From: Massilia sp. WG5
Lineage (GTDB): Bacteria > Pseudomonadota > Gammaproteobacteria > Burkholderiales > Burkholderiaceae_D
DNA length: 64,000 nt
Direction of reading: 5' to 3'
Assembly: GCF_001412595.2 (NCBI RefSeq)
Contig: NZ_CP012640.2
Location: 2,542,001 to 2,606,000 of the forward strand
The notes under the pieces were generated by a model. It searched no databases and had not been told where the DNA came from. It saw only the letters and a program-made list of their open reading frames with translations. This document shows, in pieces, positions 1-64,000 of this stretch. The position numbers and the translations under genes are program-made. Numbering within the stretch: position 1 is the first letter of the stretch; every line of letters begins with the position of its first letter.

Positions 1-832
1 CGTCGGCGTCTTGTCCGGGCTCGCCTAGTTTCGAGCGTACCCTTTCAATCTGCTTCTGACGGTAGTTGTACTCGGTCGAGGTTCTTTTCTTATCCCCTTT
101 CTCATGTGTCCCAATTAGTCCTGCCACGAACTCATCGAGTTCGTGAAGGAAGATGTTACACAGGATAGGAGATACGATTGAGCCTTGGGGTGTACCGACG
201 ACACTGTCTACGGGTGTTTTGAACTCGTAGTAGCCTGCCGTTAGTGCTTTCCTAATCAGGTTTATGAATCTTTCATCCTTGATCCTACGACGCAGGATGT
301 TGATTAGGATGTCGTGGTCAATACAATCGAAGGCAGCCTTAACATCGCCTTCAATGATCCACGTTACTCCGCTCCAGTTGTTGCGGATAGACTTTAACGC
401 TGTGTGGCAGCCTCGCTTGGCTCTGAAGCCATGACTGTCGTCGCTGAAACTGCTCCCATAGGGGCTGTCGTACACAGCTTCGAGGATCATTCTCATGACC
501 TCTTGTACGATCTTGTCCCGAGGAGGAGCGATACCTAGCGGACGGGTTTTACCATTTGCCTTGGGAATGTGAACACGTCGAGCACGGGAGAACTGGAAAG
601 ACTCGTCCTTGATGTTCGATATGATCCTCTCAATGGTCCTCAGTGAGAATTCATCGAGTGTAGTCCCGTCGGGACCTGGCGTCATGTTTCCGGGGACGCT
701 TTTGAGCTTCTGATACGCCACGACATACAAGTCGGTTTTGTACATTAGCCTATATAGGTCTCCGTTGACCCAACCGGGTTTGGCGTTGAGTTTACGTAGT
801 GTTTCTAGTCGTTCCAGGTCTTTATTACTCAT
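1..832 (-). CDS. ltrA: Group II intron-encoded reverse transcriptase/maturase (partial, C-terminus outside window)
   Basis: The frame opens at ATG 832 and runs without a stop to the window edge (about 277 residues). The visible N-terminal RT domain is typical of group II maturases: [14 protein letters not shown] near residue 50, [20 protein letters not shown] (finger region), [13 protein letters not shown], the first catalytic block [13 protein letters not shown], and [20 protein letters not shown]. The YADD catalytic block, domain X and any endonuclease domain would lie beyond position 1. The protein would reverse-transcribe the intron for homing and act as maturase in its splicing. Codons such as CTA, AGG and ATA are frequent here but rare in neighbouring genes, in keeping with recent transfer. 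An AAAGG lies about 12 bases before the ATG. The symbol is by analogy with LtrA. Confidence 0.93.
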
Positions 833-918
833 CCGAGTAAACCTTTCGCTTCTATCGACTTCCTTGCGTCTTCGCTTTCCCTTGCCCCAGAGTTACCTAG
901 GCTGTATTGGGTGTACTT

Positions 919-995
919 TGGTAGGCCGTGCAGGACTTGAACCTGCGACCCCGGAATTATGAGTTCCTTGCTCTGACCAGCTGAGCTAACGGCCC
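919..995 (-). tRNA. tRNA with CAU anticodon, probably tRNA-Ile2, carried inside the intron
   Basis: A complete 77-nt cloverleaf on the minus strand, with encoded CCA (919-921). The acceptor stem is GGGCCGT/ACGGCCT with one G-U at 1-72 and discriminator A73. The D-arm is GCTC/GAGC. The anticodon arm is AGGAA-CTCATAA-TTCCG, with only the 27-43 pair mismatched, and gives anticodon CAT. The T-arm is GCAGG-TTCAAGT-CCTGC. A CAT anticodon can be tRNA-Met or tRNA-Ile2, in which lysidine synthetase TilS modifies C34. Acceptor pairs C4-G69 and C5-G68, reported as TilS determinants, are present here and in the interrupted host tRNA. The window's two tRNA-Met genes have GGTGATA instead. Ile2 identity is therefore favoured but not proven. 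It lies 87 bases upstream of the reverse transcriptase, on the same strand. No clear promoter of its own is seen, so it may rely on the promoter before the split tRNA. Confidence 0.93.
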
Positions 996-1531
996 AACAT
1001 TTCTACCACAACGGGTACTATCGAATAGTCCGTTGCCGAATCGTTCCACTACGTTGCCGTAACTTCATCGATTCTACCTGAGTTGCATATCTCAACTCAA
1101 GCTTCTAGGGATTACTCCCCGTAGGCAATCCCGTAGTTAACACATTCTCGCGGTCCAGTTTTAGGTGTCCCATACATCCTTCTCATCCCTACTTGGGTGC
1201 CGGCTGACGAAGAAGCTTGAGAGGTATTCATAATCGCTACCGCTCATTCGTCAAGATGGACGTAAATATGCGTGTCCACCAGTTGCTCGTGATGCTCCGG
1301 TCGGATTAGGTTTCAGACAATCAGCCTTCACCATGACTGGCCTAACTGACAGACCTGTTAAGCTTGCATATTAGCTTTCGTCTGCCTTTTGACGGCATGC
1401 TGCAGTCCCCTCAAAGTTTCCTTTTCAGGTATCCTAGGGTTTACCTCCCTAGTAAGCCGCTGTTTTACCCACATTGCTTCAGTGGGGTGAAACTATTTTC
1501 ACAACGAGAATGCGCCCTATCTACGGCGCAC

Positions 1532-1572
1532 TTATGAGTCCGCTGCTCTAACCAGGCATGAGCTAGAGGCCC
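1532..1572 (-). tRNA. 5' half of a tRNA-Ile2(CAU) gene split by the intron
   Basis: From G1 at 1572 the minus strand reads acceptor GGGCCTC, TA, D-arm GCTC..GAGC, A26, anticodon stem 5' strand GCGGA and the full loop CTCATAA with anticodon CAT, ending at A38 (1532). The next base begins the intron. No 3' half (expected to start TCCGC or TCCGT and end with an acceptor strand matching GGGCCTC) exists anywhere in the window. It should lie left of position 1, after the intron. The gene follows rpoD on the same strand and has a strong promoter at 1651-1680. If the intron splices accurately the tRNA can be restored. If not, it is inactive. Confidence 0.88.
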
Positions 1573-1596
1573 GAAACTGGTGCATCCTGGGATGTT

Positions 1597-1650
1597 AAAA
1601 CTCGCCACTTGCGGGCCGGCGCCGAAGCGGCGAAAACCCGAAGTGGCGAG
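1597..1650 (-). terminator. rpoD terminator hairpin
   Basis: Perfect 10-bp inverted repeat CTCGCCACTT (1601-1610) / AAGTGGCGAG (1641-1650), with further pairing inside (CGGG/CCCG). On the minus strand it is followed by TTTT (1597-1600). It lies 42 bases beyond the rpoD stop. The start predicted for the promoter at 1651-1680 falls inside the first arm, so only rpoD read-through RNA would form the whole hairpin. Confidence 0.7.
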
Positions 1651-1680
1651 AGCATATTGCTTTTAGTGCAGGTCCGTCAA
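1651..1680 (-). promoter_or_regulatory. Sigma70 promoter for the split tRNA and intron
   Basis: On the minus strand TTGACG (1675-1680) and TATGCT (1651-1656) are separated by 18 bases. The predicted transcript starts near 1644 and would cover the tRNA 5' half, the intron-borne tRNA and the reverse transcriptase. Confidence 0.65.
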
Positions 1681-1691
1681 GACCAACAAGC

Positions 1692-3962
1692 TTAGCTGCT
1701 CCCCTCGAGGAAACTCTTCAGCTTGTCAGAGCGCGACGGATGGCGCAGCTTGCGCAGGGCCTTGGCTTCGATCTGGCGGATGCGCTCGCGGGTGACGTCG
1801 AACTGCTTGCCGACTTCTTCCAGCGTGTGGTCGGTCGACATCTCGATGCCGAAGCGCATGCGCAGGACTTTCGCCTCGCGCGGGGTCAGCGAATCCAGCA
1901 CGTCCTTCACCACGCCGCGCATCGAGGCATGCAGGGCCGCGTCGGACGGGGCCAGCGTGTTGTTGTCCTCGATGAAGTCGCCGAGATGCGAATCGTCGTC
2001 GTCGCCGATCGGGGTTTCCATCGAAATCGGCTCTTTCGCGATCTTCATGATCTTCCGGATTTTGTCTTCCGGCATTTCCATCTTGATCGCGAGGGTCGCC
2101 GGATCGGGCTCGGCGCCGGTCTCCTGCAGGATCTGGCGCGAGATCCGGTTCATCTTGTTGATCGTTTCGATCATGTGCACCGGAATACGGATCGTGCGCG
2201 CCTGGTCCGCGATCGAACGGGTGATGGCCTGGCGGATCCACCACGTCGCATAGGTCGAGAATTTATAGCCGCGACGGTATTCGAACTTGTCCACCGCCTT
2301 CATCAGGCCGATATTGCCTTCCTGGATCAGGTCGAGGAATTGCAGGCCGCGATTGGTGTACTTCTTCGCGATCGAGATCACCAGACGCAGGTTGGCCTCG
2401 GTCATTTCGCGCTTGGCCTTGCGCGCCTTCATTTCACCGGCCGCCATCTGGCGGTTGATGTTGCGCAGGTCCGGCAGCGGCAGCACGACGCGCGCTTGCA
2501 GGTCGATCAGGCGTTGCTGCAGTTCCTTGATCGTCGGGATGTTGCGGCCGAGGATGGCGCTGTAGGCGTGGCCGGCGTTTACTTCGCCGTCGACCCACTC
2601 GAGATTCGTCTCGTTGCCCGGGAAGACCTTGATGAAGTGGGCGCGCGGCATGCCGCAGCGGTTCACGGCCACGTCCAGGATCTGCTTTTCGATGTGGCGC
2701 ACTTCGTCGACCTGGCCGCGCAGGGTGTCGCACAGCTTCTCGACGACCTTGGCGGTGAAGCGGATGCCCAGCAGTTCGGCGGAGATCGCTTCCTGGGCCT
2801 TGACGTAACCGTCCGAGTTATAGCCCTGCTTCTCGTAGGCCTTGCGCATCTTGTCGAACTGCTGTTCGATCGTGTGGAACTTGTCGAGGGCGGAATTCTT
2901 CAGCTGCTCGAGCTGCTCGGCGGAATAGCCGGCCGCGCCGGAACTTGCGCTGGCTTCTTCTTCCTCTTCCTCTTCTTCCTCTTCCTCCCCTTCGTCCTCC
3001 TCGTCGTCATCGGTGGACGTCGGCGCGACCGCGGTCGGCGAGGTGTCCTCGGATTCGTTCGGATCGACCATGCCGTCGACGATCTCGTCGATCTTGATCT
3101 CGTCGCTCTCGATGCGGCGCGAGGCGTCGATGATCTCGGCGATCGTCACCGGACAGGCGGAGATCGCCTGGATCATGTCGCGCAGGCCGTCCTCGATGCG
3201 CTTGGCGATCTCGATCTCGCCTTCGCGGGTCAGCAGCTCGACCGACCCCATTTCGCGCATGTACATGCGGACCGGGTCGGTGGTGCGGCCAAAGTCGGAG
3301 TCGACGGTCGACAGGGCGGCTTCCGCGGCGGCTTCGGCTTCGTCGTCGCTGGTGACGTTCGGGACGTTGTCGGACAGCAGCAGGGTCTCGGCATCGGGCG
3401 CATGCTCGTAGACGGCAATGCCCATGTCGTTGAAGGTGCCGATGATGCCTTCGATCGCTTCCGGATCGACGATATTGTCCGGCAGGTGGTCGTTGATCTC
3501 GGAATAGGTCAGGAAGCCACGCTCCTTGCCCGACTTGATCAGGGCCTTGAGCTTGTTGCGGCGAACTTCGATCTCTTCTTCGCTCGCTTCAGTATCCGAC
3601 GAGAAGGCGTCTTTCAGCAGCGCTTTTTCCTTGGCCTTGCGGTCCTTGGCCTTGGCCTTGTCCGCAGCCTTCAGTTCGGCGCGCTCGACCGCATTCAATG
3701 CGGCGACTTCGTCGTTTTCGGGCGTGAATTCCTTGGGCTTGCGACCGCGCCGGCCGGGTACCTTGACGGCCGGCAGCACGTAGCCCGACGTGTCGATCGC
3801 GGCAAGTGCTTCCGCGTCGGTCGTCTGGCTCACAGGCGCAACACCCGCGACGCGGGCTTCCGCCTTGTCTTGAGAATTGTCCGCCTTGGCGGACATCCTG
3901 GTGGATTTGGTAGCCACTTTGGTTTCGGGTTTCTTGGTTGGCACAGGCGCTTTCGAAGTCAC
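1692..3962 (-). CDS. rpoD: RNA polymerase sigma factor RpoD (sigma-70)
   Basis: Primary sigma factor directing RNA polymerase to housekeeping promoters. The protein has 756 residues, longer than the 613 of E. coli. A Lys/Ala-rich N-terminal extension of about 130 residues contains an AT-hook-like RRGRKPKEF (71-79). Region 1.1 covers about 135-200, region 1.2 begins near [11 protein letters not shown] (229-239), and the non-conserved region contains an acidic run of Asp/Glu at 318-336. Region 2 (about 523-600) has [20 protein letters not shown] and the -10-reading [14 protein letters not shown]. Region 4.2 (about 710-745) has the helix-turn-helix [20 protein letters not shown]. It is the last gene of the rpsU-yqeY-dnaG-rpoD unit and has its own extended -10 promoter upstream. 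Confidence 0.98.
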
Positions 3963-4109
3963 GACGACTACTTTACTAGGTTAAAGATAAAGTTTTGTTA
4001 CCCGTATTTCTTACCCGCATCTATTACGACACTTTTGCCGCGCTAACTGAAACTCCAGGCCCGCTCTGAGACGAAAAAGCGTTTCAAAGCTTGCAATAGT
4101 TAGCGTTTT

Positions 4110-4118
4110 ATTATAGCA
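4110..4118 (-). promoter_or_regulatory. Extended -10 promoter of rpoD
   Basis: The minus strand reads TGCTATAAT, a perfect -10 box with the TGn extension. A weak TGGAAA lies 16 bases upstream. The predicted start is near 4103, giving a leader of about 140 bases before the rpoD ATG at 3962. It lies in the dnaG-rpoD gap and would allow rpoD transcription independent of rpsU. Confidence 0.6.
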
Positions 4119-4147
4119 CGCACCCCCATATTTTCCAGTCAAGAACA

Positions 4148-4163
4148 CCCGTGTCGCCACGGG
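4148..4163 (-). terminator. Weak hairpin after dnaG
   Basis: CCCGTG/CACGGG with a 4-base loop, starting about 7 bases after the dnaG stop codon. The run of T after it on the minus strand is broken (TGTTCTT), so it may be an attenuator or mRNA-stabilising hairpin rather than a full terminator. Confidence 0.35.
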
Positions 4164-4169
4164 CACACT

Positions 4170-5972
4170 TCAGGCAAATTTCGCTGGGGTTTCGTTGGCG
4201 GCTTCCCGCATCAAGAGGTCCTGCTGTGCTGTGATTTCGCGATAGCGGGCACTTACCTGATCTGGGGTCAGCCCAGAAGAAAACAACTGGTTCAACTCCT
4301 GTTTTAAGACATCCATCTTGATTTGCCGCACAGCACTAGTGAGCCAGACGCGATCCTGTTCAATATCCGATTCGGGTTCCGACGCGATCTCCGCGATCAG
4401 GTGGTCATACTCGGTGCTGGACTCCTTCAATTGCTGGGACAACGCGGCGAAGCTGGCGTTCGCGCCCAGGGCCTGGGCTTGTGCGATCAGCCAGCGCAAC
4501 CGGTCCGCCGGCTCGGCGCCGAAGTGGTCGAAAGCGCGCAGCGCGCCCTCGTCCAGGCCCAGGGCCAGCGAGGGATGGCCCACCAGCATGCGCATGATCT
4601 GCAGCTCCAGCCCGACCGGCTCCGGCCGGCCCTGGCGCGGCGGCGCCTTGCGCGCAACCGACACTGGCTTGGACAATTCGAACAAGGCCTCGATCTCCGC
4701 CGGCGTCGACTGGGTCATGCTGGCCAGACCGCGCACGATCTGCAGGCGCAGCGCGGTCGGGGCCATCGCCTGCAGCAGCGGCTTGGCCTCGAACTGGGCA
4801 TGCGCCCTGCCCTCCGGCGTGTCGAGCTCGTGCTCCTGCGTCACTTCGCGCAGCAGGAAGGAGGACAGCGGCATCGCCTCGTCGATCTCGCGGGCGAAGG
4901 CGTCGCCGCCGAATTCGCGCACATAGCTGTCCGGGTCATGTTCCTGCGGCAAGAACAGGAACTTGATGGTCTTGTCGTCCGACACCTGCGGCAGGCAGGC
5001 TTCGAGCGCGCGGCGGGCGGCGCGGCGGCCGGCCTTGTCGCCGTCGAAGCTGAAGATCACATTGTCGGTCTGGCGCAGCAGCTTTTGCACGTGGGTGCTG
5101 GTGCAGGCCGTGCCGAGCGTCGCCACCGCCTGCGGGAAGCCGAGCTGGGCGAGGGCGACCACATCCATATAGCCTTCCGTCACCAGCACATAGCCGGCGT
5201 CGCGGATCGGCTGGCGCGCCTCGAACAGGCCGTACAGTTCCTGTCCCTTATTGAACAGCGGGGTTTCCGGCGAGTTCAGGTATTTCGGTTCGCCGCCATC
5301 CATCACGCGGCCGCCGAAGCCGATCACCTGGCCCTTGGTGTTCCGGATCGGGAACATCACGCGCTCGCGGAAGCGGTCGTAGCGTTTCTTGTTGCCGCCA
5401 TCCTCGTCGACCTTGTCGATGACGAGGCCGGACTCGACCAGCGCAAGCGCGTCGTAGTCCTTGAAGACCGAGCGCAGGTTGTCCCAGCCAGGAGGTGCGT
5501 AACCCATGCCGAAGCGCGCCGCCACCTCGCCCGTCAGGCCGCGGCCCTTCAGGTAGGCGATCGCATTCGGCGCCTGGCGCAGCTGGGCGCGGTAGAAGTC
5601 GCAGGCTTGCTGCAGCGCCTCGGTCAGCGCCATCGACTGGGCCTGCTGGGCGGCGCGCTGGGCCGGCGGGATCTTGTCGTCGTCGTTCGGCACGACCATG
5701 CCGACGCCCTGGGCCAGGTCCTTGACCGCGTCGACGAAGCCCATGCCCGAGTATTCGATCAGGAAGCCGATGGCGGTGCCGTGCGCGCCGCAGCCGAAGC
5801 AGTGATAGAACTGCTTGGTCGGGCTCACCGTGAAGCTGGGCGACTTTTCATTGTGAAAAGGGCACAGGCCCATGTAGTTGGCGCCGCCCTTCTTCAGCTG
5901 GACGTAGCGGCCAACCACATCGACGATATCAATGCGGTTGAGCAGATCGGTAATGAATGATTGCGGAATCAC
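4170..5972 (-). CDS. dnaG: DNA primase DnaG
   Basis: Synthesises RNA primers at the replication fork in partnership with DnaB helicase. The 600 residues show the normal order. An N-terminal zinc-binding domain has C37, H40, C58 and C61 (LCPFHNEKSPSF, YHCFGCGAHG). The catalytic core follows, with the Toprim acidic residues in VTEGYMD (E266, D270) and FSFDGDKAG (D310, D312). A C-terminal helicase-binding domain of about 150 residues completes it. Length matches the family. It lies between yqeY and rpoD in the conserved macromolecular-synthesis operon. Confidence 0.98.
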   Translation of the reverse strand: MIPQSFITDLLNRIDIVDVVGRYVQLKKGGANYMGLCPFHNEKSPSFTVSPTKQFYHCFGCGAHGTAIGFLIEYSGMGFVDAVKDLAQGVGMVVPNDDDKIPPAQRAAQQAQSMALTEALQQACDFYRAQLRQAPNAIAYLKGRGLTGEVAARFGMGYAPPGWDNLRSVFKDYDALALVESGLVIDKVDEDGGNKKRYDRFRERVMFPIRNTKGQVIGFGGRVMDGGEPKYLNSPETPLFNKGQELYGLFEARQPIRDAGYVLVTEGYMDVVALAQLGFPQAVATLGTACTSTHVQKLLRQTDNVIFSFDGDKAGRRAARRALEACLPQVSDDKTIKFLFLPQEHDPDSYVREFGGDAFAREIDEAMPLSSFLLREVTQEHELDTPEGRAHAQFEAKPLLQAMAPTALRLQIVRGLASMTQSTPAEIEALFELSKPVSVARKAPPRQGRPEPVGLELQIMRMLVGHPSLALGLDEGALRAFDHFGAEPADRLRWLIAQAQALGANASFAALSQQLKESSTEYDHLIAEIASEPESDIEQDRVWLTSAVRQIKMDVLKQELNQLFSSGLTPDQVSARYREITAQQDLLMREAANETPAKFA

Positions 5973-6073
5973 GTTGATAATTACAGTGTTTGTCTAAACT
6001 CAGACTATACCGCAGCGCCGGCTAGCAATTGATTTGTAGCAAGGCAACAGGGCATTGCCTTCCTAAATCTGGC

Positions 6074-6523
6074 TCAAGCGCCCGCCAGCGCTTTCTTCAC
6101 TTGTGCCGACACGGCCGTCATGTCGGCGCGGCCAGCCAGCTTGGGTTTCAGGATGCCCATGACCTTGCCCATGTCCTGCGGACCGGCGGCGCCGGAAGCG
6201 GCGACCGCAGCCTGCACTTCGGCCACGATTTCCTCGTCCGACAGGCCGGCCGGCATGTAGGTCGACAGCACAGCCAGTTCCTTCTTTTCGATATCGGCCA
6301 GGTCCTGGCGGCCGCCGGCTTCGAACTGGGTGATCGAATCCTTGCGCTGCTTGATCATCTTCTCGACCACGGCGGTGACCTGGGCATCATCCAGCTCGAT
6401 GCGCTCGTCCACTTCCTTGCGCTTGATCTCGGCAAGAACGAGGCGGATCGTGGCCAGGCGCTCGCTTTCTTTGGCGCGCATGGCGTTTTTCATGTCATCG
6501 GTCAGTTGTGCTTTCAAGCTCAT
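6074..6523 (-). CDS. GatB/YqeY domain protein
   Basis: A 149-residue protein made of one YqeY domain, the helical tail found in the GatB subunit of tRNA-dependent amidotransferase. Recognisable stretches are MSLKAQLTDDMKNAMRAKES at the start, LATIRLVLAEIKRKEVDERI and LPAGL-type LSTYMPAGLSDEEI. Free-standing members sit beside rpsU and dnaG in many proteobacteria. Their role is not settled, though an RNA- or tRNA-related function is often suggested. No GatA or GatC is nearby, so it is unlikely to act in an amidotransferase here. Confidence 0.92.
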   Translation of the reverse strand: MSLKAQLTDDMKNAMRAKESERLATIRLVLAEIKRKEVDERIELDDAQVTAVVEKMIKQRKDSITQFEAGGRQDLADIEKKELAVLSTYMPAGLSDEEIVAEVQAAVAASGAAGPQDMGKVMGILKPKLAGRADMTAVSAQVKKALAGA

Positions 6524-6561
6524 GGATTCTCCGCGATAGGTTTTTGAAAAGGGAAAAAGGC

Positions 6562-6591
6562 AAAACCCGCTGCGGTATCGACCGGAGCGGG
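6562..6591 (-). terminator. Terminator/attenuator after rpsU
   Basis: On the minus strand CCCGCT (6586-6591) pairs with AGCGGG (6566-6571), with extra CGG/CCG pairing inside, followed by TTTT (6562-6565) and a further T-rich stretch. It lies about 70 bases past rpsU. E. coli has a partial terminator in the same place that sets the S21 to DnaG ratio. Confidence 0.65.
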
Positions 6592-6661
6592 CTTCGACAT
6601 ATTCAGGCCTCGAAAGCCGGGACTGGCACAGGCCGTCACCGGATCAGGCAGCTGAACGGAA

Positions 6662-6874
6662 TTAGTACAGCTTCTTCGGCAGCTGCTGGCTGCGGATACG
6701 CTTGTAGTGACGCTTCACGGCGGCGGCCAGCTTGCGCTTGCGCTCTGCAGTCGGCTTCTCGTAGAACTCGCGTGCGCGCAGTTCGGTCAGCAGACCGGTT
6801 TTTTCGATAGTGCGCTTGAAGCGACGCATAGCGACTTCGAACGGCTCGTTTTCTTTAAGGCGGATAGTGGTCAT
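6662..6874 (-). CDS. rpsU: 30S ribosomal protein S21
   Basis: A 70-residue basic protein of the small ribosomal subunit, starting [20 protein letters not shown] and ending [12 protein letters not shown], full length for the family. S21 sits near the anti-Shine-Dalgarno region of 16S rRNA and helps initiation. It is the first gene of the rpsU-yqeY-dnaG-rpoD unit. The 116 bases upstream to the next gene hold its promoter, but I see no confident -35/-10 pair. Confidence 0.97.
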
Positions 6875-6990
6875 GTAAAAATGAAACCGTTGGATTTAGG
6901 GAAGAACGAAATTCTAACAGCTTTTCAAGAGCTGTGGTAGGTTTTCTCATCCTGGTCCGGCCATGTGCCGGAATTGCCACAACGAGAAAA

Positions 6991-8208
6991 TCATTCGATG
7001 GCGGAGCCTGCCGCAACACCCGAAGCCCAGGCCCACTGGAAGTTATAACCGCCCAGCCAGCCCGTCACGTCGACCGTCTCGCCGATGAAATACAGGCCCG
7101 GTACTTTATTCGCCATCATGGTCTGCTGCGACAGCTCGCGCGTGTCCACGCCGCCCATGGTCACCTCGGCCTTTTTATAGCCTTCCGAGCCGGTCGGCAC
7201 GATGGCCCAGCGGTTGATGGCGTCGCCCAGCTTGCGCAGCCTGGCGTCGGCCATGTCCGGCAGGCGCGCGTCCGGCGCGAAACCGTTCGCGGCCAACAAG
7301 CCTTCGGCCAGGCGGGCCGGCAGCCATTGCGACAGGATATTGCCGAGCTGCTTTTTCACGCTGGCCTTGGAAGCGATCAGCTCCTCGGCCACGTCCAGTT
7401 CCGGCAGCAGGTTCAGCACGATGGGCGCGCCCGGCTGCCAGTAGCTGGAGATCTGCAGGATCGCCGGACCGGACAGGCCGCGGTGGGTGAACAGCAGGTC
7501 TTCACGGAAGTAGCCATACCTGGCCCCCTTCCCTTTCTTCGCCCCCGTCTCGACGTCGACCTCGAGCGCAATCCCCGCCAGCGGCACGAAGGGCTGCCAG
7601 CCGGGGCCGTCGAAGGTCAGCGGCACCAGGCCCGGGCGCGGCTCGATCAGGTTCAGGTCGAAGCGCTTGGCGATGCGGTAGCCGAGGTCGGTGGCGCCGA
7701 TCTTCGGGATCGACAGGCCCCCGGTGGCCACGACCACATTGGCGGCCTCGATGGCGCCGCCGTCGGTGCCGACCACAAAACCGCCGTCCAGCTTTTCCAC
7801 GCCAGTCACCTTGCACGGCATGCGCCACTCCACGCCCCCGGCATCGCATTCCGCCTTCAGCATGCGAATGATCTGTTCCGAGGAATCGTCGCAGAACAGC
7901 TGGCCGCGGTGCTTCTCGTGGTACGCGATGCGGTGTTTCTTCACCAGCGCCAGGAAATCCTGGGCCGTGTAGCGCGACAGCGCGCTGCGGCAGAAGTGCG
8001 GGTTCTCCGAGATGAAGTTCTGCCAGCCGGCATTAATGTTGGTGAAGTTGCAGCGGCCGCCGCCGGAGATGCGGATCTTTTCGGCCAGCTTCGCCGCATG
8101 GTCGACCAGCACCACGCGCTTGCCGCGCTGGGCCGCTACCGCCGCGCACATCATGCCGGCCGCGCCCGCGCCGATCACCGCTACATCGTATCGTCTTGCC
8201 ATGCCCAT
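6991..8208 (-). CDS. NAD(P)/FAD-dependent oxidoreductase, HI0933/YhiN (BaiN-like) family
   Basis: A 405-residue flavoprotein. The dinucleotide-binding motif VAVIGAGAAGMM lies at about residues 9-20. The family signature KIRISGGGRCNFTN follows at about 45-58, and a C-terminal FAD-contacting segment reads GLYFIGETVDVTGWLGGYN. Members are cytosolic. BaiN reduces bile-acid intermediates in clostridia, while the proteobacterial YhiN group has no proven substrate. The alternative start MARRYDV is two codons downstream. It stands between rpsU and ybiB on the same strand and shares no evident pathway with either. Confidence 0.88.
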   Translation of the reverse strand: MGMARRYDVAVIGAGAAGMMCAAVAAQRGKRVVLVDHAAKLAEKIRISGGGRCNFTNINAGWQNFISENPHFCRSALSRYTAQDFLALVKKHRIAYHEKHRGQLFCDDSSEQIIRMLKAECDAGGVEWRMPCKVTGVEKLDGGFVVGTDGGAIEAANVVVATGGLSIPKIGATDLGYRIAKRFDLNLIEPRPGLVPLTFDGPGWQPFVPLAGIALEVDVETGAKKGKGARYGYFREDLLFTHRGLSGPAILQISSYWQPGAPIVLNLLPELDVAEELIASKASVKKQLGNILSQWLPARLAEGLLAANGFAPDARLPDMADARLRKLGDAINRWAIVPTGSEGYKKAEVTMGGVDTRELSQQTMMANKVPGLYFIGETVDVTGWLGGYNFQWAWASGVAAGSAIE

Positions 8209-8250
8209 CGTCCCGCCGCGCTTTTGACGCGCACAAAAGACGAGATTGTA

Positions 8251-9240
8251 TCAGTCGCGGATAGCCGGATTCATGCGCAGCCCACGCGCCACCCGCACGC
8301 AATGCGCCACCTGGGCCGCGATCGGCGGCGGCACCGGCTGTTCGCCGCGCAGGGCGCGCAGGATCCAGTCGGCGGTGGCGGGCGCGTCGCGCCCTTCCGG
8401 GGCCGGGGCCAGCTCGTCGGTCGGGGCGTCGCGCTCGGCCAGCAGGGTCTGTTCGCCGGCGTGGAACCAGTCGATCTGCTGGGCGCGGTTGGCATTCGCC
8501 ACGGTCTCGCCTTCGGTGCCGCGCATCAGGAAAGCCTCGCCGCGCCCGGCCGGCGCCGCTTTCCTGAAGTACTCGGTGAGCATTGCCAGGTACTCGGGGT
8601 GGGTATAGGACACCAGGCGCAGCGCCGGTCCCTCGAAAGGCTGCAGGATCTTGACCAGGGTGTGGGTCGAATTCCGCACCCCGAGGATACGGCGCAGCGA
8701 CAACTGCCCGGCCAGCTTCGGCGCCAGCGTCTCGATCGGCATGAAGCAGGGCTTGCGATCCGCAAAGGCGTCGAGCATGTCGGCGGTGGAGCCGGTGGGG
8801 CCAATGCCCATCTCGGCCAGGATCTCGGCCGTGGTGACGCGCCCCGGATCCTGCTGCACGCCGTGGATCAGCACCGGCACGCCTTCGCGCGCCAGCAGCA
8901 GGGCCAGCAGCGGCGTCAGGTTGGCCAGCTTGCGCGAGCCGTTGTAGCTGGGGATGAGCACCGGCGCGTAGTCGCCCGGCGGCGATGGCAGCGGCGCGAA
9001 CGCGCTTTCCGCGGCATCCATGAAGCCGGCGATCTCGTCCACCGACTCTCCCTTGATGCGCATGGCCAGCAGGATTGCGCCCATCTCGAGGTCGGACACG
9101 CGTCCGTCCAGCATGGCTGCGTACAGCGCTCGCGCATCGTCGCGCGTCATGCTGCGTGCGCCCTTCACGCCGCGGCCGATCTCCTTGATGAAGCGGGCCG
9201 CCTGGAAGGGTTCGTGATCATGGTCGTGGGGCGTTTGCAT
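8251..9240 (-). CDS. ybiB: YbiB/TrpD2 family DNA-binding protein
   Basis: A 329-residue protein with the anthranilate phosphoribosyltransferase fold: a helical N-terminal domain (RDDARALYAAMLDGRVSDLE) followed by the alpha/beta glycosyltransferase domain (LLLAREGVPVLIHGVQQDPG). E. coli YbiB (TrpD2) is related to TrpD but binds nucleic acids without clear sequence preference and belongs to the LexA regulon. No trp biosynthesis genes are adjacent, which supports YbiB over TrpD. The start is followed by a His/Asp-rich stretch (HDHDHE) of unknown meaning. It is divergent from aroG, 105 bases apart. Confidence 0.85.
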   Translation of the reverse strand: MQTPHDHDHEPFQAARFIKEIGRGVKGARSMTRDDARALYAAMLDGRVSDLEMGAILLAMRIKGESVDEIAGFMDAAESAFAPLPSPPGDYAPVLIPSYNGSRKLANLTPLLALLLAREGVPVLIHGVQQDPGRVTTAEILAEMGIGPTGSTADMLDAFADRKPCFMPIETLAPKLAGQLSLRRILGVRNSTHTLVKILQPFEGPALRLVSYTHPEYLAMLTEYFRKAAPAGRGEAFLMRGTEGETVANANRAQQIDWFHAGEQTLLAERDAPTDELAPAPEGRDAPATADWILRALRGEQPVPPPIAAQVAHCVRVARGLRMNPAIRD

Positions 9241-9345
9241 GACGACAGCATACCGTCATTTTTTATACATTGCAGTGCAACATCGGCGTTTTCGGGCTAG
9301 ACTGGTCCTCCCCTTCGGAAAATACGCTGAAAAAAACGTCTAGCC

Positions 9346-10407
9346 ATGCTGATCACGCCCGATATCGAAAACACCAACGTCTCTGCGTTCGCGACCATGC
9401 CGTCCCCTAGCGAACTGCATCAGAAACTGCCGCTGACCGACAAGGCCTTCACCACCGTGATGAAAGGCCGCGAAACGCTGCGCAACATCCTCGACCGCAA
9501 GGACAAGCGCCTGTTCGTGGTCGTCGGCCCCTGCTCGATCCACGACCCGGTTGCCGGCCTGGATTACGCGCGCCGCCTGAAGGCGCTGCAGGCCGAAGTC
9601 GCCGACACCATGGTGCTGGTGATGCGCGTGTACTTCGAGAAGCCGCGCACCACCACCGGCTGGAAGGGCTATATCAATGATCCGTTCATGGACGACTCCT
9701 TCCGTGTCGACGTCGGCATGGAGCGCGCGCGCCAGTTCCTGCTCGACGTCTGCGAACTCGGCCTGCCGACCGCTACCGAGGCGCTGGATCCGATCTCGCC
9801 GCAATACCTGGGCGATTTGATCGCCTGGACCGCAATCGGCGCCAGGACCACCGAATCGCAGACCCACCGCGAGATGTCGTCCGGCCTGTCGACCCCGGTC
9901 GGCTTCAAGAACGGCACCGACGGTGACATCGAGATCGCGATCAACGCCGTGCTGTCCTCGTCCAGCCCGCACTCTTTCCTGGGCATCAACAGCCAGGGGA
10001 CGGTCTCGATCGTGCGTACCAGCGGCAACGCCTACGGCCACGTGGTGCTGCGCGGCGGCGGCGGCCGTCCGAACTACGATTCGGTGTCGGTCGCGATCGC
10101 CGAGCAGGCGCTGAAGAAGGCCAAGCTGCCGGCCAACCTGGTGGTCGACTGCTCGCACGCCAACAGCTACAAGAAGCCGGAACTGCAGCCGCTGGTCATG
10201 TCGGACGTGATCCAGCAGATCAGGCACGGCAACAAGTCGCTGGTGGGCGTGATGATCGAATCGAACATCGTCAGCGGCAACCAGCCGATTCCGGCAGACC
10301 TGTCGCAGCTGAAGTACGGCTGCTCGGTCACCGACGGCTGCATCGGCTGGGAAGATACGGAAGCGATGCTGCGCAGCGCCCACAAGGAACTGCTGCAGCG
10401 GCCGTAG
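9346..10407 (+). CDS. aroG: 3-deoxy-7-phosphoheptulonate synthase, class I (DAHP synthase)
   Basis: Condenses phosphoenolpyruvate with erythrose 4-phosphate, the first step of the shikimate pathway to aromatic amino acids. The 353 residues match the AroF/AroG/AroH family. Motifs include VVGPCSIHDP, the KPRTTTGWKGYINDP substrate loop, GARTTESQTHREMSSGL, and VDCSHANSYKKPE near the C-terminus with metal and substrate ligands. Which aromatic amino acid feeds back on it cannot be told from sequence by eye. It is monocistronic, followed by a pair of palindromes. Confidence 0.96.
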   Translation: MLITPDIENTNVSAFATMPSPSELHQKLPLTDKAFTTVMKGRETLRNILDRKDKRLFVVVGPCSIHDPVAGLDYARRLKALQAEVADTMVLVMRVYFEKPRTTTGWKGYINDPFMDDSFRVDVGMERARQFLLDVCELGLPTATEALDPISPQYLGDLIAWTAIGARTTESQTHREMSSGLSTPVGFKNGTDGDIEIAINAVLSSSSPHSFLGINSQGTVSIVRTSGNAYGHVVLRGGGGRPNYDSVSVAIAEQALKKAKLPANLVVDCSHANSYKKPELQPLVMSDVIQQIRHGNKSLVGVMIESNIVSGNQPIPADLSQLKYGCSVTDGCIGWEDTEAMLRSAHKELLQRP

Positions 10408-10408
10408 G

Positions 10409-10479
10409 GTGGGCACCCCGTGCCCACGCGTGACGTTCGCATCACGTTGGCTCCGCGCGTGGGCTCGAAGGGCCCACGC
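10409..10479 (+). repeat. Paired GTGGGCAC palindromes (REP-like)
   Basis: Two hairpins lie between aroG and tsaD. The first is GTGGGCAC-CCC-GTGCCCAC at 10409-10427. The second is GCGTGGGC-TCGAAGG-GCCCACGC at 10457-10479. The first recurs in nearly the same form at 44901-44921. They may also end aroG transcription, although no T-run follows. Confidence 0.75.
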
Positions 10480-10523
10480 TACGTTACAATGGCGGATTCC
10501 GCTTTTCCTGTTCCGCTATTCCC

Positions 10524-11561
10524 ATGATTGTCCTCGGCGTCGAATCCTCCTGCGATGAAACCGGTTTCGCTCTGTACGATACGGAGCGCGGCCTGCTGTC
10601 CCATGCCCTGCACTCGCAGGTCGCGATGCACGAGGAGTACGGCGGCGTGGTGCCGGAACTGGCCTCGCGCGACCACATCCGACGCGCCCTGCCGCTGCTC
10701 GAGCAGGTGCTGGCCAAGGCCGCGCTGCCGAAGGAGCGCATCGACGCCATCGCCTATACCCAGGGCCCGGGCCTGGCCGGCGCGCTGCTGGTCGGTTCTT
10801 CGGTGGCCTGCAGCCTGGCGCTGGCGCTCGACAAGCCGGTGCTCGGCGTGCACCACCTGGAGGGTCACCTGCTGTCGCCGCTGCTCGCCAGCGAGCGCCC
10901 GGAATTCCCCTTCGTCGCCCTGCTGGTCTCGGGCGGCCATACCCAGCTGATGCGGGTCGACGGCGTAGGCCGCTACACCTTGCTGGGCGAGACCCTGGAC
11001 GATGCCGCCGGCGAAGCCTTCGACAAGTCGGCCAAGCTGCTGGGCCTGGGCTATCCGGGCGGGCCGGCCATTTCCCGCCTGGCCGAGTTCGGCGATCCGG
11101 ACGCGTATAAACTGCCGCGCCCGATGCTGCACTCGAAGGACTTCAACTTCAGCTTCTCGGGCCTGAAGACGGCCGTGCTGACGGTGGTGAAGAACCATGA
11201 GGCCGGGATCGCCAACATCTGCGAACAGGACAAGGCCAACATCGCGCGCGGCTTCGTCGATGCGATCGTCGACGTGCTGACCGCCAAGTGCGTGTCCGCG
11301 CTCAAGCACACCGGCCTGAAGCGCCTGGTGATCGCCGGCGGCGTCGGCGCGAACCGCCAGCTGCGCGCCTCCCTGAACGCGGCGGCCGCGAAGAAGAAGT
11401 TCAAGGTCTACTATCCGGAACTCGAATTCTGCACCGACAACGGCGCCATGATCGCCTTTGCCGGCGCCCTGCGCCTGGAGGCCAATCCGCAGGCCGCGAC
11501 CCACGATTACGCGTTCAACGTGCGGCCGCGCTGGCCCCTGGACGAGATCGAACCGGCCTGA
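10524..11561 (+). CDS. tsaD: tRNA N6-adenosine threonylcarbamoyltransferase TsaD
   Basis: Transfers threonylcarbamoyl to A37 of ANN-decoding tRNAs, working with TsaB, TsaC and TsaE. The 345 residues carry [15 protein letters not shown] at the N-terminus, the metal-binding HHLEGH (H111, H115), [10 protein letters not shown] and [13 protein letters not shown]. It starts at ATG 10524, and a TACAAT (10485-10490) upstream could be its -10. The partner tsaE is encoded at 29584-30072. The pathway targets tRNA-Ile among others, including the CAU tRNA discussed at the left edge. Confidence 0.97.
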
Positions 11562-11658
11562 CATCCTGAACTTGCAAGCCTGATATCGATCCTACGGTGT
11601 GACCGCTTTCTCCTGAAGGATGGCAAACTCTGTAAGCTGAGTTTTACGGAGGTATCGC

Positions 11659-12504
11659 ATGCGCGTAGTCAGTTGGAATATTCACTGGGGCTGTGGGAAG
11701 GACGGGCGCATCCGGATCCACGCCATCATCGATGTGTTGCGAAAGCTGAATCCGGACGTGATCTGCCTGCAGGAAGTGGCGGCCAATCACCCCGAACTCG
11801 AAGGCAGCGCCACCGCCTCCCAGTTCAAGCAGCTCGGCGGCGCACTCGGCGGCTACCACATGATCGAACAGGCGCCGAGCGAAATCTACCGTAACAACCT
11901 GCCTCGCCAGTTCGGCAATATCCTGCTGTCAAAGTACCGCATCACCCAGGCCCAGCGCCACATGCTGCCATGGCCGGCCGCGCCGGAATATCCGGCCGGC
12001 ATGCCGCGCGGGATGATCGAAACCGTGCTCGACGCGCCCGGCGGCAAGCTGCGCCTGCTGACCACCCACCTCGAGTACCATTCGCCGCCGCAGCGCCGCG
12101 CGCAGCTCATGCGCATTCGCGAACTGCATGCCGAAGCCTGCGCCCGCGCCGCCATCTACCAGCCGGAACCCGAGCTCGAGCCGCCCTTCCAGCTGGGCTT
12201 CCGGCCCGGCACCGCGATCTACTGCGGCGACTTCAATTTCACGCCCGACTCCGACGACTACCGCGCGCTGCTGGCGCCGCCCGAGGATGGCGCCTTGGCC
12301 CTGGTAGACGCCTGGACGGTTCGCCACGGCGGCATGGCGCGCGCGCCGACCGCCGGGCTGCATGGCTATCCCTGGCCCGACCGCGCCGCGTGTTACGACT
12401 ACTTTTTCGTGACCGAGGATTTGGCGCCGCGCGTGGCGGAAGTCAAGGTGCAGTCCGAGACTGCCGCCTCGGACCACCAGCCGGTCGTGCTGGATCTGGC
12501 TTAG
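11659..12504 (+). CDS. Endonuclease/exonuclease/phosphatase family protein
   Basis: A 281-residue member of the DNase I-like fold family. It begins MRVVSWNIHWG, has the metal-binding CLQEV at about residue 35, TTHLEYHS, YCGDFNFTPDS at about 190 and the closing ASDHQPVVLDL. These give the metal and catalytic residues of the fold. No signal peptide is seen, so it is probably cytosolic. The substrate could be DNA, a sugar phosphate or a lipid phosphate and cannot be told by eye. Its 3' end overlaps the convergent FrnE-like gene by 4 bases. Confidence 0.85.
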   Translation: MRVVSWNIHWGCGKDGRIRIHAIIDVLRKLNPDVICLQEVAANHPELEGSATASQFKQLGGALGGYHMIEQAPSEIYRNNLPRQFGNILLSKYRITQAQRHMLPWPAAPEYPAGMPRGMIETVLDAPGGKLRLLTTHLEYHSPPQRRAQLMRIRELHAEACARAAIYQPEPELEPPFQLGFRPGTAIYCGDFNFTPDSDDYRALLAPPEDGALALVDAWTVRHGGMARAPTAGLHGYPWPDRAACYDYFFVTEDLAPRVAEVKVQSETAASDHQPVVLDLA

Positions 12505-13163
12505 ACCGTCTCTTCCTGCCCGGCGAGCTGGCGCAGGGCCTGCTCGAACACCTCGGGTGGCTGGCCGCCCGAGATCAGGTGGCGTTCGTTGATGACGATC
12601 GCCGGCACCGAGCGGATGCCGGCGCGCTGCCAGTAGTATTCGCGCTGGCGCACCTCGTCGGCGTAGGTGTTCGAGTCGAGCACGGCGCGCGCCTGCTCCT
12701 GGTCGAGCCCGGCCTCGCCGGCGACCCGCACCAGCAGTTCGTGCGAGCTCGGATCTTCGCCCCTGGTGAAATAGGCTTCGAACAGCTTTTCCTTCAGTGC
12801 GCGCTGCTGGTCCTGGCCCAGGCCTTCGGCCCAGTGCAGCAGACGGTGCGCGTCGAAGGTGTTGTAGATGCGTCCACGCTTGCTCATGTCGAAGGTGAAG
12901 CCGACGTCTTCGCCGCGCTGGCGGATCATCTCGCGCGACTGCTCCTGCTGGGCCGGCGTCGATCCGTATTTTTCGGTGATGTGTTCGAAGATGTCCTGCC
13001 CCTCGGGGCTCATGCCCGGGTTCAGTTCGAACGGCTGGAAATGGATGTCCGCCTGCACTTCGCCGGCGACGCGCTCGAGCGCCTGGTCCAGCGATTTCAG
13101 GCCGATCGCGCACCAGGGGCACGATACATCCGACACGAAATCAATTCTCATTTTCTTGCTCAC
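12501..13163 (-). CDS. DsbA family thiol oxidoreductase, FrnE-like
   Basis: A 220-residue thioredoxin-fold protein with the active site CPWC at C15 and C18 (DVSCPWCAIGLK), the all-helical insert of the DsbA/FrnE group and the cis-Pro region SVPAIVINERHLISGGQPPE. There is no signal peptide, so unlike DsbA it works in the cytoplasm, where FrnE proteins are linked to oxidative stress and to polyketide-type reactions. It starts at GTG 13163, and MRIDFV four codons later is an alternative. Confidence 0.9.
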   Translation of the reverse strand: MSKKMRIDFVSDVSCPWCAIGLKSLDQALERVAGEVQADIHFQPFELNPGMSPEGQDIFEHITEKYGSTPAQQEQSREMIRQRGEDVGFTFDMSKRGRIYNTFDAHRLLHWAEGLGQDQQRALKEKLFEAYFTRGEDPSSHELLVRVAGEAGLDQEQARAVLDSNTYADEVRQREYYWQRAGIRSVPAIVINERHLISGGQPPEVFEQALRQLAGQEETV

Positions 13164-13277
13164 GACTCACCACCTTCCTGGAATTGGCGCCGCAACCACG
13201 CGGCGTTTGGCATATGGTGACACATCGAGAGAAAGCAGGCAGCGCGGGTACGGAAACCCCGCCCTCTGACCAAAGAC

Positions 13278-13351
13278 AAACCGGGGTCAGACTCCGATTT
13301 TTGGAAATGACTAACGAGACATTGCCAAAATTTGGAGTCTGACCCCGGTTT
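13278..13351. repeat. REP-type palindrome, AAACCGGGGTCAGACTCC family
   Basis: The 18-base arms AAACCGGGGTCAGACTCC (13278-13295) and their exact reverse complement (13334-13351) enclose 38 bases that can also pair imperfectly. The same arm occurs at 35228-35271. Such repeats are commonly mobilised by REP-associated tyrosine transposases, but none is in this window. It occupies the 208-base gap between plsY and the FrnE-like gene, which holds no other feature I can support. Confidence 0.85.
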
Positions 13352-13371
13352 AAGCCAGGTCAGATGGCGGC

Positions 13372-14019
13372 TTACTTTTTCTTGACCGCCTGCTTGGTGC
13401 CGGCGGCCTTGCTGCCGATGCGCGACTCCTTGCCGGCCAGCAGGTTGGCGATGTTCTTGCCGTGGCGGATCAGCAGCAGCGCGCTCATGATGATCACGGC
13501 GAACAGGATCTCGTTGGCGCCGAACAGCAGGCCGTAGTAGAACGGCGCGAAGATCGCCGCCACCAGGGCCGCCAGCGAGGAATAGCGGAAGGCATAGGCC
13601 ACCACCAGCCAGGTCACGAGCGTCGCCAGGCCCAGCCAGACGTTCAGGCCCAGCAGCACGCCGAGCGCGGTGGCCACGCCCTTGCCGCCGACGAAGCGGA
13701 AGAATACCGGCCACAGGTGGCCGGCGAACACGGCGATCGCCACCAGGGCGATACCGCCGTCCTCGAGCCCGAAACGGTCGCCGAAGTGCACCGCCAGCCA
13801 GACCGGCAGCCAGCCCTTGATGCAGTCGCCCAGCAGGGTGGCGATGGCCGCCTTCTTGCTGCCGCTGCGCAGCACATTGGTCGCGCCCGGGTTTTTCGAT
13901 CCGTAAGTGCGCGGGTCGGACAGGCCGAAGGCGCGGCTCATCACGACCGCGAAGGAAATCGAGCCGATCAGGTAGGCTGCGATGGTGAAAACAATGGTGT
14001 AAATGCTCGAACTGTCCAT
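13372..14019 (-). CDS. plsY: Glycerol-3-phosphate acyltransferase PlsY
   Basis: Inner-membrane enzyme that transfers an acyl group from acyl phosphate to glycerol 3-phosphate, the first step of phospholipid synthesis with PlsX. The 215 residues form about five hydrophobic segments. The family motifs are present: [17 protein letters not shown] with [27 protein letters not shown], and [24 protein letters not shown]. The C-terminus is a Lys-rich tail. Length is normal. Confidence 0.96.
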
Positions 14020-14115
14020 GCGGTCTCTTTCTATTCATCCCGTGCCGGTCAGGCCGGCGCGTGGAATATACACCATCGGCTGAGCCCGACGCTAATTCAG
14101 GGCCTAATTCAGCGC

Positions 14116-14607
14116 CTAATCGGCCAGCGCGCACTGCACCGGCCGGGCCTTCAGCACGTCGACCAGCACGGCCGGGTCGATGCCGACCAGGAAGCCGCGC
14201 CGGCCGCCGTTGATGTAGATCTTCGGCAGGGCCAGGATGCTTTCCTCGACGTACACCGGCATCGCCTTGCGCACCCCGAACGGCGAGGTGCCGCCGACCA
14301 GGTAGCCGGAATGGCGCTGCGCCACCTCCGGCTTGCACGGCTCGACCGACTTGCATGGAATGGCGCGCGCCAGATTCTTGGTCGAGACCTTGCAGTCGCC
14401 GTGCATCAGGACGATCAGCGGGCGCGCCGCCTCGTCCTGCATCACCAGGGTCTTCACGACCGCATGTTCGGACACGCCCAGTGCGCGCGACGACACCGCC
14501 GTGCCGCCATGCTCTTCATACTCGTAGGGATGCTCGGAAAAGACCACGCCGTGCTTGCGCAGGAACTGCGTTGCCGGGGTCTCTGAAATGTGCTCTTTCT
14601 TGGCCAT
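14116..14607 (-). CDS. ybaK: Cys-tRNA(Pro)/Cys-tRNA(Cys) deacylase YbaK/EbsC
   Basis: A 163-residue editing-domain protein that hydrolyses Cys-tRNAPro mischarged by prolyl-tRNA synthetase. It shows the YbaK fold with TLVMQDEAARPLIVLMHGDCKVSTKNLAR, where the key Lys is expected, and HSGYLVGGTSPFGVRK, the conserved substrate-binding loop. The C-terminal KIYINGGRRGFLVGIDP is typical of the subgroup. It is divergent from the next gene, 38 bases apart. Confidence 0.92.
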   Translation of the reverse strand: MAKKEHISETPATQFLRKHGVVFSEHPYEYEEHGGTAVSSRALGVSEHAVVKTLVMQDEAARPLIVLMHGDCKVSTKNLARAIPCKSVEPCKPEVAQRHSGYLVGGTSPFGVRKAMPVYVEESILALPKIYINGGRRGFLVGIDPAVLVDVLKARPVQCALAD

Positions 14608-14645
14608 GCGTGTTACGCTAAAAGCAAACGGAGGAGTTGCTTATT

Positions 14646-15659
14646 ATGCAGCAAGAAATTCGCTTTGCCACCTTCAACGTCTGCAACCTGGCGCCGCCGG
14701 GCGCCAAGCTCTACGAGAACCTGGAACCCAGCACCCCGGAAGAGTACGAAGCGAAGATTGCCTGGACAGCGCACCAGATCGACATGCTCGGCGCCGACGT
14801 GATCGGTTTCCAGGAGGTGTTTTCGCAGGCCGCGCTGGCGGAAGCGCTGTCGCGCACCCGCCGCTACCGCGAAGCGATCCACGTCGGCTTCGACCCCGAT
14901 CCGGGCGCCGACAAGCTGACCCCCAGCGTCTCCCTGGTTTCGCGCCTGCCGCTGGCGGACGCACCCGAATCCTTCCCCTACTTCCCGCCCGGGATCGCGA
15001 TGCCGCCCGGGAACCGGGACCCGGAACGCTTTACCCGCGCGCCCCTGCACGCGGCGATCGAGGTGCGCCCCGGCCTGACGGTCGACGTCGTGGTCGTGCA
15101 CCTGAAGTCGCGCCGTCCCGACTACCGCGCCAACGACAGCGGCGACGACCCGCAGCTGTTCGCGCTGGCCTCGCTGCGCTCGCTGATCCGGCGCGGCACC
15201 GAGGCCGCCGCCCTGCGCGTGATCCTCTCGAAGATGGGCCGCGAGAACCGCCGCCCGCGGGTGGTGCTGGGCGACTTCAACGACGTCGCCGACGCCGTCA
15301 CCACCGGCATCGTGCTGGGCATCGGCGGCCCCAGCGGCGAGCGCCTGTACGACGCCTGCCAGCTGCAGCGCCGCCAGGACCGCCTGCGCCACGTCGGTTT
15401 TTCCAATCTGCACGAAGGCCAGTACACGACCATCGACCACATCCTGGTGTCCGAGGAGTTCAATGCCGAGCTGCCGGGCGCGCTGGGCGAGATCGCCGAC
15501 GTGGTCTACCTGAACGACCACCTCGACCTCGGCCTGCCGGAAGCCTCCGACCACGGCCAGGTGCTGGCGCGCCTGCGCCTGTTCGATGCGCCGGGGGAGA
15601 CCGAATTCTCGGCCACCAAGCCGGGCGGCCCCTATGTTCCGCCCTACGGCGACGCCTGA
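14646..15659 (+). CDS. Endonuclease/exonuclease/phosphatase family protein
   Basis: A 337-residue protein of the DNase I-like fold: RFATFNVCNLAPPG at the N-terminus, the metal-site GFQEVFSQ, VVVVHLKSRRPDY, VLGDFNDVADAV and EASDHGQVLARL at the C-terminus. The start is ATG 14646 because GGAGGAG lies 9 bases before it. An in-frame TTG at 14637 touches that site directly. It is not closely similar to the 11659-12504 protein beyond the fold motifs. No signal peptide is seen and the substrate is unknown. Confidence 0.85.
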   Translation: MQQEIRFATFNVCNLAPPGAKLYENLEPSTPEEYEAKIAWTAHQIDMLGADVIGFQEVFSQAALAEALSRTRRYREAIHVGFDPDPGADKLTPSVSLVSRLPLADAPESFPYFPPGIAMPPGNRDPERFTRAPLHAAIEVRPGLTVDVVVVHLKSRRPDYRANDSGDDPQLFALASLRSLIRRGTEAAALRVILSKMGRENRRPRVVLGDFNDVADAVTTGIVLGIGGPSGERLYDACQLQRRQDRLRHVGFSNLHEGQYTTIDHILVSEEFNAELPGALGEIADVVYLNDHLDLGLPEASDHGQVLARLRLFDAPGETEFSATKPGGPYVPPYGDA

Positions 15660-15852
15660 GGCCGAGCGTTGACGGTATGCATGCCGGTGTCCGGCGTGCT
15701 GTCCGCACCGTCCGCGCGTCCTGACGTCCGTCCCGGCTTTTCGACGTTTCAGCGTCCCGATTGCACGGCTCGTCGCATTCCGATAGCTGTTCGTCATCCC
15801 CTTCTCTATTCTGCTGCAATCCCCTTGAATAAGAAGAGAGAAGAGCGCCGCC

Positions 15853-17037
15853 ATGAAAATCGAATCCCTGCCGCCCGCCTCCGCCGCCCCCTCGAACCCC
15901 GTCAAGGCACGGCGCCGCCACTGGCGCGTCCCCGCCATCGGCGTGGCTGTCCTCGCGCTCGCGGGCGCGGGCGGCTACGCGTACACGCAGGCGGGCAGCG
16001 CCAAGCCCGCCCCTGCCGCGGCGGCAAAGAAAGAGCCGGTGCACGAACTGTCGGCGCGCGACGTCGCCCTGGTCGAAGCGCGGCCGCTGGCGCTCACGCT
16101 GCCGCTGTCCGGCTCGCTCACCCCGCTGGCCCAGGCCACGGTGCGCTCCAAGGTGTCGGGCGTGGTCAAGCAGACCACAGTACAGGAAGGCATGCAGGTC
16201 GCGGCCGGCCAGGTGATCGCCCGCCTGGATGACAGCGAAGCGCGGGCCCGCGTGGCCCAGCAGCAGGCCGCCGTGAACGAGGCCAGCGCGCGCCTGGCGC
16301 TGGCGAAGAAGAACCAGGCCAACAGCGCCGCCCTGCTCAAGCAGAACTACATTGCCCAGAACGCCTACGACACCAGCTCGAACGCGGTCGACCTGGCCCA
16401 GGCCGCGCTCGACTCGGCACGCGCCCAGCTCGACCTGGCGCGCATCGCCCTGAACGACACCACCATCCGCGCCCCGCTTTCCGGCGTGGTCAGCAAGCGC
16501 CATGCCCAGGCCGGCGAAAAACTGTCGCCGGACAGCCCGGTGTTCTCGATCGTCGACCTCAAGCAGCTCACGCTGGACGCCCAGGTCCCGGCGTCCGACA
16601 TCCCGCGCATCAAGGTCGGCCAGGAAGTCCAATTCAAGGTCGACGGCTTCGGCGAACGCAAATTCGCCGGCAAGGTCCTGCGCATCAACCCGGCCGCCGA
16701 AGCCGGCTCGCGCGCGATGCTGGTGTATATCGGCGTCGACAATCCGGACGGCGCGCTGCGCGCCGGCATGTTCGCCAAGGGTATGGTGACGACCGAAAAG
16801 ACCAGCACCCATCCGCTGTTGCCGCTGCTGGGCGTGCGCCAGGACCACGGCCGCGACATCGTCTACCGCGTCGACAGCGGCAAGGTCGTGGCCCAGCCGG
16901 TGAAACTCGGCCTGCGCAACGAGGACGACGGCCTGGTCGAAGCGATCGACGGCATCGCTCCGGGCGCGCTGGTGCTGTCCGTCAAGCTGGACGGCGTCAA
17001 GCCCGGCGACAAGGTCAAGCTCCCAAACAATGGATAA
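15853..17037 (+). CDS. RND efflux periplasmic adaptor (membrane fusion protein)
   Basis: A 394-residue adaptor that links an inner-membrane RND pump to an outer-membrane channel. An N-terminal anchor (about residues 25-45) follows a basic start (ARRRHWR). The split lipoyl/barrel-sandwich halves (ATVRSKVSGVVKQTTVQEGM and TTIRAPLSGVVSKRHAQAGE) flank an Ala/Gln-rich coiled-coil hairpin. A beta-barrel and a membrane-proximal domain end the protein. It is followed after 18 bases by its pump, clearly one operon. The 193 bases upstream carry no gene, and no regulator is adjacent. Confidence 0.93.
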   Translation: MKIESLPPASAAPSNPVKARRRHWRVPAIGVAVLALAGAGGYAYTQAGSAKPAPAAAAKKEPVHELSARDVALVEARPLALTLPLSGSLTPLAQATVRSKVSGVVKQTTVQEGMQVAAGQVIARLDDSEARARVAQQQAAVNEASARLALAKKNQANSAALLKQNYIAQNAYDTSSNAVDLAQAALDSARAQLDLARIALNDTTIRAPLSGVVSKRHAQAGEKLSPDSPVFSIVDLKQLTLDAQVPASDIPRIKVGQEVQFKVDGFGERKFAGKVLRINPAAEAGSRAMLVYIGVDNPDGALRAGMFAKGMVTTEKTSTHPLLPLLGVRQDHGRDIVYRVDSGKVVAQPVKLGLRNEDDGLVEAIDGIAPGALVLSVKLDGVKPGDKVKLPNNG

Positions 17038-17055
17038 GAACTAAGGGATAAGAAC

Positions 17056-20000
17056 ATGTGGATGACCCGTATCAGTATCAAGCACCCGGTGTTCGCGACC
17101 ATGGTGATGGTCGGCCTGATGGTGCTTGGCCTGTTCTCCTACCGCAGCCTGGGCGTGGAGAGCATGCCGAACATCGAAATTCCCGGCGTCTGGATCGAGA
17201 CCCAGTATCCGGGCGCGTCGCCGGAACAGGTCGAGAACGACGTCACCCGTCCGATCGAGGAAGCGGCGAATACCGTCGGCGGCATCAAGACCATCCGCAG
17301 TAACTCCTGGGAGGGCCGTTCCGGCGTCGGCGTCGAATTCCAGCTCAGCGTCGACATGGACCGCGCCGTGCAGGACCTGCGCGACCGCATCGGCACCGTG
17401 CGCGGCGGCTTCCCGCGCGAGGTCAAGGAGCCCGTGGTCTACCGCCAGGAAGGCGAGAACTCGCAGCCGGTGCTGCAGGTGGCGCTGCTGTCCAGGGAGC
17501 GCAGCCTGCGCGACCTGTCGATGCTGGCCGACCAGGTGATCGTCAAGCGCATCCAGGCCGTGGCCGGGGTCGGCCAGGTACGCATCAACGGCAAGCAGAA
17601 CCGCCAGGTGCTGGTCGACATCCGCCCCGACCAGCTGCGCAGCCTGAACGTCGGCATCGACGAAGTCATGGCCGCGATCACCGCCACCAACGCCAACCTG
17701 CCGGCCGGCCGCATCAGCCATGGCGAGCGCGAAAACCTGGTGCGCATCGAAGGCAAGATGAAGGAAGCGGCCGATTTCCGCCGCATCATCGTGGCCAAAC
17801 GCGCCAACGGTCCGGTCTACCTGCACCAGGTGGCCGAGATCAGCGACGGCGCCGCCGAAGAGCAATCGATCTCGCGCGTGGACGGCGAGCGCGCCCTCTC
17901 GCTGGAGATCTCCAAGGTGCAGGACGCGAATACCGTCGAGGTCGGCGCCAACGTCAAGAAGGCGATCGAGGCGATGAAGCAGACCCTGCCCAAGGACGTG
18001 CAGTTCCGCATCCTCGACGACGTGTCAAGCAGGGTCCAGCACCAGGTCGACAACGTCAAGGAGACCATCGTCGAAGGCGCCGTGCTCACCATGGTGATCG
18101 TGTTCCTGTTCCTGCATTCCTGGCGCAGCACCGTCATCACCGGCCTGACCCTGCCGATCTCGGTGCTGGCCAGCTTCATCGCGATGAAGTACTTCGGCTT
18201 TACGCTGAACTTCCTGACCCTGATGGCGCTGTCGCTGTCGATCGGCCTCCTGATCGACGACGCCATCGTGGTGCGCGAGAATATCGTACGCCACCTCGGC
18301 ATGGGCAAGAGCCATGTGCGCGCCGCCGAAGACGGCACCAACGAAATCGGCCTGGCGGTGATGGCCACCACCTTCGCGATCGTCGCCGTGTTCGTGCCGA
18401 TCGCCTTCATGAAGGGCATCATCGGCCGCTTCTTCCTGCAGTTCGGGATCACGGTGGCGGTGGCGGTGCTGGTCTCGCTGTTCGTCAGCTTCACGCTCGA
18501 CCCGATGCTGTCCTCGGTGTGGCCGGATCCGGTCAAGGACCGCTTCAAGTACCTGCCCTGGCTGGGCCGCCTGATGGCCCGCATCGACCGCGGCATCGAG
18601 CATGTGCACGGCTGGTATGCGAAGATCCTGGGCTTTTCGCTGGCCTGGCGCAAGTCCACCCTGGCCTTCGCGTTCGCAGTGTTCGGCGGCAGCCTGCTAC
18701 TGGTGCCGATGATCGGCGGCGAATTCGTGCCCCAGGTCGACAACGGCTTCATCCAGCTGAACTTCAAGGTGCCGGTCGGCTCCAGCCTCGACTACAACGA
18801 CGCCAAGGTGCGCCAGATCGAGGCCGCGCTGCGCGAGTTCAAGGAAGTCGAGAACATGCAGACCGTGGTCGGCGCCTGGGACGGCCGCCACACTTCGCAG
18901 ATCGGCCTCAAGCTGACCGACGTGCGCAAGACCCACCGCCGCTCGCAGCAGGAAATGGAACAGGCGATCCGCGACCGCCTGGCCAGCATTGCCGGCATCG
19001 ACATGACCGTCGGTAACCGCCCCATCTTCATCGCCATCCTCGGCAGCAACGAGGCCGCGCTCGACCAGGTTGCCCATCGCCTGATCGACAAGATGAAGAA
19101 GATCAAGGGCGTGGCCGACATCCAGTACAGCCAGGAAGGGGCGAACCCGGCCACCATCGTCAAGATCAACCAGGAGCTGGCGACCGACCTGGGCCTGTCG
19201 GTGCAGCAGATCGGCGCCGCCCTGCGCCCCTTCGTGGGCGGCGACCAGACCAACCGCTGGCTGGCGCCGGATGGCCAGAACTACGAGGTCAACGTGCAGC
19301 TGCCGAAATCGGGCCGCCAGAAGGTGGCCGACCTGGCCGACCTGGCGGTGGCCTCGAGCAAGCTGGATGCCAGCGGCAACCCGATCATGGTGCCGCTGCG
19401 CCAGGTGGTCGAGTTCGTGCCGTCGACCAGCCCGCAGGTGCTCAAGCGCCAGGCGCTGGAACGCCGCGTGGCCATCATGGCGGGCCTGGACAACCGTCCG
19501 CTGGGCGACGTGATGAAAGAGGTCGACCAGGCCATGAAATCGATCGAGCTGCCGGAGGGCGTACGCTTCGACGTCGGCGGCCAGGCCGAACAGATGAACG
19601 AGACCATGGGCGGCTTCGCCATCGCGCTGGGGATCGCCGTCATCTTCATCTACCTGGTGCTGGCCTCGCAGTTCGGCAGCTTCCTGCAGCCGATCGCGAT
19701 CATGACGGCGCTGCCGCTGTCCCTGATCGGCGTGCTGCTGGCGCTGCTGGTCACGAAGAGCACCCTGAACATCTTCTCGGTGATCGGCGTCGTGATGCTG
19801 ATGGGCCTGGTGACCAAGAACGCCATCCTGCTGGTGGACTTCGCCAACCAGGGCCAGCGGGAAGGCAAGTCGCAATTCGCCGCGCTGATGGAAGCCGGCC
19901 AGGTGCGCCTGCGCCCGATCCTGATGACGACCCTGGCGATGATCTTCGGCATGCTGCCGATGGCGCTGGGCCTGGGCGAAGGCGCCGAGAACCAGGCCCC

Positions 20001-20172
20001 GATGGGCCGCGCGGTGATCGGCGGCGTGATCACCTCGACCCTGCTGACGCTGGTGGTGGTGCCGGTGGCATATACCTACCTGGACAGCTTCGGCAAACGG
20101 GCGAAGCGCTGGTTCCAGAAGGGGCATGAGGCCGAAGCCGAAGCGGATTCGGCAGAGGGACAGGCAGTCTGA
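17056..20172 (+). CDS. RND family efflux pump inner-membrane transporter
   Basis: A 1038-residue proton-driven exporter. It has the two-fold RND layout: TM1 (HPVFATMVMVGLMVLGLFSY), a large periplasmic loop, TM2-TM6, a second periplasmic loop, and TM7-TM12. The TM4 proton-relay acids are in LLIDDAIVVRENIVRH, and GQAEQMNETMGGFAIALGIA leads into TM8. The sequence resembles the HAE1/MdtBC-like multidrug group rather than CusA, but the substrate is unknown. No outer-membrane factor gene follows, so the pump must borrow one from elsewhere. Confidence 0.93.
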   Translation: MWMTRISIKHPVFATMVMVGLMVLGLFSYRSLGVESMPNIEIPGVWIETQYPGASPEQVENDVTRPIEEAANTVGGIKTIRSNSWEGRSGVGVEFQLSVDMDRAVQDLRDRIGTVRGGFPREVKEPVVYRQEGENSQPVLQVALLSRERSLRDLSMLADQVIVKRIQAVAGVGQVRINGKQNRQVLVDIRPDQLRSLNVGIDEVMAAITATNANLPAGRISHGERENLVRIEGKMKEAADFRRIIVAKRANGPVYLHQVAEISDGAAEEQSISRVDGERALSLEISKVQDANTVEVGANVKKAIEAMKQTLPKDVQFRILDDVSSRVQHQVDNVKETIVEGAVLTMVIVFLFLHSWRSTVITGLTLPISVLASFIAMKYFGFTLNFLTLMALSLSIGLLIDDAIVVRENIVRHLGMGKSHVRAAEDGTNEIGLAVMATTFAIVAVFVPIAFMKGIIGRFFLQFGITVAVAVLVSLFVSFTLDPMLSSVWPDPVKDRFKYLPWLGRLMARIDRGIEHVHGWYAKILGFSLAWRKSTLAFAFAVFGGSLLLVPMIGGEFVPQVDNGFIQLNFKVPVGSSLDYNDAKVRQIEAALREFKEVENMQTVVGAWDGRHTSQIGLKLTDVRKTHRRSQQEMEQAIRDRLASIAGIDMTVGNRPIFIAILGSNEAALDQVAHRLIDKMKKIKGVADIQYSQEGANPATIVKINQELATDLGLSVQQIGAALRPFVGGDQTNRWLAPDGQNYEVNVQLPKSGRQKVADLADLAVASSKLDASGNPIMVPLRQVVEFVPSTSPQVLKRQALERRVAIMAGLDNRPLGDVMKEVDQAMKSIELPEGVRFDVGGQAEQMNETMGGFAIALGIAVIFIYLVLASQFGSFLQPIAIMTALPLSLIGVLLALLVTKSTLNIFSVIGVVMLMGLVTKNAILLVDFANQGQREGKSQFAALMEAGQVRLRPILMTTLAMIFGMLPMALGLGEGAENQAPMGRAVIGGVITSTLLTLVVVPVAYTYLDSFGKRAKRWFQKGHEAEAEADSAEGQAV

Positions 20173-20190
20173 TCCGTCGTTCCCGCAGGC

Positions 20191-20267
20191 GGGATGGTGC
20201 CCCGGCACCATCCCCCAAGTGAAGCCGGCAAACCGCGAACGAACCTGGGTCCCCGCCTGCGCGGGGA
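20191..20267. repeat. Palindrome and dispersed GGGTCCCCGCC repeat after the RND operon
   Basis: GGGATGGTGCC/GGCACCATCCC forms a perfect 11-bp hairpin at 20191-20214. TGGGTCCCCGCCTGCGCGGG at 20246-20265 contains CCCCGC/GCGGGG and recurs at 61464-61483. The hairpins lie between the convergent pump gene and the small basic gene and may help end transcription. Confidence 0.7.
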
Positions 20268-20305
20268 GTCGTTTCCGGCAGTGCCGGGAACGACGGCGAG
20301 GCTAA

Positions 20306-20482
20306 CTAAGCCGAATCCTGTTCCGGCTCGGCCACTGCCCCCGATTCCTCGTCCGGAGAGGCATCACCCTCCTCCCCCTTGTGCTGCTTGGCTTCCTGCT
20401 TGCGCCGCGCCTTTTCTTCGGCTTTTTTCTTTTTCTCCAGCTCCCGCTGCCGCTTTTCGTATTGGAAATTCGTCTTGGCCAT
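20306..20482 (-). CDS. Small highly charged conserved protein
   Basis: A 58-residue protein starting MAKTNFQYEKRQRELEKKKK, then Lys/Glu/Arg-rich (probably one long helix), and ending in an acidic tail (ASPDEESGAVAEPEQD). Similar short proteins starting MAKTNFQ or MAKSNFQ are common in betaproteobacteria, but I know of no proven function. A five-codon longer start (MHEDT) is possible at 20497. The MAKTN start is preferred by resemblance. It is monocistronic between the RND operon and xerD. Confidence 0.7.
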   Translation of the reverse strand: MAKTNFQYEKRQRELEKKKKAEEKARRKQEAKQHKGEEGDASPDEESGAVAEPEQDSA

Positions 20483-20553
20483 GGTGTCCTCGTGCATGTG
20501 GGAAGGGTGCTACTAAACCATTATGACTCACCAGACCCGCCAGGTCTTGAGAA

Positions 20554-21459
20554 TTAACCACGCGGGTGGTGCTGGGCATGCAGATGCTTCAGGCGCTCGC
20601 GCGCCACGTGCGTGTAGATCTGGGTGGTCGAAATGTCCGAATGGCCCAGGAGTAGTTGCACCACGCGCAGGTCGGCGCCGTGGTTCAGCAGGTGGGTGGC
20701 GAAGGCGTGGCGCAGCGTGTGCGGCGACAGCGGCGCCGTGATGCCGGCCTTTGCCGCATGTTTCTTGATCACGATCCAGAACATCTGGCGCGTCATCGGG
20801 CCGCCGCGGCCGGTCACGAACAGGGCGTCGTCGCGCTGCCCGTTCAGGATCGCGCCGCGCGCTTCCTTCATGTAGCGCTCCAGCCAGTGGCGCGCCTGTT
20901 CGCCGAAAGGCACCAGGCGGGTCTTGCTGCCCTTGCCGGTAATGCGCAGCACGCCGTCGTTCAGGCTCAGTTCGACCATCTTGAGGCCCACCAGTTCCGA
21001 CACCCGCAGGCCGCTCGCATACATCAGCTCGAGCATGGTGCGCTCGCGCAGGCCGAGCGGGGTCGAGACGTCCGGCGCGTCCAGCAGGGCCTCGACCTGG
21101 GCTTCGCTCAAGGTGTGCACGAAGCGGGCCGGCTGCCGCGCCGAAGGCAGGTTCAGGCAGGGGTCGATCTCGATGCGGCGTTCGCGCAGCGCCAGCTGGT
21201 AGAAGCGGCGCAGCACCGACAGCCGCCGGTTGGCCGAGCTGGGCTTGGTGTCTTCGTGGCGTTCGGCGAAATAGGCGGCGATGTCCTGCGGCTGCACCGC
21301 ATGCAGGCTGGCGCGGTCCGGACGCTTGTTCTCGAGCCAGCCGGCGAACAGGCGCAGGTCGCGCCGGTAGGCGTCCAGCGAATTCTTCGCCAGCCCGTGC
21401 TCGAGCCAGAGCGCGTCGCAGAAACCGTCGATCAGGGAAAGATTGACTGCTGCTGCCAT
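20554..21459 (-). CDS. xerD: Site-specific tyrosine recombinase XerD
   Basis: With XerC it resolves chromosome dimers at dif under FtsK control. The 301 residues contain an N-terminal core-binding SAM-like domain and a C-terminal catalytic domain. All catalytic residues are in place: Arg in MYASGLRVSELVG, Lys in ITGKGSKTRLVPF, His-x-x-Arg in SPHTLRHAFATHL, His in LLGHSDISTTQ and the Tyr nucleophile in IYTHV. The 5' end overlaps ogt by 28 bases, so the two are probably cotranscribed and may be translationally coupled. Confidence 0.96.
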   Translation of the reverse strand: MAAAVNLSLIDGFCDALWLEHGLAKNSLDAYRRDLRLFAGWLENKRPDRASLHAVQPQDIAAYFAERHEDTKPSSANRRLSVLRRFYQLALRERRIEIDPCLNLPSARQPARFVHTLSEAQVEALLDAPDVSTPLGLRERTMLELMYASGLRVSELVGLKMVELSLNDGVLRITGKGSKTRLVPFGEQARHWLERYMKEARGAILNGQRDDALFVTGRGGPMTRQMFWIVIKKHAAKAGITAPLSPHTLRHAFATHLLNHGADLRVVQLLLGHSDISTTQIYTHVARERLKHLHAQHHPRG

Positions 21460-21974
21460 GGCACGTCGTTAGGAAGCGCGCCTTCGTGGCGCAGCAGCCA
21501 GCGCTTGACCGTCAGCGTGAAGCCGTGTTCGTCGTCGCTGCTGGCGAATCCGCCCAGGCCGCCGCTTGCCGTCACGCGGTGGCAGGGAATCACCAGCGGG
21601 AACCAGTTGGCGCCGCAGGCCTGGCCGACCGCGCGCGGATGCGATTCCAGCAGCTTGGCGACCTGGCCATAGGTCAGGACCTTGCCGCGCGGGATGGCCT
21701 GGATCGCGTCCCAGACGCGGCGCTGGAACACGCTGCCGGCCTCGACCAGCGGCAGCTCGAAACGGAAATCGGCGTCGCCGAAGTAGCGCGTGACCTGCTC
21801 GGCGGCCTGTTCGGCGGCGGCGTCCTGCGGCGCTTTTTCGGTGTAATGCGGCGGCAGGTAGACCAGCTCGCGTACCCGCGCCTGTTCGCCCTGCGCTTCC
21901 GTGCGGATACCCATCGCGCCGAACGGCGCCGCGACGATGGCGCTGAAGAGTTCGCTGCCCTGTTGTGTGTTCAT
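21432..21974 (-). CDS. ogt: Methylated-DNA-[protein]-cysteine S-methyltransferase (Ogt)
   Basis: Removes the alkyl group from O6-methylguanine in one suicidal step. The 180 residues hold an N-terminal ribonuclease-like domain, the DNA-binding helix region (FQRRVWDAIQAIPRGKVLTYGQVA) and the active-site PCHRV with Cys131, then GGLGGFAS. The start ATG 21974 has no recognisable ribosome-binding site and lies only 14 bases after the U-tract of a strong terminator-like hairpin. This suggests control by attenuation or a separate start of transcription. It overlaps xerD. Confidence 0.93.
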   Translation of the reverse strand: MNTQQGSELFSAIVAAPFGAMGIRTEAQGEQARVRELVYLPPHYTEKAPQDAAAEQAAEQVTRYFGDADFRFELPLVEAGSVFQRRVWDAIQAIPRGKVLTYGQVAKLLESHPRAVGQACGANWFPLVIPCHRVTASGGLGGFASSDDEHGFTLTVKRWLLRHEGALPNDVPWQQQSIFP

Positions 21975-21988
21975 CGATTCAGTGTAGC

Positions 21989-22016
21989 AAAAAAAAACGC
22001 ACCCTCGTGGGGTGCG
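21989..22016 (-). terminator. Rho-independent terminator between dctM and ogt
   Basis: On the minus strand CGCACCC (22010-22016) and GGGTGCG (21998-22004) form a 7-bp GC-rich stem with loop CACGA, followed by nine T (21989-21997). It could end the structured RNA above or dctPQM read-through. Confidence 0.85.
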
Positions 22017-22182
22017 CTCTTAGTCGGTTCACGTTTGCGGCCACTCGGTCAATGCCGGCGGCATCTATAAAACGTGTGTCTCCTCAACATTTCTCCGGTA
22101 GATCCAATGCTGGATTACCGATTTCTTCTGCCTCTCCCCAACTGTATCCGGGCCTTCGAATGCACCACCTTGGTGCTAAAGC
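21989..22182 (-). ncRNA. Candidate structured RNA upstream of ogt (sRNA or regulatory leader)
   Basis: The gap between dctM and ogt on the minus strand holds a TATGAT -10 box (22189-22194), then about 190 bases rich in pairing. The ends can pair (GCGC..TTTAG with CTAAG..GCGC). One hairpin is GCACCA-AGG-TGGTGC. Another is a long stem CGGTAATCCA-GCAT-TGGATCTACCG. A third has a 7-bp base CACGTTT/AAACGTG. The RNA ends in a strong terminator with nine U. I cannot match it to a named family. It does not form the single rod of 6S RNA. Confidence 0.45.
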
Positions 22183-22247
22183 TGCGCCATCATAACGCAT
22201 TCGAATAAGAAAAGCGTAGTTTTTTATATACATTCACGAAATATATT

Positions 22248-23528
22248 TCAGCTATAAATCATGTGCGGCAGCCACAGGCTGATCGCGGGAATGTAGGTAA
22301 CCAGCAGCAGGAAGCCGATCATCGTCAGCAGCCAGGGCAGCACCGCCACCGTCAATTCGGAAATCCCCATTTTGGTGACGCCCGAGGCCACGTACAGGTT
22401 CAGGCCGACCGGCGGGTGGCACATGCCGACTTCCATGTTCACGACGATGATGATGCCGAAGTGGACCGGGTCGATGCCGAGCTGGGTCGCGACCGGGAAC
22501 AGGATCGGCGCCATGATCAGCACGATCGAGGACGGCTCCATCACGTTACCGGCCAACAGCAGCAGCACGTTCACGACCAGCAGGAAGCCGATCGGGCCCA
22601 GGCCCTGGGTGGTGAGCCAGCCGGCCATCGCCTGCGGCACGTTCTCGCTGGTCATCAGGAAGGAGAACAGCACGGCGTTGGTGATGATGTACAGGAGCAT
22701 CGCCGACATCGCCGCCGAATCCAGCAGCACCTTGCCGACCTGGACCAGCTTCAGGTCCTTGTAGACGAACACCGCGATCACGAAGGCGTACACGGCGGCG
22801 ATGCCGGCCGCTTCGGTCGGGGTGAACACGCCGCTGTAGATGCCGCCCATCACGATCACGATCAGGAACAGGCCCCAGGCGCTGCGGCGGAAGGCGGTCA
22901 GGCGCTCGGCCCAGGTGGCGCGCTGCATGCGCGGGTAGTCACGCTTGCGGGCGATGACCCAGGTCGTCAGGCCCAGCAGGAAGGCCAGCAGCAGGCCCGG
23001 CACCACGCCCGCCATGAACAGCTGGCCGACCGAGGTGTTGGTGGTCACCGAATACATCACCATCACGATCGAGGGCGGGATCAGGATGCCGAGCGCGCCC
23101 GAGGTCGTGATCACGCCGGCGCCGAAGCGCTTCGGATAGCCCTGCTTGACCATGGCCGGCAGGATGATCGAGCCGATCGCCACCACCGTCGCCGGGCTCG
23201 AGCCCGAGACCGCGGCGAACAGCGCGCAGGCCAGCACGCCGGCCAGCGCGAGGCCGCCGTGCCAGTGGCCGACCATCGAGGTGGCGAAGTTGATCATGCG
23301 CCGCGCCACCCCGCCGTGGGTCAGGAAGTTACCGGCCAGGATGAACAGCGGGATCGCCATGATCTCGAAGTTGTCGATGCCGGTGAACAGCTTCATCGCC
23401 ACCGACTCGATCGGGACGTGCGTCATGGTGAACAGGAAGGTCAGCACCGTCAGGCCGAGCGAGATCGAGACCGGCATGCCGGTCAGCATCAGGACGATCA
23501 GCAGCGCGAAAATAATGGCGGCGTTCAT
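22248..23528 (-). CDS. dctM: TRAP transporter large permease DctM
   Basis: The sodium-driven large membrane subunit of a tripartite ATP-independent periplasmic transporter. The 426 residues are hydrophobic throughout (about 12 segments), with family stretches such as GMPVSISLGLTVLTFL, SGSSPATVVAIGSIILPAM, GILIPPSIVMVMYSV, FTPTEAAGIAAVYAF and MCHPPVGLNLYVASGV. The start ATG overlaps the dctQ stop by 4 bases, so the subunits are translationally coupled. It is the last gene of dctPQM. Confidence 0.96.
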   Translation of the reverse strand: MNAAIIFALLIVLMLTGMPVSISLGLTVLTFLFTMTHVPIESVAMKLFTGIDNFEIMAIPLFILAGNFLTHGGVARRMINFATSMVGHWHGGLALAGVLACALFAAVSGSSPATVVAIGSIILPAMVKQGYPKRFGAGVITTSGALGILIPPSIVMVMYSVTTNTSVGQLFMAGVVPGLLLAFLLGLTTWVIARKRDYPRMQRATWAERLTAFRRSAWGLFLIVIVMGGIYSGVFTPTEAAGIAAVYAFVIAVFVYKDLKLVQVGKVLLDSAAMSAMLLYIITNAVLFSFLMTSENVPQAMAGWLTTQGLGPIGFLLVVNVLLLLAGNVMEPSSIVLIMAPILFPVATQLGIDPVHFGIIIVVNMEVGMCHPPVGLNLYVASGVTKMGISELTVAVLPWLLTMIGFLLLVTYIPAISLWLPHMIYS

Positions 23529-24091
23529 GTGGATTTCCTTGCATCTTCGATTTCGTCTTCCAGGCCTTCGACGTAGGCATGGTCATGGCGCGGCAGTTCG
23601 CCGTTGCGGACAAAGTGCCAGGTCACTTGCAGGAAGCGGAAGCACATCAAATAGGAGCCCAGCGGCAGCGCCATGTAGACGATCCACATCGGGATTTCCA
23701 TGTCGGCCGAGGTCTGGTCGGTGCCGGCCAGGCGCAGGATGAAGTTGAGGCCCAGCGTGCCGATGATGCCGGTGAACAGTGCGCCGGCCAGCAGTGCGAA
23801 CACGATGAGCTTGTTGCGCCAGCGTTCCGACAGGCGGTTGACCAGCACGTCGACGCCGACGTGGATGCCGGTGCGCACGCCGTAGGCGGCGCCGAACTTG
23901 GCCATCCACACGAACATGAAGGTGGACAGTTCCTGGGCCCAGCTGGTGTTCAGGCTGATGAGCCAGTCCTGCAGGCCGGGGATCGGCAGGCCGGACAGGT
24001 AGCGGTGCAGCACCGCGATGAAGATGATGAGAGTGGCGCCGGCCATCAGGCTGGCGATGATCCACTCTTCGAGGCGATCGAGGAATTTCAT
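23525..24091 (-). CDS. dctQ: TRAP transporter small permease DctQ
   Basis: A 188-residue small membrane subunit with four hydrophobic segments (for example LMAGATLIIFIAVLHRYLSG and IVFALLAGALFTGIIGTLGL). It begins MKFLDRLEEWIIASLMAGA. The start is placed at ATG 24091 because AAGGAA precedes it and the 18 residues before it in frame are not like the family and fall in a repeat. It bridges DctP-substrate delivery to DctM. It overlaps dctM by 4 bases and follows dctP after a 78-base gap. Confidence 0.93.
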   Translation of the reverse strand: MKFLDRLEEWIIASLMAGATLIIFIAVLHRYLSGLPIPGLQDWLISLNTSWAQELSTFMFVWMAKFGAAYGVRTGIHVGVDVLVNRLSERWRNKLIVFALLAGALFTGIIGTLGLNFILRLAGTDQTSADMEIPMWIVYMALPLGSYLMCFRFLQVTWHFVRNGELPRHDHAYVEGLEDEIEDARKST

Positions 24092-24110
24092 GGGAGTTCC
24101 TTGGCAAATA

Positions 24111-24138
24111 CGTCGCTCCCGCGGCAGCGGGAACGACG
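24111..24138. repeat. Palindromic repeat between dctP and dctQ
   Basis: CGTCG..CCCGC-GGCA-GCGGG..ACGACG, a hairpin that shares the GCGGGAACGACG end with the repeat at 61464-61490. In the dctPQM mRNA it could protect or reduce expression of the downstream membrane subunits relative to DctP, a common arrangement. Confidence 0.55.
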
Positions 24139-24169
24139 TGCACAAGCTAACGAAAACCGGAGTCCGGTC

Positions 24170-25174
24170 TTACTTTACCGAAGCGGTGGTCTTGTTGATC
24201 GCGTCGATCAACTCCGGACCGACGCGGCCCGCCATCTGCTTCTGCACCGGCACGAGGGCCTTGCGCCACTCTGCCTGCTCCTGAGGCGTCAGGTTGTAGA
24301 TGGTGGTCTTGCCCGCCTTGCGGATGGCGTCCAGGGCCATGTCGTTGTCCTGCTGGGCGATCGCCTTCTCGTACTTGGTGGCGTCGGCCATGGCCTGCTG
24401 CAGCTCGCCGCGCACGTCGGCCGGCAGGCCGTCCCAGAACTTCTTGTTGACGATGACGGCATAGCCCAGGTAGCCATGGTTCGACATGGTCACGTGCTTC
24501 TGCACCTCATGCATCTTCTGGGTGTACATGTTCGACGGCGGATTCTCGGTGCCGTCCACCACGCCGGTCTGCAGGGCCTGATAGACTTCCGAGAAGGCCA
24601 GCACCTGCGGGTTGGCGCCCAGCGCACGGAACTGCGCGTCCAGCACCTTCGAGCTCTGGATGCGCATCTTCAGGCCGCGGAAGTCGGCCGGCTTGTGCAG
24701 CGGCTTGTTGGCCGACATGATCTTGAAGCCATTGTCCCAGTAGGCCAGGCCGGTAATGCCCTTCGGCTCCAGCTTCTGCAGCAGGCTCTTGCCGATCGGG
24801 CCTTCGGTCACGGAGTACAGCGCGGCCTTGGTCGGGAAAATGTAGGGCAGGTCGAAAGCTTCGAATTCCTTCACGCCCAGCGGCGCGAACTTGGCCAGCG
24901 AGGGCGCCAGCATCTGGACCGCGCCCAGCTGCAGGGCTTCGAGTTCTTCCTTGTCCTTGTACAGCTGGCTGTTCGGGTAGACTTCGACCTTGACGCGGCC
25001 CTTGGTGAGCTTTTCAGCCAGTTCCTTGAAACGCTCGGCGGCGCGGCCTTTCGGGGTGTCGGTCGCGACGACGTGGCTGAACTTGATGACGATGGGGGCC
25101 TGGGCCGATGCGTTGAGTGCGAAGCTTGCGCCCGCAACCATAGCAAGTGCCGCGACCATGGATTTGATCTGCAT
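24170..25174 (-). CDS. dctP: TRAP transporter substrate-binding protein DctP
   Basis: A 334-residue periplasmic receptor. An N-terminal signal peptide (MQIKSMVAALAMVAGASFAL, cut near ASAQA) leads into PIVIKFSHVVATDTPKGRAA, typical of the DctP family. The central ligand-binding section is GLKMRIQSSKVLDAQFRALG, whose Arg normally holds a carboxylate of the substrate. It is the first gene of dctPQM and is divergent from a DctS/DctR-like two-component pair, as in Rhodobacter capsulatus where the substrates are malate, succinate and fumarate. C4-dicarboxylate uptake is therefore the best inference. Confidence 0.93.
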   Translation of the reverse strand: MQIKSMVAALAMVAGASFALNASAQAPIVIKFSHVVATDTPKGRAAERFKELAEKLTKGRVKVEVYPNSQLYKDKEELEALQLGAVQMLAPSLAKFAPLGVKEFEAFDLPYIFPTKAALYSVTEGPIGKSLLQKLEPKGITGLAYWDNGFKIMSANKPLHKPADFRGLKMRIQSSKVLDAQFRALGANPQVLAFSEVYQALQTGVVDGTENPPSNMYTQKMHEVQKHVTMSNHGYLGYAVIVNKKFWDGLPADVRGELQQAMADATKYEKAIAQQDNDMALDAIRKAGKTTIYNLTPQEQAEWRKALVPVQKQMAGRVGPELIDAINKTTASVK

Positions 25175-25238
25175 GATGTTGTCTCCGTTAAGTATGTTTT
25201 TTATATGTGATGCAGTCTGCTGAGCTTTTCATCCGCTC

Positions 25239-25262
25239 GCTATTGTGGAAAACCACAATAGC
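25239..25262. promoter_or_regulatory. Perfect palindrome between dctP and dctS, candidate DctR operator
   Basis: GCTATTGTGG-AAAA-CCACAATAGC has perfect 10-base arms. It is centred near 25250, about 57 bases before the dctP start of transcription predicted from TATAAA at 25200-25205, and about 43 bases before the dctS start codon. This fits an activator site for dctP and possibly feedback on dctS. Confidence 0.6.
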
Positions 25263-25292
25263 TTCTTTTCAGCAAAAGTAACACGTTATTGC

Positions 25293-27287
25293 ATGAGAAA
25301 CACATTTTCGATCCCACGCCCCGTGCCGGACGGCCCCTGGCGCTGGCTGGTGCCGGTACTGCTGGTGCTGCTGTTCCTGCTGGTGCTGCTGTGGCTGCCC
25401 TGGCAGGCGCGCCAGATGGAGGCCAACGAGCGCCAGGAACAGCTGATCGCCGACACCCTGTGGGTCGAGCAGACCCTGCGCTTCGAACTGGCGCGCAGCG
25501 AGGAAGCGCTGGCGACCCTGGGCGCCGACCTGGCCGCCGACACCCCGCCCACACCGCAGGCGCTGCAGGCGCGCCTGGCGCAGATGTTCAAGAACGGCCA
25601 CGAACTGCGCCGCGTGGCCTGGCTGGACGCCGACGGCCGCCTGCTGGCCATGCGCGGCAGCGAGCTGCCGGGCAGCGGGCTGACCCAGTCCTCGCGCGAG
25701 GCGCAGGCGATGTCGCGCACCACGCGCAGCGGGCGCTACAGCGATCCCTACGGCGCCACCCGCAACCTGCACGGCTACGTCGACTACCACCTGCCGCTTT
25801 ACCACCACGGCAAATTCGCCGGCAGCCTGATCGCCACCTACAACCTGCAGACCCTGCTCGACGAGAACGTGCCCTGGTGGTTCGCCCAGGACAACGCCCT
25901 GTCCCTGCTCGACCGCGACGACCACGTGGTGGCGCAGCGCGCCGCCGGCGGCCCGGGACGCGGGATCTATACCCACAAGCGCGCGCTCGACCTGCCGGGC
26001 GGGCAGATCGTGCTGGCCACCGACAGCGTGAAGGCCGCGCCCAAGCTGCTGCCCAACCTGCTGGTCGGCTCGGTGATCGTGCTGGCGCTGGGGCTGGTGC
26101 TGTCCCTGGCCGCGCTGTGGCGCCACATCGCGCGCACCATCGCCGCCGAGAACGCGCTGCGCCAGCAGATGGCCTTCCGTACGGCGATGGAGAATTCGCT
26201 GCTGACCGGCCTGCGCGCACGCGACCTGGAAGGGCGCGTCACCTATGTGAATCCGGCCTTCTGCCGCATCGTCGGCCTGCCGGCCGGCGAACTGCTCGGC
26301 AAGAAGCCGCCCATGCCCTACTGGGCGCCGGAGGAGACCGTCGAGTACGAGGAGCGCTTCCGCAAGGTCCTGGCGGGCCAGGCCACGCCGCAGTTCGAGA
26401 CCGTGTTCCTGCGCCCCGACGGCACCCGCGTGCCGGTGCTGGTGTTCGAGGCGCCGCTGGTCGACAGCATTGGGCGCCATACCGGCTGGATGAGCTCCAT
26501 CCTCGACATCACCGACCGCCGGCGCGCCGAGGAGCTGGCCCGCCAGCAGCAGGAAAAGCTCGAGACCAGCGCGCGCCTGGCGACCATGGGCGAGATCTCG
26601 TCGATGCTGGCGCACGAACTGAACCAGCCGCTGGCGGCGATCTCCAGCTACACGGCGGGCGCGCTGAACGTGTTGAACCGGGCAGGCGTGGGCGACGACG
26701 CCGGCATGCTGAAGCGCGCGCTGGAGCAGGCGAATACCCAGGCGCGGCGCGCCGGCCAGATCATCCGCAGCGTGCACGAGTTCGTGAAGAAGCGCGAACC
26801 GCGCCGCGAGCGGGTCGCCATACCGCAGGTGATCGACGGCATCCGCGCCCTGGTCGACCTGCAGGCGCGCCAGAGCTACGTCACGCTGCAGGTGGAGGTG
26901 CCGTCCGACCTGCCGCCGGTACTGGCCGACCGCGTGCTGCTCGAACAGGTGCTGCTGAACCTGACCCGCAACGCGATCGAATCGATGCAGGACATCGACC
27001 GCGAACGCCGCGTGCTGCGGATCGCCGCCGCCCACAAGGAGGAGCAGGTGGCGGTATCGGTGATCGACAATGGTCACGGCATCCCGCCCGAGGTGGCCGA
27101 GCGCCTGTTCTCGCCCTTCTTCTCGACCAAGGCCGAGGGCATGGGCATGGGCCTGTCGATCTGCCGTACGGCGATCGAATTCCACGGCGGCACCCTCACC
27201 CACGCCGACAATCCGGGCGGCGGCACCATATTCACGTTCACGCTGCAGCAGGCGCAGGCTCAGTTGCAGGATAAAATACCGACCTGA
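25293..27287 (+). CDS. dctS: Sensor histidine kinase, DctS-like
   Basis: A 664-residue membrane kinase. TM1 lies at about residues 16-35, followed by a periplasmic sensor of about 200 residues, a second TM (LLVGSVIVLALGLVLSLAAL), a PAS domain (VTYVNPAFCRIVGLPAGELL to SSILDITDRR), a dimerisation domain with the phospho-accepting His in MLAHELNQPLAAISSY, and an ATPase domain with N-box NLTRNAIESM, G1 VIDNGHGIP and G2 GMGMGLSICR. The start ATG 25293 is chosen over an upstream in-frame non-ATG start because the N-terminus then has the normal short basic head. It is the partner of the response regulator 18 bases downstream and divergent from dctP. Confidence 0.9.
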   Translation: MRNTFSIPRPVPDGPWRWLVPVLLVLLFLLVLLWLPWQARQMEANERQEQLIADTLWVEQTLRFELARSEEALATLGADLAADTPPTPQALQARLAQMFKNGHELRRVAWLDADGRLLAMRGSELPGSGLTQSSREAQAMSRTTRSGRYSDPYGATRNLHGYVDYHLPLYHHGKFAGSLIATYNLQTLLDENVPWWFAQDNALSLLDRDDHVVAQRAAGGPGRGIYTHKRALDLPGGQIVLATDSVKAAPKLLPNLLVGSVIVLALGLVLSLAALWRHIARTIAAENALRQQMAFRTAMENSLLTGLRARDLEGRVTYVNPAFCRIVGLPAGELLGKKPPMPYWAPEETVEYEERFRKVLAGQATPQFETVFLRPDGTRVPVLVFEAPLVDSIGRHTGWMSSILDITDRRRAEELARQQQEKLETSARLATMGEISSMLAHELNQPLAAISSYTAGALNVLNRAGVGDDAGMLKRALEQANTQARRAGQIIRSVHEFVKKREPRRERVAIPQVIDGIRALVDLQARQSYVTLQVEVPSDLPPVLADRVLLEQVLLNLTRNAIESMQDIDRERRVLRIAAAHKEEQVAVSVIDNGHGIPPEVAERLFSPFFSTKAEGMGMGLSICRTAIEFHGGTLTHADNPGGGTIFTFTLQQAQAQLQDKIPT

Positions 27288-27305
27288 AGAACAGGAGCCC
27301 CTCTC

Positions 27306-27899
27306 ATGCTGCACATCGTCGACGACGAAGACGTCATCCGCGACGCCCTCGAATGGCTTGCGCAATCGCGCGGACTGGCCGCGCGCGGCTATGCCGGCGG
27401 CCAGGCCTTTCTCGACGCCCTGGACACGCAACCCGACCCCCAAGGCGACCGCGGCGAATGCGTGCTGCTGGACGTGCGCATGCCCGGCATGAACGGCATC
27501 GCCGTGTTCGACCAGCTGGTCGCGCGCGGCCTGCTGGCGCGCCTGCCCGTGATCTTCCTGACCGGCCACGGCGACGTGCCGATGGCCGTCGACTCCCTCA
27601 AGCGCGGCGCCTTCGACTTCTTCGAAAAGCCCTTCAACGACAACCAGCTGATGGACCGCGTCGAAGAAGCCCTGGCCAGGTCGCGCCAGGCCGCCGCCTC
27701 CAGCGCCGTGCGCGAACGCCTGTCCACGCTGTCGGCGCGCGAACGCGAAGTCCTCGACCTGATCCTGGCCGGAAACATGAACAAGGTCGTGGCCGACAAG
27801 CTGGGCATCAGCATGCGCACGGTCGAGGTGCACCGCGCCCACATCTTCGACAAGATGCAGGTCAAGACCGCGGTCGAGCTGGCCGGCCTACTGAAGTAA
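27306..27899 (+). CDS. dctR: FixJ/NarL-type response regulator, DctR-like
   Basis: A 197-residue regulator. The receiver domain has the acidic pair DDED, phospho-acceptor D56 in LLDVRMPGMNG, the switch Thr in IFLTGHGD and Lys in FEKPF. The C-terminal LuxR-type DNA-binding domain reads LSAREREVLDLILAGNMNKV..LGISMRTVEVHRAHIFDKM. Together with the upstream kinase it matches the DctS-DctR pair that induces dctPQM. The palindrome at 25239-25262 is a likely target. A weak hairpin (GGCGC/GCGCC, 27939-27955, then CTTTT) follows. Confidence 0.9.
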   Translation: MLHIVDDEDVIRDALEWLAQSRGLAARGYAGGQAFLDALDTQPDPQGDRGECVLLDVRMPGMNGIAVFDQLVARGLLARLPVIFLTGHGDVPMAVDSLKRGAFDFFEKPFNDNQLMDRVEEALARSRQAAASSAVRERLSTLSAREREVLDLILAGNMNKVVADKLGISMRTVEVHRAHIFDKMQVKTAVELAGLLK

Positions 27900-28081
27900 T
27901 TTTCCGTCTGGCACTGGACGTTCCGCCGCTTCAACCCTGGCGCGCCGATGGCGCCGCTTTTGGTTCCGGGACCCGCGCACGGCAGGTTTTCTCCGCAGTT
28001 TTTCAGGGGTTCGCTTGTAAAATCAATCTGAACACGCCGTGGCTAAACTGACCACGCCACTCATTTACTTAGGGAACACAG

Positions 28082-28462
28082 ATGAGCGAAAAGACGATTG
28101 CAGACAAGATGTTCTTGAGGAACGCGAAATCGATGGTGATCCTGAACGGGAACGTCCATCCCGGGATGGTGTCGCAGATGCCGCCCAACCTGATCAAGAA
28201 CGACCAGGACAAGGTGGACGTGGTGCTGATGTTCGCGATGAACCGCAAGGAACTCGAACAGTTCTTCCCGACCGCCAAGGAGCGCCTCGGCGAGAAAGGC
28301 TCGCTGTGGGTCGCCTACCTGAAGCAGACCGCGTCGAAGGCGACTGATATCAATCGCGACTCGATCAATGCCTATGCGAAGGAAAATGGTATCACCGGCG
28401 TCGCCATGATCTCGATCGACGGCGACTGGTCGGCTTTGCGCATGAAGCGCATCGAAATCTAA
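28082..28462 (+). CDS. DUF3052-like protein
   Basis: A 126-residue protein, probably cytosolic. It resembles the DUF3052 family in VDVVLMFAMNRKELEQFFPT, a segment reading GEKGSLWVAYLKQTASKATD, and the end SIDGDWSALRMKRIEI. Proteins of this type have a Rossmann-like pattern, but no function is known to me. It is monocistronic after a 182-base gap that holds only a weak hairpin and AT-rich promoter-like sequence. Its 3' end overlaps the convergent queG by 4 bases. Confidence 0.7.
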   Translation: MSEKTIADKMFLRNAKSMVILNGNVHPGMVSQMPPNLIKNDQDKVDVVLMFAMNRKELEQFFPTAKERLGEKGSLWVAYLKQTASKATDINRDSINAYAKENGITGVAMISIDGDWSALRMKRIEI

Positions 28463-29565
28463 TCGAAGGCGCCGTGGCGCGCCAGCGCCCAGGAAACGTG
28501 CTCGCGCACCAGCGCTGACGGATGCACCAAGCGGGCCCGCAACGCCGCCACGATCCGCGGGTCGCCCCTGGCGGACTCCCCAGCCCCGGTTGCCGCATTA
28601 CCCATCCCCACCGCCAGGTTGCGCAGCCAGCGCTCATGCCCGATCCGGCGGATCGGGCTGCCCTCCATGCGGCGGTTGAATTCCTCTTCTTCCCAGCCGA
28701 ACAATTCCACCAGTCCGGCCGCGCCCAGGCCGTTGCGCTCGTCGAAATCCGGCAGCGCCGCGCGCTGTGCGAACTTGTTCCAGGGGCAGGCCAGCTGGCA
28801 GTCGTCGCAGCCGTAGATGCGGTTGCCGATCAGCGGCCGCAATTCTTCCGGGATGCTGCCCTTCAGCTCGATCGTCAGGTAGGAGATGCAGCGCCGCGCG
28901 TCCAGTCGTCCCGGTCCCAGGATCGCATTCGTCGGGCAGGCGCCGATGCAGGCGTCGCACTGGCCGCAATGGGCGCCGGTCGCCTCGTCGACCGGCAGCG
29001 GCAGGTCGACCAGGATCTCGCCGATGAAGAAGGTCGAGCCGGCCTCCCGCGACAGCAGCAGCGTGTGCTTGCCGCGCCAGCCCAGCCCCGATTTTTCCGC
29101 CAGCGGCAGTTCCATCACCGGCGCCGAATCGGTGAACACGCGAAAGCCGAGCTCGCCGACCGCCGCCTTGACCTTCTCGGCCAGGGCCTGCAGGCGGTTG
29201 CGCAGCACCTTGTGGTAGTCGCGGCCGCGCGCATACAGCGAGACCACGGCGGCCTGCGGATCCTGCTGGCGCAGGCGTTCGCGCGCGCGCCAGTCGGCGT
29301 CCGACGCCATCGGCAGGTAGTCCATGCGCGCGACGATCGCACGCACCGTGCCCGGCACCAGCTCCGCCGGCCGGGCGCGCTTCATGCCGTGGCTTGCCAT
29401 ATAATCCATCTCGCCGTGGTGGCCGGCATCCAGCCAGGCCTGCAGGCCGGCCTCGTGGCGCGACAGGTCCACGTCCGCGATCCGCACGTCGGCAAAGCCC
29501 AGTTCCGCGCCCCAAGTCTTGATGGTGCGCGCGAGTTCGATCAGGTCAGACTGGGATGGGGACAT
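28459..29565 (-). CDS. queG: tRNA epoxyqueuosine(34) reductase QueG
   Basis: Catalyses the last step of queuosine formation in tRNA, using cobalamin and two 4Fe-4S clusters. The 368 residues show the N-terminal cobalamin-binding region (GFADVRIADVDLS..), the ferredoxin-like clusters CGQCDACIGACPTNAI and CDDCQLACPWNK, and a C-terminal HEAT-like part (WLRNLAVGMGNA). All eight cluster cysteines are present. It is divergent from tsaE, 18 bases apart, so both genes concern tRNA modification. Confidence 0.95.
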   Translation of the reverse strand: MSPSQSDLIELARTIKTWGAELGFADVRIADVDLSRHEAGLQAWLDAGHHGEMDYMASHGMKRARPAELVPGTVRAIVARMDYLPMASDADWRARERLRQQDPQAAVVSLYARGRDYHKVLRNRLQALAEKVKAAVGELGFRVFTDSAPVMELPLAEKSGLGWRGKHTLLLSREAGSTFFIGEILVDLPLPVDEATGAHCGQCDACIGACPTNAILGPGRLDARRCISYLTIELKGSIPEELRPLIGNRIYGCDDCQLACPWNKFAQRAALPDFDERNGLGAAGLVELFGWEEEEFNRRMEGSPIRRIGHERWLRNLAVGMGNAATGAGESARGDPRIVAALRARLVHPSALVREHVSWALARHGAFD

Positions 29566-29583
29566 AACTTACTATTTTATTCG

Positions 29584-30072
29584 ATGCAGGATTTTTTGAA
29601 AGCTTACCTTCCGGACGAATCGGCGACCCAGGCCCTGGGCGGCGCCCTGGCGCGCGCGCTGGCGCCCGGCCTCGTGATCTACCTGCACGGCGACCTCGGC
29701 GCCGGCAAGACCGCCCTCACGCGCGCGCTGCTGCACGCGGCCGGCCACCAGGGCGCGGTGAAAAGCCCGACCTACACGCTGTCCGAGCCCTACCGGATCG
29801 TCCTGGATGGGCAGCCGGCCAACCTGATCCACTACGACCTCTATCGCATGTCCAGCCCGGAGGAATTCCTCGATGCGGGCTTCCGCGAAGACTTCGACGG
29901 CAGGAATATCTGCATCGTCGAATGGCCCGAAAAAGGCGCGCCGGTGTTGCCGCCACCCGACGTCACGGTATTGCTTACAGTCAGCGGCCTCGGCCGTGAG
30001 GTAGAATTGCAGGCGTTGTCTGAATTGGGCCTGCTATGCCTCGAACGCCTGCACTACCCCCCGACGCCCTGA
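29584..30072 (+). CDS. tsaE: tRNA threonylcarbamoyladenosine biosynthesis ATPase TsaE
   Basis: A 162-residue P-loop ATPase that works with TsaB and TsaD in threonylcarbamoylation of A37. The Walker A is HGDLGAGKTALTRALL, followed by VKSPTYTLSEPY, IHYDLYRMSSPEEFLDAGF and CIVEWPEKG, all typical of the family. The start is ATG 29584, since the open frame continues far upstream antisense to queG but only this start fits. The last 37 bases overlap amiC in another frame, indicating tight coupling. Confidence 0.95.
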   Translation: MQDFLKAYLPDESATQALGGALARALAPGLVIYLHGDLGAGKTALTRALLHAAGHQGAVKSPTYTLSEPYRIVLDGQPANLIHYDLYRMSSPEEFLDAGFREDFDGRNICIVEWPEKGAPVLPPPDVTVLLTVSGLGREVELQALSELGLLCLERLHYPPTP

Positions 30073-31475
30073 TCCCTGGTTCCCCCAAGCGCCGCACTGT
30101 CCTGAAAAGCGGCGGTACGCTGCTCCTGTCCGTCCTCGCTCCCGCCCTGCTTCCGTCCTCGGCCATGGCCGCGCAGATCATGGCGGTGCGCGTGTGGCCG
30201 GCCGACGAGTACACCCGCGTGACCCTGGAGAACGACGGCGACCTGAAAGCCACCCATTTCATGGTGGCCGATCCGCCGCGCCTGGTGGTCGACATCGACG
30301 GCCTGGCGCTGAACGATACCCTGAGGAGCCTGGTCGCCAAGGTCGAATCGAACGACCCCTACATCAAGCAGGTAAGGGTCGGCCAGAACCGCCCGAACGT
30401 GGTGCGCCTGGTGTTCGACCTCAAGGAAGAGGTCAAGCCGCAGGTCTTCACGCTCGCTCCGGTGGGCGGCTACCGGCATCGGCTGATCTTCGACCTGTAT
30501 CCGGTGCGCCAGGTCGATCCCTTGTCCGCCATGATCGCCAGGGAGAACTGGTCCGATGGCGCGGTTCCGGCCACGCCGGCGCCGGCGCCCCAGCCGGGCG
30601 ACGCCACGGTCGGCCAGGCCGGCCCGGATGCGATCGCCAAGCTGGAAGCCGACGCCGCGCGCGCCGGCAGCACCCCGGCCCAGCCGCAGCCGACCGCGCC
30701 GCAAGCCCAGCCGCGGCCGCCCGCCAAGGGCAAGGACGCGGCCGGCAACAACAGCGGCAAGGTGACGCGCATGGTGACCATCGCCCTCGACCCCGGCCAT
30801 GGCGGCGAAGACCCTGGCGCCACCGGCGCCACCGGCGTGCACGAGAAGGACATCGTGCTGGAGATCGCGAAGCGCCTGAAAGCCAGGCTGGAAGACCTGC
30901 CGAACACGCGCGTGATGCTGACCCGCGACGCCGACTTCTTCGTGCCGCTCGGCCAGCGCGTGGAAAAGGCGAGGAAGGTGCAGGCCGACCTGTTCGTCTC
31001 GATCCACGCCGACGCCTTCATCCAAGCGTCCGCGCGCGGCTCCTCCGTGTTCGTGCTGTCCGAGAAGGGCGCCAGCTCGAGCGCGGCGCGCTGGCTGGCG
31101 AACGACCAGAACAAGGCCGACCTGATCGGCGGCATCAACCTCGGCAGCCAGGACAAGCAGCTCGCCAGCGTGCTGTTCGACCTCTCGACCACGGCCCAGA
31201 TCAACGACAGCCTCAAGCTGGGCAAGGCGGTGCTGAGCGAGATCGGCGGCATCAACCGCCTGCACAAGGGCTCGGTCGAGCAGGCCGGCTTCGCGGTGCT
31301 GAAGGCGCCCGACATCCCCTCGATCCTGGTCGAGACCGCGTTCATTTCGAACCCGGAAGAAGAGGCCAGGCTGAAGGACGACGCCTACCAGAACCAGCTC
31401 GCGGACGCGATCACGAAAGGCATCAAGCGCTACTTCGCGTACAATCCGCCGCTGGCGAAGGGACGAACGGCCTGA
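30036..31475 (+). CDS. amiC: N-acetylmuramoyl-L-alanine amidase AmiC
   Basis: A 479-residue periplasmic enzyme that cuts stem peptides from glycan strands during daughter-cell separation. A Tat signal (KRRTVLKSGG, 18-27, cleavage after SAMA near 45) is followed by an AMIN domain (about 46-165) that targets the septum, a Pro/Gln/Ala-rich linker (about 175-235) and an Amidase_3 catalytic domain. The latter has the zinc ligands in LDPGHGGEDPG, SIHADAF and VETAFISN. It overlaps tsaE, a neighbourhood frequent in proteobacteria. Confidence 0.96.
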   Translation: MPRTPALPPDALIPGSPKRRTVLKSGGTLLLSVLAPALLPSSAMAAQIMAVRVWPADEYTRVTLENDGDLKATHFMVADPPRLVVDIDGLALNDTLRSLVAKVESNDPYIKQVRVGQNRPNVVRLVFDLKEEVKPQVFTLAPVGGYRHRLIFDLYPVRQVDPLSAMIARENWSDGAVPATPAPAPQPGDATVGQAGPDAIAKLEADAARAGSTPAQPQPTAPQAQPRPPAKGKDAAGNNSGKVTRMVTIALDPGHGGEDPGATGATGVHEKDIVLEIAKRLKARLEDLPNTRVMLTRDADFFVPLGQRVEKARKVQADLFVSIHADAFIQASARGSSVFVLSEKGASSSAARWLANDQNKADLIGGINLGSQDKQLASVLFDLSTTAQINDSLKLGKAVLSEIGGINRLHKGSVEQAGFAVLKAPDIPSILVETAFISNPEEEARLKDDAYQNQLADAITKGIKRYFAYNPPLAKGRTA

Positions 31476-31515
31476 CGCCTGCCGAATCTTAGTCTGAGCC
31501 TGGGGAGGATTTGTA

Positions 31516-32331
31516 ATGAGCGCATCTACCATCCAATTCGGGCAACTGCCCGCCCTGCTGCTGCGTGCGCCGGACGGCGCCGAGGCAAGCATCACCCTGT
31601 ACGGCGCCCACCTGGTGTCCTGGAAATCCGTTTCCGGCACCGGCGCCGCGCCCCAGGAGCGCATGTTCATGAGCCGCCTGTCGGCGCTCGACGGCAGCCG
31701 CGCGATCCGCGGCGGCGTGCCGGTGATCTTCCCGCAATTCGCCGAACGCGGCGAGGGCATGCGCCACGGCTTCGCGCGCACCAGCACCTGGCAGGTACTC
31801 GACAGCGGCGAGCAGGACGGCGCCGCCTGGGCCCTGCTGGGACTGAACCAGGACGAGCTGTCGCCGCAGGCCTCGAGCGCCTGGGCCTATGCGTTCGAAC
31901 TGGCGCTGCGGGTATCGGTGCGCGGTGCGGAACTCGACATGGCGCTCGAGGTGCGCAACATCGGCAGCCACCCCTTCTCCTTCGCGGCCGCCCTGCACAC
32001 CTACCACCTGGTCGAGGACGTCGAAGCCGTGCGCATCGACGGCCTGCAGGCCGAGACCCTGGCCATCACCGACAAGCTCGACCAGGTATTCGAGCGCATC
32101 GCCGGCCCGCTCACCTTCGACAACGGCGCCGACAAGCTGCTGCACAGCCAGCGCGGTTTTACCGACGTGGTGGTGTGGAATCCGGGCGCGGCCGATGCCG
32201 CCGCGCTGTCGGATCTGGAGGATGAAGAGTACCGGAACTTCGTCTGCATCGAACCGGCCATGCTGGGACCGCAGACGCTGGAGCCGGGCGGGAGCTGGAA
32301 GGGCGAGTACCGCCTCAGTTCGATTCCTTGA
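31516..32331 (+). CDS. D-hexose-6-phosphate mutarotase
   Basis: A 271-residue aldose-1-epimerase-fold protein that interconverts alpha and beta forms of glucose 6-phosphate-type sugars in the cytoplasm. Motifs include YGAHLVSWKS, RAIRGGVPVIFPQF, MRHGFARTSTWQV, LHTYHLVEDVE and VVVWNPG, with catalytic His and Glu positions as in YeaD. Its 3' end overlaps the convergent carbonic anhydrase gene by 17 bases. Confidence 0.92.
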   Translation: MSASTIQFGQLPALLLRAPDGAEASITLYGAHLVSWKSVSGTGAAPQERMFMSRLSALDGSRAIRGGVPVIFPQFAERGEGMRHGFARTSTWQVLDSGEQDGAAWALLGLNQDELSPQASSAWAYAFELALRVSVRGAELDMALEVRNIGSHPFSFAAALHTYHLVEDVEAVRIDGLQAETLAITDKLDQVFERIAGPLTFDNGADKLLHSQRGFTDVVVWNPGAADAAALSDLEDEEYRNFVCIEPAMLGPQTLEPGGSWKGEYRLSSIP

Positions 32332-33397
32332 TCATCCGCCCCGCCGTCGACTGCACCGGCCGCGCATTCAGCGGATACAGGCGCGAGAACAGCGCCATCT
32401 GCGCCGGCGACGCCTGGCGCGGCTGCTTGAACACCAGCCACAGCACGCCCTCGGTGCAGGGCGGTTCGCTCAGCGAGCCCATGTAGGTGAAGTATTCGCG
32501 CTTTTCCGGCAGCGCATCGCTGGGGTCGAGCACGATCGACGGCGACACCACCTCGTTCTTCTCGAGCGGCAGGTTGTCCCAGATGGTCTGCATCAGGCCG
32601 TGCGGCTGGCCGCGCTCGAGCAGCACCGCGACGATCGCGATCTTGCCGTCATAGCTCTTGTGCACCAGGTGCATGACCATCTCGGTGCCCTTGCCGTTGA
32701 TGCGCTCTTCCGACGGGCGGTGGAAGTGGAACTGCTGCAGCTCGTAGGTCTGGTTGCCGACCGTGATGAAGTTGCCGCCGCCAACCGTCACCTGGATCGT
32801 GTGGCCGTTGTTCACCTCGTTGAACGAGGACGGGTGGTAGTCGAAGCCGATCTGCTCCAGGTTGACCTTGATGCCGTCGCGCAGGTCGATTGGCGACTGG
32901 CGGTTGCCCATGCCGCATTTTGCCCAATCGACATTGATCTTCGACCAGTTGGCGGGGCCGGTTTCGCCCTCGTAGGACCAGACGGTGCCGTGCTTGGGCG
33001 CGGCGGCCAGGATCGCGGCCGCGGCCGCTGCCTTCTCTTCATCGCGGCGCTTGGCCTCGGCGGCTTTCTTCACGCGCGCGGACGCGGCGGCGCGCGCCTG
33101 CTGGCGCTCGCGCAGCTCGGCCAGGCGCTCGGCGATCTTGGCCGAGAGGGCGACTTCGGCCTCTTGTTCCTTGTCCTCCGCGGCAGCCGGCGCGGGCGCG
33201 GCCTTCTTGGGCGGCGCTTCCTTCCTGGCCGGCGCTTCCTTGCTGGCCGATGGCGCTTCCTTGGCGGCCGGCAGGGAGGCGGATGCGGGCCGGGAAATCG
33301 AAGCCGCGAGTTTGGCTGCCGCGGCGGGAGCAGGATCGTTCGCGCTCGCGCTCAGGACGACGCAGCTGCAAGCGAACAGGGCGATCAGGTTACGCAT
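32315..33397 (-). CDS. Alpha-type carbonic anhydrase
   Basis: A 360-residue secreted zinc enzyme that interconverts CO2 and bicarbonate. The signal peptide is MRNLIALFACSCVVLSASAN. Next comes an unusual Ala/Lys/Glu-rich stretch of about 100 residues (repeated KEAPxxK units, then a probable coiled coil). The carbonic anhydrase domain starts at WSYEGETGPANW. Zinc ligands are the two His of QFHFHRPSEE and the His of MVMHLVHK. GNRQSPIDL and GSLSEPPCTEGVLW are signature segments. The N-terminal extension is the odd part and may act as a spacer. Confidence 0.93.
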   Translation of the reverse strand: MRNLIALFACSCVVLSASANDPAPAAAAKLAASISRPASASLPAAKEAPSASKEAPARKEAPPKKAAPAPAAAEDKEQEAEVALSAKIAERLAELRERQQARAAASARVKKAAEAKRRDEEKAAAAAAILAAAPKHGTVWSYEGETGPANWSKINVDWAKCGMGNRQSPIDLRDGIKVNLEQIGFDYHPSSFNEVNNGHTIQVTVGGGNFITVGNQTYELQQFHFHRPSEERINGKGTEMVMHLVHKSYDGKIAIVAVLLERGQPHGLMQTIWDNLPLEKNEVVSPSIVLDPSDALPEKREYFTYMGSLSEPPCTEGVLWLVFKQPRQASPAQMALFSRLYPLNARPVQSTAGRMIKESN

Positions 33398-33469
33398 GGG
33401 ATTCCAGTAGTGTTGCTGTCCCCTGCTTTATCGGCGTGACCGACAGTAAACTTGAGCCTTGTAAACGAA

Positions 33470-33495
33470 CAGCGCGCCGTCGATGCGGCGCGCTG
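33470..33495 (-). terminator. Hairpin after the DedA gene
   Basis: CAGCGCGCCG/CGGCGCGCTG, a perfect 10-bp stem with loop TCGATG, about 30 bases past the DedA stop. The T-run is broken. Between hairpin and gene are three tandem TGGCAAGA(A/G) units (33494-33520). Confidence 0.45.
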
Positions 33496-33526
33496 GCAAG
33501 AATGGCAAGAATGGCAAGAGGCTGGC

Positions 33527-34171
33527 TCAGCGGCTGAGCATGCGGCGACCGAATTTGTAGATGCCGCCCAGGGCCAGCGGCACGATCGCCGCGCCGACGC
33601 CGACCAGCACGATGGCGGTCAGGTGGTCACGCACCACCGGCATGTTGCCGAAGAAGTAACCGGCGGTCACGAGGCCGGCGACCCACAGCACGGCGCCGGT
33701 GATGTTGAACATCTGGAAGCGCGTGTGCGTCATCTCCGAGACGCCGGCCACGAACGGCGCGAAGGTACGCACCACCGGCACGAAGCGCGCCAGGATGATG
33801 GTCTTGCCGCCGTGCTTTTCGAAGAAGTCGTGGGTGCGCTTCAGGGCGTCCTTGTTCAGCCAGCGGTAATCGTGGGTGAACACGCGGTGGCCGATGGCGC
33901 CGCCGATGTAATAGTTCAGGGTATTGCCGGTGACGGCGGCCGTAATCAGCAGCAGCATCAGCAGCGGATAACTCATCTCGCCGGTGGCGCAGAAGGCGCC
34001 GGCGATGAACAGCAGGGTGTCGCCGGGGAAGAAAAACAGCACCACGAGACCGGTCTCGCAGAACACGATCGCAAACAGGACCGCGTAGATATACACACCG
34101 TACTGGGCCAGCAGGCTGCCCAGCGTCTTATCGACATGCAGGAGCATGCCGAAGAGTTGCATCAGATCCAT
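33527..34171 (-). CDS. DedA family membrane protein
   Basis: A 214-residue inner-membrane protein of the DedA/VTT superfamily, members of which act as lipid (undecaprenyl phosphate or phospholipid) transporters. It shows about five hydrophobic segments. Family signatures are CETGLVVLFFFPGDTLLFIAGAF, the re-entrant GNTLNYYIGGAIGHRVF, and the catalytic-looking FFEKHGGKTIILARFVPVVRTFAPFVAG with conserved Arg residues. The exact substrate is unknown. It is divergent from the cyclophilin gene. Confidence 0.92.
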   Translation of the reverse strand: MDLMQLFGMLLHVDKTLGSLLAQYGVYIYAVLFAIVFCETGLVVLFFFPGDTLLFIAGAFCATGEMSYPLLMLLLITAAVTGNTLNYYIGGAIGHRVFTHDYRWLNKDALKRTHDFFEKHGGKTIILARFVPVVRTFAPFVAGVSEMTHTRFQMFNITGAVLWVAGLVTAGYFFGNMPVVRDHLTAIVLVGVGAAIVPLALGGIYKFGRRMLSR

Positions 34172-34252
34172 GATTATCCTAAATGGTAGCGCCGCATCAT
34201 ACCATCAGACCGGTATCGAAAAATGGCCGGCCGATCAACTTTTGGTACAGAA

Positions 34253-34281
34253 TTGACACGGCCCCTGTAAGTTTTCTAAAA
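34253..34281 (+). promoter_or_regulatory. Promoter of the cyclophilin gene
   Basis: A perfect TTGACA at 34253-34258 and CTAAAA at 34276-34281 with a 17-base spacer. The predicted start is about 10 bases before the ribosome-binding site of the gene at 34299. Confidence 0.5.
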
Positions 34282-34298
34282 GAACAAGGAGAGACGAG

Positions 34299-35219
34299 AT
34301 GCAGGCTGTACCGAAAAAGATGGTGGGCGCCCTGGTGCTGGGCATGACGGCGATGCTGGCGGCCGGCGCGAAGGAATTGCCGCCGAAACCCGGCGTCGGC
34401 GAGGTGCTGAAGGGCTCGAAGCCGGGCGACTGGCGTCCGCTCGACGCCGAGAACACGCTCTACGTGGAGCTGCCGCAGGGACGCGTGGTCATCGAACTGG
34501 CGCCCCGCTTTGCGCCGAACCACGTCAGGAACATCAAGGCCCTGGCGCGCGAGCACTACTACGATGGTTTGGCAATCGTCCGCTCGCAGGACAACTTCGT
34601 GGTCCAGTGGGGCGACCCGCACGAAGACGACGAGCAGGCGCGCCAGGTGAAGAGCGCGCAAAAGACCCTGCCGGGCGAGTTCACGGTGCCTTTATCGAAT
34701 GACAAGCAGTTCGTGCGCATGCGCGACATCGACGGCTTCGCGCCCCAGGTCGGGCACTCCGGCGGCTTCCCGGCCGCGCGCGACCCGAAGGCCGGCCAGA
34801 CCTGGCTGACGCACTGCTACGGCATGGTCGGCGTGGCCCGCGGCAACGAGTCCGACAGCGGCGGCGGCACCAGCCTGTACGTCGTCACCGGCCAGGCGCC
34901 GCGCCAGCTCGACCGCAACATCACCGTGGTCGGCCGCGTCGTGGCCGGCATGCCGCTGCTGTCGACCCTGCCGCGCGGCCCGGCGCCGATGGGCTTCTAC
35001 GAGCAGCCGGGAATGCAGGTGCCGATTGCCGCCGTGAAGGTCGCGGCCGACGTCCCGGAAGCCGAGCGTGTGCATCTGGAAGTGCTGCGCACCGAAAGCC
35101 CCCTCTACCAGGCCGTCCTCGACGCCCAGCGCAATCGCGGCGGGCCATGGAACAAATACTCGCCGAACTACCTGGACCTGTGTAACGCACAAATTCCCGT
35201 GCGCGAGCAGAAGCTTTGA
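34299..35219 (+). CDS. Cyclophilin-type peptidyl-prolyl isomerase, exported
   Basis: A 306-residue protein with an N-terminal export signal ([17 protein letters not shown]). A cyclophilin core follows: [57 protein letters not shown] and [25 protein letters not shown]. The acidic [16 protein letters not shown] insert and the long C-terminal tail mark a subgroup common in betaproteobacteria. It would fold periplasmic proteins, though activity is unproven. An AAGGAGAG lies upstream of the ATG. It is followed by a REP palindrome. Confidence 0.88.
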
Positions 35220-35227
35220 CTTAGCTA

Positions 35228-35271
35228 AAACCGGGGTCAGACTCCGTAAGACCGGAGTCTGACCCCGGTTT
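35228..35271. repeat. REP-type palindrome, second copy of the AAACCGGGGTCAGACTCC family
   Basis: A perfect inverted repeat with 19-base arms (35228-35246 and 35253-35271) and a 6-base loop TAAGAC. The arm is AAACCGGGGTCAGACTCCG. It matches the copy at 13278-13351 over 18 bases and sits between the cyclophilin gene and mutL. Confidence 0.88.
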
Positions 35272-35325
35272 GGGAAAAATCAAACACCTGCCGTTGGCGC
35301 TTGGGCGGCGAGCTATAATTTGCGC

Positions 35326-37308
35326 ATGAACGCCCCGGCCCCCATCCACCGCCCCATCCAGCAGCTCCCTGACCAGCTCATCTCGCAGATCGCCGCCGGC
35401 GAAGTCGTCGAGCGGCCCTCGGCCGTGGTCAAGGAGCTATTGGAAAACGCGCTCGACGCCGGCGCCACCCAGGTCACGATCCGCCTCGAGGAAGGCGGGG
35501 TCAAGCGCATCGCCATCACCGACAACGGCAAGGGTATCCCGCCGGAAGAGCTGCCGCTCGCGCTGGCCCGCCATGCGACCTCGAAGATCGCCTCGCTGAC
35601 CGACCTCGAAAACGTCAATACGCTGGGCTTCCGCGGCGAGGCGCTGGCCTCGATCGCTTCGGTGGCGGCCGTTTCAATCACCTCGCGCACGGCGGACGCG
35701 CCGCACGCCTGGGAGATCGTCGGCTCGCATCAGGGCACCGTCTCGCCCTCCTCCGGCGCCTTCGGCACCACGATCGACGTGCAGGACCTGTACTTCAACA
35801 CGCCGGCACGCCGCAAGTTCCTGAAATCCGAGCAGACCGAATACGGCCACTGCGCCGAGGTCGTGCGCCGCATCGCGCTGGCGCGTCCGGACGTCTCGTT
35901 CAGCCTGACCCACAACGGCCGCACCATCGACCATTGGAACGTCAGCGAAGCGGCCAAGCGCAGCGCCCAGATCCTCGGCAACGACTTCGCCGAGGCGCGC
36001 CTGCAGCTCGACGAAGCTGCCGGCCCGCTGCGCCTGCACGGCTACGTCGGCCTGCCGACCGCCTCGAAGGCGCGCGCCGACGGCCAGTTCTTCTACGTGA
36101 ACGGCCGCTTCGTGCGCGACAAGCTGCTGGTGCACGCAGTAAAGGCCGCCTACGAGGACGTGCTGCACGGCGACCGCTTCCCCAGCTACGTGCTGGCGCT
36201 CGAACTGGACCCGGCGATGGTCGACGTCAACGTGCACCCGTCGAAGATCGAGGTGCGCTTCCGCGACAGCCGCGCGGTCCACCAGTTCGTGTTCCACGCG
36301 GTGCAGCGCGCGCTGGCCCAGACCTCCGCCACGGCCCACGGCAACGCGCCGGCCCCGGTCAGCGCGGCCGAGATCACGCCGTCGGGCGGCTCATTGGGCA
36401 ACTCAGCGGGCGCCTCCTGGGGCGGCGGCTTCGGACGGGACTCCGGCAACGGCGGCACGCCCGCATGGCGCCGTCCGCACGAGCAGACCTCGTTCGGCTC
36501 GCAGCTGGCGCCGGCATCCCCCTACGCCTCGTCCTTCCCGGCCGGCAGCCGCTGGGATGCGGCGTCTTCCGGCGGCGGGGTTGCGCAGCGCACCGAGAAC
36601 TATGGCGCCCTGTTCTCCGCGCCGAAGTCCGGCGATGCCGCGGACGGCAAGCCGGCGCCGTCGGGCTTCGAGATGCCGCTCCCGGGCGCGCCCCAACCGG
36701 CCCACGACGACGACTTCCCGCTCGGCTTCGCCCTGGCCCAGCTGCACGGCATCTACATCCTGGCGCAGAACCGCAAGGGCCTGGTGCTGGTCGACATGCA
36801 CGCGGCCCATGAGCGCATCCTGTACGAGCAGTTGAAGAACGCGCTCGACGCCCAGGCCGGCGGCGAGCAGATGCAGGTGCAGCAGATGCTGATCCCGGTG
36901 ACCTTCTTCGCCGACGCCGTCGAAGTCGGCACCGCCGAGGAAAACCGCGAGACCCTGCAGTCGCTCGGCTTCGACATCGCCGCCGTCTCGCCGACCACGC
37001 TGGCGGTGCGCGCCGTGCCGGTCCTGCTGAAGAACGCCGATGCCCAGACCCTGGCGCGCGACGTGCTGCGCGACGTGCGCGAATACGGCGGCTCGCGCGT
37101 GCTGATCGAGCGCCGCAACGAGCTGCTCGGCACCCTCGCCTGCCACACGGCGGTGCGCGCCAACCGCATCCTGTCGCCGCAGGAGATGAACGCCCTGCTG
37201 CGCCAGATGGAAGCGACCGAGCGCGCCGACCAGTGCAACCACGGCCGCCCGACCTGGGTGCAGCTCGAAATCGCCGCGCTCGATAAACTCTTCCTGCGCG
37301 GGCAGTAA
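35326..37308 (+). CDS. mutL: DNA mismatch repair protein MutL
   Basis: Couples MutS mismatch recognition to strand removal. The 660 residues start with a GHKL ATPase ([41 protein letters not shown]), then an S5-like domain with [14 protein letters not shown] Gly/Ser/Ala-rich linker covers about 330-450 and a C-terminal dimerisation domain ends the protein. The C-terminal part holds [12 protein letters not shown], a form of the metal-binding endonuclease motif found in MutL of bacteria without MutH. The start is ATG 35326 because the in-frame TTG six bases upstream has no support. It is followed by miaA after 13 bases. Confidence 0.97.
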
Positions 37309-37321
37309 GCCGCATTTATTT

Positions 37322-38281
37322 ATGACTCAGAATCACAAATCGATGGCGGTGGCCATCATGGGCCCGACCGCGTCCGGCAAGACCGCCGCCGCACTGGCGA
37401 TCGCCAGGGAGATGCCGGTCGAGATCATCTCGGTCGACTCGGCCCTGGTCTACCGCGAGATGGACATCGGCACCGCCAAGCCGACCGCCGACGAACTGGC
37501 CAGCGTGCCGCATCACCTGATCGACATCATCGATCCGCTCGAGTCCTACTCCGTCATGCAGTTCCGCGAAGACGCGATCCGGCTGGTGGCCGAGATCCAG
37601 GCGCGCGGCAGGCTGCCGCTGCTGGTCGGCGGCACGATGATGTACTTCAAGGGCCTGGTCGACGGCCTCGACGACCTGCCGACCGCCGCCCCCGCTGTCC
37701 GCGCCCGCATCGACGAGGAAGCCGCGCGCATCGGCTGGCCCGGCATGCACGCGAAGCTGCGCGATCTCGATCCTGCGACCGCCGACCGGCTGGCGCCGAA
37801 CGACGCCCAGCGCATCAACCGCGCGCTGGAGATCATCGAGCTGTCGGGCAAGCCGATGTCCGAGCTGCTGGCCAGGCGCGAGAAGACGGCCCTGCCCTTC
37901 GAGCTGGTGTCGTTCGCGCTGGAGCCGTCCGACCGCGCCGTGCTGCACAAGCGCATCGCGCTGCGCTTCGACCAGATGCTGGGCGAGCGTGACGACGAAG
38001 GTATCGTGCTTGAGGTGGCAAGGCTGCGCGCGCGCGGCGACCTGCATCTGGGCCTGCCCTCGATGCGCTGCGTCGGCTACCGGCAAAGCTGGGAATACCT
38101 CGACGGCGCCTACGACCGCCAGCAGCTGCGCGAGAACGGCATCGTCGCCACCCGCCAGCTGGCCAAGCGCCAGCTGACCTGGCTGCGTTCGATGCCGGAT
38201 CGGATCGCGATCGACTGCCTGGCGCCGGATGCGACCGCACAACTTCTTGCCATGCTGGACAAGCACATTCGAAGCGCGTAA
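37322..38281 (+). CDS. miaA: tRNA dimethylallyltransferase MiaA
   Basis: Adds the dimethylallyl group to A37 of tRNAs reading UNN codons. MiaB (58536-59897) then thiomethylates the product. The 319 residues contain the P-loop [33 protein letters not shown], the DMAPP region [17 protein letters not shown], and tRNA-binding IGWPGMH and [13 protein letters not shown]. It is downstream of mutL in the same operon, a frequent arrangement, and upstream of two tRNA genes. Confidence 0.97.
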
Positions 38282-38283
38282 CC

Positions 38284-38312
38284 TTGACAGTTCTGTGTGC
38301 GGACGGCATAAT
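38284..38312 (+). promoter_or_regulatory. Strong promoter of the tRNA-Met pair
   Basis: TTGACA (38284-38289) and CATAAT (38307-38312) with the ideal 17-base spacer, followed by a GC-rich discriminator GCTCCCC, a feature of stable-RNA promoters under stringent control. The predicted start lies about 6 bases before the tRNA. Confidence 0.8.
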
Positions 38313-38324
38313 GCTCCCCGCTTT

Positions 38325-38401
38325 GGTGATATAGCTCAGTTGGTTAGAGCACAGCACTCATAATGCTGGGGTCGGTGGTTCAAGTCCACCTATCACCACC
38401 A
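38325..38401 (+). tRNA. tRNA-Met(CAU), elongator type, copy 1
   Basis: A 77-nt cloverleaf with encoded CCA. Acceptor GGTGATA/TATCACC, D-arm GCTC/GAGC, anticodon arm CAGCA-CTCATAA-TGCTG, T-arm GGTGG-TTCAAGT-CCACC. The 1-72 pair is normal, so it is not an initiator. Positions 4-5 are G-A rather than the C-C of tRNA-Ile2. Confidence 0.96.
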
Positions 38402-38414
38402 AATTTCAAGCGAG

Positions 38415-38450
38415 ATGGCTTGGCTTGCAAAGGCTGAGCCATTTTGTTTT
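38415..38450 (+). terminator. Hairpin between the two tRNA-Met genes
   Basis: ATGGCT/AGCCAT with additional inner pairs around loop GCA, followed by TTTTGTTTT. It could end part of the transcription after the first tRNA or mark a processing site. Confidence 0.5.
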
Positions 38451-38464
38451 AGTACCGTTTAGCT

Positions 38465-38541
38465 GGTGATATAGCTCAGCTGGTTAGAGCACAGCACTCA
38501 TAATGCTGGGGTCGGTGGTTCAAGTCCACCTATCACCACCA
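38465..38541 (+). tRNA. tRNA-Met(CAU), elongator type, copy 2
   Basis: Differs from copy 1 at a single D-loop base (AGCTGGTTA instead of AGTTGGTTA). It has a complete cloverleaf and encoded CCA. No separate promoter is evident in the 63-base gap, so it is probably read through from the promoter at 38284. Confidence 0.96.
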
Positions 38542-38548
38542 GAATAAA

Positions 38549-38581
38549 AGCCGCAGATTCGCAAGGATCTGCGGCTTTTTT
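38549..38581 (+). terminator. Terminator of the tRNA-Met operon
   Basis: AGCCGCAGAT/ATCTGCGGCT, a perfect 10-bp stem with an 8-base loop, followed by seven T. Confidence 0.92.
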
Positions 38582-38625
38582 CTTTCAAGCGAACCGGCGC
38601 CAAGCCTTGGTACAATGACATCACC

Positions 38626-39255
38626 ATGACCAAGACCGCCCTCCCCCTCCTCCTCGGCCTGAGCTTGTGCGCCGCGCTGTCGGCCTGCAACAGCAAGACC
38701 TCCGCGAACGAAAAGAATTTCGGCGCCGCCATCACCCAGTACTTCGACAAGAAGGGTGAGATGTGCCTGGACCCCGTGACATGGCCGGTCGACGTGTACG
38801 AAACCGACCTGCGCCAGCAGAAGCTGTACCCGGACGGCGTGGCGGGCCAGATGGCGGCGCTGGAATCGGCGGGCCTGGCCAAGGGCGAGGACATGGAAGT
38901 AGCCGGCGCCCTGGCCGGCGGGCCGAAGCTGAAGGTGCGGCGCTACACCATGGCCGATGCCGCCAAACCTTTCCTGCACGCGAACGCGGGGCAACCGCCG
39001 CGCATGTGCTGGGGCCGCAAGTCGCTGGACAAGGTCCTGCGCTGGGCCGACCCGGCCAAGGTCGGCGACCACGATGAGAGCGCTGTAATCTACACCTACA
39101 CCCTGTCGAACGTGGCCCCCTGGGCCAGGAAACCCCAGATCAAGGAGGCTTTCCCCATCCTCGGGCGGACCATCGACGGGGAACACAGGCAGAAGGAAAA
39201 GCTGTACGTCAAACTCACGCCGCAGGGCTGGGAAGGGCTCGGGCTAAATGACTGA
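38626..39255 (+). CDS. Hypothetical lipoprotein
   Basis: A 209-residue protein with a lipoprotein signal (MTKTALPLLLGLSLCAAL, lipobox LSAC, Cys22), so it should be lipid-anchored in the envelope. The mature part contains two further Cys (EMCLDPVTWP and RMCWGRKSLDKV) and a repeated pattern of short helices. I do not recognise the family. Similar Oxalobacteraceae proteins near tRNA genes would be expected but cannot be checked here. It is monocistronic. Confidence 0.75.
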   Translation: MTKTALPLLLGLSLCAALSACNSKTSANEKNFGAAITQYFDKKGEMCLDPVTWPVDVYETDLRQQKLYPDGVAGQMAALESAGLAKGEDMEVAGALAGGPKLKVRRYTMADAAKPFLHANAGQPPRMCWGRKSLDKVLRWADPAKVGDHDESAVIYTYTLSNVAPWARKPQIKEAFPILGRTIDGEHRQKEKLYVKLTPQGWEGLGLND

Positions 39256-39274
39256 GCGAGTGAGCGACTGAGAT

Positions 39275-39510
39275 CAGCGGCTCTCCGGCACGAAATCCCG
39301 GATCCGCCGCACCTCCGCCGCATCCAGCTTCTTCAGCATCGCCACCACCAGGTCCACCATCTGGTCGAAATCGCGCCGGTTCAGGATGCCGTTGTGACTG
39401 CAGCGGCAGCTTGCGTTCAAGCGCGGTCTGCTTCACGAAAGCGGTCAGTTTCCGGTTCGGCAGCGCCGACGAGTCGTACAGGCCGCGTGCCGTCGAGTAT
39501 GCCAATAAAA
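39275..39510 (-). pseudogene. Probable frameshifted gene remnant
   Basis: The minus strand encodes two protein-like pieces in different frames that abut near 39400. One is ARGLYDSSALPNRKLTAFVK. The other contains HNGILNRRDFDQMVDLVVAM and ends at a stop after RRIRDFVPESR. The second piece looks like a genuine C-terminus (charged helix, in-frame TGA). No full-length frame joins them. I do not recognise the family. Two unrelated short fragments are also possible. The rest of the 289-base gap before the next gene holds nothing else. Confidence 0.35.
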
Positions 39511-39544
39511 TAGCGGCTTTGACAAACCACCCAGGAGAACCCAG

Positions 39545-39880
39545 ATGAGCGACCATGCCGACGAGGTGACGCGCCGCGAGCACGCCGCGCGCCAGGCCAT
39601 CAAGAACGGCTTCGACATGGAGGACGAGGAATCCGGCGTCGCCATGTTCGTCGCCTTCCACCTCGAAGAGCTCGCACCCGACTACTGGCAGGCGCGCACC
39701 GGCACGCCGCGCCCCGATCCGTCCGCGGTGCTCGACGTCCTCGAACTGCATGGCCATTGGGGCGAAGACGACGAGATGGAATACTTCGACTTCACCCTGC
39801 CCGGCGGCGTGACCGACTACGTCATCAGCGTGCACTTCGACGCCAAGGGCAAAGTCGCCGAGATCTCGATGGAGAGCTAG
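39545..39880 (+). CDS. DUF2004-like protein
   Basis: A 111-residue acidic protein with no signal or membrane segment. The C-terminal half (MEYFDFTLPGGVTDYVISVHFDAKGKVAEISMES) resembles DUF2004 proteins of unknown function. The family name is from memory of the pattern and is moderately certain. The start ATG 39545 is preceded by AGGAG. It overlaps the convergent LysR gene by 4 bases. Confidence 0.7.
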   Translation: MSDHADEVTRREHAARQAIKNGFDMEDEESGVAMFVAFHLEELAPDYWQARTGTPRPDPSAVLDVLELHGHWGEDDEMEYFDFTLPGGVTDYVISVHFDAKGKVAEISMES

Positions 39881-40794
39881 CTTGCCTCCACCGGCTGGCG
39901 GAAATGCTCGACCAGGAAATCAATGAACGCCCTGGTCCGCGCCGCCTGGTTCCGCCGGTTCAGGTAGTACACGAACAGGTCCGCCGACGGCAGCCGGTAC
40001 TGCGGCAGCACGATCTTCAGCCGTCCGCTTTCGACGTAGCGCGCCAGGTCCCACTCCGAGCGCACCAGGATGCCGTGCCCATCCAGCGCCCAGCCCAGCA
40101 CGATGTCGCCGTCGTTGCTCGACAGCGCGCCATGCACTTTCACCACCTCGCTGTGCTCGTCCCCTTCGCCCGCATAAAAGCGCCAGACGCCGTGCGCCTC
40201 GTCGTTCTGGCGATGCACGATGCAGCGGTGCGCGGCCAGGTCCGCAAGCGTGGCCGGTACGCCATGCTGCTGCAGATACAAAGGCGAGGCGCACAGGAAG
40301 CGCCGGTTGCTCATCACGCGGCGCGCGTTCAGGCGCTTGTCCGGCAGCGTGCCGAAGCGGATCGCCAGGTCGTAGCCGCTCTCCACCAGGTCGACCGGGC
40401 GATCGGTCACTTCCATCTGCACCTCGACCTGCGGGTAGCGCTTCGCGAATCCGGAGACGATGGGCGCGATCGTGGTGCGGCCGAAGCCCAGGGTCGCGTT
40501 CACGCGCAGCAGGCCCTTGGGCGCCGCGCGGCCGCTCGACACGGCGTCTTCCATTTCGCGGATCGCGGCCAGGATCCGGCCCGCGTGCGCCAGGTAGGTC
40601 TCGCCTTCGCTGGTCAGGCTGATGCGGCGCGTGGTGCGGTTCACCAGCCGCACGCCGAGCCGCGCCTCCAGCTGGGCCAGGCGCTTGGTCGCCGCCGGCG
40701 GGGTCAGGTCGAGCGCGCGCGCGGCCGCTGCCAGGCTGCCGTGGCGCGCCACCAGCGTAAAGAATTCCATGTCGGCGCTATGGTCGGGGATCAT
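39877..40794 (-). CDS. LysR family transcriptional regulator
   Basis: A 305-residue regulator. The N-terminal winged helix-turn-helix reads MEFFTLVARHGSLAAAARAL..TPPAATKRLAQLEARLGVRL. The C-terminal effector domain is periplasmic-binding-protein-like (LRVNATLGFGRTTIAPIVSG onward). MEFFTL at codon 9 is an alternative start. It is divergent from tarD across 112 bases that include the palindrome TTCAACTTGAA, so it probably controls tarD in response to tartrate or a related acid. Confidence 0.92.
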   Translation of the reverse strand: MIPDHSADMEFFTLVARHGSLAAAARALDLTPPAATKRLAQLEARLGVRLVNRTTRRISLTSEGETYLAHAGRILAAIREMEDAVSSGRAAPKGLLRVNATLGFGRTTIAPIVSGFAKRYPQVEVQMEVTDRPVDLVESGYDLAIRFGTLPDKRLNARRVMSNRRFLCASPLYLQQHGVPATLADLAAHRCIVHRQNDEAHGVWRFYAGEGDEHSEVVKVHGALSSNDGDIVLGWALDGHGILVRSEWDLARYVESGRLKIVLPQYRLPSADLFVYYLNRRNQAARTRAFIDFLVEHFRQPVEAS

Positions 40795-40822
40795 CTGCCA
40801 TTCACTTCAGGTTAATAATCAA

Positions 40823-40833
40823 TTCAACTTGAA
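40823..40833. promoter_or_regulatory. Candidate LysR operator in the tarD divergent region
   Basis: TTCAA-C-TTGAA, a perfect short dyad in an AT-rich patch (40815-40843) midway between the divergent genes, a usual place for a LysR site. TTATAG just after it could serve as a tarD -10. Confidence 0.4.
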
Positions 40834-40906
40834 GAAATTATAGGTCGATTGCCGGGAGCTAAGCTACTGACTCCATCACCACACGGCACCCGAGCAGGCA
40901 CCTACC

Positions 40907-42073
40907 ATGAAAATCGTCGAGATCCGCGAACAGACCCTCCCCATCAGCTCTCCCATCCGCAACGCCTACATCGACTTCAGCAAGATGACGCTGAGCCTGG
41001 TGGCGGTGATCACCGACGTGATCCGCGACGGTAAGCCGGTGGTCGGCTATGGCTTCAATTCGAACGGCCGCTATGGCCAGGGCAAGCTGATGCGCGAGCG
41101 CTTCATCCCGCGCATCCTGGAAGCCGACCCGGCCTCGCTGGTCAACGACAAGGGCGACAACCTCGATCCGCACAAGATCTGGGACTGCATGTTCACCAAC
41201 GAGAAGCCGGGCGGCCACGGCGAGCGCTCGGTGGCGATCGGCACCATCGACATGGCGGTGTGGGACGCGGTCGCCAAGATCGAAGGCGTGCCGCTGTTCC
41301 AGCTGCTGGCCGACCGCTACGGCAACGGCCAGCCGGACCGCAAGGTATTCGTGTACGCGGCCGGTGGCTACTACCATCCGGGCCAGGATCATGAAGCGCT
41401 GAAGAACGAGATGCGCAGCTACATCGACCGCGGCTACACGGTGGTCAAGAAGAAGATCGGCGGCGCTTCGCTGGACGAAGACCTGCGCCGCATCGATTCC
41501 ATCCTGTCGGTGCTGCAGGACGGCCAGAAGCTGGCGGTGGACGCCAACGGCCGCTTCGACCTCGACACCGCGATCAAGTACGCGAAAGCGCTGTCGCAGT
41601 ACGACCTGTTCTGGTACGAGGAAGCCGGCGACCCGCTCGACTTCGAACTGCAGGCGACCCTGCGCAACTACTACGACAAGCCGATGGCGACCGGCGAGAA
41701 CCTGTTCTCGATGCAGGACGCGCGCAACCTGATCCGCTACGGCGGCATGCGCCCGGACCGCGACTGGCTGCAGTTCGACTGCGCCCTGTCCTATGGCCTG
41801 GTGGAGTACCTGCGCACCCTCGACATGCTGCACCAGCACGGCTGGTCGCGTAAGCGCTGCATCCCGCACGGCGGCCACCAGATGTCGCTGAACATCGCGG
41901 CCGGCCTGGGCCTGGGCGGCAACGAGTCCTACCCGGACCTGTTCCAGCCTTTCGGCGGCTTCCCGGACGGCGTGAAGGTCGACAACGGCTACCTCACCAT
42001 GCCGGACCTGCCGGGCATCGGCTTCGAGGGCAAGGCCGACCTGTATCGCGAGATGCAGAAGCTCTCGGCCTGA
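40907..42073 (+). CDS. tarD: D(-)-tartrate dehydratase, enolase superfamily
   Basis: Dehydrates D-tartrate to oxaloacetate. The 388 residues closely follow the TarD pattern known from Bradyrhizobium: ISSPIRNAYIDFSKMTLSLV at the start, NEKPGGHGERSVAIGTIDMA, the catalytic Lys pair in YTVVKKKIGG, the Mg ligands in AVDANGRF, WYEEAGDP and ATGENLFS, and the base in CIPHGGHQMSLNIAAGLGLG. The match extends to long family-specific stretches, so this assignment is stronger than a generic mandelate racemase label. It is monocistronic and divergent from a LysR gene. Oxaloacetate feeds the TCA cycle. Confidence 0.88.
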   Translation: MKIVEIREQTLPISSPIRNAYIDFSKMTLSLVAVITDVIRDGKPVVGYGFNSNGRYGQGKLMRERFIPRILEADPASLVNDKGDNLDPHKIWDCMFTNEKPGGHGERSVAIGTIDMAVWDAVAKIEGVPLFQLLADRYGNGQPDRKVFVYAAGGYYHPGQDHEALKNEMRSYIDRGYTVVKKKIGGASLDEDLRRIDSILSVLQDGQKLAVDANGRFDLDTAIKYAKALSQYDLFWYEEAGDPLDFELQATLRNYYDKPMATGENLFSMQDARNLIRYGGMRPDRDWLQFDCALSYGLVEYLRTLDMLHQHGWSRKRCIPHGGHQMSLNIAAGLGLGGNESYPDLFQPFGGFPDGVKVDNGYLTMPDLPGIGFEGKADLYREMQKLSA

Positions 42074-42093
42074 GCATCACGTAGCGGCCGGCG

Positions 42094-42408
42094 TCACTCC
42101 CCGACGTCGGCATCCTCTCCCAGCGCGAACTCGCCGCGCTGGAAGGCTTCCAGCACCGCCTGGGCCTGCAGCAGGTAATCCTCGGGCACGAGGATGCGCA
42201 CGCCGCCGAGGGCCGGCGCGAGCAGCAGGTCGGTCTGCATCAGGTGGGCGTCGGCCAGCACCGCCGGGATGCCGGAGGCGGCCAGGCAGCCCTGCACCAG
42301 GCTGGCTTCCATCGGAATCAGGTAGCGGGCGACTTCGAACAGGTCGCGCCCGGGCAGCAAGGCTTCATCCGGCGTGCCGGCCAGCAGGGTGCTCGATACG
42401 TGTGTCAT
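42094..42408 (-). CDS. DUF2007-type putative signal-transducing protein
   Basis: A 104-residue protein. The core MEASLVQGCLAASGIPAVLADAH..GVRILVPEDYLLQAQAVLEAF is the DUF2007 pattern, a small ferredoxin-like fold of unproven role. There is an N-terminal extension of about 30 residues and an acidic tail. It is 30 bases downstream of the DUF445 gene and on its strand, so they may be cotranscribed. Confidence 0.78.
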   Translation of the reverse strand: MTHVSSTLLAGTPDEALLPGRDLFEVARYLIPMEASLVQGCLAASGIPAVLADAHLMQTDLLLAPALGGVRILVPEDYLLQAQAVLEAFQRGEFALGEDADVGE

Positions 42409-42438
42409 GACGCCTCCGCGAAGGTGAACCGCTCATGC

Positions 42439-43710
42439 TCATCTTACCAGCATGGGCAATGCCGACAGCAGATACAGCACCACGCCGATCAGGCCGCCCA
42501 CCACGGTGCCATTGATGCGGATGAATTGCAGGTCCTTGCCGATGTTGAGCTCGACCTGCTCCGACATCTCGCGGCTGTCCCAGTGCTTGACGGTGTCGGC
42601 GATGTGGCTGGTCAGGAAGCCCGCGAACTCGGGCGCCGCGCCGCGCGCCGCCAGTTCCAGGTTCTCGTTGAGGGAAGCGCGCAAGGCCGGATCCTCGGCC
42701 AGCATGCGCCCGACCCAGGCGCCGGTCGCTTCCAGGCGCCGCCGCAGCACCGAATCTTCCTGGTCGAGGTCGGCCTTGATCCAGGCCTTCAGGTCGCTCC
42801 ACAGCGCGCCGAGGTAGCCGTTCAGGGTGTCGTCGCCGATCAGGTAGCGCTTGATGTCCTCGCCCTTTTCCTGGAAGGCCGGGTCGGCCTGCAGGCGCGC
42901 GATGAAGTCGGCGGTGAAGGCGTCGAAGCGCTGGCGCAGCGGATGCGCCGGATCCTCGCTGACGCGTTTCAGGATGCCGGCCGCCAGCTTGACCGTGAGG
43001 TCCGCGCCTTTCCTGCCGATGAGCTCCGAGGGCAGCATCTTTTCCATGAAAGCGTATTCCTCGCGCAGCCAGTCGACGATGCCCTGGGCGATGAAGGCCT
43101 GGGTTTCCTCGTTGGCGAGCAGTTTCGCCAGCTGGACGATGCCTTCGTCCAGCAGCTCCTGGTGGCGGCCGTCGCGGGTGACGCTTTCCAGGATCGTCCC
43201 GGCGGTCCTGGACAGGTCGACGCCCTGGATCATGCCGTGCACGGCGCGCCGCACGAAGTTCTGCACGGCGGCGTCCTCGATGAAGTCGAGCGCCCAGCCG
43301 GCCGTCTTCACCAGGTAGTGGCCCAGGCGTTCCGTGTTCTCCGGCTTGACCAGCCAGTCCGCCACTTTCTGCGCCGGATCGTGGCGCTGGATCAGGCGCA
43401 CGATCGAATCGGTGTCGAGGAATTTCTCGTGCACGAAGGCGGCCAGGTTGTCGGCGATGCGGTGCTTGTTGGCGGGGATGATCTCGGTGTGGCGCGAGAC
43501 GAAGGGAATCGGAATGCGCCGGAACAGCGCGGCGACCGCGAACCAGTCGGCCAGCGCGCCCACCATCGCGGCCTCGGCGAAGGCTTTCAGCAGGCCGCTC
43601 CACCAGTTCGGCGGCAGAAACAGGGAAATCACGAACAGCGCGCCGGCGCCGGCGAGGAAGGACAGCGCCAGCCGCTTCGACTGGCGCAATTCGGCTTGCT
43701 TGTTGTTCAT
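42439..43710 (-). CDS. DUF445 family membrane protein
   Basis: A 423-residue protein. An N-terminal pair of hydrophobic segments (FLAGAGALFVISLFLPPNWW and AFAEAAMVGALADWFAVAAL) leads into a long helical body with Ala/Leu/Glu heptads, and one last membrane segment ends it (VVGGLIGVVLYLLSALPMLV). ADWFAVAALFRRIPIPFVSRHTEIIP is the family hallmark. The function is unknown. Its topology suggests an inner-membrane protein with a large helical domain. Confidence 0.88.
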   Translation of the reverse strand: MNNKQAELRQSKRLALSFLAGAGALFVISLFLPPNWWSGLLKAFAEAAMVGALADWFAVAALFRRIPIPFVSRHTEIIPANKHRIADNLAAFVHEKFLDTDSIVRLIQRHDPAQKVADWLVKPENTERLGHYLVKTAGWALDFIEDAAVQNFVRRAVHGMIQGVDLSRTAGTILESVTRDGRHQELLDEGIVQLAKLLANEETQAFIAQGIVDWLREEYAFMEKMLPSELIGRKGADLTVKLAAGILKRVSEDPAHPLRQRFDAFTADFIARLQADPAFQEKGEDIKRYLIGDDTLNGYLGALWSDLKAWIKADLDQEDSVLRRRLEATGAWVGRMLAEDPALRASLNENLELAARGAAPEFAGFLTSHIADTVKHWDSREMSEQVELNIGKDLQFIRINGTVVGGLIGVVLYLLSALPMLVR

Positions 43711-43729
43711 GCGGCCATGTTAACCCGGC

Positions 43730-44881
43730 CTAGACGATCCCGGCGCGCTGCAGCGTCTCCACACTGGCCGCGCTCCAGCCCCAGTCCGCCAGCACCGCGG
43801 CGCCGTCCCGGCCCGGGCTCGAGGGCGCCGCGCCGAGCTCCGCCGCGGTGCGCGAGAAGCGCGGCGCCGGCGCCGGCTGGGTCACGCCGTCGCGTTCGAC
43901 AAAGGTGGCGCGCGCCGCATTGTGGGGATGCCGCGGCGCTTCCGCCATGTCGAGCACGGGCGCGAAGCAGACGTCGGTCCCCTCCAGCAGCGCGCACCAT
44001 TCGGCGCGCGTGCGGGTGGCGAACAGGTCGGCGAACTTGCGCTTCAGCTCGGGCCAGTCGGCCTGGCGCCACTGCTTGCCGAACTGCGGGTCGTCGACGC
44101 CGGCCAGCGCCAGCAACTGCGCATAGAACTGCGGTTCGATGGCGCCGATCGAGATGAACCTGCCGTCACGGCAGGCATAGCAGTCGTAGAAGGGCGCGCC
44201 GCCGTCGAGCAGGTTGGCTTCCCGTCCATCGCGCCAGGAGCCGAAGGCGCGCAGGCCGTACATCATCGCACCCAGCAGCGCGGAACCGTCCGTCATGGCG
44301 GCATCGACCACCTGGCCCTTGCCCGAGCTCTTCGCCTCCCAGGCGGCGCACATCACGCCGAAGGCCAGCATCATGGCGCCCCCGCCGAAGTCGCCGACCA
44401 GGTTCAGCGGCGGCGCCGGCGGACCGCCGGCCCGCCCCATCGCGTGCAGCATGCCGGACAGCGCCACGTAGTTCAGGTCGTGGCCGGCGGCCTGCGCCAG
44501 CGGCCCGGTCTGGCCCCAGCCGGTCACGCGGCCGTAGACCAGGCGCGGGTTGCGGTCCAGGCAGGGGTCGGGGCCGAGCCCGAGCCGCTCCATCACGCCG
44601 GGGCGGAAGCCTTCGACCAGCACGTCGGCCTTCGCCACCAGGTCGAGCAGCACCTGGCGCGCACGCGGGTCCTTCAGGTCCAGCGCCAGCGAACGCCGTC
44701 CGCGCGCCATCACGTCGAACTTCGTGCCCAGCATCGGATACGGGTTCGGCGCATTCGGATCGGGCTTGCGGTCGATGCGGATGACGTCCGCGCCCATATC
44801 GGCCAGCATCATCGCCGCAAAGGGGCAAGGGCCGATGCCGACCATCTCAATTACCTTCAGTCCGGATAAGGGTCCCGGCAT
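43730..44881 (-). CDS. Alpha-methylacyl-CoA racemase (CaiB/BaiF family)
   Basis: A 383-residue family III CoA-transferase-fold enzyme. It keeps the racemase catalytic triad: His134 in [12 protein letters not shown], Asp164 in [10 protein letters not shown] and Glu in [13 protein letters not shown]. This points to epimerisation of 2-methylacyl-CoA rather than CoA transfer. The start at ATG 44881 ([15 protein letters not shown]) is chosen because the upstream in-frame part is antisense to the neighbouring gene and lies across a repeat. With the acyl-CoA dehydrogenase and thiolase upstream it would serve breakdown of methyl-branched acyl-CoAs. Confidence 0.87.
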
Positions 44882-44900
44882 GTATGTCTCCGTTGCGAAT

Positions 44901-44921
44901 GGTGGGCACGGGGTGCCCACC
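44901..44921. repeat. GTGGGCAC palindrome, second locus
   Basis: GGTGGGCAC-GGG-GTGCCCACC, perfect 9-base arms, the same unit as at 10409-10427. It lies in the 53-base gap between the acyl-CoA dehydrogenase and racemase genes. Confidence 0.75.
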
Positions 44922-44934
44922 TTCACATGTATCG

Positions 44935-46077
44935 TCACAAGGAACGGGCGATGATCTCTTTCATGATCTCGTTCGCGCCGCCGTAGATGCGTTGCACGCG
45001 GGCGTCGAGATACATCTGCGCGATCGGATACTCCAGCATGTAGCCGTAGCCGCCGAACAGCTGCACGCACTGGTCGACGATCTTGCACTGCAGGTCGGTG
45101 ATCCAGTACTTGGCCATCGAGGCCTGCACGGTGTCCATGCGGCCCTCGATCAGGTCCTGGATGCAGCGGTCGACGAACACGCGCGCAACGAAAGCCTCGG
45201 TCTTCGCCTCGGCCAGCACGAAGCGGGTGTTCTGCATCTCGATCAGGGCCTGGCCGAAGGCCTTGCGCTCCTTCGCGTGCTCGACCGTCAGCTTGATGGC
45301 GCGCTCGATCGAGGCCACGCCGCACACGCCGACGATGGTGCGCTCGTAGGGCAGTTCCGTCATCAGCTGGGCAAAACCGCGTCCCGGATCAAAGCCCAGC
45401 ACGTTCTGCGCCGGCACGTGGACGTCGTCGAAGAACAGCTCGCAGGTGTCCTGGCCCTTCTGCCCGACCTTGTCCAGGATGCGGCCGACCCTGAAGCCGG
45501 GATTCTCACGGGTCTCCACCAGCATCAGAGAGACCCCCTTGGCGCCCGCGGCCGGGTCGGTCTTGGCGACCACCAGGACCAGGTCGGCCATGTAGCCGTT
45601 CGAGATGAAGGTCTTGGAGCCGTTCAGGCGATAGCCGTCGGCGTCGCGGATGGCGGTGCTGCGGATGCCCTTCAGGTCGGAGCCGGCGCCGGGCTCGGAC
45701 ATGGCGATCGCCGCGATCATCTCGCCGCGCGCCATGCGCGGCAGGTATTTGTATTTCTGTTCTTCGGTGCCCTGGTTCAGCAGGTAATGCGCGACGATGG
45801 CGTGCACGTGCAGGCCGAAGGCGGTGTCGCCGGCATAGGAGAGCTCTTCGAACACCACGCACTGGTGGGCGAAGCTGCCGCCCGAGCCGCCGTATTCCTC
45901 GGGGATGTCGGCCAGCAGCAGGCCCATCTCGCCGGCCTTGCACCAGACCTCGCGGTCGACGTGCTGCTGTTCGCGCCAGCGCTGCTGGTGCGGATTGACT
46001 TCGTGGTCGACGAAGCGGCGCACGGCGTCGCGAAAGCCCTCGAGCTCGGCGTCCATCCAGGGTGAGACGTAGTCCAT
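44935..46077 (-). CDS. Acyl-CoA dehydrogenase
   Basis: A 380-residue FAD enzyme that oxidises acyl-CoA to the 2-enoyl-CoA. It shows the usual three parts: an N-terminal helical domain, a middle beta domain with [42 protein letters not shown] and [15 protein letters not shown], and a C-terminal helical domain with the FAD-binding [20 protein letters not shown] and [18 protein letters not shown]. The substrate is not clear by eye. It is 13 bases downstream of the thiolase gene in a probable operon with the racemase. Confidence 0.93.
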
Positions 46078-46090
46078 ATCTGCCCTCCCC

Positions 46091-47272
46091 TCAGACGCGG
46101 TACATGGTGACGACGCAGGCGCCGCCCAGGCCCAGGTTGTGCTGCAGCGCGACCCGCGCGCCCTCGACCTGGCGCGCGCCCGCGCTGCCGCGCAGCTGGT
46201 GGGTCAGCTCGAAGCATTGCGCCAGGCCGGTAGCGCCCAGCGGGTGGCCCTTCGAGAGCAGGCCGCCGGAGGGATTCGTCACCACCTGGCCGCCGTAGGT
46301 GTTGTCGCCTTCGACGATGAATTTGTCGGCGCCGCCTTCCGGGCACAGGCCCAGGGCTTCGTAGGTGATCAGTTCATTGTGGGCGAAGCAGTCGTGCAGT
46401 TCGACCACGTCGAGGTCTTCGGGGCCGATGCCGGCCTGGGCGTAGACTTTCTGCGCCGCTTCCCTGCTCATGTCGTAGCCGACCAGGCGCATCATGTCGC
46501 CCGCCTCGAAGGTGCCGGGACGGTCGGTGGTCATGGCCTGGGCGGCGATGTGGACGTCGGCGCGCAAGCCATGCCTGCGTGCGAAAGCTTCCGAGACCAG
46601 CACCGCGGCCGCGGCGCCGCAGGTCGGCGGGCAGGCCATCAGGCGGGTCATCACGCCGGGCCAGATCGCGGGCGCGTCCAGCACGTCCTGTTCGCTCACC
46701 TCCTTGCGGAACAGGGCCAGCGGGTTGTTGACGGCATGGCGGCTGGCCTTGGCGCGGATGCGGGCGAAGGCGGCCAGCGGGGTGCCGTACTTTTCCATGT
46801 GCGCCAGGCCGGCGCCGCCGAAGTAGCGCAGGGCCAGCGGGATCTCCGGCTTGCCGACCAGGCGGTCGGTGACGGCGTCGAAGTCGTCGAAAGGCGCGGG
46901 GCGGTCGGTGAACACCGAGGCCAGGGCGCCGGGGCTCATCTGCTCGAAGCCCAGCACCAGCACGCACTCCAGAGCGCCGCTGGCTACCGCCTGGCGCGCC
47001 AGGTACAGCGCGGTCGAGCCGGTCGAGCAGTTGTTGTTGACGTTGACGATCGGGATGCCGGTCATGCCGACGCCATACAGCGCCTTCTGGCCGCAGGTCG
47101 AGTCGCCGTAGACGTAGCCGACGTAGGCCTGCTCGACCTCTTCGTAGGCGATGCCCGCGTCTTCCAGCGCGGCGCGGGCGGCCAGCGCGCCCATCTCGTG
47201 GTAAGGGGCGCTCGCGCCCGGCTTGGCGAAGGGGATCATGCCCACGCCGCTGACGAATACTTTCTGGCTCAT
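46091..47272 (-). CDS. Thiolase family protein (SCP-x type, lipid-transfer thiolase)
   Basis: A 393-residue thiolase-fold enzyme of the sterol-carrier-protein-x group, which splits branched 3-oxoacyl-CoAs. The nucleophile Cys is in VNNNCSTGSTALYLA, the His in ELHDCFAHNELITYEALGLC, and NPSGGLLSKGHPLGATGLAQ and NLGLGGACVVTMYRV end the protein. Only the thiolase part is present, with no SCP2 domain. It is the first gene of the racemase-dehydrogenase-thiolase set and divergent from a TetR regulator. Confidence 0.9.
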   Translation of the reverse strand: MSQKVFVSGVGMIPFAKPGASAPYHEMGALAARAALEDAGIAYEEVEQAYVGYVYGDSTCGQKALYGVGMTGIPIVNVNNNCSTGSTALYLARQAVASGALECVLVLGFEQMSPGALASVFTDRPAPFDDFDAVTDRLVGKPEIPLALRYFGGAGLAHMEKYGTPLAAFARIRAKASRHAVNNPLALFRKEVSEQDVLDAPAIWPGVMTRLMACPPTCGAAAAVLVSEAFARRHGLRADVHIAAQAMTTDRPGTFEAGDMMRLVGYDMSREAAQKVYAQAGIGPEDLDVVELHDCFAHNELITYEALGLCPEGGADKFIVEGDNTYGGQVVTNPSGGLLSKGHPLGATGLAQCFELTHQLRGSAGARQVEGARVALQHNLGLGGACVVTMYRV

Positions 47273-47317
47273 GCCTGTCTCCTTTGTTTTTCAGGTCACC
47301 CGACCTAGTTTCAGACA

Positions 47318-47353
47318 ATTATAGGTCAACTGTACTAGTCGATAAAGTATAAT
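47318..47353. promoter_or_regulatory. Facing divergent promoters of the thiolase and TetR genes
   Basis: TATAAT occurs on the plus strand at 47348-47353 and on the minus strand at 47318-47323. The plus-strand box ends 7 bases before the tetR ATG, predicting a leaderless message. CGACCTAGT (47291-47299) and ACTAGTCG (47335-47342) are near-matching inverted arms around the minus-strand box and could form the TetR operator. Confidence 0.55.
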
Positions 47354-47360
47354 CGCCAAC

Positions 47361-47996
47361 ATGGAAACGCTACTCGACAGCACCCTCAGGAACAAGGTCT
47401 CCGGCACCACCGAAAAGGGCCTGGGCCGGGCCCAGGACATCCTGCAGGCGGCCCGCGCCCTGCTCGCCGCCGAAGGCTATGCCGGGCTGTCGATGCGGCG
47501 CGTGGCCCAGGAGGCCGGCATGAGCCTGTCGAACGTGCAGCACTATTACGGCAGCAAGGACCAGTTGCTGGAAGCCCTGCTGCTGACCACCATGGATGCG
47601 TTCCAGGCGAGGATGGACGGCATTGCCGCGGCCATGAGCGAGCGCTCCCAGCTGGAGCGCTTCCTGTCCACGGTCGACATGTTCCTGGAAGAGATCACCG
47701 ATCCGGTCATCCACGCCCTGTTCTTCGAGATCTGGGCGCTGGCCTCGCGCAATCCCTTTGCCTCGCAGTTGATGGACAGGATGCTGGGGCGCGAGCGCAA
47801 GACCGTCTATAACATGATCCGCGGCCTGAACCCGGCCATCTCGGATGAGGAAACCATGCAGCGCGCGATCCTGATGGTGGCGCAGGTAGAGGGCCTGATG
47901 CTGTTCCGGCTCGACAAGGACCGCCGCCGCGCCCAGTTCGATGCGGTGCGGGCGTCGCTGCGCAAATCTTTGCTTACTCTGGCAACGATGCCCTGA
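47361..47996 (+). CDS. TetR family transcriptional regulator
   Basis: A 211-residue repressor-type protein. The N-terminal helix-turn-helix is ILQAARALLAAEGYAGLSMRRVAQEAGMSLSNVQHYYGSKDQLLEALL at about residues 28-75. The remainder is the helical ligand and dimer domain. Divergence from the acyl-CoA genes suggests that it represses them and releases on an acyl-CoA. No ribosome-binding site precedes the ATG. Confidence 0.92.
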   Translation: METLLDSTLRNKVSGTTEKGLGRAQDILQAARALLAAEGYAGLSMRRVAQEAGMSLSNVQHYYGSKDQLLEALLLTTMDAFQARMDGIAAAMSERSQLERFLSTVDMFLEEITDPVIHALFFEIWALASRNPFASQLMDRMLGRERKTVYNMIRGLNPAISDEETMQRAILMVAQVEGLMLFRLDKDRRRAQFDAVRASLRKSLLTLATMP

Positions 47997-48095
47997 TCCG
48001 CCGCTATCTGCCGCGTTCCCGGCAGAAAACCCCGCGATCTGCCGCGATGTCGCTTATACTGGACAGGTTTATCTTGTCAAGGAGGCCACGTCCGC

Positions 48096-49802
48096 ATGCA
48101 CCACAACATCAGCCTGATCACCACCATCGCCGCCGCCCTCGGCTTCGGCCTGCTGTTCGGCATGCTCGCCGTGCGGCTGCGGCTGCCGGCCCTGGTCGGC
48201 TATCTCGCCGCCGGCGTTCTGATCGGTCCGGCCACGCCGGGCTTCGTGGCCGACGTCGCGCTCGCCTCCCAATTGGCCGAGATCGGCGTGATGCTGCTGA
48301 TGTTCGGGGTCGGCCTGCACTTCTCGCTCGACGACCTGCTGGAGGTGAAAGGCATCGCCCTGCCCGGCGCGGTGCTGCAGATCGCCGTGGCCACGCTGAT
48401 GGGTATGGGGGTCAGCCACTTGTGGGGCTGGGGCCTGGGCGCGGGCCTGGTGTTCGGCCTGGCGCTGTCGGTGGCCAGCACGGTGGTGCTGCTGCGCGCG
48501 CTCGAAGACCGCGGCCAGCTCGACTCCTTCAACGGCCGCATCGCGGTGGGCTGGCTGGTGGTCGAGGACCTGGTCACGGTGCTGGTGCTGGTGCTGCTGC
48601 CGGCGCTGGCCGGTCCATTGGGCGGCAATGCGCCCGGCGGCCATGGCGCCGGCGATTCGCTGTGGCTGGCGCTCGGCAAGACCCTGCTGTCGGTGGGCGC
48701 CTTCGTCGCCTTCATGCTGCTGGTCGGCCGCAAGCTCTTCCCCTGGTTCCTGTGGCGCGTGGCCAAGACCGGCTCGCGCGAGCTGTTCACGCTGGCGGTG
48801 ATCGCCGCCGCGGTCGGCATCGCCTACGGCTCGTCGGAACTGTTCGGCGTCTCGTTCGCGCTGGGCGCTTTCTTTGCCGGCATGGTGCTGCGCGAATCGG
48901 CGCTCTCGCACCGCGCTGCCGAGGAAACCCTGCCGCTGCGCGACGCGTTCTCGGTGCTGTTCTTCGTCTCGGTCGGCATGCTGTTCGACCCGCGCGTGCT
49001 GGTCGAGCATCCGCTCGAGCTGCTGGCGGTGGTCGCGATCATCCTGTTCGGCAAATCGCTGGCCGCCTTCATCCTGGTGCTGGCGCTGCGCTATCCGCTC
49101 AACACGGCGATCACGGTGTCGGCCAGCCTGGCCCAGATCGGCGAGTTCTCCTTCATCCTGGCTGCGCTGGGCATGTCGCTGGGCCTGTTGCCGGACCTCG
49201 GCCAGAACCTGATCCTGGCCGGCGCCATCATCTCGATCGCGGTGAACCCGCTGATGTTCAAGGCGATCAATCCGCTGCAGGAATGGCTGCGTTCGAAGTC
49301 GGACCTGGCGCGCAGGCTGGAGCGCTCCGCCGACCCGCTGGCCGAGCTGCCGATGACGGTCACGCACGAGCGCCTGACCGGCCAGGTGGTGCTGGTCGGC
49401 TACGGCCGCGTGGGCAAGCGCATCGCCCTGGAGCTGAGCAGGCAGGGCGTGCACTACGTGGTGGCGGAACAGAACCGCGAGATGGTCGAGGAGCTGCGCC
49501 GCCATGACCAGCCGGCCGTGGCCGGCAACGCCGCCGATCCGGCGGTGCTGATCCAGGCCCACATCGCGCGCGCCGCGATGCTGGTGATCGCCACCCCGGA
49601 CACCTTCCACGTGCGCGCCATGGTCGAGACGGCGAAGGCCCTCAACCCGCACATCCGCATCCTGGTGCGCAGCCACAACGAGGAAGAGGCGCGCCTGCTG
49701 CGCGAAGAAACCGGCGGCACCGTCTTCATCGGCGAACACGAACTGGCGGGCAGCATGACCCGCCATGTGCTGGATGGTCTGGCGGAAGCGCCGGCGCACT
49801 GA
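48096..49802 (+). CDS. CPA2 family cation:proton antiporter with TrkA-N domain (YbaL/KefC-like)
   Basis: A 568-residue protein. About 12 membrane segments cover residues 1-395, with family motifs GYLAAGVLIGPATPGF, LMFGVGLHFSLDDL, LSVASTVVLLRALEDRGQLD and FGVSFALGAFFAGMVLRESA. A cytosolic Rossmann TrkA-N domain follows (VVLVGYGRVGKRIALELSRQ), which binds nucleotide and gates transport. It is closest in layout to YbaL. The ion is probably K+ or Na+ but is not determined. A TATACT at 48055-48060 may be its -10. Confidence 0.92.
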   Translation: MHHNISLITTIAAALGFGLLFGMLAVRLRLPALVGYLAAGVLIGPATPGFVADVALASQLAEIGVMLLMFGVGLHFSLDDLLEVKGIALPGAVLQIAVATLMGMGVSHLWGWGLGAGLVFGLALSVASTVVLLRALEDRGQLDSFNGRIAVGWLVVEDLVTVLVLVLLPALAGPLGGNAPGGHGAGDSLWLALGKTLLSVGAFVAFMLLVGRKLFPWFLWRVAKTGSRELFTLAVIAAAVGIAYGSSELFGVSFALGAFFAGMVLRESALSHRAAEETLPLRDAFSVLFFVSVGMLFDPRVLVEHPLELLAVVAIILFGKSLAAFILVLALRYPLNTAITVSASLAQIGEFSFILAALGMSLGLLPDLGQNLILAGAIISIAVNPLMFKAINPLQEWLRSKSDLARRLERSADPLAELPMTVTHERLTGQVVLVGYGRVGKRIALELSRQGVHYVVAEQNREMVEELRRHDQPAVAGNAADPAVLIQAHIARAAMLVIATPDTFHVRAMVETAKALNPHIRILVRSHNEEEARLLREETGGTVFIGEHELAGSMTRHVLDGLAEAPAH

Positions 49803-49886
49803 GCGTCCGCGGGCCGCCGTCGCCGGCCCAGGCGTGCGTGGCGGATTCTTGTCGTCTTGTACAGTGGTTCCTCAGCCACTGCCGGG

Positions 49887-51983
49887 ATGTCCGGATCCGA
49901 CGACATGCAGCATGACCGCCACCTGTTTGCCTACCTGAGCGAGCGCCTGCTCGCCTCCGATCCCGCGCTCGAGCGGCTGCGCGGCGGCCTGCGCGCCGTG
50001 CTCACCGCCGGCATCTCCGCCGCCCTGTTCCTGCTCCTGACCCGCCTGCTGGGCCTGAAGTACGAGCTGTCCCTGGGCGGCATCGTGGTGCCGATGATCG
50101 CCGCCGTCGCCCTGCCGGATGCCGGGCGCCGCCAGCAGCAGGTGACGATGGCCTGGGTGCCGGTGGTCGCCAGCGCGATGCTGGTGCTGGGCAGCCTGGT
50201 GTCCGGCAATCCATGGCTGAGCGGGGGCTGCTTCCTGCTGACCATCTTCGCGGCCTTCCAGGTGCGCCGCTTCGGCCCGCGCGCCGGCGGCCTGGGCACG
50301 ATCGCCTACCAGTCCTTCTTCTACGCCCTGCTGCTCAAGGTGCCGCCTGCGAAGGCGCAGTGGGTTCCGCTGTTCGTGTTCATCGGCTGCGCCATCGCCT
50401 TCGGCATCCGGTTCTGGCTCGTGCCGGAGCATCCCGGCCGCATGCTGCGCAGCGAGCTGCGCGCCTGGCGCGCCCGCATCGCCGTGCTGCTGCATGATCT
50501 CGCGCGCCGCCTCGAACATGGCGGCAAGGCTGCGGACAAGCGCATCGAGTCCCACCTGGCGGCCCTGAACGAACAGTCGCTCGGACTGGAATCGCGGCTC
50601 GCCGATTTCGCGAAGGCGCCGGAACACGGCGATGCCGCCGCCTTGCGCGATGAGGTGCTGCACGGCGAGCTGGCGGCGGAAGCCGTCGACGCGGCCGCGC
50701 GCGGCGCGGGCGGCGCCGCCGAACCGGACCGGCAGCGGCTTGTGGAGGGCTTGCGCGCGCTGGCGCACCAGGTCGGCCACGAGCATGCGATCGATCCTGC
50801 CGCCTGGGCTGCGCGGCACGAACCCGGCGCCGGCGCACTGCCCGAGGCGCTGCGCTGGCGGTTGCGCCGGGCGCTCGAGTCGCTGGCCAGCCTGCCCTCG
50901 CTGCGCCGACCCTTGCCGGCCATGTGCGACGAGCGCCAGCCTGCGCCTGCCTCCGCACCAGGCGGCGCGGGCAGCACGGACCAGGGCTGGCCGGACGACA
51001 GCACCCGGCGCGCCCTGCAGGCTTGCGCGGCCGCGCTGGGCGCGCTGCTGGCCGGACACGCGCTGTCGGCGGACCACTGGTTCTGGGCGGTATTCGCTTC
51101 CTTCGTGGTGTTCGCGCGCACGGCCACGGTCGGGCAGACCCTGTCGGGTGCATGGCGGCAGATCCTCGCCACGGTCGGCGGCGTTTGCGTCGGCATCGCG
51201 GCGGCGGAACTGGTGCACGGCAACCGCGGCGTCGAGCTGTCGCTGCTGTTCGTCTTCATCGCGGCCGGCTTCTACGCCTTCCACGGGCTGCAGAACGTCT
51301 ACACGGTGCTGCTGAGCGCCATGCTGGCCATGCTGTACGAACTGATGGGGATGGACAGCGAAGGCCTGCTGCTGCTCAGGCTCGAGGAAACCGCGATCGG
51401 CGCGCTCAGCGCCATCCTCGCCGCCCGCCTGGTGTTCCCGGTCCATACCCGCGATGAATCCGCGAGCAAGAGCGCCGGACTGCTGCGGGCGGCGGGCAAG
51501 CTGTTGAGCGCCGTCTGGAGCGACCCGCAAGCTGCAAGCTTATCCACGGCGCGACGCGAGGCGATGCGCGAACTGGACCGCAAGCGGGAGGCGCTGCGCA
51601 AGGCGCTCGGCCCGGTCACCGGGACGGACTATCCGGGCTCGAAGGACAACCGCCGCGAACACGTGGCGCGGCTGGCGCGCATCGCCTACTGCGTGCGCCA
51701 TGCCTGCGCGGTAGCGCTCTACCATGCGCCGCGGCTGGCGCAAGCGGCATCCCTGCGCGACGCCGCCGACGTGCTGGCGCCGCGGCTGGAGGACTCGGCC
51801 GCGCTGCTCGAATCGCCGGAACGGCGCAAGCAGCCGCAGGCGGCCTTGCCGGCGCTGGCGCCGCCCGCGGTGGACGAGGACGCCGACGCCATCCCGGCCC
51901 GGCTCGCCGCCCGCTGGATGCAGGAGACCGACGACGCCCTGCGCGCGCTGCGCGACGAGCTGCCGGCGCCAGGTAAACCATGA
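49887..51983 (+). CDS. FUSC family inner-membrane protein
   Basis: A 698-residue protein in two similar halves. Each has a bundle of hydrophobic segments (about 35-160: AGISAALFLLLTRLLG, VVASAMLVLGSLVSGN; about 360-520: AAALGALLAGHALSADHWFW, AIGALSAILAARLVF) followed by a cytosolic helical region. This is the layout of the fusaric acid resistance/AaeB-YccS group. No adaptor partner is adjacent. ATG 49887 is preferred over an upstream TTG, and ATG 49905 (MQHDRHLF) is also possible. The 3' end is convergent with the FtsH-like gene. Confidence 0.82.
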   Translation: MSGSDDMQHDRHLFAYLSERLLASDPALERLRGGLRAVLTAGISAALFLLLTRLLGLKYELSLGGIVVPMIAAVALPDAGRRQQQVTMAWVPVVASAMLVLGSLVSGNPWLSGGCFLLTIFAAFQVRRFGPRAGGLGTIAYQSFFYALLLKVPPAKAQWVPLFVFIGCAIAFGIRFWLVPEHPGRMLRSELRAWRARIAVLLHDLARRLEHGGKAADKRIESHLAALNEQSLGLESRLADFAKAPEHGDAAALRDEVLHGELAAEAVDAAARGAGGAAEPDRQRLVEGLRALAHQVGHEHAIDPAAWAARHEPGAGALPEALRWRLRRALESLASLPSLRRPLPAMCDERQPAPASAPGGAGSTDQGWPDDSTRRALQACAAALGALLAGHALSADHWFWAVFASFVVFARTATVGQTLSGAWRQILATVGGVCVGIAAAELVHGNRGVELSLLFVFIAAGFYAFHGLQNVYTVLLSAMLAMLYELMGMDSEGLLLLRLEETAIGALSAILAARLVFPVHTRDESASKSAGLLRAAGKLLSAVWSDPQAASLSTARREAMRELDRKREALRKALGPVTGTDYPGSKDNRREHVARLARIAYCVRHACAVALYHAPRLAQAASLRDAADVLAPRLEDSAALLESPERRKQPQAALPALAPPAVDEDADAIPARLAARWMQETDDALRALRDELPAPGKP

Positions 51984-51993
51984 AAGCGGCCAT

Positions 51994-52022
51994 AAAAAAA
52001 CGGCGGACATCGCTGTCCGCCG
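51994..52022 (-). terminator. Terminator of the FtsH-like gene
   Basis: On the minus strand CGGCGGACA/TGTCCGCCG, a perfect 9-bp stem with a 4-base loop, is followed by seven T (51994-52000). It starts about 28 bases after the stop codon at 52051. Confidence 0.88.
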
Positions 52023-52050
52023 CTTCATTCATTGCTGCCGTCGATCGCGA

Positions 52051-54018
52051 TCAGGCGACCGCTTCGCCGGTCTCCGCGCACAGTTTCAGGCTGGCGTGGC
52101 GCGCCGCCTTCAGGCCTGCCATCAGGGCGTCCTTGTGCTCTTCCAGCAGGGAGAACACGGCGTCCTTGGACAGCACGTACTGCTCGAGCAGGGTGTCCTT
52201 GAGGGCGACGATCACCTTTTCGTAGTCGCGGATCGCGTCCAGCGTGTAGCTGTACAGCTCATCGGACTTCTCCTCGACCTGGCGCAGGGTGTGCTCGCCC
52301 GAGGCGTCGTTGGCAAGCTGGCTGTAGTCGATCTTGGCGCGCGAGTACATCGACAGGCGGCCCACCATCAGGTTCAGCATCTTGGTGATCTTCTCGATGT
52401 CGTTCTGGCTGCCGACCGAGATGCCGCGGGCGCCATAGAACAGCTCTTCCGCCGCCACGCCGCCGTACAGGCCGATCACGTCGCGCTCCAGCTCTTCCAG
52501 GGTCCGCAGCGACATGTCGTCGCCCGACTGCAGCACGTAACCCAGGGCGCCGATCTTCGACACGGCTTCGGTGCTGATCTTCAGCAGGTGCGATTTCTCC
52601 TTCACTTCGTCCAGGCTCATGCCGGCGCGCAGGAAGGGGTCGATCTGCATGAAGAAGTGGCCCAGTTCGTGCACGGCGATGCGCTCGCGCTGCTTGTGCT
52701 TCTCGGCGGTGGTGGCGCGGTCGGTCAGGCCGATGGTCGCACGCTCATACGCACGGAACAGCAAGTCGGTGTTGATGATGACCTTTTCCTGGATCGACAG
52801 CATCGATGCGCGCTCGACCACGGATTCCAGCAGCGCCGGGCTCAGGTTCTGGGTGATCTCGGCCACCTGGTCCAGGTCGAGGTCGTCGTAGTCGACCAGG
52901 CCTTCCTTCTTACGCGACAGGAAGCTGCGCAGCAGCTCGCGGCGCTCGGCCTTGTTCGGCAGGCGGAAGTTGATCTTCACCGAGAAGCGGCGCAGCATCG
53001 CTTCGTCCATCTCGGTCGAGGCGTCGTCGAAGTTCGAGGCGACGACCCAGATCACGCCCTGGCCCTTGTCGCTCTTCACGCCGTCCAGCAGGCCCAGCAG
53101 GGTGTTGGCGGTGTCGTCTTCCCATTTCTTTTCGCTGCGGCCGCGCGGCATGAACAGGCTCTGCGCCTCATCCAGGAAGATGATGCAGCGGCCCTTGCTC
53201 GAGGCCTTGCGGTACAGGGCGTTCAGCGCCTTCGAACCGCCGCCGACGTAGCCCGATTCCAGCGCCGAGCCGGAGGCCTGGATCAGCGGGATGTCCAGGC
53301 GCTTGGCCAGGTAGCCGACCAGTTTGGTCTTGCCGGTACCGGCAGGACCGGTCAGCATGACGTTGAAGGGCTTGTCGATGTTGTGCTCTTTGTACAGCTC
53401 GCGGTTGCGGATCATGTCTTCCAGGTGGAGGACTTCCTGCTTGATGTCTTCCATGCCGATCAGGTCGTCCATCGAGCCTTTCAGCTTGTCCGGCGAGATC
53501 AGCTGGGCGTTGCCGTTCATGCCCGGGATGCCGAATTTCATGGCGTACAGGATCACCAGCAGCACGGTCAGGTCGAGCGCGTGACGCTTCAGGAAGGACA
53601 GCACGTCGGAACCGAAGCCTTCGTTCTCGTCCTGCAGCACAGCCTTGTGCGAGGCCAGGTAGTCGTCCTTGGCGATCGAATACGGGATCGCGTTCTTCAG
53701 CAGGACTTCACGCTCCAGCGACAGGTGCGAGGTGCTCGGCACCTTCACCACGTGCAGCTGCGGCGCGCCCTTGAACTTGTAGATGTAGCGCGGTGCGTCG
53801 GACAGCGGATGGGCCACCAGCAGGTAATCCAGGCGGTCCTTCTGGGCGGCCAGTTCCGTGATCTCGGAAATATTCTGCGAATGGACCACCGGAGAAGGAT
53901 CCTGCGGGACGTCGGCCTTGTAGATGAACCAGCCAACCAGCATGCCTAACAATACGGCAGTCGCAATACGGACATAAACATTCTTGAAGGCAATTTGGAG
54001 TCGGGCAAAATTGGGCAT
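52051..54018 (-). CDS. FtsH-like AAA ATPase with M41-type zinc peptidase domain
   Basis: A 655-residue membrane protease related to but distinct from FtsH. A first TM (IATAVLLGMLVGWFIY, about 18-33), a periplasmic part of about 110 residues and a second TM (LDLTVLLVILYAM, about 149-160) precede the AAA module. That has Walker A GPAGTGKT (224-231), pore loop GYVGGG (256-261), Walker B CIIFLDEA (278-285) and an arginine-containing second region (AMLRRF). The peptidase site is HELGH (450-454), with a likely third zinc ligand Asp540 in GSQNDIEKIT. The housekeeping ftsH is expected elsewhere, so this is an extra paralogue of unknown substrate. It is monocistronic. Confidence 0.85.
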   Translation of the reverse strand: MPNFARLQIAFKNVYVRIATAVLLGMLVGWFIYKADVPQDPSPVVHSQNISEITELAAQKDRLDYLLVAHPLSDAPRYIYKFKGAPQLHVVKVPSTSHLSLEREVLLKNAIPYSIAKDDYLASHKAVLQDENEGFGSDVLSFLKRHALDLTVLLVILYAMKFGIPGMNGNAQLISPDKLKGSMDDLIGMEDIKQEVLHLEDMIRNRELYKEHNIDKPFNVMLTGPAGTGKTKLVGYLAKRLDIPLIQASGSALESGYVGGGSKALNALYRKASSKGRCIIFLDEAQSLFMPRGRSEKKWEDDTANTLLGLLDGVKSDKGQGVIWVVASNFDDASTEMDEAMLRRFSVKINFRLPNKAERRELLRSFLSRKKEGLVDYDDLDLDQVAEITQNLSPALLESVVERASMLSIQEKVIINTDLLFRAYERATIGLTDRATTAEKHKQRERIAVHELGHFFMQIDPFLRAGMSLDEVKEKSHLLKISTEAVSKIGALGYVLQSGDDMSLRTLEELERDVIGLYGGVAAEELFYGARGISVGSQNDIEKITKMLNLMVGRLSMYSRAKIDYSQLANDASGEHTLRQVEEKSDELYSYTLDAIRDYEKVIVALKDTLLEQYVLSKDAVFSLLEEHKDALMAGLKAARHASLKLCAETGEAVA

Positions 54019-54537
54019 ATATCAGTACTCTTTAATCTGAAAGGTGCTTCACGACATTGATATTGCGTGCCTTCCGAAGTGCCGAGTGGACGCGAAAGGC
54101 GGCGGTGCATTGGGACCGCATGGGATGCAAACGTAGTCGTCTGCTATTGTTTTGATGCCCGAAGGCAATGGGGATATGGAGACTATACCCCCAAAGAAAA
54201 GATAGGTGTATACCGTGCGCCGAAAAAATTTTGAGACACAACACTGATGATCAAAACGCTACCGGTTTTCTTTATGATTTCAACAAGTTAGCTAGAAAAA
54301 ACGCAAAACAAACGCATTTATTTGCTTATTAACCAAGTAATAAAGAGATAATAAGTTTTGATTCGGATAAGGCAAAAAAGAATTCATTTTCTAATTGCTG
54401 AGTTACTGGTAACAAGACGTAACGCGCGCAATTCAAACTGCATTTTTGTTATGCTGGATCAGAACCCGGATGCGTGATCGGAGGGGGCATTGCCGGGTCA
54501 TGCCGGTATTGTCGCCAGACATTTAGAAGGAATGACC
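54019..54537. other. AT-rich intergenic region
   Basis: About 520 bases without a supportable gene, notably AT-rich at 54220-54470. It must hold the promoters of the divergent FtsH-like and PEP-CTERM genes. A TATGCT near 54450 is the only box I would single out, and it lacks a good -35. A 70-codon minus-strand frame at 54032-54244 has no protein-like character. Confidence 0.5.
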
Positions 54538-54804
54538 GTGAAACGATACGTTCTTGCCGCAACACTCAGCCTGCTCTTCGGCAGCGCCGCCCAGGCCGCT
54601 GCCATCGACCTCGACGCCCACGCCATCCGCATCCATCGCCTTGCCGATATCTCGGCGGTTGCGCGTACAGAAGTGGTAGCACCGCCCTCGCCTTCCATGT
54701 CCGAGCTGCCGGAACCGGAAGTGTTTGCAATGATGCTGGTAGGGCTGGTCCTGATCGGCTACCGCGCGAGCCGCGACAGCAGCGAGAAGTTCAAGAAGGA
54801 CTGA
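54538..54804 (+). CDS. Miniature PEP-CTERM protein
   Basis: An 88-residue exported protein. The signal peptide is KRYVLAATLSLLFGSAAQA, followed by a mature region of only about 40 residues. A C-terminal sorting signal follows: LPEPEVFAMMLVGLVLIGYR, i.e. the PEP motif plus a hydrophobic segment. The usual short basic end is replaced by a longer charged tail (ASRDSSEKFKKD). Exosortase would recognise PEP and process the protein at the inner membrane. Start GTG 54538 is chosen because AAGGA lies 6 bases before it. ATG 54532 is too close. No exosortase or polysaccharide genes are in the window. Confidence 0.75.
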   Translation: MKRYVLAATLSLLFGSAAQAAAIDLDAHAIRIHRLADISAVARTEVVAPPSPSMSELPEPEVFAMMLVGLVLIGYRASRDSSEKFKKD

Positions 54805-54827
54805 CAGGAAAGGACGGGAAGTGATCG

Positions 54828-54846
54828 ACGGCGCCGATGGCGCCGT
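54828..54846 (+). terminator. Hairpin after the PEP-CTERM gene
   Basis: ACGGCGCC-GAT-GGCGCCGT, a perfect 8-bp stem, followed by TGTCGTTTG, a weak T-rich tail. Confidence 0.45.
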
Positions 54847-54915
54847 TGTCGTTTGTGCGGTCGACGTACCGATGTTTCCCATATGGGGACGGAACCGCCG
54901 TTCGCAAGAGGCCGG

Positions 54916-55485
54916 TCAGGCCGCCTCCATGCACAGCGTGTGGAGCTTGAGCAGGGTCGCCCAGTTGCGCGAGGTGGTGGTATCGCCCAGCTGCTTGCCG
55001 AGCGCGGCCGCAGCGGCGCTGTCGAGAATGCCGCCCGGGCACCAGACATAGGCGGCGCGCCCGCCCAGCGCGGCCGCACCCGGATGCCAGTTCTGGCCGC
55101 ACAGGGCTTCGAGCGACTCCCGTATCTGCGGATCGGCATGCGGGCTCGACAGAACGAACACCAGCAGGCGCGCATGGTCCCCGGCCTGGCCGAGCAAGGG
55201 ATTGCCGGCAATGACGGCAGCGAGTTCTTCGGCGTCGAGCACCAGCACCCGCGCCGCCACGCCCAGTTTCAGCACCAGCGCGTCTTCGATCTCGCCGGCC
55301 ACCTCGTCCTGCGGCCGCGCCGGCCCGCTGAACACGAGGTTGCCGCTGTTGAGAACACTGCGCACTTCGGCATAGCCAAGATCACCGACCAGCTTGCGGA
55401 GGTCGGCCATGGCGATGCGTTTTGCGCGCCCGACATTCACGCCCCTCAGCAGGGCGACATAGCATTTCCTTGTCATGGCGCGCAT
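54916..55485 (-). CDS. DUF1697 domain protein
   Basis: A 189-residue protein that is a single DUF1697 domain: CYVALLRGVNVGRAKRIAMADL at the start, VRSVLNSGNLVFSG and a C-terminal TTTSRNWATLLKLHTL. The family is widespread and probably cytosolic, with no established function. The start ATG 55485 has AAGG four bases upstream, and MTRKCYV three codons later is possible. It is monocistronic. Confidence 0.88.
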   Translation of the reverse strand: MRAMTRKCYVALLRGVNVGRAKRIAMADLRKLVGDLGYAEVRSVLNSGNLVFSGPARPQDEVAGEIEDALVLKLGVAARVLVLDAEELAAVIAGNPLLGQAGDHARLLVFVLSSPHADPQIRESLEALCGQNWHPGAAALGGRAAYVWCPGGILDSAAAAALGKQLGDTTTSRNWATLLKLHTLCMEAA

Positions 55486-55561
55486 GGTACCTTGCCGACG
55501 GGCGGATGGCGTAACACACTTATGCCGGCCTTAAACCTGCTCCGACCGGCGGGACAGGTCC

Positions 55562-56170
55562 TTACTTGAGCAGGCCTTCGGCGCGCAGCGCCTGCTGCAC
55601 GGCCGGACGGGCCGCGATGCGCTGGGTGTAGGCGGCGAACACCGGCCATTGCGCCAGATCAAACTGGACGAAGTTGGCCCAGCCCAGCACCGTGAACAGG
55701 TAGCCGTCGGCCACCGTGAACTGCGAACCCATCAGGTAATCGCGGCCTTCCAGCTGGCTGGCCACCCAGCCCAGGCGGTTGCTCAGGTTGGCGCGCGCCG
55801 CTTCCTTCATTTCCTCGGTCGAGGTGGGGCGGAACAGCGGGCTGAAGTTCTTGTGCACCTCGGTCGAGATGAAGTTCAGCCATTCGACCAGGCGATAGCG
55901 TTCCAGGGTGCCGTTGACCGGCGCCAGCTGGCGATCCGGGGCCAGGTCGGCGATGAACTGGACGATGGCCGGGCCTTCGGTCAGCACGGCGCCGTCGTTC
56001 AGCTCGAGCGCCGGCACATAGCCCTTCGGGTTGATCTTCAGGAAATCGGCGCCGCTGGCGGTCTGCCTGGCGCGGATGTCCACTTTCTCGGTGGTGAACT
56101 CCAGGCCTGCCTCGAGCAGGGCGATATGAGGAGAGAGCGAGCAGGCGCCGGGGCTGAAATACAGTTTCAT
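55562..56170 (-). CDS. Glutathione S-transferase (GstA-like, beta class)
   Basis: A 202-residue cytosolic enzyme that conjugates glutathione. The N-terminal thioredoxin-fold domain starts MKLYFSPGACSLSPHIALLE, with the beta-class active-site Cys10 (SPGAC) and KINPKGYVPALELNDG, then GPAIVQFIADLAP. The C-terminal helical domain follows, with NFISTEVHKNFSPLF and FTVADGYLFTVLGWA. The start ATG 56170 is chosen because the eight preceding in-frame residues are not part of the fold. Confidence 0.93.
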   Translation of the reverse strand: MKLYFSPGACSLSPHIALLEAGLEFTTEKVDIRARQTASGADFLKINPKGYVPALELNDGAVLTEGPAIVQFIADLAPDRQLAPVNGTLERYRLVEWLNFISTEVHKNFSPLFRPTSTEEMKEAARANLSNRLGWVASQLEGRDYLMGSQFTVADGYLFTVLGWANFVQFDLAQWPVFAAYTQRIAARPAVQQALRAEGLLK

Positions 56171-56295
56171 GGTTGTCCTATCAAATAAAAGCACGCCGAG
56201 AATACAACAGTTTTCGTCGGCTTGCCGGGCCGGCCGGGGCTTTCACCCTAGCCGGGTGGTAATATAATTCCGTTAACAAAAAGCAAGAGGCAAGT

Positions 56296-56628
56296 ATGAA
56301 CGGGGCTTATCAGCTGGTACCCCTGGCCGATGCCGAACCGGGCATGGTGCTGGGCGAGATGCTGCGCGACGGGAACGGAAACGTGCTGCTGGCGCAGGGC
56401 GTGGTGCTGAGCGAGGGCATGCTGGCCTCGCTGGCGCGCCATGGCGTCGAGCTGTTGCCGATCCTCGCCGCCGGCCGTCCCGAACCCGTGGTCGATCCGG
56501 CCCGCGTCCAGGACAGGCTGGACCGGGTATTTCGCAAGCACGAGCGCGGCAACCACGGCGACTGGGCCAGCAACATCCTGCGCCAGTACATCGAGGACTA
56601 TCGCCTTGGACGCGAGGTGCAGCGATGA
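56296..56628 (+). CDS. Hypothetical protein coupled to an HDOD gene
   Basis: A 110-residue protein. The first 60 residues (YQLVPLADAEPGMVLGEMLR, VLLAQGVVLSEGMLASLARH) resemble the short N-terminal segment found before HD-GYP and HDOD domains in some signalling proteins. The rest is helical and charged. Its stop overlaps the start of the HDOD gene by 4 bases (ATGA), so the two are coupled and probably work together. No catalytic motif is seen. Confidence 0.72.
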   Translation: MNGAYQLVPLADAEPGMVLGEMLRDGNGNVLLAQGVVLSEGMLASLARHGVELLPILAAGRPEPVVDPARVQDRLDRVFRKHERGNHGDWASNILRQYIEDYRLGREVQR

Positions 56629-57467
56629 GCATGCTGACCCCAGAACAATTGGCCAAGGATGTGCAGGACCTGCCTTCCCTGCCCGCCGTCGTGATGGAAC
56701 TGCTCAGCAACATCGAACAGGAAAATATCGATATCTCGGTACTGGCGAAAAAAGTGTCTTACGACCAGGCCCTGACGGCCAAGACGCTCCGCCTGGCGAA
56801 CTCGTCTGCCTTCGGCCTGCAGGTCAAGGTAGCGACGATCCAGCAAGCCATCACCTTCCTGGGCTTCCAGACCACCCGCAACCTGATCACGGCAGCCGCC
56901 GTCACCGGCTGTTTCCCGAACGGACGCTGCCCCGGCTTCAACGACAAGGCTTTCTGGCGCCATTCGATCGCGACCGCGGCTTGCGCCCGCTCGCTGGCGC
57001 GGCGCCTGCGCTTCAACCAGGATGTCGCCTTCACCGCGGGATTGCTGCACGATATAGGCCGGCTGGTGCTGGTGAGCGGCCATCCGCAGGCCTATGCCGA
57101 GGTGCTGGCCTGGCGTAGCCGGCACGATGGCGAAATGCTGGATGCCGAGCGCGCCGTACTGGGCGTCGATCATGTGGAGGCTGGCGTCGCCTTGGCCGAG
57201 CACTGGAATTTTTCGGACATGATGCGCCAGGCGATTGCCTGGCACCACGCGCCCGAAACGCCGGGCGCGGGTTTTCTGGCTGCCATCGTCCATGTTGCCA
57301 ACGCGGTCGTGCATGCGCTCGACCTGGCGGGCGAAGAGGATGAATTGGCGCCGTCGCTGTCCAGTGTGGCCTGGGACGCGATGGGCTTGAACGAAGAGGC
57401 GTATCTGGATCTGTTCCGGGAAACGGAACAACAACTGGAAGAAATGTCGGCCATCCTGATGGTGTGA
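56625..57467 (+). CDS. HDOD domain protein
   Basis: A 280-residue signalling protein. The HDOD region covers almost the whole protein: DLPSLPAVVMELLSNIEQEN, VSYDQALTAKTLRLANSSAFGL, ITFLGFQTTRNLITAAAV, then an HD-like core WRHSIATAACARSLARRL and LLHDIGRLVLVSGHP with a His-Asp pair. HDOD proteins relay signals in motility, c-di-GMP and stress pathways and most have no enzymatic activity. It is downstream of and coupled to the 56296 gene. Confidence 0.9.
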   Translation: MSMLTPEQLAKDVQDLPSLPAVVMELLSNIEQENIDISVLAKKVSYDQALTAKTLRLANSSAFGLQVKVATIQQAITFLGFQTTRNLITAAAVTGCFPNGRCPGFNDKAFWRHSIATAACARSLARRLRFNQDVAFTAGLLHDIGRLVLVSGHPQAYAEVLAWRSRHDGEMLDAERAVLGVDHVEAGVALAEHWNFSDMMRQAIAWHHAPETPGAGFLAAIVHVANAVVHALDLAGEEDELAPSLSSVAWDAMGLNEEAYLDLFRETEQQLEEMSAILMV

Positions 57468-57574
57468 GGTCTTTCAACCTCCAGGCTCAAGATGGCCTAA
57501 GTAACGGCAGCAGGCGCGAACCGCCGCCGGGTCTGGCCGAAGGCATGACAGGACCGGCTGTCATGCCCACGGCG

Positions 57575-57967
57575 TCAGTGCGCATAGTTGCCGGATTTGG
57601 AAGCGTCGCTCTGGTCTTGCGGCTGGGCTTGCTGTTGCTGAGCGGCTTGCTGCGCAGCGGCCTCTTTTGCAGCTTTCTCTTCGGGTTTCGGACGGCCTTG
57701 TGCGTCCGACAGGCGATACTTGGTGCGGCGGTCGCCCATCAGGTCGCGCAGGTCGCGGATGCTCATGCCGGTCACTTCGTGCATACGGATCAGCAGCGAC
57801 GCGCCGACCGGCAGGCGATGGTGACGGATCTTGCTGATCACCGGCGGAGCGACTTCCAGCATACGCGACAGTGCTGCGTCGTTCTTCAACTGCATCTTGC
57901 CGAGCAGGATGTCCAGCAAGTGGTTCGGGTTGTAGCTTTCCTGTGAAGACAGAGCGTGATGTGCCAT
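57575..57967 (-). CDS. Small helix-turn-helix DNA-binding protein
   Basis: A 130-residue protein. Residues about 15-85 look like an XRE/phage-repressor-type fold (LLDILLGKMQLKNDAALSRM, LEVAPPVISKIRHHRLPVGA, then MHEVTGMSIRDLRDLMG). The C-terminus is a low-complexity Ala/Gln/Lys tail (AAKEAAAQQAAQQQQAQPQD). Upstream lies the palindrome AGTTC-TCTTAC-GAACT, a plausible self-regulatory site. The target genes are unknown. Confidence 0.8.
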   Translation of the reverse strand: MAHHALSSQESYNPNHLLDILLGKMQLKNDAALSRMLEVAPPVISKIRHHRLPVGASLLIRMHEVTGMSIRDLRDLMGDRRTKYRLSDAQGRPKPEEKAAKEAAAQQAAQQQQAQPQDQSDASKSGNYAH

Positions 57968-57991
57968 GATTACCTCGTGAGTGGTTAAAAT

Positions 57992-58007
57992 AGTTCTCTT
58001 ACGAACT
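57992..58007. promoter_or_regulatory. Palindrome upstream of the HTH gene
   Basis: AGTTC-TCTTAC-GAACT lies 25 bases before the start codon at 57967. CGAAC recurs at 58001-58006 and twice near 58125-58140, suggesting several related sites. Autoregulation is an inference. Confidence 0.35.
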
Positions 58008-58535
58008 TTGTTAAAGACTTCGTTTCGTCAACATAAGTTCCCGGATCACGTTACCGAACGATCAATCGACTGTGCGCCGACAACGACCCGGACCCCGTGC
58101 GCTCCCTAACTCGCTTCCCCTACGAACTTGTTTTTCGAACAAATTATCAAACTCATACGTCGCGTTCACATTCGACCTGAGCACGAAAATCATTGGTCGA
58201 AATCAAGCTATCGTTTGGAAAGCTTGTCATACAGTCATTTCAGCACATGGTGACAGATTGTGGCGCACGCAAGAGTTTTCTTTAACTAAATTTGCACTTG
58301 CAGTTCCGTAGGAACTCTTTGATTTACAAGAAGAAATAAATCAAGTCGTGCCAGCAAGAACAAACATAACAGCTTGCAATGCGATTTCAATATTTAACAA
58401 TGTAACCAACTGTATCAGAGATTTTTCCTTAGAAATTTATCATTCCCAGCAGCACCGAAATCCCGCGCACACGCCCATTTCCTGGGGCGTTTCCGATTTA
58501 CGGTAAACTGGACTTCACTTGTCAAAGCATCAGCC
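58008..58535. other. AT-rich intergenic region before miaB
   Basis: About 530 bases with no supportable gene. It is AT-rich in 58130-58440. It must hold the miaB promoter and that of the HTH gene. An open frame at 58072-58311 has no protein-like features. I see no clear hairpin or repeat beyond the CGAAC boxes. Confidence 0.5.
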
Positions 58536-59897
58536 ATGCAGAAAAAAGTATTCATCAAGACCTTCGGTTGCCAAATGAACGAGTACGACTCGGACAAGAT
58601 GGCGGACGTGCTCGGCGCGTCCGAGGGACTCGTACGCACCGACACTCCGGAAGATGCCGACGTCATCCTCTTCAACACCTGCTCGGTGCGTGAAAAGGCC
58701 CAGGAAAAGGTGTTTTCCGACCTCGGTCGCCTGAAGGAACTCAAGCGCGGCAAGCCTGACCTCGTGATCGGCGTCGGCGGCTGCGTCGCCTCCCAAGAGG
58801 GCGAGGCGATCGTCAAGCGCGCGCCCCACGTCGACGTGGTATTCGGCCCGCAGACCCTGCACCGCTTGCCGCAGATGCTCCAGGCGCGCCGTGCGAGCGG
58901 CGCCGCCCAGGTCGACATCAGCTTCCCGGAAATCGAGAAGTTCGACCACCTGCCGCCCGCCAAGGTCGAGGGTCCGGTCGCCTATGTCTCGATCATGGAA
59001 GGCTGCAGCAAGTACTGCAGCTACTGCGTGGTGCCGTATACCCGCGGCGAGGAAGTCTCGCGCCGCTTCGAGGACGTGCTGACCGAGGTCGCCGGCCTGG
59101 CCGCCCAGGGCGTGAAGGAGATCATGCTGCTGGGCCAGAACGTGAACGCCTACCGCGGCGCGATGGCCAGCGGCGAGATCGCCGACTTCGCCTTGCTGCT
59201 CGAATACGTGGCCGCGATCCCCGGCATCGAGCGCCTGCGCTTCGTCACCAGCCACCCGAAGGAGTTCACCCAGCGCCTGATCGACGCCTATGCGACGATC
59301 CCGCAGCTCGTGAACCACCTCTACCTGCCGGTGCAGCACGGTTCCGACCGCATCCTGCAGGCGATGAAGCGCGGCTACACCGGTCTCGAATACAAGTCCA
59401 TCATCCGCCGCATCAAGGCGGTGCGCCCCGACATCTCGATCTCGTCCGATTTCATCGTCGGTTTCCCCGGCGAGACCGACGCCGATTTCGAAGCGATGAT
59501 GAAGCTGGTGGAAGACGTCGGCTTCGACAACAGCTTCAGCTTCATCTTCAGCAAGCGCCCCGGCACCCCGGCCGCCAACCTCGAGGACGACACCCCGCAC
59601 GAGGTCAAGCTGGCGCGCCTGCAGCGCCTGCAGGCGAGAATCGACCTGAACACCCGCAAGACCAGCGCCGCCATGGTCGGCAGCGTCCAGCGCATCCTGG
59701 TCGAGGGTCCGGCGAAGAAAGGCCAGGGCGAGCTTGCCGGCCGCACCGAAAACAACCGCATCGTGAACTTCGCCCCGGGCGAACTCGGCGAGGCGCTGGT
59801 CGGCCAGCTGGTCGACGTGCGCATCACCGAAAGCCTGGATTACACCCTGCGCGGCGACCTGGTCGCCAGCATTGATACGATTGCCAAAGCCAGTTGA
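58536..59897 (+). CDS. miaB: tRNA-2-methylthio-N6-dimethylallyladenosine synthase MiaB
   Basis: A radical-SAM methylthiotransferase that converts i6A37 (made by MiaA, 37322-38281) to ms2i6A37. The 453 residues show the N-terminal domain with three Cys for one 4Fe-4S cluster ([31 protein letters not shown]), the radical SAM cluster [16 protein letters not shown], and a C-terminal TRAM domain ([13 protein letters not shown] onward). It is the first gene of miaB-phoH-ybeY and overlaps phoH by 4 bases. Confidence 0.97.
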
Positions 59898-61003
59898 AAA
59901 CTCAAACGCCTACCCAGCCGTCGTACTTCTTCCCCGAGCCGCTCGATAACACGCGGCTCGCCCATCTCTGCGGCCCGCTCGACGAGAACCTGCGCCAGAT
60001 TTCGGCCGCGCTCGACGTCACGATTTTCCGGCGCGGCGAGAAATTCATCGTCAGCGGCACCAACGCCGAGCGCGCGGTCGAGCTGCTCGAGCGCTTCTAC
60101 GCGGTGGCCAACAAGGTCGTGCCGATCGAGGAAGTGCAGCTGGCGCTGGTGGAGCAGCGCGCCGGCCTGAAACCGAGCTTCGAACCGCCCGCCGCCGCCG
60201 CCGAGGCGAAGAAGGAGCCGGGCGAAGTGGTCAGCGAGGAAGCCGAAGAACTCGAACGCGACGAGTCCGGCGAGCTGGTCAGCCCGATGCTGAAGACCCG
60301 CCGCAGCGACCTGCGTGGCCGCACCCCGCACCAGATCCAGTACCTGAAGGCGGTGCTGGAACACGACATCAGCTTCGGCATCGGCCCGGCCGGCACCGGC
60401 AAGACCTATCTCGCGGTCGCCTGTGCGGTCGACGCGCTGGAACGCGACGCCGTCAAGCGCATCATCCTGACCCGCCCCGCCGTCGAAGCCGGCGAGCGCC
60501 TCGGCTTCCTGCCGGGCGACTTCGCGCAGAAGGTCGACCCCTACCTGCGCCCGCTGTACGACGCGCTGTACGACCTGCTCGGCTTCGACCGCACCCAGAA
60601 GCTGTTCGAAAAGCAGGTCATCGAGATCGCGCCGCTGGCCTTCATGCGCGGGCGCACGCTGAACCACGCCTTCGTGATCCTGGACGAAGCCCAGAACACG
60701 ACGGTCGAGCAGATGAAGATGTTCCTGACCCGGATCGGCTTCGGCAGCAAGGCCGTGGTCACCGGCGACGTCACCCAGGTCGACCTGCACAAGACCCAGC
60801 GCAGCGGCCTGGTCGATGCGATGCACGTATTGAAGGACGTGCGCGGCATCGCCTTCAGCCAGTTCTCCAGCGCCGACGTGGTGCGCCACCCCCTGGTGGG
60901 CCGCATCGTGGACGCCTATGAAAAATCCGCGTCGATGCAGGAGCTTGGCGCCCTGCCCGGCGTGGCCAAACCGGTAGCCCGAAATGCAAGAAAAAAAGCA
61001 TAA
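59894..61003 (+). CDS. PhoH family ATPase (PhoL/YbeZ type)
   Basis: A 369-residue protein of the YbeZ group, which acts with YbeY in RNA and ribosome quality control. An N-terminal KH-like part ([16 protein letters not shown]) precedes the P-loop [38 protein letters not shown], and Walker [21 protein letters not shown]. The start is TTG 59894, overlapping the miaB stop, as no later Met is near the family start. The last 20 bases overlap ybeY. Confidence 0.94.
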
Positions 61004-61454
61004 GCTGGAACTCGACGTCCAGTATCCCGACACCCGCCTGGAAGCGGAGATCACGCCCGCGATGATCGAACGCTGGGTCCAGGCCTCGCTGCTCGGCCCG
61101 GCCGAACTGGCGATCCGCTTCGTCGACGCCGCCGAAGGCCAGCAGCTCAACCGCGACTACCGCGGCAAGGACTACGCGACCAATGTGCTGACCTTCGCCT
61201 ACAACGAAGGCGCCGAACTGGCCGACGACGAGCCGACCCAGGCCGACATCGTGCTGTGCACCGACGTGCTGCAGCGCGAGGCCGAGGAGCAGAAGAAGAC
61301 GGTCGAGGAACACACCGCCCACCTGGTGGTGCACGGGGTGCTGCACGCGCAGGGCTTCGACCACGAGAACGACGAGGAAGCCGAGGAGATGGAACAGCTC
61401 GAGCGCGACATCATGGAAGCGCTCGAGTATCCGGATCCGTACGCCGAAAATTAG
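60984..61454 (+). CDS. ybeY: Endoribonuclease YbeY
   Basis: A 156-residue metal-dependent RNase needed for 16S rRNA 3' end maturation and 70S quality control. The zinc site is HLVVHGVLHAQGFDHEND with three His. RDYRGKDYATNVLTFAYN is the other conserved block. It overlaps phoH. In many relatives a CorC-type gene and lnt follow, but here a repeat and a convergent unrelated gene come next, so the cluster is cut short. Confidence 0.95.
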   Translation: MQEKKHKLELDVQYPDTRLEAEITPAMIERWVQASLLGPAELAIRFVDAAEGQQLNRDYRGKDYATNVLTFAYNEGAELADDEPTQADIVLCTDVLQREAEEQKKTVEEHTAHLVVHGVLHAQGFDHENDEEAEEMEQLERDIMEALEYPDPYAEN

Positions 61455-61463
61455 AAACAAACT

Positions 61464-61484
61464 TGGGTCCCCGCCTGCGCGGGA
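61464..61484. repeat. TGGGTCCCCGCCTGCGCGGG dispersed repeat
   Basis: The same 20-base unit as at 20246-20265, here followed by AACGACGT as at 24131-24138. It lies between the convergent ybeY and the molybdoenzyme gene. Confidence 0.75.
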
Positions 61485-61492
61485 ACGACGTG

Positions 61493-63748
61493 TCAGGCTT
61501 TCTTGAGCTGCTCCCCGATCGGCAGCTTCCTCACCCGCTTGCCCGTCGCCGCGAACACCGCGTTCGCGATCGCCGGCGCAATCCCCGACGTGCCGGGCTC
61601 GCCGATCCCGCCCGGCTCGTCGTGGCTGTTGACGATGTAGACCTCGACCGCCGGCGCCTCGTTCATGCGCATCACGCGGTAGTCGCCGAAGTTGGTCTGC
61701 TGCACCCGGCCCTTCTCGAAGACGATCTGGTCCCACAGCGCGGCGCTGGCGCCGAACACGATGCCGCCTTCCATCTGGGCGACGATGGTGTCCGGGTTGA
61801 TGTTCTGGCCGCAGTCGACCGCGCACACCACGCGGTGCACGCGCACGTCGCCGTCCGGGCCGACCGAGACTTCCGCCACCTGCGACATGTAGCTGCCAAA
61901 AGCGAATTGCGCCGACACGCCGCGCCCGACCTTGCGTCCCGCCACCGGTTTCAAGGGCCGGCCCCAGCCCGCCTTCTCGGCCGCCAGGTTCAGCACCGCC
62001 AGCGTGCGCGGTGATTTTTGCAGCAGCGCGCGCCGGAACGCGACCGGGTCGGTCTTGCCCGCATACGCCAGCTCGTCGATGAAGCTCTCGACCACGAAGA
62101 CGTTGTGGGTGGGGCCGACCCCGCGCCAGAACGCGGTCGGCACGCCCGGCGGCTCGTGGCGCACGTACTCGACGCGCATGTCGGGAATCGCATACTGGAT
62201 GTCGGCCGCGGCTTCCACGGCGTCGGGGTCGACGCCGTTCTTGACCATCGGCGGCGCGAAGCGCGACATGATCGAGGAACCGGTCACGCGGTGGAACCAG
62301 GCGACCGGCATGCCCTTGTTGTCGAGCTTCGCCGACAGGCGGTCGTAGTAATAAGGGCGGTACATGTCGTGCTGGATGTCCTCCTCGCGGGTCCAGATCA
62401 CCTTCAGCGGGCCCTTGGCCAGCTTGGCCAGCGCCACCGCCTGGATCACGTAGTCGACTTCCAGGCGGCGCCCGAAGCCGCCGCCCAGGTAATGGTTGTG
62501 CACCTTGACCTTCTCGACCGGCAGGCCGGCGACCTTCGCCGCCGCGCCCTGCGCCAGCGCCGGCACCTGGGTGCCGACCCACAGGTCGCAGCCGTCGGCG
62601 CGCAGGTCGACCGTGCAGTTCATCGGCTCCATGGTCGCGTGCGCGAGGAAGGGCAGCTCGTAGACCGCGTCGATGCGGCGGCCGCCATCCTGTCCCAGCA
62701 CCTTCAGGGCATCGCCCTTGTTGGTGGCGACCGCGCCGGCGCCCTCCGACGCCTTGGCCATGTCGGCCACGATGCCGGCGGTGCTGACGCCGGCGTTGGC
62801 GCCGTCGTCGAATTGCGGCGCGGCCGCCGCCAGGCCCTGCTTGGCGGTCCAGAAGTTATCGGCCACCACCGCCACCGCGCCTTCGATGCGCAGCACCTGG
62901 CGCACGCCCTTGACCGCCATCGCCTTCTGCTCGTCCACCGAGGTCACCTTGCCGCCGGTGACCGGCGAGGCCGCCACCGCCGCGATGCCCATGTTGGGCA
63001 GGCGGGCGTCGATCCCGAACAGGGCCTGGCCGTTGACCTTGACCGGCGAATCCAGGCGCTTCATCGACTTGCCGATCAGGGTGAAGTCGGCCGCGTTCTT
63101 CAGCGTCACGGTCTGCGGGAAGTGCAGCTTGGAGGCGGCGTCGACGAACTGGCCGAAGTGTCCCGAGCGGTTCGAGGCGTCGTGGCGGATGGTGCCGGCG
63201 ACCACCTTCAGCTCTTTCGCGTCGACGTTCCAGGTCTGGGCCGCCGCCTGCACCAGCACCGTGCGCACCTTGGCGCCGGCCTCGCGCAGCGGCTTCCAGG
63301 CGCCGCGTACCGAGGTCGAGCCGCCCGTCACCTGCCCGCCCAGCATCGGGTCGGCGTACAGGCTGTTGTCGGCCGGGGCCTGCTCCAGCTTCACCTTCGA
63401 CAGGTCGGCGCCCAGCTCCTCGGCCAGCAGCATCGGCATCGAGGTGAAGGTGCCCTGCCCCATCTCGACCTTGTGAATGATCAGCGTGACCAGGCCGTCG
63501 CGATCGATGCGGATGAAGGCGTCGTGGGCCAGGCCCGGCGCCTCGTTGGAAGCGGCGGTGGCGGCCTGGCCGACGGCCTTCTCGGAGGGCGGTTCCTTGC
63601 GGTCGTTCTGCCCTTCCTTGCCGCCGCCCGCGCGGCTGCAGCCGAACAGCGAGAAGCCGAACAGCAGGCTGCCGCCGGCCACGGCGCCGGCCTTCATGAA
63701 GCCGCGGCGCCCACTCGATACTGTCGATACTTTATCTTTGGTTTCCAT
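61493..63748 (-). CDS. Xanthine dehydrogenase family molybdopterin-binding subunit (IorB-like)
   Basis: A 751-residue large subunit of a molybdenum hydroxylase of the isoquinoline 1-oxidoreductase type. A Tat signal (GRRGFMKAGAVAGGSLLFGF) may be followed by a lipobox-like LFGC. The molybdopterin domain has KVEMGQGTFTSMPMLLAEEL, GGGFGRRLEVDYVIQAVALA, a segment reading WRGVGPTHNVFVVESFIDEL, and the C-terminal GEPGTSGIAPAIANAVFAAT containing the catalytic Glu in GEPG. Export of the folded complex by Tat fits. The substrate, an N-heterocycle or aldehyde, is unknown. The iron-sulfur partner is encoded 12 bases upstream. Confidence 0.92.
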   Translation of the reverse strand: METKDKVSTVSSGRRGFMKAGAVAGGSLLFGFSLFGCSRAGGGKEGQNDRKEPPSEKAVGQAATAASNEAPGLAHDAFIRIDRDGLVTLIIHKVEMGQGTFTSMPMLLAEELGADLSKVKLEQAPADNSLYADPMLGGQVTGGSTSVRGAWKPLREAGAKVRTVLVQAAAQTWNVDAKELKVVAGTIRHDASNRSGHFGQFVDAASKLHFPQTVTLKNAADFTLIGKSMKRLDSPVKVNGQALFGIDARLPNMGIAAVAASPVTGGKVTSVDEQKAMAVKGVRQVLRIEGAVAVVADNFWTAKQGLAAAAPQFDDGANAGVSTAGIVADMAKASEGAGAVATNKGDALKVLGQDGGRRIDAVYELPFLAHATMEPMNCTVDLRADGCDLWVGTQVPALAQGAAAKVAGLPVEKVKVHNHYLGGGFGRRLEVDYVIQAVALAKLAKGPLKVIWTREEDIQHDMYRPYYYDRLSAKLDNKGMPVAWFHRVTGSSIMSRFAPPMVKNGVDPDAVEAAADIQYAIPDMRVEYVRHEPPGVPTAFWRGVGPTHNVFVVESFIDELAYAGKTDPVAFRRALLQKSPRTLAVLNLAAEKAGWGRPLKPVAGRKVGRGVSAQFAFGSYMSQVAEVSVGPDGDVRVHRVVCAVDCGQNINPDTIVAQMEGGIVFGASAALWDQIVFEKGRVQQTNFGDYRVMRMNEAPAVEVYIVNSHDEPGGIGEPGTSGIAPAIANAVFAATGKRVRKLPIGEQLKKA

Positions 63749-63760
63749 GTGCGCTCCTGA

Positions 63761-64000
63761 TCAGGCTTTGCGGGTGGGGGCCGGCTGGGCGGCCGGGGCC
63801 ACGGCGGGCGACGGGGTCCCCGCCGCGATTTTTATCGCCTTGCGGATCCGGCCATAAGTACCGCAGCGGCAGATATTGCCCGACATCGCGCCGTCGATAT
63901 CGGCGTCGCTCGGCTTCGGGTTCGCCTGCAGCAGCGCGGTGGCCGACATGATCTGGCCCGACTGGCAATACCCGCACTGCACCACGTCCACCTGGCGCCA
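63761..64000 (-). CDS. (2Fe-2S)-binding subunit of the molybdenum hydroxylase (IorA-like), partial
   Basis: The C-terminal 79 residues of the small subunit. The start lies beyond the right edge. [11 protein letters not shown] and [16 protein letters not shown] are the CxxC and CxC cysteine motifs of the second 2Fe-2S cluster. A Pro/Ala-rich tail ends the protein. It passes electrons from the molybdenum site of the 61493-63748 protein to an external acceptor, probably a cytochrome c. There is no FAD subunit here, as in IorAB. Confidence 0.93.

Follow-up and report, generated by a model that had tools for sequence, protein, structure and literature searches.

A group II intron in the genome of Massilia sp. 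WG5 interrupts the only tRNA-Ile2(CAU) gene that we found there, and carries within itself a complete tRNA with the same anticodon; in all likelihood this cargo tRNA supplies the decoding of AUA and makes the insertion tolerable, the intron belonging to a lineage that matches both its EBS1 and its cargo to the gene it enters. Poor splicing in a housekeeping gene would harm the host, and the lineage appears to dodge this cost by bringing the broken gene's product along, which would account for the interruption of an essential tRNA gene that has no spare. Here the idea of a compensatory cargo carried by a retroelement can be put to the test, and a guide (EBS1) and an antidote (the tRNA) are seen to change together.

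The window, as we call the whole 64,000-nucleotide stretch of DNA that was analysed, holds one part of the element, the remainder extending past its first base. On the minus strand, rpoD (3962-1692), the upstream neighbour of the split tRNA, is followed by the 5' half of the host tRNA-Ile2(CAU), comprising tRNA positions 1-38 (1572-1532; 41 nt, ending in CTCATAA), and this in turn by GTGCGCC from 1531 down. The insertion falls between positions 38 and 39, in the anticodon loop. The 3' part of the intron and the 3' half of the tRNA were read from the genome sequence to the left of window base 1, in an extract termed L001 (G000:C1:2536001-2546000), where the window position equals the L001 position minus 6000; here the intron ends in CCTAC and is followed directly by TCCGTTGGTGCCCGGTTCGACTCCGGGGAGGCCTACCA, the tRNA 3' half of 38 nt including the CCA. 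With boundaries at GTGCG on the 5' side and AC on the 3' side, the exons join to the native tRNA. Of the 41 same-genus genomes searched, 18 contain an intact gene identical to the joined halves (79 nt), the 5' half in the window being identical to bases 1-41 of that gene in all 18, and a single full-length match of at least 92% occurs in 38 of the 41. The remaining three are the window's own genome and that of Massilia sp. YIM B02763 (G306), in both of which the gene is split, and G1216, an assembly 84% complete with only partial matches among those listed. The intact genes represent empty sites, and they indicate that the unusual D loop of the joined halves is the genus's own; since the joined halves equal the native gene, the intron has inserted cleanly, and its splicing would give back the native tRNA exactly. 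The split Ile2 gene was reported by neither ARAGORN nor Rfam in our scans, and a genome of this kind annotated in the same way would seem to be without tRNA-Ile2. Chance or an assembly artefact was rejected as an explanation, given the same arrangement in Massilia sp. YIM B02763, in Cupriavidus lacunae and on three plasmids, all sequenced separately, and an artefact is further disfavoured by the position of the window on a 6.0-Mb contig.

The whole intron measures 2711 nt (G000:C1:2540821-2543531, minus strand), its 5' portion occupying 1531-1 of the window. Downstream of the 5' end lie EBS1 (TTATGA, 1233-1228), complementary to the IBS1 TCATAA, and the cargo tRNA(CAU) with its CCA (995-919; L001 6995-6919), which is found by ARAGORN and by Rfam (64.1 bits, E 1.3e-11) and sits upstream of the reverse transcriptase (RT) frame, in the region of domain IV. 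The intron-encoded protein, with RT, maturase and HNH domains, starts at 832 and runs off the window at base 1 with only its N-terminal part inside; in the genome the frame is complete (621 aa, L001 6832-4967) and includes a YADD motif. RVT_1 and Intron_maturas2 score above their Pfam cut-offs and an AI2M-like HNH just exceeds its own (23.2 against 23), while NCBIfam TIGR04416 scores 242.5 bits, under its cut-off of 300. Domains V and VI match Rfam Intron_gpII at L001 4928-4821 with 51.4 bits against a cut-off of 40. The initial annotation, made from the letters of the window, had described a tRNA 5' half ending at position 38 and running into GTGCG, an EBS1 complementary to the anticodon loop, a complete CAU tRNA with CCA between that half and a group II RT, and had predicted domains V and VI and the tRNA 3' half beyond base 1; each of these is borne out by the sequence and the searches given here. 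A search for complements yielded no consistent EBS2-IBS2 pairing, and two weak promoter consensus matches occur in 1 kb, where shuffling leads one to expect 0.5.

The same arrangement behind rpoD is found in Massilia sp. YIM B02763 (L002; RT 99% identical) and in Cupriavidus lacunae (L003; RT 87%), the L003 sequence stopping short of domain V and the tRNA 3' half. In its 5' half the split gene does not vary among the three genomes. The Cupriavidus cargo, by comparison with that of the window, is identical at 64 of 77 positions and differs at 13, with paired changes at 6-67 and 28-42, and the constancy of the 5' half beside these paired changes implies that the cargo follows the intron and keeps its tRNA structure. 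Behind the split tRNA-Ile2 of L002, from 6012 onwards, lies a gene which we take to be HsdM-like, and tRNA bases 31-79 occur once more about 10 kb from the split gene (G306:C4:159585-159633); together these perhaps mark an integrative island located at this tRNA gene in G306.

The design recurs at other tRNA genes. A second intron in G306 (L007, RT about 52% identical) splits tRNA-Ser(UGA) at 38/39 and carries a tRNA-Ser(UGA). Of the 12 genus genomes searched, 11 contain the intact Ser(UGA) gene at 100%, the twelfth being G306, with two halves and the cargo at 76%; DNA searches of G306 gave only halves of Ile2 and Ser(UGA) along with further hits that were incomplete or weaker, and in the case of Ser also the cargo. 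On a plasmid of Pseudomonas sp. FeN3W (L008) a tRNA-Leu(UAA) is split and a tRNA-Leu(UAA) carried, on a plasmid of P. silesiensis (L009) the same holds for Leu(UAG), and on a plasmid of the alphaproteobacterium Microvirga lotononidis (L012) a CAU tRNA is split and a CAU tRNA carried. The L012 target is a second kind of CAU tRNA, and its cargo is without C4-G69. In all five targets or lineages examined, on which the matching rule rests, the anticodon of the cargo is that of the split gene; the Pseudomonas and Microvirga cases were read from plasmids, and the counts of intact copies cover Massilia genomes. The cargo precedes the RT frame in the window's intron, L002, L003, L007 and L008 and follows it in L009 and L012. 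At the Microvirga locus (L012 1279-9120) group II introns are nested, the inner one, with its own RT, lying inside domain V of the outer, whose RT frame is interrupted by what is presumably a recombinase-like gene.

The guide changes with the target. In the window's intron, EBS1 forms six Watson-Crick pairs with TCATAA, anticodon included. In an alignment of seven introns EBS1 starts within columns 306-309, and each EBS1 pairs with the anticodon loop of its own split gene over 6 or 7 contiguous pairs (G.U counted), and thus contains the complement of the anticodon. Against the loops of the other targets the pairing is worse in all cases except one, the EBS1 of L008, for which the Ser(UGA) loop is a full match as well once a G.U pair is allowed. 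In the first 520 nt of each intron, 7-mers pairing over at least 6 bases number two in all in the window's intron and in L003, six in L009 and one each in L007, L008 and L012, the further ones in the first three arising by chance.

These observations lead us to propose the following mechanism. EBS1 would direct reverse splicing into the anticodon loop, and the host would lose its contiguous tRNA gene on insertion. The cargo would be co-transcribed with the intron or have its own promoter, and the ordinary tRNA-processing enzymes would free it to take over the decoding of AUA; splicing may add native tRNA, and the host would tolerate the insertion even if the 2.7-kb intron spliced poorly. From the sequence we infer that the cargo would be expressed, processed by RNase P, modified to lysidine, charged and able to complement the broken gene, and that the intron would splice and retrohome. 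Cargo and splicing probably compete, because excising the cargo breaks the intron RNA. The initial annotation had viewed the cargo as an antidote neutralising the cost of insertion, a reading that fits the present results and is strengthened by the independent insertions into Ser(UGA), Leu(UAA), Leu(UAG) and the second CAU tRNA, in every one of which the cargo has the anticodon of the target.

In the pairs compared, the loop of the cargo is identical to that of the target, so something else must protect the cargo from its own intron. On the 5' side of the anticodon stem, one to three of the five positions differ between cargo and target, and these differences may be what protects the cargo. 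The broader picture would be of an anticodon-addressed lineage of retroelements, which switches target by changing EBS1 and cargo together, spares its cargo through the stem difference and makes its host dependent; we consider the chances of this being correct to be about even.

Of the alternatives, the one to survive best is that splicing restores enough of the host tRNA, the cargo being only a dose supplement or having another role for the element, such as an RNase P site that releases the intron RNA, or a primer for reverse transcription. The exons do join to exactly the native tRNA and the intron looks complete, and because the native tRNA would come from splicing alone, the host may be able to do without the cargo. 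Yet a role in processing or priming needs no match of anticodons, such as is seen throughout the five targets or lineages, and the Microvirga cargo still scores as a good tRNA (68.7 bits) though the RT frame and domain V of its intron are interrupted. We therefore regard this alternative as unlikely, and prefer the reading in which the cargo replaces the product of the broken gene.

How far cargo and tRNA target go together was followed through related introns by an ARAGORN control scan of 92 loci (L002-L004, L008-L096). tRNA genes are present in 7 of these, namely the split-tRNA loci L002, L003, L008, L009 and L010/L012 (one place), together with L085, where the tRNA is on the strand opposite to the RT. 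A domain V pattern occurs in 18 loci, to which the reading of ends by script is confined; the splice test of the script yields a tRNA for L002, L008 and L009, and the outer ends of L010 and L012, for which the script had taken domain V of the inner intron, were settled by hand. At the other 13 of the 18, the ends tested gave no tRNA at the splice junction, and there is no cargo tRNA. An RT tree (39 rows) has a branch, supported at 100/99, that sets the tRNA-type introns on one side. That side has 25 rows and also holds other relatives, as well as L013 and L093, which carry no tRNA and, judged by eye, do not lie in tRNA genes; tRNA targeting may have had a single origin with later loss in these two. 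The intron of L013 (viral contig IMGVR_UViG_2648501160_000003) appears to interrupt a transposase gene that we take to be TnpB-like. That of L093 (about 2990-5450, on Cupriavidus necator plasmid p1), whose RT matches in two pieces, ends shortly upstream of a frame which, from its N-terminus, we assume to be IscB-like, and perhaps lies within the guide RNA region of this frame.

This survey bears on a further alternative, that the cargo is a functionless passenger captured by chance. Mobile DNA often inserts at tRNA genes, and L009 is situated in a tRNA array. Such a capture is nonetheless very improbable when the cargo anticodon is that of the target in each case seen, when the cargo is conserved between Massilia and Cupriavidus with paired changes, and when those 13 relatives are without one.

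Searches for the RT detected it in 2 of 62 genomes of the genus and 2 of 392 of the family, and in its own genome alone among 399 of the order and 398 of the phylum; with the RT of L007 as query the window's genome again stood alone among 262 of the class, and none of 329 genomes in the family of G507 gave a match (the genome sets of these searches overlap). Mobility of the intron would fit this patchy occurrence and the empty sites. A search of genome contigs returned three loci, two of them of this type. Among viral contigs a single-sequence query found none, and an alignment query found 80 loci, many incomplete, none with a tRNA on the RT strand and one, L085, with a tRNA on the opposite strand; phage records gave six matches at 35-36% identity. 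The junction patterns CTCATAA|GTGCGCC (61 occurrences) and CTTGAAA|GTGCGCC (at least 120) included, by a simple motif test, 0 of 181 with a tRNA-like 5' half. In a protein search 8000 candidates were scored, 2724 of them with E up to 1e-60, and relatives among the best 120 of these include proteins of Burkholderia contaminans, Halomonas, Vibrio and other Pseudomonas.

The identity of the cargo itself is best approached through the other CAU tRNAs of the genome. Among 85 tRNA genes found, five have this anticodon: two initiator tRNA-Met, two elongator tRNA-Met and the cargo. The elongator genes lie outside the element at 38325-38541 on the plus strand (starts 38325 and 38465), in tandem and nearly identical. 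Several intact tRNA-Ile2 genes elsewhere would have weighed against the antidote reading, and there are none among the 85. ARAGORN labels every CAU tRNA here as Met, and our assignment to Ile2 is based on the acceptor pairs 4-69 and 5-68, supported for the split gene by its identity to the single full-length match in relatives. The cargo and the host Ile2 have C4-G69 and C5-G68 in common, where the elongator genes have G4-C69 and A5-U68. A73 and U12-A23 are common to the cargo and the elongator tRNA-Met genes, and C29-G41 is missing from cargo and host Ile2 alike, so that only the acceptor pairs separate Ile2 from elongator Met. The cargo carries an A27.G43 mismatch, and its 64 bits are below the 74-75 of the elongator genes but similar to the scores of many host tRNAs. 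Pair 5-68 has a role for TilS, and tilS is present in the genome (172.8 bits, cut-off 93.6). On these grounds we take the cargo to be a tRNA-Ile2, the sole contiguous one found in this genome. That it might instead be an elongator tRNA-Met, replacing nothing, is hardly tenable despite the ARAGORN label and an overall identity about equal to elongator Met (74-75%) and to host Ile2 (75-76%), as its acceptor pairs are those of the host Ile2 and unlike those of the elongator genes, and as the elements given in the consulted portion of PMC9976931 include A73, C4-G69, U12-A23 and C29-G41 for bacterial Ile and U4-A69 and A5-U68 for Met. A recent copying of the cargo from the host gene was also considered and rejected, cargo and split gene being only 73-82% identical in the five pairs compared.

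We know of no replacement tRNA for group I introns in bacterial tRNA genes, nor of a cargo tRNA for the chloroplast trnK intron; the pre-tRNA-Ile of Azoarcus has the anticodon CAU. The closest functional parallel, as far as the available part of that account goes, is the tRNA-dependent lysogeny of phages (Guerrero-Bustamante and Hatfull 2024, PMC10865867), in which a phage integrase acts at attB, whereas here a group II intron, with its ribozyme and RT, sits in an anticodon loop chosen by EBS1. Unlike in that system, the gene broken here might still be restored by splicing. No tyrosine integrase with att sites was found in the element, which is bounded by ribozyme splice sites and has an RT as its large frame. 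In domains V and VI, GTGCG and AC ends, an RT/maturase/HNH protein and EBS1-IBS1 pairing it resembles the mobile bacterial group II introns described in the sections consulted of a review (Mob DNA 2015, PMC4424553), according to which most such introns sit outside housekeeping genes, and in which the chloroplast trnK intron is the single tRNA mention. That intron, with MatK, is likewise a group II intron with a maturase in an essential tRNA gene, but is organellar and has lost RT function (PMC4424553, same sections), unlike the element here. The Azoarcus group I intron also lies in a tRNA-Ile gene and belongs to another ribozyme class (PMC3984707, as excerpted). Among the papers listed by searches of the open-licence PMC literature, no title or beginning of an abstract described a tRNA cargo in a bacterial group II intron.

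Two further sets of tRNAs resemble the Cupriavidus cargo. On Cupriavidus oxalaticus plasmid NZ_CP038639.1 (L354 3001-3077) a CAU tRNA is 89% like it (80 nt) and has flanks resembling the intron sequence next to the cargo (75.7% against the window's intron across 144 nt); Rfam finds no intron within 3 kb, nor is an RT annotated at this place, and this tRNA is perhaps an orphaned cargo that has outlived its intron. The Cupriavidus cargo itself (L003 3835-3911) has 86-88% full-length identity to tRNAs of Vibrio phage D69 and several Acinetobacter phages, these being the best rows of 550 records.
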